Assembly: GCA_009782165.1 (NCBI GenBank)
Contig: WQUH01000171.1
Coordinates: forward strand, 1-11,313
DNA from: Pseudomonadota bacterium
GTDB lineage: Bacteria > Desulfobacterota > Desulfobulbia > Desulfobulbales > Desulfobulbaceae
Direction: 5' to 3'
Length of the DNA: 11,313 nucleotides
Both the position numbers and the translations under genes were made by a program. The notes beneath the pieces are model-generated. The model had not been told where the DNA came from. It made no database searches and was given only the letters and a program-made list of their open reading frames with translations. Of the stretch, positions 1-11,313 are shown in pieces; position 1 is the stretch's first letter; each line of letters starts with the position of its first letter.

Positions 1-1172
1 AAGCCGTTGGTGCCGGGCAGGCCCACCGCCGCCAGGGTAAAGAGGAGAAAGAAGCCGGCAAAGACCGGCATGGTCGAGGCCAGGCCGCCATAGGCCGCGA
101 TTTCACGGGTATGGGTCCGTTCGTAGACCATGCCCACGGCCAGGAACAGGGCCCCGGTGACCACGCCGTGGTTGATCATCTGCAGGATGGATCCTTCCAG
201 GCCCCGCTGACTCAAGGCGAACAGCCCCAGGGTGACGAAACCCATGTGGCTGACCGAACTGTAGGCGATCAGGCGTTTGAGATCGGTCTGGGCCAGGCAG
301 ATGACGGCGCCGTAGACAATGGCGATCACCGACAGCGCCAGCATGGGCAGCATCATCTGCTGGGTGGCCTCCGGCAGGATGGGCAGGGAAAAGCGCAGGA
401 AACCGTATGCGCCCATCTTGATCAGCACGCCGGCCAGGATGACCGAACCGGCGGTTGGGGCCTCGGTGTGGGCGTCGGGCAGCCAGGTATGCACCGGCCA
501 CATCGGCACCTTGACCGCAAAGGCGGCGAAAAAGGCCCAGAAAAGCACGAGTTGCAGCCTGATGGGATAGTCCTGCCCGGCCAGTTTGACAATGTCAAAG
601 GTCTGACCGCCGTTCTGATAGAGGAGGATGATGCCGACCAGCATCAGCAGACTGCCGACCAGGGTGTAGAGAAAGAATTTGACGGTGGCGTAGATCCGGT
701 TCGGACCGCCCCAGATCCCGATGAGCAGAAACATCGGGATGAGCATGGCCTCCCAGAAGATGTAGAACAGGATAAAATCGGTGGCGCAGAACACCCCCAT
801 CATGGCTCCTTCCAGGAGCAGCATGGCAATGAAGAATTCCGACACCCGGTCGCTGACCGATTTCCAGGACACCAGCACCGACAGCGCGATAATCAGGGCG
901 GTGAGCAAGAGAAAAAGAATGCTGATGCCGTCGATGCCCAGACTGTAGTTGATGTTCAGGGCGGGGATCCACGGGCGGTGTTCGATGAACTGCATGGCGT
1001 GGGTCGACTTGTCGAACAGCAGGACCAGCGGCAGGGTCAGGCACAGTTCGACCAGACTGACGAAGAGCGCCATGGTCCGGATGGTGGTGGTGTGCTGCCT
1101 GGGGACGCACAGCAACGACACGCCGCCGAGGACGGGAAAGAAGATCAGGGTGCTGAGCAATGGCATGGTCAT
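1..1172 (-). CDS. nuoM: NuoM, proton-pumping antiporter-like subunit of complex I (3' end cut by window edge)
   Basis: Membrane-arm subunit M of complex I, related to Mrp antiporter subunits, which moves protons across the cytoplasmic membrane. I translated the minus strand: 390 complete codons are present and the gene runs off the left edge in a conserved LPGTNG stretch, so roughly the last quarter is missing. Key antiporter residues are visible: Glu141 in FWEAMLIP, Lys221 in AVKVPMWPVHTWLPDAH, and Lys252 in GVLIKMGAYG. The 31-residue spacing between the two lysines equals that of E. coli Lys234/Lys265. Many hydrophobic helices are evident. The start is taken at ATG 1172; a second in-frame ATG lies at 1166. 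Neither has a clear Shine-Dalgarno sequence, so translation may be coupled to nuoL, which ends 25 nt upstream. The start is uncertain by a few codons; the identity is firm. Confidence 0.96.
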   Translation of the reverse strand, partial: MTMPLLSTLIFFPVLGGVSLLCVPRQHTTTIRTMALFVSLVELCLTLPLVLLFDKSTHAMQFIEHRPWIPALNINYSLGIDGISILFLLLTALIIALSVLVSWKSVSDRVSEFFIAMLLLEGAMMGVFCATDFILFYIFWEAMLIPMFLLIGIWGGPNRIYATVKFFLYTLVGSLLMLVGIILLYQNGGQTFDIVKLAGQDYPIRLQLVLFWAFFAAFAVKVPMWPVHTWLPDAHTEAPTAGSVILAGVLIKMGAYGFLRFSLPILPEATQQMMLPMLALSVIAIVYGAVICLAQTDLKRLIAYSSVSHMGFVTLGLFALSQRGLEGSILQMINHGVVTGALFLAVGMVYERTHTREIAAYGGLASTMPVFAGFFLLFTLAAVGLPGTNG

Positions 1173-1197
1173 CGCGATTTTTTCGTAATAGTTCGGG

Positions 1198-3120
1198 TTA
1201 GAGGCCGATCAGCAGCACGGCCACCAGGGCCAGGGCGCCGCCGCCCATCCAGGCGAGGTAATGCGAAATCTGGCCGTCCTGCAGCCCTCGCAACCGTTCG
1301 GCCAGCCGGCCGATGCTCCGGGGCAGGCCGTTGACCACGCCCTCGATGCAGGCCACGTCAACGATCCGCAGCACCACCTTGCGGCTGAGGGTCAGGGTCG
1401 GCTTGACCAGGATGGCGTCGTACAGTTCATCGACATAGTACTTGCGCAACAGCATCCGGTAGATCATGGGCAGCCGTTCGGCCAGCAGGCCGGGCAGGTG
1501 CGGCCGCATCCGGTACAGATAATAGGCCAGGCCGATGCCACAGGCCCCGGCCAGGACCGAACTGAACATGAGCAGGCCCTCGACGAAGCCGGACACATGC
1601 ACATGGGGATGGCCAAGCACCGGTTCGAGGAAAGCGGCCCAGCGGTTGCCGCCGCCCAGCAGGGCGGGCACGCCGAACCAGCCCGCGGCCACGGCGCCGA
1701 CCGCCAGCAGCATCAGGGGCACGGTGACCACTGCCGGGGACTCGTGCAGATGGTGGCGCTGTTCCTCGGTGCCGCGGAATTCGCCGTGGAAGATGAGGAA
1801 CAGGAGGCGGAAGGAATAGAAGGCGGTCATGAAGGCGACCAGGGTGCCGATGGCCCAGGCGAACTTGCCCGCCGCCAGGTCGGTGTTGAAGGCCATGAGC
1901 AGGATCTCGTCCTTGCTGAAAAAGCCAGCCAGGCCGGGCACGCCGGCAATGGACAGCGAGGCGAGGAGAAAGGTCCAATAGGTGATGGGCATCTGCCGTT
2001 TCAGGCCGCCCATGGAGCGCACATCCTGCTCGTGGTGCATGCCGAGGATCACCGAGCCGCAGCCGAGAAACAGCAGGGCCTTGAAAAAGGCATGGGTGAA
2101 CAGATGGAAGACACCCGCCGAATAAGCGCCGACGCCGCAGCCGATGAACATGTAGGCCAACTGGCTGACTGTAGAATAGGCCACCACCCGCTTGATGTCG
2201 GTCTGGACCAGGGCGATGGTGGCGGCGAACAGGGCCGTGATCGCGGCGAGCACCGTGATCAGGTTGAGGGTCGTGGGCGAGAGGGCGAAGATCGGATTGC
2301 AGCGGGCGACCAGAAAGACGCCGGCCGTGACCATGGTGGCGGCATGGATCAGGGCGCTGACCGGGGTCGGGCCTTCCATGGCGTCGGGCAGCCAGACATG
2401 GAGCGGGATCTGGGCCGACTTGCCGATGGCCCCGCAGAAAAGCAGGAGCGCAATCAGGGTGGCCGCGTCGATCTGGTTGCCAAGGAGGTTGAAGGTCTTG
2501 CCCTGCAGGATGCCGACATTGCTGAACACCTCCTGATAGTGGAGGCTGCCGAACAGGGTGAAGATGAGCAGCAGGCCGATGAGAAAACCGAAATCACCGA
2601 ACCGGTTGACGATGAAGGCCTTTTTGCCGGCATCGGCGGCCGACTGTTTGTTGAAGTAGAAGCCGATCAGCAGGTATGAAGAGAGTCCCACCGCCTCCCA
2701 GCCGAAAAAGAGCTGGAGAAAATTGTTGCCCAGCACCAGCATGAGCATCGAGAAGGTGAACAGGCTCAGGTAGGCGAAGAAACGGTAATAGCCTTCCTCG
2801 CCCTTCATATAGCCCACCGAATAGATATGGACCAGCGAACTGACGCTGGTGACCACGATCAGCATCACCGCGGTCAGTTGGTCGACCAGAAAGCCGACTG
2901 AAACAGTCAAGTTGCCGGACAGGATCCAGGTGTAGATGTCCTGGTTGATGATCACGCCCGACCGGACCCGGAAAAAGGCGGACAGGGCGCAGCAGAAGGA
3001 AATCAGCACCGCGAGGATCGGCAGCCAGTGCGCCCGCGCGCCCCAGCGCCTGCCCACAAGCAGGGTGACGATAAAGGAGGCCAGCGGCAACAGGGGAATG
3101 GCAAGCAGTGAGGCCGGCAT
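1198..3120 (-). CDS. nuoL: NuoL, distal proton-pumping subunit of complex I
   Basis: Membrane-arm subunit L (640 aa, near the usual 600-650), the distal antiporter-like proton channel that also carries the long lateral helix along the membrane arm. Hallmarks in order: Glu142 in FFGWEAVGLSSYLL, FIVNRFGDFGF near residue 170, Lys234 in AIGKSAQIPLHVWLPDAM, His259 in ALIHAATMVTAG. These match the conserved Glu/Lys/His proton-path residues of E. coli NuoL (Glu144, Lys229, His254). A long amphipathic and hydrophobic C-terminal section follows, as expected. The start ATG at 3120 gives the typical hydrophobic N-terminus MPASLLAIPLLPL; an AAGG lies 9 nt upstream. The frame stays open about 129 codons further upstream, but that stretch lies antiparallel in frame space over nuoK and is arginine/histidine-rich nonsense. 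The gene begins 5 nt after the nuoK stop. Confidence 0.98.
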   Translation of the reverse strand: MPASLLAIPLLPLASFIVTLLVGRRWGARAHWLPILAVLISFCCALSAFFRVRSGVIINQDIYTWILSGNLTVSVGFLVDQLTAVMLIVVTSVSSLVHIYSVGYMKGEEGYYRFFAYLSLFTFSMLMLVLGNNFLQLFFGWEAVGLSSYLLIGFYFNKQSAADAGKKAFIVNRFGDFGFLIGLLLIFTLFGSLHYQEVFSNVGILQGKTFNLLGNQIDAATLIALLLFCGAIGKSAQIPLHVWLPDAMEGPTPVSALIHAATMVTAGVFLVARCNPIFALSPTTLNLITVLAAITALFAATIALVQTDIKRVVAYSTVSQLAYMFIGCGVGAYSAGVFHLFTHAFFKALLFLGCGSVILGMHHEQDVRSMGGLKRQMPITYWTFLLASLSIAGVPGLAGFFSKDEILLMAFNTDLAAGKFAWAIGTLVAFMTAFYSFRLLFLIFHGEFRGTEEQRHHLHESPAVVTVPLMLLAVGAVAAGWFGVPALLGGGNRWAAFLEPVLGHPHVHVSGFVEGLLMFSSVLAGACGIGLAYYLYRMRPHLPGLLAERLPMIYRMLLRKYYVDELYDAILVKPTLTLSRKVVLRIVDVACIEGVVNGLPRSIGRLAERLRGLQDGQISHYLAWMGGGALALVAVLLIGL

Positions 3121-3125
3121 GTGCT

Positions 3126-3428
3126 TTAACCTTGCAGATGGTTGATGGTATCGACGTGGACGCTGCGCCTGCTGCGATAGAGGGCAATGGCGATGCCCAG
3201 CCCGATGGCGGCCTCGGCCGCGGCCACGGTGATGATGAAAAAGGTGAAGGCCTGGCCGCGCACACTGTCGAGGAAATGGCTGAGCGCCACCAGGTTGAGG
3301 TTGACGCCGTTGAGCATCAGCTCGATGGACAGAAACATGACGATCACGTTGCGACGGGTGAGAAAGCCGCACACGCCGATGCAAAACAGGATGGCCGCCA
3401 GGGCCATGTACCAGGACAGGGGAATCAC
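3126..3428 (-). CDS. nuoK: NuoK, small membrane subunit of complex I (GTG start)
   Basis: Three-helix membrane subunit K (100 aa, the standard family length), part of the proton path between NuoJ and NuoN. The conserved membrane glutamates fall at Glu36 (FLSIELMLN) and Glu72 (VAAAEAAIG), exactly the E. coli positions. The start is GTG at 3428: it yields the family-typical N-terminus (M)IPLSWYMALAA and has AGGAGGT 6 nt upstream. A longer ATG-started reading from 3482 would add 18 residues of unrelated sequence. The GTG overlaps the nuoJ stop as GTGA (3425-3428), which implies translational coupling. The C-terminal tail after the third helix (SRRSVHVDTINHLQG) is of ordinary length. Confidence 0.98.
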   Translation of the reverse strand: MIPLSWYMALAAILFCIGVCGFLTRRNVIVMFLSIELMLNGVNLNLVALSHFLDSVRGQAFTFFIITVAAAEAAIGLGIAIALYRSRRSVHVDTINHLQG

Positions 3429-4012
3429 CGGAGCACCTCCTGATGGTCGGCATGGGCCGCGGAACATGCCGTGGCCTCGCATTCGCCGGCTGCGCCGACA
3501 CGTTCACCCTGGTTCCGACGCGCCAGCACCAGGCCGCCGATCAGGGCGACCAGCAAGATCAGGCCCGCGATCTCGAAGGGCAGCAGATAGTTGGCATAGA
3601 GTTCCTGGCCCAGGGCCTTGGTATGGGTTGCCTGGCGAATGGCTTCGACTGTCCAGACGCCTTTCTCGCCCAGGGTGAAAACAGGAATGGTCGCGACCAG
3701 ACCCAGGGCCAGACCGGCGGCGATGATCCGGCCGAGCCAGGCGCTGGGGACAAAGGCGGTCAGGTGGAGTTCATCGCGCAGATTGACCAGAAACAGGACA
3801 AACAAGTAGAGCACCAGGATGGCGCCGGCATAGACGATGATCTGCACCGCGGCCAGGAACTCGGCATTCAGGGTCAGATACAGTCCGGCCATGTGGAAAA
3901 ACAGCACCAGGACCATGAGCACACAGTGGACCGGATTGCGCAGGCTGATGGCCAGAAGGCCGCTGGCGACAATCATCAGGGCGCAGTAGATGAAAAAGAG
4001 CTGGAAAAACAT
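3425..4012 (-). CDS. nuoJ: NuoJ, membrane subunit of complex I
   Basis: Subunit J (195 aa) of the membrane arm, next to NuoK and NuoA. Five hydrophobic helices are apparent, including the diagnostic third helix AAVQIIVYAGAILVLYLFV around residues 54-72, the site of the pi-bulge rotation known from complex I structures; Glu51 and Tyr61 are the polar residues there. The start at ATG 4012 (MFFQLFFIYCALM) has AAGGAGGG at 4017-4024, which overlaps the nuoI stop codon. The open frame extends upstream to 4174 but would add 54 residues with no NuoJ character. The C-terminus after about residue 170 is a polar, cysteine-containing tail (GECEATACSAAHADHQEVLR) that is likely cytoplasmic or poorly conserved. 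It ends in a 4-nt overlap with nuoK. Confidence 0.97.
   Translation of the reverse strand: MFFQLFFIYCALMIVASGLLAISLRNPVHCVLMVLVLFFHMAGLYLTLNAEFLAAVQIIVYAGAILVLYLFVLFLVNLRDELHLTAFVPSAWLGRIIAAGLALGLVATIPVFTLGEKGVWTVEAIRQATHTKALGQELYANYLLPFEIAGLILLVALIGGLVLARRNQGERVGAAGECEATACSAAHADHQEVLR
3435..3441 (-). promoter_or_regulatory. Ribosome binding site for nuoK GTG start
   Basis: AGGAGGT on the minus strand lies inside the end of nuoJ and 6 nt before the GTG at 3428. It supports the non-ATG start of nuoK and reinitiation at the GTGA overlap. Confidence 0.85.
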
Positions 4013-4016
4013 CGCA

Positions 4017-4024
4017 CCCTCCTT
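4017..4024 (-). promoter_or_regulatory. Ribosome binding site for nuoJ
   Basis: AAGGAGGG on the minus strand, overlapping the nuoI stop codon and a few nt before ATG 4012. It fixes the nuoJ start against the 54-codon longer open frame. Confidence 0.85.
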
Positions 4025-4661
4025 AAACGTGTCCCGGCGGAAGATGCTGCCGCCAGAGCCGTCCCACCACCTGTTGTTCTCCGCTCCACTCAGACGGCAC
4101 CGGGAGCCGTTTCGGTGCGGGCAGATCGCCTTCCGCCAAGCCGCGCGGCCGCCAGAACGGATTGAGATACCCATCGGCCTGCGAGTCCGGTTGGGACACG
4201 AACCGGTCCCAGTTGTCCAGCAACTGTTCCTTGGTGAACAGCAACGAAGGCCGCTCGAATCGGCTGTACTCGAATACCTTGGTGAGGACGATGGCGTTCA
4301 CCGGGCAGACCTCCTCGCAAAATCCGCAGTAGACACACCGGGGGGCCTCGATGCGGTAGTCATCAATCACCCGGCGGTTGCCCGCCTTCGGGTCTCGGTG
4401 CGTCCGGATCTGGATGCAGCGCGATGGACAGACCGCAACGCAGCGCATGCAGCCGACACAGGTACTGTCGCCGGTCGCGGCATCCCGCACCAGGGCGTGC
4501 TGGCCGCGAAAACCGGCGCAGACCTGCGGCCGCTCGTCGGGGTACTGACGGGTGATCGGCTTGGAAAAGAGCCGCTTCAGGGTCAGGTTCATGCCCTGGA
4601 GGATCTCGATCTGGAAGATCGTGCCCAGCCAACCGCGCCGGGGTTTATACTGAATCTGCAT
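4023..4661 (-). CDS. nuoI: NuoI, 2x[4Fe-4S] ferredoxin-like subunit of complex I
   Basis: Peripheral-arm subunit I (212 aa) carrying clusters N6a and N6b that pass electrons to N2 in NuoB. Two ferredoxin motifs are complete: Cys68/71/74 followed by Cys78-Pro, and Cys109/112/115 followed by Cys119-Pro. The N-terminal segment LKRLFSKPITRQYP (about 28-41) is the usual membrane-surface amphipathic helix of NuoI. The start ATG at 4661 is 15 nt after nuoH; its Shine-Dalgarno is weak (a G-run about 11 nt upstream). ATG 4592 is an alternative but would remove the conserved N-terminal segment. The protein is about 30 residues longer than E. coli NuoI (180 aa), owing to a proline/tryptophan-rich C-terminal tail from about residue 170. 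With NuoE, F and G absent, NuoI is likely the exposed electron entry surface (inference). Confidence 0.97.
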   Translation of the reverse strand: MQIQYKPRRGWLGTIFQIEILQGMNLTLKRLFSKPITRQYPDERPQVCAGFRGQHALVRDAATGDSTCVGCMRCVAVCPSRCIQIRTHRDPKAGNRRVIDDYRIEAPRCVYCGFCEEVCPVNAIVLTKVFEYSRFERPSLLFTKEQLLDNWDRFVSQPDSQADGYLNPFWRPRGLAEGDLPAPKRLPVPSEWSGEQQVVGRLWRQHLPPGHV

Positions 4662-4676
4662 TGTGTAGTTATCCCC

Positions 4677-5645
4677 CTAGGTGAGGATCGCCTTCAGGCA
4701 GGCGGTGAGGACAATATTCGCCAAGGCCAGCGGGATGAGCATCTTCCAGCCCAGGTCCATCAACTGATCGTAGCGGTAGCGCGGCAGTGTGGCCCGGATC
4801 CAGATGAAGATAAACATGAACAGATACACCTTGAGCACGAACCACAGCGGCGGGAAAAAGGGAACCGGAAAGGGCCCGTGCCAGCCGCCGAGAAAACAGA
4901 GGGTGCCGATGGAGGCCATGACCATCATGCCGATGTACTCGGCCATGAAGAAGATGGCGTACCGCATGCCGCTGTATTCGGTGCAGTAACCGGACACCAG
5001 CTCGGTCTCCGCCTCGGGCAGGTCAAAGGGCACCCGATTGGTCTCGGCCAGCATGCTGATGAAGAAAACAAAAAAGCCGAGGCATTGCGGCAGAAGATAC
5101 ATGCCGAGGAAACGGTCGCCCTGGGCCTCGACGATGGCGCTCAGATTGAGCGAACCCGCCAGCAGCATGACCCCGACCAGGCTCAAGCCCATGCTGATCT
5201 CATAGCTGATGACCTGCGCCATGGAGCGCATGCCGCCCAGGAAGCTGTATTTGGAGTTGGACGACCATCCGGCCAGCACCACGCCGTAACTGGCCAGCGA
5301 ACTCATGGCGAAGACGAACAGCAGACCGATGTCGATGTCGGCCAGTACCCAGCCCTTGGCAAAGGGCAACACCGCCAGCGAACTCATCATCGCCACCAGG
5401 CAGATGATCGGCGCGGCCAGGAAGGTCGGCCGGTCGGCGTTTTCAGGGATGATGTCCTCCTTGAAAAAGGACTTGACGCCGTCGGCAATGGGCTGGAGCA
5501 GGCCGTGCCAACCGACCCGCATCGGTCCCAGCCGCACCTGCATGTGGCCGATGATCTTGCGCTCGAAGTAGGTTGCGTACGCCACATGGAGCATGACCAC
5601 CGTAAACAGGATCACAATCCACACAATCAGGAGCAGAATTTCCAT
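4677..5645 (-). CDS. nuoH: NuoH, quinone-site membrane subunit of complex I
   Basis: Subunit H (322 aa, normal length; ND1 homologue) anchors the peripheral arm to the membrane and forms the quinone-binding cavity with NuoB and NuoD. Visible signatures: YFERKIIGHMQVRLGP (26-41), GLLQPIADGVKSFFKED (48-64, ND1 signature 1), and AETNRVPFDLPEAETELVSG (200-219, signature 2) followed by YCTEYSG. About eight hydrophobic helices are present. The start is ATG 5645, with GAGGG 5 nt upstream, giving MEILLLIVWIVILF. An in-frame ATG at 5711 would overlap nuoD and add 22 polar residues not typical of the family. The gene follows nuoD after only 40 nt, in the place where nuoE, F and G lie in a canonical 14-gene operon. 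Confidence 0.98.
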   Translation of the reverse strand: MEILLLIVWIVILFTVVMLHVAYATYFERKIIGHMQVRLGPMRVGWHGLLQPIADGVKSFFKEDIIPENADRPTFLAAPIICLVAMMSSLAVLPFAKGWVLADIDIGLLFVFAMSSLASYGVVLAGWSSNSKYSFLGGMRSMAQVISYEISMGLSLVGVMLLAGSLNLSAIVEAQGDRFLGMYLLPQCLGFFVFFISMLAETNRVPFDLPEAETELVSGYCTEYSGMRYAIFFMAEYIGMMVMASIGTLCFLGGWHGPFPVPFFPPLWFVLKVYLFMFIFIWIRATLPRYRYDQLMDLGWKMLIPLALANIVLTACLKAILT

Positions 5646-5650
5646 ACAAT

Positions 5651-5655
5651 CCCTC
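5651..5655 (-). promoter_or_regulatory. Ribosome binding site for nuoH
   Basis: GAGGG on the minus strand, 5 nt before ATG 5645. It supports this start rather than the ATG at 5711 inside nuoD. Confidence 0.7.
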
Positions 5656-5685
5656 GGGTTCGGAACATTCCAATTCGAAAATGGG

Positions 5686-6912
5686 TCACCGGTCAGATTC
5701 GCCCAGCACAATGTCCAGGCTGCCGATGTTGGCGATCAGGTCGGCGACCAGCCCGCCCTTGGCAATCGCGGCCATGGCCCCGATGTGAATGAACGAGGGC
5801 GAGCGGATATGCATCCGGTAGGGCCGGCTGCTGCCGTCGGAGATGAAATAGAAACCCAGTTCGCCCTTGGGCACCTCGGTGGCCACATAGATATCGCCGG
5901 CGAGGTAGGGGCCGCGGTCGCGGATGAGCTTGATCAGTCCGGCGCCGTAGGTCGTAGCGCCCGCTGCGATGCGGGGCGACGCCTTGGCGGGCATGACCAG
6001 ATCCGGGGCGTCCGGGCCGACGATCGGGCCGGGGGGCAGTTGGTCGATACACTGCTGGATGATCCGCGCCGACTGGTGCAGTTCTTCCATGCGGCAGCGG
6101 TAGCGGGCGTAGATGTCGCCGTCGCGGCCCAGAGGCACCTCGAAATCGACCAGGCCGTAGGCGTCGTAGGGTTGGTGCTTGCGGATGTCGTAATCGATGC
6201 CCGAACCGCGCAGGCAGGCCCCGGTCAGTCCCAGGGCCAGGGCCTCCTCGCCCGTGACCTTGCCGACGCCCACCGTGCGCTTGAGCCAGATGCGGTTGGT
6301 ATCGATCAAGGTCTCGTATTCTTCCATCTTGGATGGAAAGATGTCGAGAAAGCGCTGTAGTTCGCTGATGAAGCCGGCGGTCACATCCTGGCGGACCCCG
6401 CCGATCCGGGGATAGGAAAAGGTCAGCCGCGCCCCGCACAGTTCCTCGAACAGATCCAGCAGGATCTCGCGTTCGCGGAAACAGTAGAGAAACACGGTCA
6501 TGGCGCCGATATCCAGGGCATGGGTGGCCAGCCAGAGCAGATGCGAACAGATCCGCGACATCTCCGCGACCATGGTGCGGATATATTTGGCGCGCAACGG
6601 CACCGAGATGGAGAGCAGACGCTCCACCGCCACGCAGTAGCCGACATTGTTGGCCATGGCGGCGATGTAGTCGAGCCGGTCGGTGAGGATCAGCCCCTGG
6701 GCATAGGTTCTGCTTTCCGCCAGTTTTTCAATGCCCCGATGGAGATAGCCCACCTGCGGCATGCAGGCGAGGATGGTCTCGCCGTCCAGTTCGAGATCGA
6801 CCCGGAGCACGCCGTGGGTGGCCGGGTGCTGCGGCCCCATGCGCAGCGAGTAACGCTCGCCCTCGCCGTCGGGCACCGGCACTTCCAGATGTTGCATCAA
6901 GGGACGGCTCAT
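5686..6912 (-). CDS. nuoD: NuoD, 49-kDa-type quinone-reducing subunit of complex I
   Basis: Subunit D (408 aa), homologous to the large subunit of [NiFe] hydrogenases but without the metal-binding cysteines; it forms the quinone headgroup site beside cluster N2. The family markers are present: GPQHPATHGVLR (26-37), with His29 and His33 in the quinone loop, VGYLHRGIEKLAE (54-66), Tyr70 in the following TYAQ (position of the quinone-ligating Tyr of Thermus Nqo4), and the C-terminal IGSLDIVLGESDR. It is encoded separately from NuoC, unlike the NuoCD fusion of E. coli. The ATG at 6912 overlaps the nuoC stop as ATGA, indicating translational coupling. Length and motifs argue for a functional subunit. 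Confidence 0.98.
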   Translation of the reverse strand: MSRPLMQHLEVPVPDGEGERYSLRMGPQHPATHGVLRVDLELDGETILACMPQVGYLHRGIEKLAESRTYAQGLILTDRLDYIAAMANNVGYCVAVERLLSISVPLRAKYIRTMVAEMSRICSHLLWLATHALDIGAMTVFLYCFREREILLDLFEELCGARLTFSYPRIGGVRQDVTAGFISELQRFLDIFPSKMEEYETLIDTNRIWLKRTVGVGKVTGEEALALGLTGACLRGSGIDYDIRKHQPYDAYGLVDFEVPLGRDGDIYARYRCRMEELHQSARIIQQCIDQLPPGPIVGPDAPDLVMPAKASPRIAAGATTYGAGLIKLIRDRGPYLAGDIYVATEVPKGELGFYFISDGSSRPYRMHIRSPSFIHIGAMAAIAKGGLVADLIANIGSLDIVLGESDR

Positions 6913-7496
6913 GGCGAATCCTCCCGACTTGGCGCCGCCTGTCCGGGCGCATGTCCTTGCGGGTCAAAACCGTATTGGTCAAGCTCTTTAACCTTGGCGA
7001 GCAACTCGGTCATGCCGCTCCACTCCTCCGCTCCCCTGAGCGGGTAGTCCTTGCGCAGGGGATAGCCGACCCAATCATCCGGCAGCAAGACCCGCCGCAA
7101 ATCGGGATGGTTGTTGAAGCGGATGCCGAGCAGGTCGTAGGTCTCCCGTTCCAGCCAGTCGGCTCCGGACCAGAGTTCGACCACCGAATCGATGCCCGCC
7201 TCCCCGTCGTCCACCGCAGCCCGCACCCGGATCTCGTGGCGCAGGGAGACGGAATAGAGATTGTAGACCACCTCGAACCGCGACAATCCCTGCTCCTGGC
7301 GGCCGGCATTGTCCACCCCGCACAGCGAGCGGAGGTGGTTCATCCGGATGCCATCGGTCTCCCGCAGCCAGCGGAGGATATCGACAATCCGCCCCGGCCG
7401 GACGACCACCGCCGTCTGGCCCTGGTGGGTGTACGTGTGCAGGATTGTATCGGGAAATTCGGCCCGCAGCCGGTCGGCTATCGCCATTGACTCCAT
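6909..7496 (-). CDS. nuoC: NuoC, 30-kDa-type peripheral subunit of complex I
   Basis: Peripheral-arm subunit C (195 aa), a scaffold without cofactors that packs on NuoD, NuoI and NuoB. The complex I 30-kDa signature is clear: [20 protein letters not shown] (about 116-135), followed by [18 protein letters not shown]. The start ATG at 7496 overlaps the end of nuoB by 19 nt and has GGAAGAG about 5 nt upstream; ATG 7487 is a possible alternative. The stop overlaps the nuoD start by 4 nt. The C-terminus ends in a polar, proline/glutamine-rich tail ([15 protein letters not shown]), probably flexible. Confidence 0.97.
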
Positions 7497-7999
7497 CGGT
7501 ACTCTTCCTTGCGAATCTTTTCCTGAAGTTGCAGAAAACCTTCGAGCAACGCCTCGGGACGGGGCGGACAGCCGGGAACATACACGTCCACCGGAATGAT
7601 CTGATCAACCCCCTGGGTAACCGCATAGGTGTCGAACACACCGCCGCTGCACGCGCAACTGCCCATGGCCAGGACATAGCGGGGTTCGGGCATCTGGTCG
7701 TACACCCGCCGCAACACCGGCGCCATTTTCTTGCTCAGGGTGCCGGCCACCACCATGCAGTCGGCCTGCCGGGGGCTGGCGCGGAACAGGATGCCGAACC
7801 GGTCGAGATCGTTGGTCGAGGCGCCGGCATCCATCATCTCGATGGCGCAGCAGGCGAGACCGAAGGTCACCGGCCAGATCGAACCGGCCCGCCCCCAGTT
7901 GACCAGCTTGTTCAACGGCCCGAGGAGGGCATTGGCACCGGGAATGTGCCGGACTCCCTCCGCCAGCTTGACCACGGCCGGATCGGCTATTTTTCCCAT
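7478..7999 (-). CDS. nuoB: NuoB, cluster N2 subunit of complex I
   Basis: Subunit B (173 aa) holds the terminal [4Fe-4S] cluster N2 that reduces quinone; it is homologous to the small subunit of [NiFe] hydrogenases. All four ligands are visible: the tandem pair Cys50-Cys51 ([12 protein letters not shown]), Cys115 in GSCACSGG, and Cys144 in VPGCPPRPE, matching E. coli Cys63, Cys64, Cys129 and Cys158 in spacing. The start ATG at 7999 has AGGAGGT 6 nt upstream (8006-8011 and flanking) and overlaps the nuoA end by 13 nt. It sits between nuoA and nuoC in the standard order. Intact ligands imply a working quinone-reducing branch. Confidence 0.98.
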
Positions 8000-8361
8000 T
8001 GCAGCACCTCCTTCTTCCAGGCGTACACATAACCGACCAGCAGCAGTCCGATGAACAACAGCATCTCCACCAGGGCGAACATCCCCAGATGGCCATAGCT
8101 CACCGCCCAGGGATACAGGTAGATGACCTCGACGTCGAACACCACGAACAGGATGGCAATCAGGTAAAACTTCACTGAAAAGCGCAGCCGTGGGGCTTCA
8201 GTGGGCTCGTTGCCCGACTCGTAGGCGATCAGTTTTTCCCGATACGGCCTGCTGAGGCGGAAAAACCGCCCCACCAGCAACAGGAGCACGCCAAAGAGGA
8301 CGCCGAAGGCAAAAAGCAGCAGAATACCGAAGTATTCCCTGGGCAGGGTGTCCATGGTCAT
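7987..8361 (-). CDS. nuoA: NuoA, small membrane subunit of complex I
   Basis: Three-helix membrane subunit A (124 aa; ND3 homologue), whose cytoplasmic loop lies over the quinone cavity. The loop motif [20 protein letters not shown] is followed by the second-helix motif [15 protein letters not shown] with Asp76 and Glu78, the acidic pair conserved in NuoA. The loop has Ser (Tyr-Glu-Ser-Gly) where many homologues, including mitochondrial ND3, have Cys. Two starts are possible: ATG 8361, used here, and ATG 8355. A GGGG run lies 7 nt before the second but only 1 nt before the first, so [10 protein letters not shown] may be the true N-terminus. The gene follows the FeS protein by only 7 nt, tying the molybdoenzyme pair to the complex I genes. 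Confidence 0.97.
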
Positions 8362-8368
8362 GCCCCGT

Positions 8369-8872
8369 TCAGCGTCGGTTCTGGATCATCAGTTCGGCAA
8401 AGGATTGCCGTGCCGACTGGGAAGCCGCCGAGGGCGTGGTAAACGTCAGGCAACCGGTGGTGCACTTGCTGACGCAGGCCGGTTCCAGCCCCGCATCGAT
8501 CCGGTCTTTGCACAGGTCGCATTTTCCCACCTTGCCGGTTTCGGCATTCCACTGGGGCACGGCCCAAGGGCAGGCAATGATGCAGGCCTTGCAGCCGACA
8601 CAGGCGCTTTCCTCGACAAAGACGATGCCGTCCTGATCGCGCCGTTGCATGGCGCCAGTCGGGCAGGCATCGACGCACCAGGGTTTTTCGCAGTGGAAAC
8701 AGGACAGGTACACGAAATCGATCTGGGGAGGCGAAGTCTTCGCCGAGTCGACCTCGATCATCCGGCAGTAGAAAGCGCCGGGCCCGGAATCATTCTTGTC
8801 CTTGCAGTGGACCTCGCAGGCCCGACAGCCGATGCAGTCGGCCACTTGCTGAGTAACGATGTATTTGCTCAT
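8369..8872 (-). CDS. Four-cluster [4Fe-4S] electron-transfer subunit, DmsB/PsrB/HycB-like
   Basis: A 167-aa iron-sulfur protein that most likely carries electrons to or from the molybdoenzyme encoded just upstream. Sixteen cysteines fall into four groups: 13/16/19/23, 58/61/66/70, 91/94/97/101 and 118/121/133/137, the pattern of the DMSO/polysulfide reductase B subunits and of HycB of formate hydrogenlyase. Cys36 and Cys141 are extra. No Tat or Sec signal and no membrane helix is visible, so it should be cytoplasmic. The start ATG at 8872 has GGGAGGA 8 nt upstream and lies 17 nt after the molybdoenzyme stop; nuoA starts 7 nt after its end. No NrfD/PsrC/DmsC-type anchor is encoded next to it. 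Electron transfer to the NuoI or NuoB clusters is inferred from context only. Family assignment is sure; the partner is not. Confidence 0.93.
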   Translation of the reverse strand: MSKYIVTQQVADCIGCRACEVHCKDKNDSGPGAFYCRMIEVDSAKTSPPQIDFVYLSCFHCEKPWCVDACPTGAMQRRDQDGIVFVEESACVGCKACIIACPWAVPQWNAETGKVGKCDLCKDRIDAGLEPACVSKCTTGCLTFTTPSAASQSARQSFAELMIQNRR

Positions 8873-8889
8873 GATGGTATTCCTCCCGT

Positions 8890-10974
8890 TCAGGCCAAGG
8901 TCACGGTGACAAAGCTTTCCGCCAGGTTGATGCCGCCGCCGGCCTTATCCCATTCCTTCAGTTTGCCCTGCATGAATATCTGGTCGGCCAGCCCCTTGCC
9001 GAACGCTCGTTTCTGGGCTGGGATATCGGTGCCGAAACCGTGCAGCATGAACACCGCTTCCGGATGGATGAGGTCAGTGACATAGGCGGCGATTTTGCCC
9101 TGGATGTCGCCGTTGGCCACCGTGACCATATCGCCGTCCTTGATGCCGAGCTTGCCGGCGGCAGCGGTGTTGATCCACAGTCGGTTGGTGTCGAGCAGGT
9201 CGCAGATGATCGGGTTGTTATGGTGCTGTCCGTGCGTCTGATAGCCGGCACGGCCGATCAACAGGCGAAAGGAACCCTCGGGCGGCGCCTCGGGTGCGAC
9301 ATACGGCGGCAGCGAAGGCACGCCCATGGCCTCCCATTTGGCATTGACCAGCTCGATCTTGCCGGAATCGGTGGGGAACTTGAGTTTGTCGCGGTCGTAC
9401 CAGATGGCCTTCTTGCTCAGTTTGACAAACCCCTTGGCGTCGAAATCGGCGCTGGTCAGGCCGGTATCCTGCAACTGATACTGCCAGATATCTTCAATGG
9501 AGTTGAAGGGGAAGTATTCGCCCTTGCCCAGCCGTTTGGCCAATTCAAGGTAGATCTCCCAGCCGGCCTTGGTGTTGTTCAACGGCTTGACGGCTTGCTG
9601 CCGGCGGCCGAATCCGGGTTTCAGTCCTTTTTCAGTGCGCAGGATGGAGTCGCGCTCCATAAACGTGCTTTCCGGCAGGATCACGTCGGCAAACCAAGCG
9701 GTTTCGCTGAAGTTGATATCCACCGCCACAATCAGATCGAGTTTGTCGAGGATCCGCCGCTGCTCCCTGGTGTCGGGCAGGGCGATCAACGGGTTGTGCC
9801 GGTGGACGAAATAGGCCTTGACCGGGTACGGCACCCCGGTATCGATGGCTTCAAAAGCGGTCTGAAGCATACCCGCGCCCTTGTCCCACTGCGGATAGCG
9901 CGTGCCGCAACCGTCGGCCCGCTCTTCCTTCACCGCCGGCACCAGGGCGGCCAGGCTCTTGAGGCCGGATTTGCCGGCATCCTTGGGCCCCTTGGGATAA
10001 AACAGGCCACCAGGCTGCTCGATGCTGCCCATGAGCGCGTTGAGAATATGGATCATCCGCGAGGCATAGAAAGAATCGCGGTAGCGGGCCAGCATCCAGC
10101 CGGGATGAATGATCACCTTGGGGCGGTCATTGTTCAATTCATGGCAGAAGGCTTCGATCTCGGCGGCCGGAATGCCGCATTCCCCGGCAGCCCATTGGGG
10201 AGTATAGGGTTCGAGAAAATTCTTGAACTCGGCCAGGCCGGTGACATAGCGGGCCACGAAGTCCTGATCGTAGTAGCCGTTGTTCACGATGCAGTGGGCA
10301 ATCCCCAGCAGCAAGGCGTAATCGGTGCCGGGCTTGACCTGCCAGTACCGGCTGGCCTTGCCGGCGGTGACCGAAGCGCGCGGATCGATATAGGTGAGCC
10401 GGGCGCCGTTCTTGATGCCCTTGAGGACGCTCTTTACCTCCTTGACCCGAAGCGACTCGGTGATGTTGCGCCCAAACAGCACGATATGACGGGTGTTTTC
10501 GTAGTCGTAGGCAAAATCCTTCCGCCCCAGGCCATACACCGACTTGGAGGCATGCTGGACGTTGCGGCCGCAGGTGCAGTCGTGGTTGTGATAGTTGGGC
10601 GACCCCAGGGCCTTGAGAAAGGCCTGGCGCAGATCGACGAAGGGGCCGCCGCGATCGGAAAAGATGATTGATTTGCCGCCGTGTTCGGCGATGATGGGCT
10701 TCAACCGGCTGACAATATAGTCAAACGCCTCGTCCCAGGAAACCTCCCGCCACTCCCCTGCCCCGCGCCGCCCCCGGCGCACGAGCGGCGCCATCGGCCG
10801 CTGCTGGTCCCGGCGCTGGGCCAAGGCCGCCCCGCCCTTGGCGCACAGACTCGCGCCCATGCCGCCATCGTTGCGGTTCCCCTCGATCCACACGGGCTGA
10901 CCGTCCTCCACTTGCACGGTTACCGGACAGCGCACAGCGCACATCCCGCAAATACTGTACTTCGTCTCTTTCAT
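8890..10974 (-). CDS. Molybdopterin (Mo-bisPGD) oxidoreductase, PhsA/PsrA-like catalytic subunit without Tat signal
   Basis: A 694-aa member of the DMSO reductase superfamily. Domains in order: an N-terminal [4Fe-4S] motif (Cys9, Cys12, Cys16, Cys44; CX2CX3CX27C) followed by Lys46; molybdopterin-binding central domains, including HDCTCGRN (131-138), where Cys135 is the probable Mo ligand, and HIVLFGRNITES (163-174); and a C-terminal dinucleotide-binding domain from about residue 575 with YQTHGQHHNNP, GDMVTVAN and a KRAFGKGLADQ stretch. The C-terminal part and the cysteine-type Mo site resemble thiosulfate/polysulfide/sulfur reductase A subunits. Those are usually exported by Tat; here the protein begins directly at the FeS motif, so it should stay in the cytoplasm. 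ATG 10974 is chosen because AGAGGAG lies 7 nt upstream and the product then starts like mature homologues. The frame is open to 11097, with an ATG at 11043. Substrate unknown: thiosulfate/polysulfide, another oxyanion, or formate are possible. First gene of the operon. Confidence 0.92.
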   Translation of the reverse strand: MKETKYSICGMCAVRCPVTVQVEDGQPVWIEGNRNDGGMGASLCAKGGAALAQRRDQQRPMAPLVRRGRRGAGEWREVSWDEAFDYIVSRLKPIIAEHGGKSIIFSDRGGPFVDLRQAFLKALGSPNYHNHDCTCGRNVQHASKSVYGLGRKDFAYDYENTRHIVLFGRNITESLRVKEVKSVLKGIKNGARLTYIDPRASVTAGKASRYWQVKPGTDYALLLGIAHCIVNNGYYDQDFVARYVTGLAEFKNFLEPYTPQWAAGECGIPAAEIEAFCHELNNDRPKVIIHPGWMLARYRDSFYASRMIHILNALMGSIEQPGGLFYPKGPKDAGKSGLKSLAALVPAVKEERADGCGTRYPQWDKGAGMLQTAFEAIDTGVPYPVKAYFVHRHNPLIALPDTREQRRILDKLDLIVAVDINFSETAWFADVILPESTFMERDSILRTEKGLKPGFGRRQQAVKPLNNTKAGWEIYLELAKRLGKGEYFPFNSIEDIWQYQLQDTGLTSADFDAKGFVKLSKKAIWYDRDKLKFPTDSGKIELVNAKWEAMGVPSLPPYVAPEAPPEGSFRLLIGRAGYQTHGQHHNNPIICDLLDTNRLWINTAAAGKLGIKDGDMVTVANGDIQGKIAAYVTDLIHPEAVFMLHGFGTDIPAQKRAFGKGLADQIFMQGKLKEWDKAGGGINLAESFVTVTLA

Positions 10975-10981
10975 CGTCGAA

Positions 10982-10988
10982 CTCCTCT
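10982..10988 (-). promoter_or_regulatory. Ribosome binding site for the molybdoenzyme gene
   Basis: On the minus strand AGAGGAG stands 7 nt before ATG 10974. It decides the start against the in-frame ATGs at 11043 and 11097. The first of these has only AAAGGG directly abutting it; neither upstream extension encodes a signal peptide. Confidence 0.8.
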
Positions 10989-11239
10989 TGTGCCTTTGAC
11001 CCAGCCTCTCGTCGTGTCCCTGTATGTTTTCATCCCTGCTCATCCCTTTGACACAACGCGCTGCGCCTTGATCAGTGATTACTGTGTACCCAACCACCTT
11101 GTTGCCAGGTTTACCAGGGAAACTCGCCTACCCATTCGGCTGGACTCATCCTGACCGATAATGGGTTGCACGCATCCACCTGTACTGAACAAAAATAACC
11201 ATCAACTGCCATACGGTCATTCATCGCCGAACAACCTTC

Positions 11240-11263
11240 CTCTGCCGTGTTCTTTCGGCAGAG
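11240..11263. repeat. Perfect 8-bp inverted repeat (possible hairpin or operator)
   Basis: CTCTGCCG and CGGCAGAG form perfect 8-bp arms (11240-11247 and 11256-11263) around an 8-nt loop. No T-run follows the stem on either strand, so it is not a typical intrinsic terminator. Lying about 270 nt before the first gene, it could be the stem of an upstream gene's terminator, a 5' leader hairpin, or a protein-binding site. Confidence 0.5.
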
Positions 11264-11313
11264 CGAGAACTCTGAGATCAATCAAAAAATCCGTATCGCT
11301 GCCTCTTCGCAAT

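Follow-up and report, generated by a model that had tools for sequence, protein, structure and literature searches.

The stretch of DNA analysed here, called the window below, is the entire contig WQUH01000171.1 (C171; positions 1 to 11,313) of assembly GCA_009782165.1, a MAG of 1.47 Mb and 57% completeness from a Pseudomonadota bacterium (Desulfobulbaceae). It carries a tightly packed operon on the minus strand, in the order Mo protein, FeS protein and nuoABCDHIJKLM. The first gene (8890..10974) encodes a 694 aa Mo-bisPGD oxidoreductase of the PhsA/PsrA type with an N-terminal [4Fe-4S] motif (PF04879, PF00384, PF01568), the putative catalytic head, and the second (8369..8872) encodes a 167 aa four-cluster [4Fe-4S] protein of the PsrB/PhsB/HycB type (PF13247), the putative adaptor. 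These two genes are 17 nt apart, and only 7 nt separate the FeS gene from nuoA (7987..8361; PF00507). Neighbouring nuo genes either overlap or are spaced by at most 43 nt: nuoB (7478..7999; PF01058, TIGR01957 above cut-off), nuoC (6909..7496; PF00329, TIGR01961 above cut-off), nuoD (5686..6912; TIGR01962 above cut-off), nuoH (4677..5642; PF00146), nuoI (4023..4661; TIGR01971 above cut-off), nuoJ (3425..4012; PF00499), nuoK (3126..3431; PF00420), nuoL (1198..3120; TIGR01974 above cut-off) and nuoM (3..1172; TIGR01972 above cut-off), which is truncated by the contig end.

Pfam or NCBIfam subfamily models identified all of the Nuo core subunits A-D and H-M in the window; nuoEFG was found neither in the window nor in the operon. 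The gene order, the two short gaps and the lack of nuoEFG confirm the operon of the original prediction, including its cytoplasmic-type molybdoenzyme. NuoN is not visible in the window because the contig ends within nuoM; in a relative (L134:4039-5481; TIGR01770 442 bits, above cut-off) nuoN follows nuoM. Features of a quinone-type complex I were present. NuoB has the tandem Cys50-51, Cys115 and Cys144, which we take to be the ligands of cluster N2, and NuoD has the PATHG and RLDY motifs, whose His and Tyr presumably belong to the quinone site, and no NiFe-type CxxC. NuoI carries two [4Fe-4S] motifs (CxxCxxCxxxC twice). A Shine-Dalgarno scan of the window gave 53 matches against 37.7 expected and was uninformative, and no tRNA was found in the window.

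The molybdoprotein and its iron-sulfur partner

The top NCBIfam model of the Mo protein was PhsA (PRK15488), with 544.6 bits against a cut-off of 694, and the runner-up was formate dehydrogenase alpha, with 234 bits against a cut-off of 666. PhsA was the top model for every one of the seven Mo proteins examined (six nuo-linked), with 462-582 bits and none reaching the cut-off. The closest PDB entry was PsrA of T. thermophilus (2vpw_A). No export signal was seen in the Mo protein, whose residues 1-50 contain no RR and whose Met1 is invariant in a 20-row alignment, and the protein is predicted to be cytoplasmic. In the alignment to PsrA, His145 is replaced by Arg108 and Arg332 by Trp293. Both PsrA residues are taken by us to line the substrate pocket, and the substrate may therefore differ from that of PsrA. 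As for the candidate Mo ligand, phmmer paired PsrA Cys173 with Cys133, and paired the ligands of ArrA and of FdhF from the H2-dependent CO2 reductase with Cys135. Cys135, not Cys133, was among the invariant positions of a 12-row alignment. The His next to the ligand Cys in that FdhF is replaced by Gly136.

The FeS protein has 18 Cys, 16 of which form the four-cluster pattern and are invariant among 24 alignment rows. Its closest PDB entry was 2vpw_B, and its AlphaFold model (pLDDT 80.6) likewise matched PsrB best (2vpw_B, rank 1), with HycB4 of the CO2 reductase at rank 10 and E. coli HycB at rank 18. This match supports the fold of the modelled protein only and has no bearing on docking.

The original prediction had likened the operon to formate hydrogenlyase (FdhF-HycB-HycCDEFG). 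The layout bears this out, since both combine a Mo-bisPGD enzyme and a four-cluster FeS adaptor with a complex I-related membrane machine. The likeness does not extend to the subunits themselves. Formate hydrogenlyase has a NiFe hydrogenase large subunit in place of the quinone site, whereas the NuoD here scores above the NuoD equivalog cut-off, has no CxxC and is accompanied by no NiFe large subunit; moreover, the head is of the PhsA rather than the FdhF type and the adaptor model is nearer to PsrB than to HycB. The A and B subunits are, in turn, alike those of PhsABC/PsrABC (CISM family) by best NCBIfam model and best PDB entries. In contrast to those enzymes, the A subunit here carries no sign of Tat export, the operon has no NrfD-type membrane C subunit, nuoA starting directly after the FeS gene, and complex I stands in the place of the quinone subunit. 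In the accessible part of a paper on cable bacteria (PMC13047784), the missing PsrC in Desulfobulbaceae is taken as a possible loss of quinone interaction.

Distribution of the operon and exchange of the head

A search with the Mo alignment gave 239 genome loci, the best 80 of which were read. Among these 80, 50 had a Mo identity of at least 59%: 47 were nuo-linked, two lay at contig ends and one was unlinked, so that nuo was directly downstream in 47/48 readable loci. Below 59%, 23 of the 30 remaining loci of the best 80 had no nuo. In an order sample of 117 genomes, this NuoD class occurred in 22, and Mo stood just upstream of nuoD in 21 of them, the 22nd being unreadable. In a phylum sample of 345 genomes, NuoD of at least 490 bits was found in 27, with a Mo-FeS head in 21, FeS alone in four and two unreadable. 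Six operons with a different complex I gene order also begin with Mo-FeS. The arrangement is present in dozens of genomes, with many sulfur-metabolising bacteria among them, and is therefore not due to chance; the adjacency seen originally is no accident of one genome. Exceptions were found as well: FeS-headed nuo without adjacent Mo in four genomes (the FeS-only operons are L137 and L141-L144), a Mo-FeS pair without nuo (L022) and EFG-less complex I without the Mo pair (L131, L132). Genes upstream of Mo at some loci were considered as NuoE/NuoF and rejected, because Pfam identified them as response regulators, sensor kinases and TauE.

The Mo proteins of three genomes (L116-L118) nest among Mo proteins without nuo linkage (SH-aLRT 97), and constraining them to the main nuo-linked clade (52 rows) was rejected (p-AU 6e-6), the tree groups having been named only after the trees had been seen. 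Their FeS proteins remain inside the nuo-linked clade, with the opposite placement rejected (p 0.010). As read from these trees, the Mo subunit of L116-L118 is shown to derive from a sister clade with FeS and Nuo retained, indicating that the FeS protein, judged by its phylogeny, tracks the Nuo genes and not the Mo gene.

On its contigs C166 and C125, the genome holding the window encodes nuoE, nuoG and pieces of nuoF. A complete nuoEFG set elsewhere in the genome had been named in advance as evidence against the hybrid, and formally such a set is there; however, it is part of another operon, which encodes 14 subunits and has a nuoCD of its own. NuoG was not found in 11/11 relatives outside the genus that carry the linked operon, with completeness of 90-100% and one genome closed; the order sample has no further genomes of this kind. 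The search was positive in both genus controls. No NuoG-like match was present in 35/49 genomes with a Mo locus. The Mo-FeS pair thus appears to take the place of NuoEFG in a genuine complex I of the quinone type, as originally proposed. This reading is well supported by comparative genomics, because the adjacency is conserved, NuoG is absent from the 11 near-complete genomes, Mo has been exchanged in place and a second gene order carries the same pair; against it, for this genome, stands the presence of nuoEFG elsewhere.

EFG-less 11-subunit complexes I are known from D. hafniense, cyanobacteria and Thermosulfurimonas dismutans, and share with this one the NuoABCDHIJKLMN core, the N2 cysteines, the quinone-site motifs and the lack of an NADH module. 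Unlike them, the present operon includes a molybdoenzyme and a four-cluster adaptor of its own. The accessible parts of the reports on D. hafniense and T. dismutans describe the donor as unknown or propose ferredoxin (PMC11238625, PMC4911364). Another EFG-less type with two NuoL genes, here class (c) (L131, L132, L133), likewise had no NuoEFG in the loci read, but its NuoD is only 41-43% identical and no Mo-FeS pair is adjacent.

Possible links to sulfur metabolism and the proposed electron path

Desulfurivibrio is a genus of sulfur disproportionators. Two probable members (G053, G077) had no Mo-FeS-headed complex and carry the class (c) complex without an adjacent Mo-FeS pair; the proteome of Desulfurivibrio dismutans, accessible in part (PMC12142623), was accordingly dropped as support. 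The available part of a proteome study on Desulfolithobacter dissulfuricans GF1 (PMC9751629) lists PhsA-1 (GF1_30490), PhsB-1 (GF1_30500) and, directly after them, the Nuo proteins GF1_30510/30520, which were detected only in thiosulfate-disproportionating cells. The four genes are consecutive at L116, where the head is of the replaced Mo type. According to the same part, PhsAB-1 was present in both conditions, with PhsA-1 only slightly higher under disproportionation, and its authors question whether Phs plays a major part. Detection limited to disproportionation was also seen there for Nuo proteins of another EFG-less complex, and class (c)-type subunits fit, by position, two disproportionation-only GF1 proteins. 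For Ca. D. rimicarensis, the available part of PMC7117923 has a transcript map naming PhsAB, NuoABCDHIJKLM and TauE/SafE, and Mo-FeS-nuo are consecutive at the locus of this organism (L041). TauE/SafE sulfite-exporter genes were found within 6 kb of Mo in 22/90 records, the two query loci included, several of the matches being weak and the count having no background control; none lies on the window's own contig. Among openly licensed papers, none was found that links PhsAB to Nuo.

In our estimate, coupling of the Mo-FeS pair to complex I is likely, and the substrate is probably a sulfur compound, most likely thiosulfate or a related one. The competing reading in which the pair is a separate soluble oxidoreductase (e.g. 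thiosulfate:ferredoxin), merely co-transcribed, with complex I exchanging with ferredoxin at NuoI, draws on the ferredoxin model published for Desulfitobacterium hafniense (in the accessible part of PMC11238625), on the EFG-less complexes without the Mo pair (L131/L132 and the FeS-only operons) and on the pair's relatives, which lack nuo at 23 of the 30 lower-identity loci among the best 80 of 239. We consider it fairly unlikely, given that the adjacency persists across the phylum sample and through replacement of Mo, that the FeS protein follows the Nuo genes, and that the pair occurs with two complex I gene orders. Borrowing of NuoEFG from elsewhere, which would make the complex an ordinary NADH dehydrogenase and the pair incidental, could call on the nuoE, nuoF and nuoG genes of the own genome. 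Their placement in a separate operon, the near-complete relatives outside the genus in which NuoG was not found, and the 35/49 genomes without a NuoG-like match argue against them as the missing module and make this highly improbable.

The same hybrid might also run forward, the Mo head oxidising a low-potential cytoplasmic substrate, menaquinone being reduced and protons pumped. This is the usual direction of complex I, all complex I parts seen are intact, and formate dehydrogenase alpha is the second-best model; but the PhsA model is far ahead, Gly136 replaces the His that follows the FdhF ligand, and the operon's Nuo subunits in GF1 appear, in the available part of that study, only under thiosulfate disproportionation. 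Forward operation as the main mode is unlikely in our estimate, and for mainly reverse operation, from menaquinol to the substrate at the expense of proton-motive force, we put the chances as even. Taken as a whole, we lean slightly towards an EFG-less quinone-type complex I with a PhsA/PsrA-type molybdoenzyme as electron port, carrying electrons mainly from menaquinol to a sulfur substrate and spending proton-motive force.

In this favoured arrangement, an 11-subunit complex would exchange electrons through the cytoplasmic molybdoenzyme, not NADH. The PhsB-like adaptor may dock on NuoI, its presumed landing point, and electrons would pass between the Mo site with its [4Fe-4S] cluster, the four adaptor clusters, the two NuoI clusters, N2 of NuoB and menaquinone, coupled through the membrane arm to proton translocation. 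The operon would unite two loose ends of the literature in its accessible parts, EFG-less complexes I without a known donor and PhsAB without a quinone subunit, and offers a testable account of the way in which electrons could be moved from menaquinol to thiosulfate in thiosulfate disproportionators. More tentatively, and with somewhat less than an even chance, complex I of Desulfobacterota may be an exchangeable-head machine in which the PhsB-like adaptor stays with Nuo and PhsA-type Mo subunits are swapped; with the present head it would be a menaquinol:thiosulfate reductase driven by proton-motive force, the reverse-electron-transport step that is missing from thiosulfate disproportionation and, in PhsAB-only bacteria without PhsC, from thiosulfate reduction. 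If true, the electron ports known for complex I would come to include a molybdenum head, with head exchange documented in natural genomes.

Membrane voltage may drive this difficult sulfur reaction. E0' is about -402 mV for thiosulfate/sulfite + sulfide and about -74 mV for menaquinone. The uphill gap between these potentials is 328 mV, or 63 kJ/mol per electron pair; four protons for each such pair, at 0.17 V, were calculated to provide 66 kJ/mol.

A complex I operon headed by a molybdoenzyme

A single minus-strand operon occupies the window, which is the complete 11,313-bp contig of a MAG of 1.47 Mb (57% complete); its nearest named proteins and loci are those of Desulfobulbus. Gene calls confirmed that a molybdenum protein (Mo protein, 8890-10974) and an iron-sulfur protein (FeS protein, 8369-8872) head nuoABCDHIJKLM without nuoEFG in the operon, with gaps of 17 nt between the two genes and 7 nt before nuoA. 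Neighbouring nuo genes overlap or are separated by at most 43 nt. The contig end truncates nuoM, and nuoN, which comes after nuoM in the relative L134 (TIGR01770, 442 bits), lies beyond it. NuoB carries tandem cysteines and two more candidate N2 ligands, NuoI has two [4Fe-4S] motifs, and NuoD scores above its equivalog cut-off, with PATHG and RLDY present and no NiFe CxxC motif found. On these motifs, whose functional roles we presume, the core is a true quinone complex I, as originally proposed.

The closest PDB entry to the Mo protein is PsrA of T. thermophilus, and the best NCBIfam model is PhsA (544.6 bits, below the cut-off of 694). Because no RR was found in residues 1-50 and the start is invariant across 20 alignment rows, the protein should be cytoplasmic, which agrees with the PhsA/PsrA-like cytoplasmic type first assigned. 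The Mo ligand is probably a cysteine. The candidate position is Cys133 by alignment to PsrA and Cys135 by alignment to ArrA and a CO2-reductase FdhF; Cys135, not Cys133, is among the invariant residues of a 12-row alignment of nuo-linked and unlinked forms. PsrA His145 and Arg332, which we take to be pocket residues, are not kept, being Arg108 and Trp293 in an ungapped alignment. The FeS protein has 18 cysteines, 16 of them in a four-cluster pattern invariant in 24 rows. Its four-cluster assignment stood; the likeness to formate hydrogenlyase is one of layout. The AlphaFold model of the FeS protein (pLDDT 80.6, pTM 0.64; 24-row alignment) is nearer to PsrB, the best structural match (E 5e-14), than to E. 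coli HycB (rank 18, E 3e-9).

Recurrence of the pair and the NADH module

The best 80 of 239 loci from a genome-collection scan were taken. The Mo protein was at least 59% identical in 50 of these, and nuo lay directly downstream in 47, so the predicted adjacency holds across genomes; L016 and L045 end too early, and L022 lacks nuo. Below 59%, 2 of 30 loci were nuo-linked, 5 lay at edges and 23 were unlinked. The estimated gap from the FeS gene to nuoA was at most 40 nt in 50 of 56 pairs. The nuo-linked set takes in Desulfobulbus, Desulfocapsa, other Desulfobulbaceae and Thermodesulfobacteriaceae MAGs. In L022 (pair at 10001-12574), the FeS C-terminus is no longer alignable, and no NuoD of the Nuo class was found in its genome, G017. 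Thermodesulfobacteria-type operons (L051, L145, L152) encode two FeS proteins in succession after Mo and before nuoA.

Two genome samples, which overlap with each other and with the named loci so that counts are not additive, were also searched. In the order sample (117 genomes, own genome included; NuoD at least 600 bits), 22 had this NuoD, and in 21 of them a Mo gene preceded it on the same strand at a distance of 2.0-2.4 kb; in G060, the 22nd, part of the region was unreadable and FeS-like matches elsewhere were weak. In the phylum sample (345 genomes), a threshold of at least 490 bits gave 27, of which 21 had Mo and FeS at the operon head: 13 with the window's gene order, 2 of family f52 (L140, L146) and 6 with another order. 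For the 13, Mo was placed by coordinates; FeS was seen in the window and in L145, L151 and L152; the remaining nine were assigned FeS from scan loci matched by contig and position. In another four (L141-L144), FeS was present and Mo was lacking next to nuoA; of these four genomes, G258 and G487 encode a Mo relative at a different site. Two were unreadable (G060, and G478, which ends in nuoC).

A separate nuoEFG elsewhere in the genome had been named as something that would refute the prediction, and formally it is present. The own genome holds a second operon of the 14-subunit type, with a nuoCD fusion, nuoE and pieces of nuoF and nuoG, split over contigs C166 and C125 (L084:8001-11407 and L085:1-5124). 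Among the matches listed for 49 Mo-locus genomes, whose completeness was not given, a NuoG-like match (to the N-terminal half of NuoG, roughly positions 1-330, and lacking a Sec codon) was absent in 35 and present in 14 (two partial), and neither this nor a NuoCD fusion was found in 34. By the same criterion plus a search with the own NuoG at E 1e-20, NuoG was not found in any of the 11 genomes of the order sample that have the linked operon and fall outside the genus (completeness 90-100%, one closed), and the genus controls G111 and G150 were both positive. These near-complete genomes are stronger evidence than the 35 of 49.

A third Nuo-like cluster on C225 (L130:1-3626) brings this Desulfobulbus-like MAG to three complex I-type clusters. 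It belongs to a class also read in L131, L132, L133 and L135. None of the loci read for this class has NuoEFG, and the longer ones carry two NuoL genes; no Mo-FeS pair lay beside it in L131-L133. NuoD-like matches in its score range are widespread among the order-sample matches listed.

Exchange of the Mo protein and other partners

In L116 (G127), L117 (G123) and L118 (G083), identity to the window's proteins is 65-75% for FeS and just 51-52% for Mo. In a quick tree, these Mo proteins fall inside a group of unlinked sister forms (SH-aLRT 97), and constraining them into the main nuo-linked clade (52 rows; two long rows excluded) was rejected (p-AU 6e-6). In the FeS tree they group with nuo-linked forms, and joining 13 sister rows was rejected (p 0.010); the groups for these tests were defined after the trees were seen. 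The trees indicate that the Mo head was exchanged while FeS stayed with Nuo. The f52 operons are a possible second case: NuoD falls within the Desulfobulbus group (19-row set, support 100/98), FeS is 65-68% identical, and the midpoint root places Mo, just 43-44% identical, outside all remaining rows, with a long branch that carries a long-branch warning. The FeS protein thus travels together with Nuo, as an adaptor should. Given this, the conserved adjacency and the 11 of 11 relatives in which NuoG was not found, the pair very probably takes the place of the NADH module, as originally proposed.

In family f40, the six Mo-FeS operons that were read (L136, L138, L147-L150) all have the order Mo-FeS-nuoB-D-I-A-C-H-J-K followed by several NuoL/M-type genes, and their NuoD form one clade (95/89). 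In five other f40 operons FeS adjoins nuoA without Mo; one, L137, lies in G225, which also has the Mo-FeS type. FeS alone heads the EFG-less operons L137 and L141-L144; upstream of L144 are housekeeping genes (PEP synthase, lumazine synthase, PGK, TPI) and unknowns. Several Desulfarculaceae/Desulfobacterales loci have a large protein family after Mo-FeS. The one scanned (L064:12628-15645) has Fer4_20, Pyr_redox_2 and Fer4 domains, as if the same Mo-FeS module worked here with a partner of the NAD(P)H type.

Direction and substrate

Complex I could run backwards from menaquinol (-74 mV) to thiosulfate (-402 mV), spending four protons per electron pair. From these potentials the reduction costs 63 kJ/mol per pair, and four protons at 0.17 V would return 66 kJ/mol, so reverse operation could just drive it. 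Mainly reverse operation is an even proposition, and a sulfur compound is the somewhat favored substrate. In the parts of the literature covered by our search, no link of PhsAB or Mo-FeS to Nuo was found; the complex would be a variant of complex I not previously described there, without amounting to a novel type of machine.

PhsA was the best model for 7 of 7 Mo proteins scanned (six nuo-linked, one unlinked). Of 90 records, 22 (6 nuo-linked, 16 unlinked) had TauE/SafE genes no further than 6 kb from Mo, a raw count that takes in the two query loci and some weak matches; none was found in the window. On the chromosome of Desulfolithobacter dissulfuricans GF1 (L116), Mo, FeS, nuoA and nuoB are consecutive. 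In the sections of PMC9751629 available, GF1_30490 and GF1_30500 are PhsA-1 and PhsB-1, and Nuo proteins GF1_30510 and GF1_30520 (NuoB) were detected only in thiosulfate-disproportionating cells. PhsAB-1 was found in both conditions, which counts against the substrate link, as does the apparent fit by position of the other disproportionation-only Nuo proteins, GF1_31140 and GF1_31220, to the complex with two NuoL genes. In those sections the authors remark that Phs has no subunit C and question whether it plays a major part, and no Phs-Nuo link was found. In PMC7117923, the transcript map of Ca. Desulfobulbus rimicarensis names PhsAB, NuoABCDHIJKLM and TauE/SafE, and the text places aprAB and sat transcripts first and phsAB and dsrABCD next; the paper gives two phsAB sets, and the ranking may concern either. 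Its locus L041 has the Mo-FeS-nuo arrangement.
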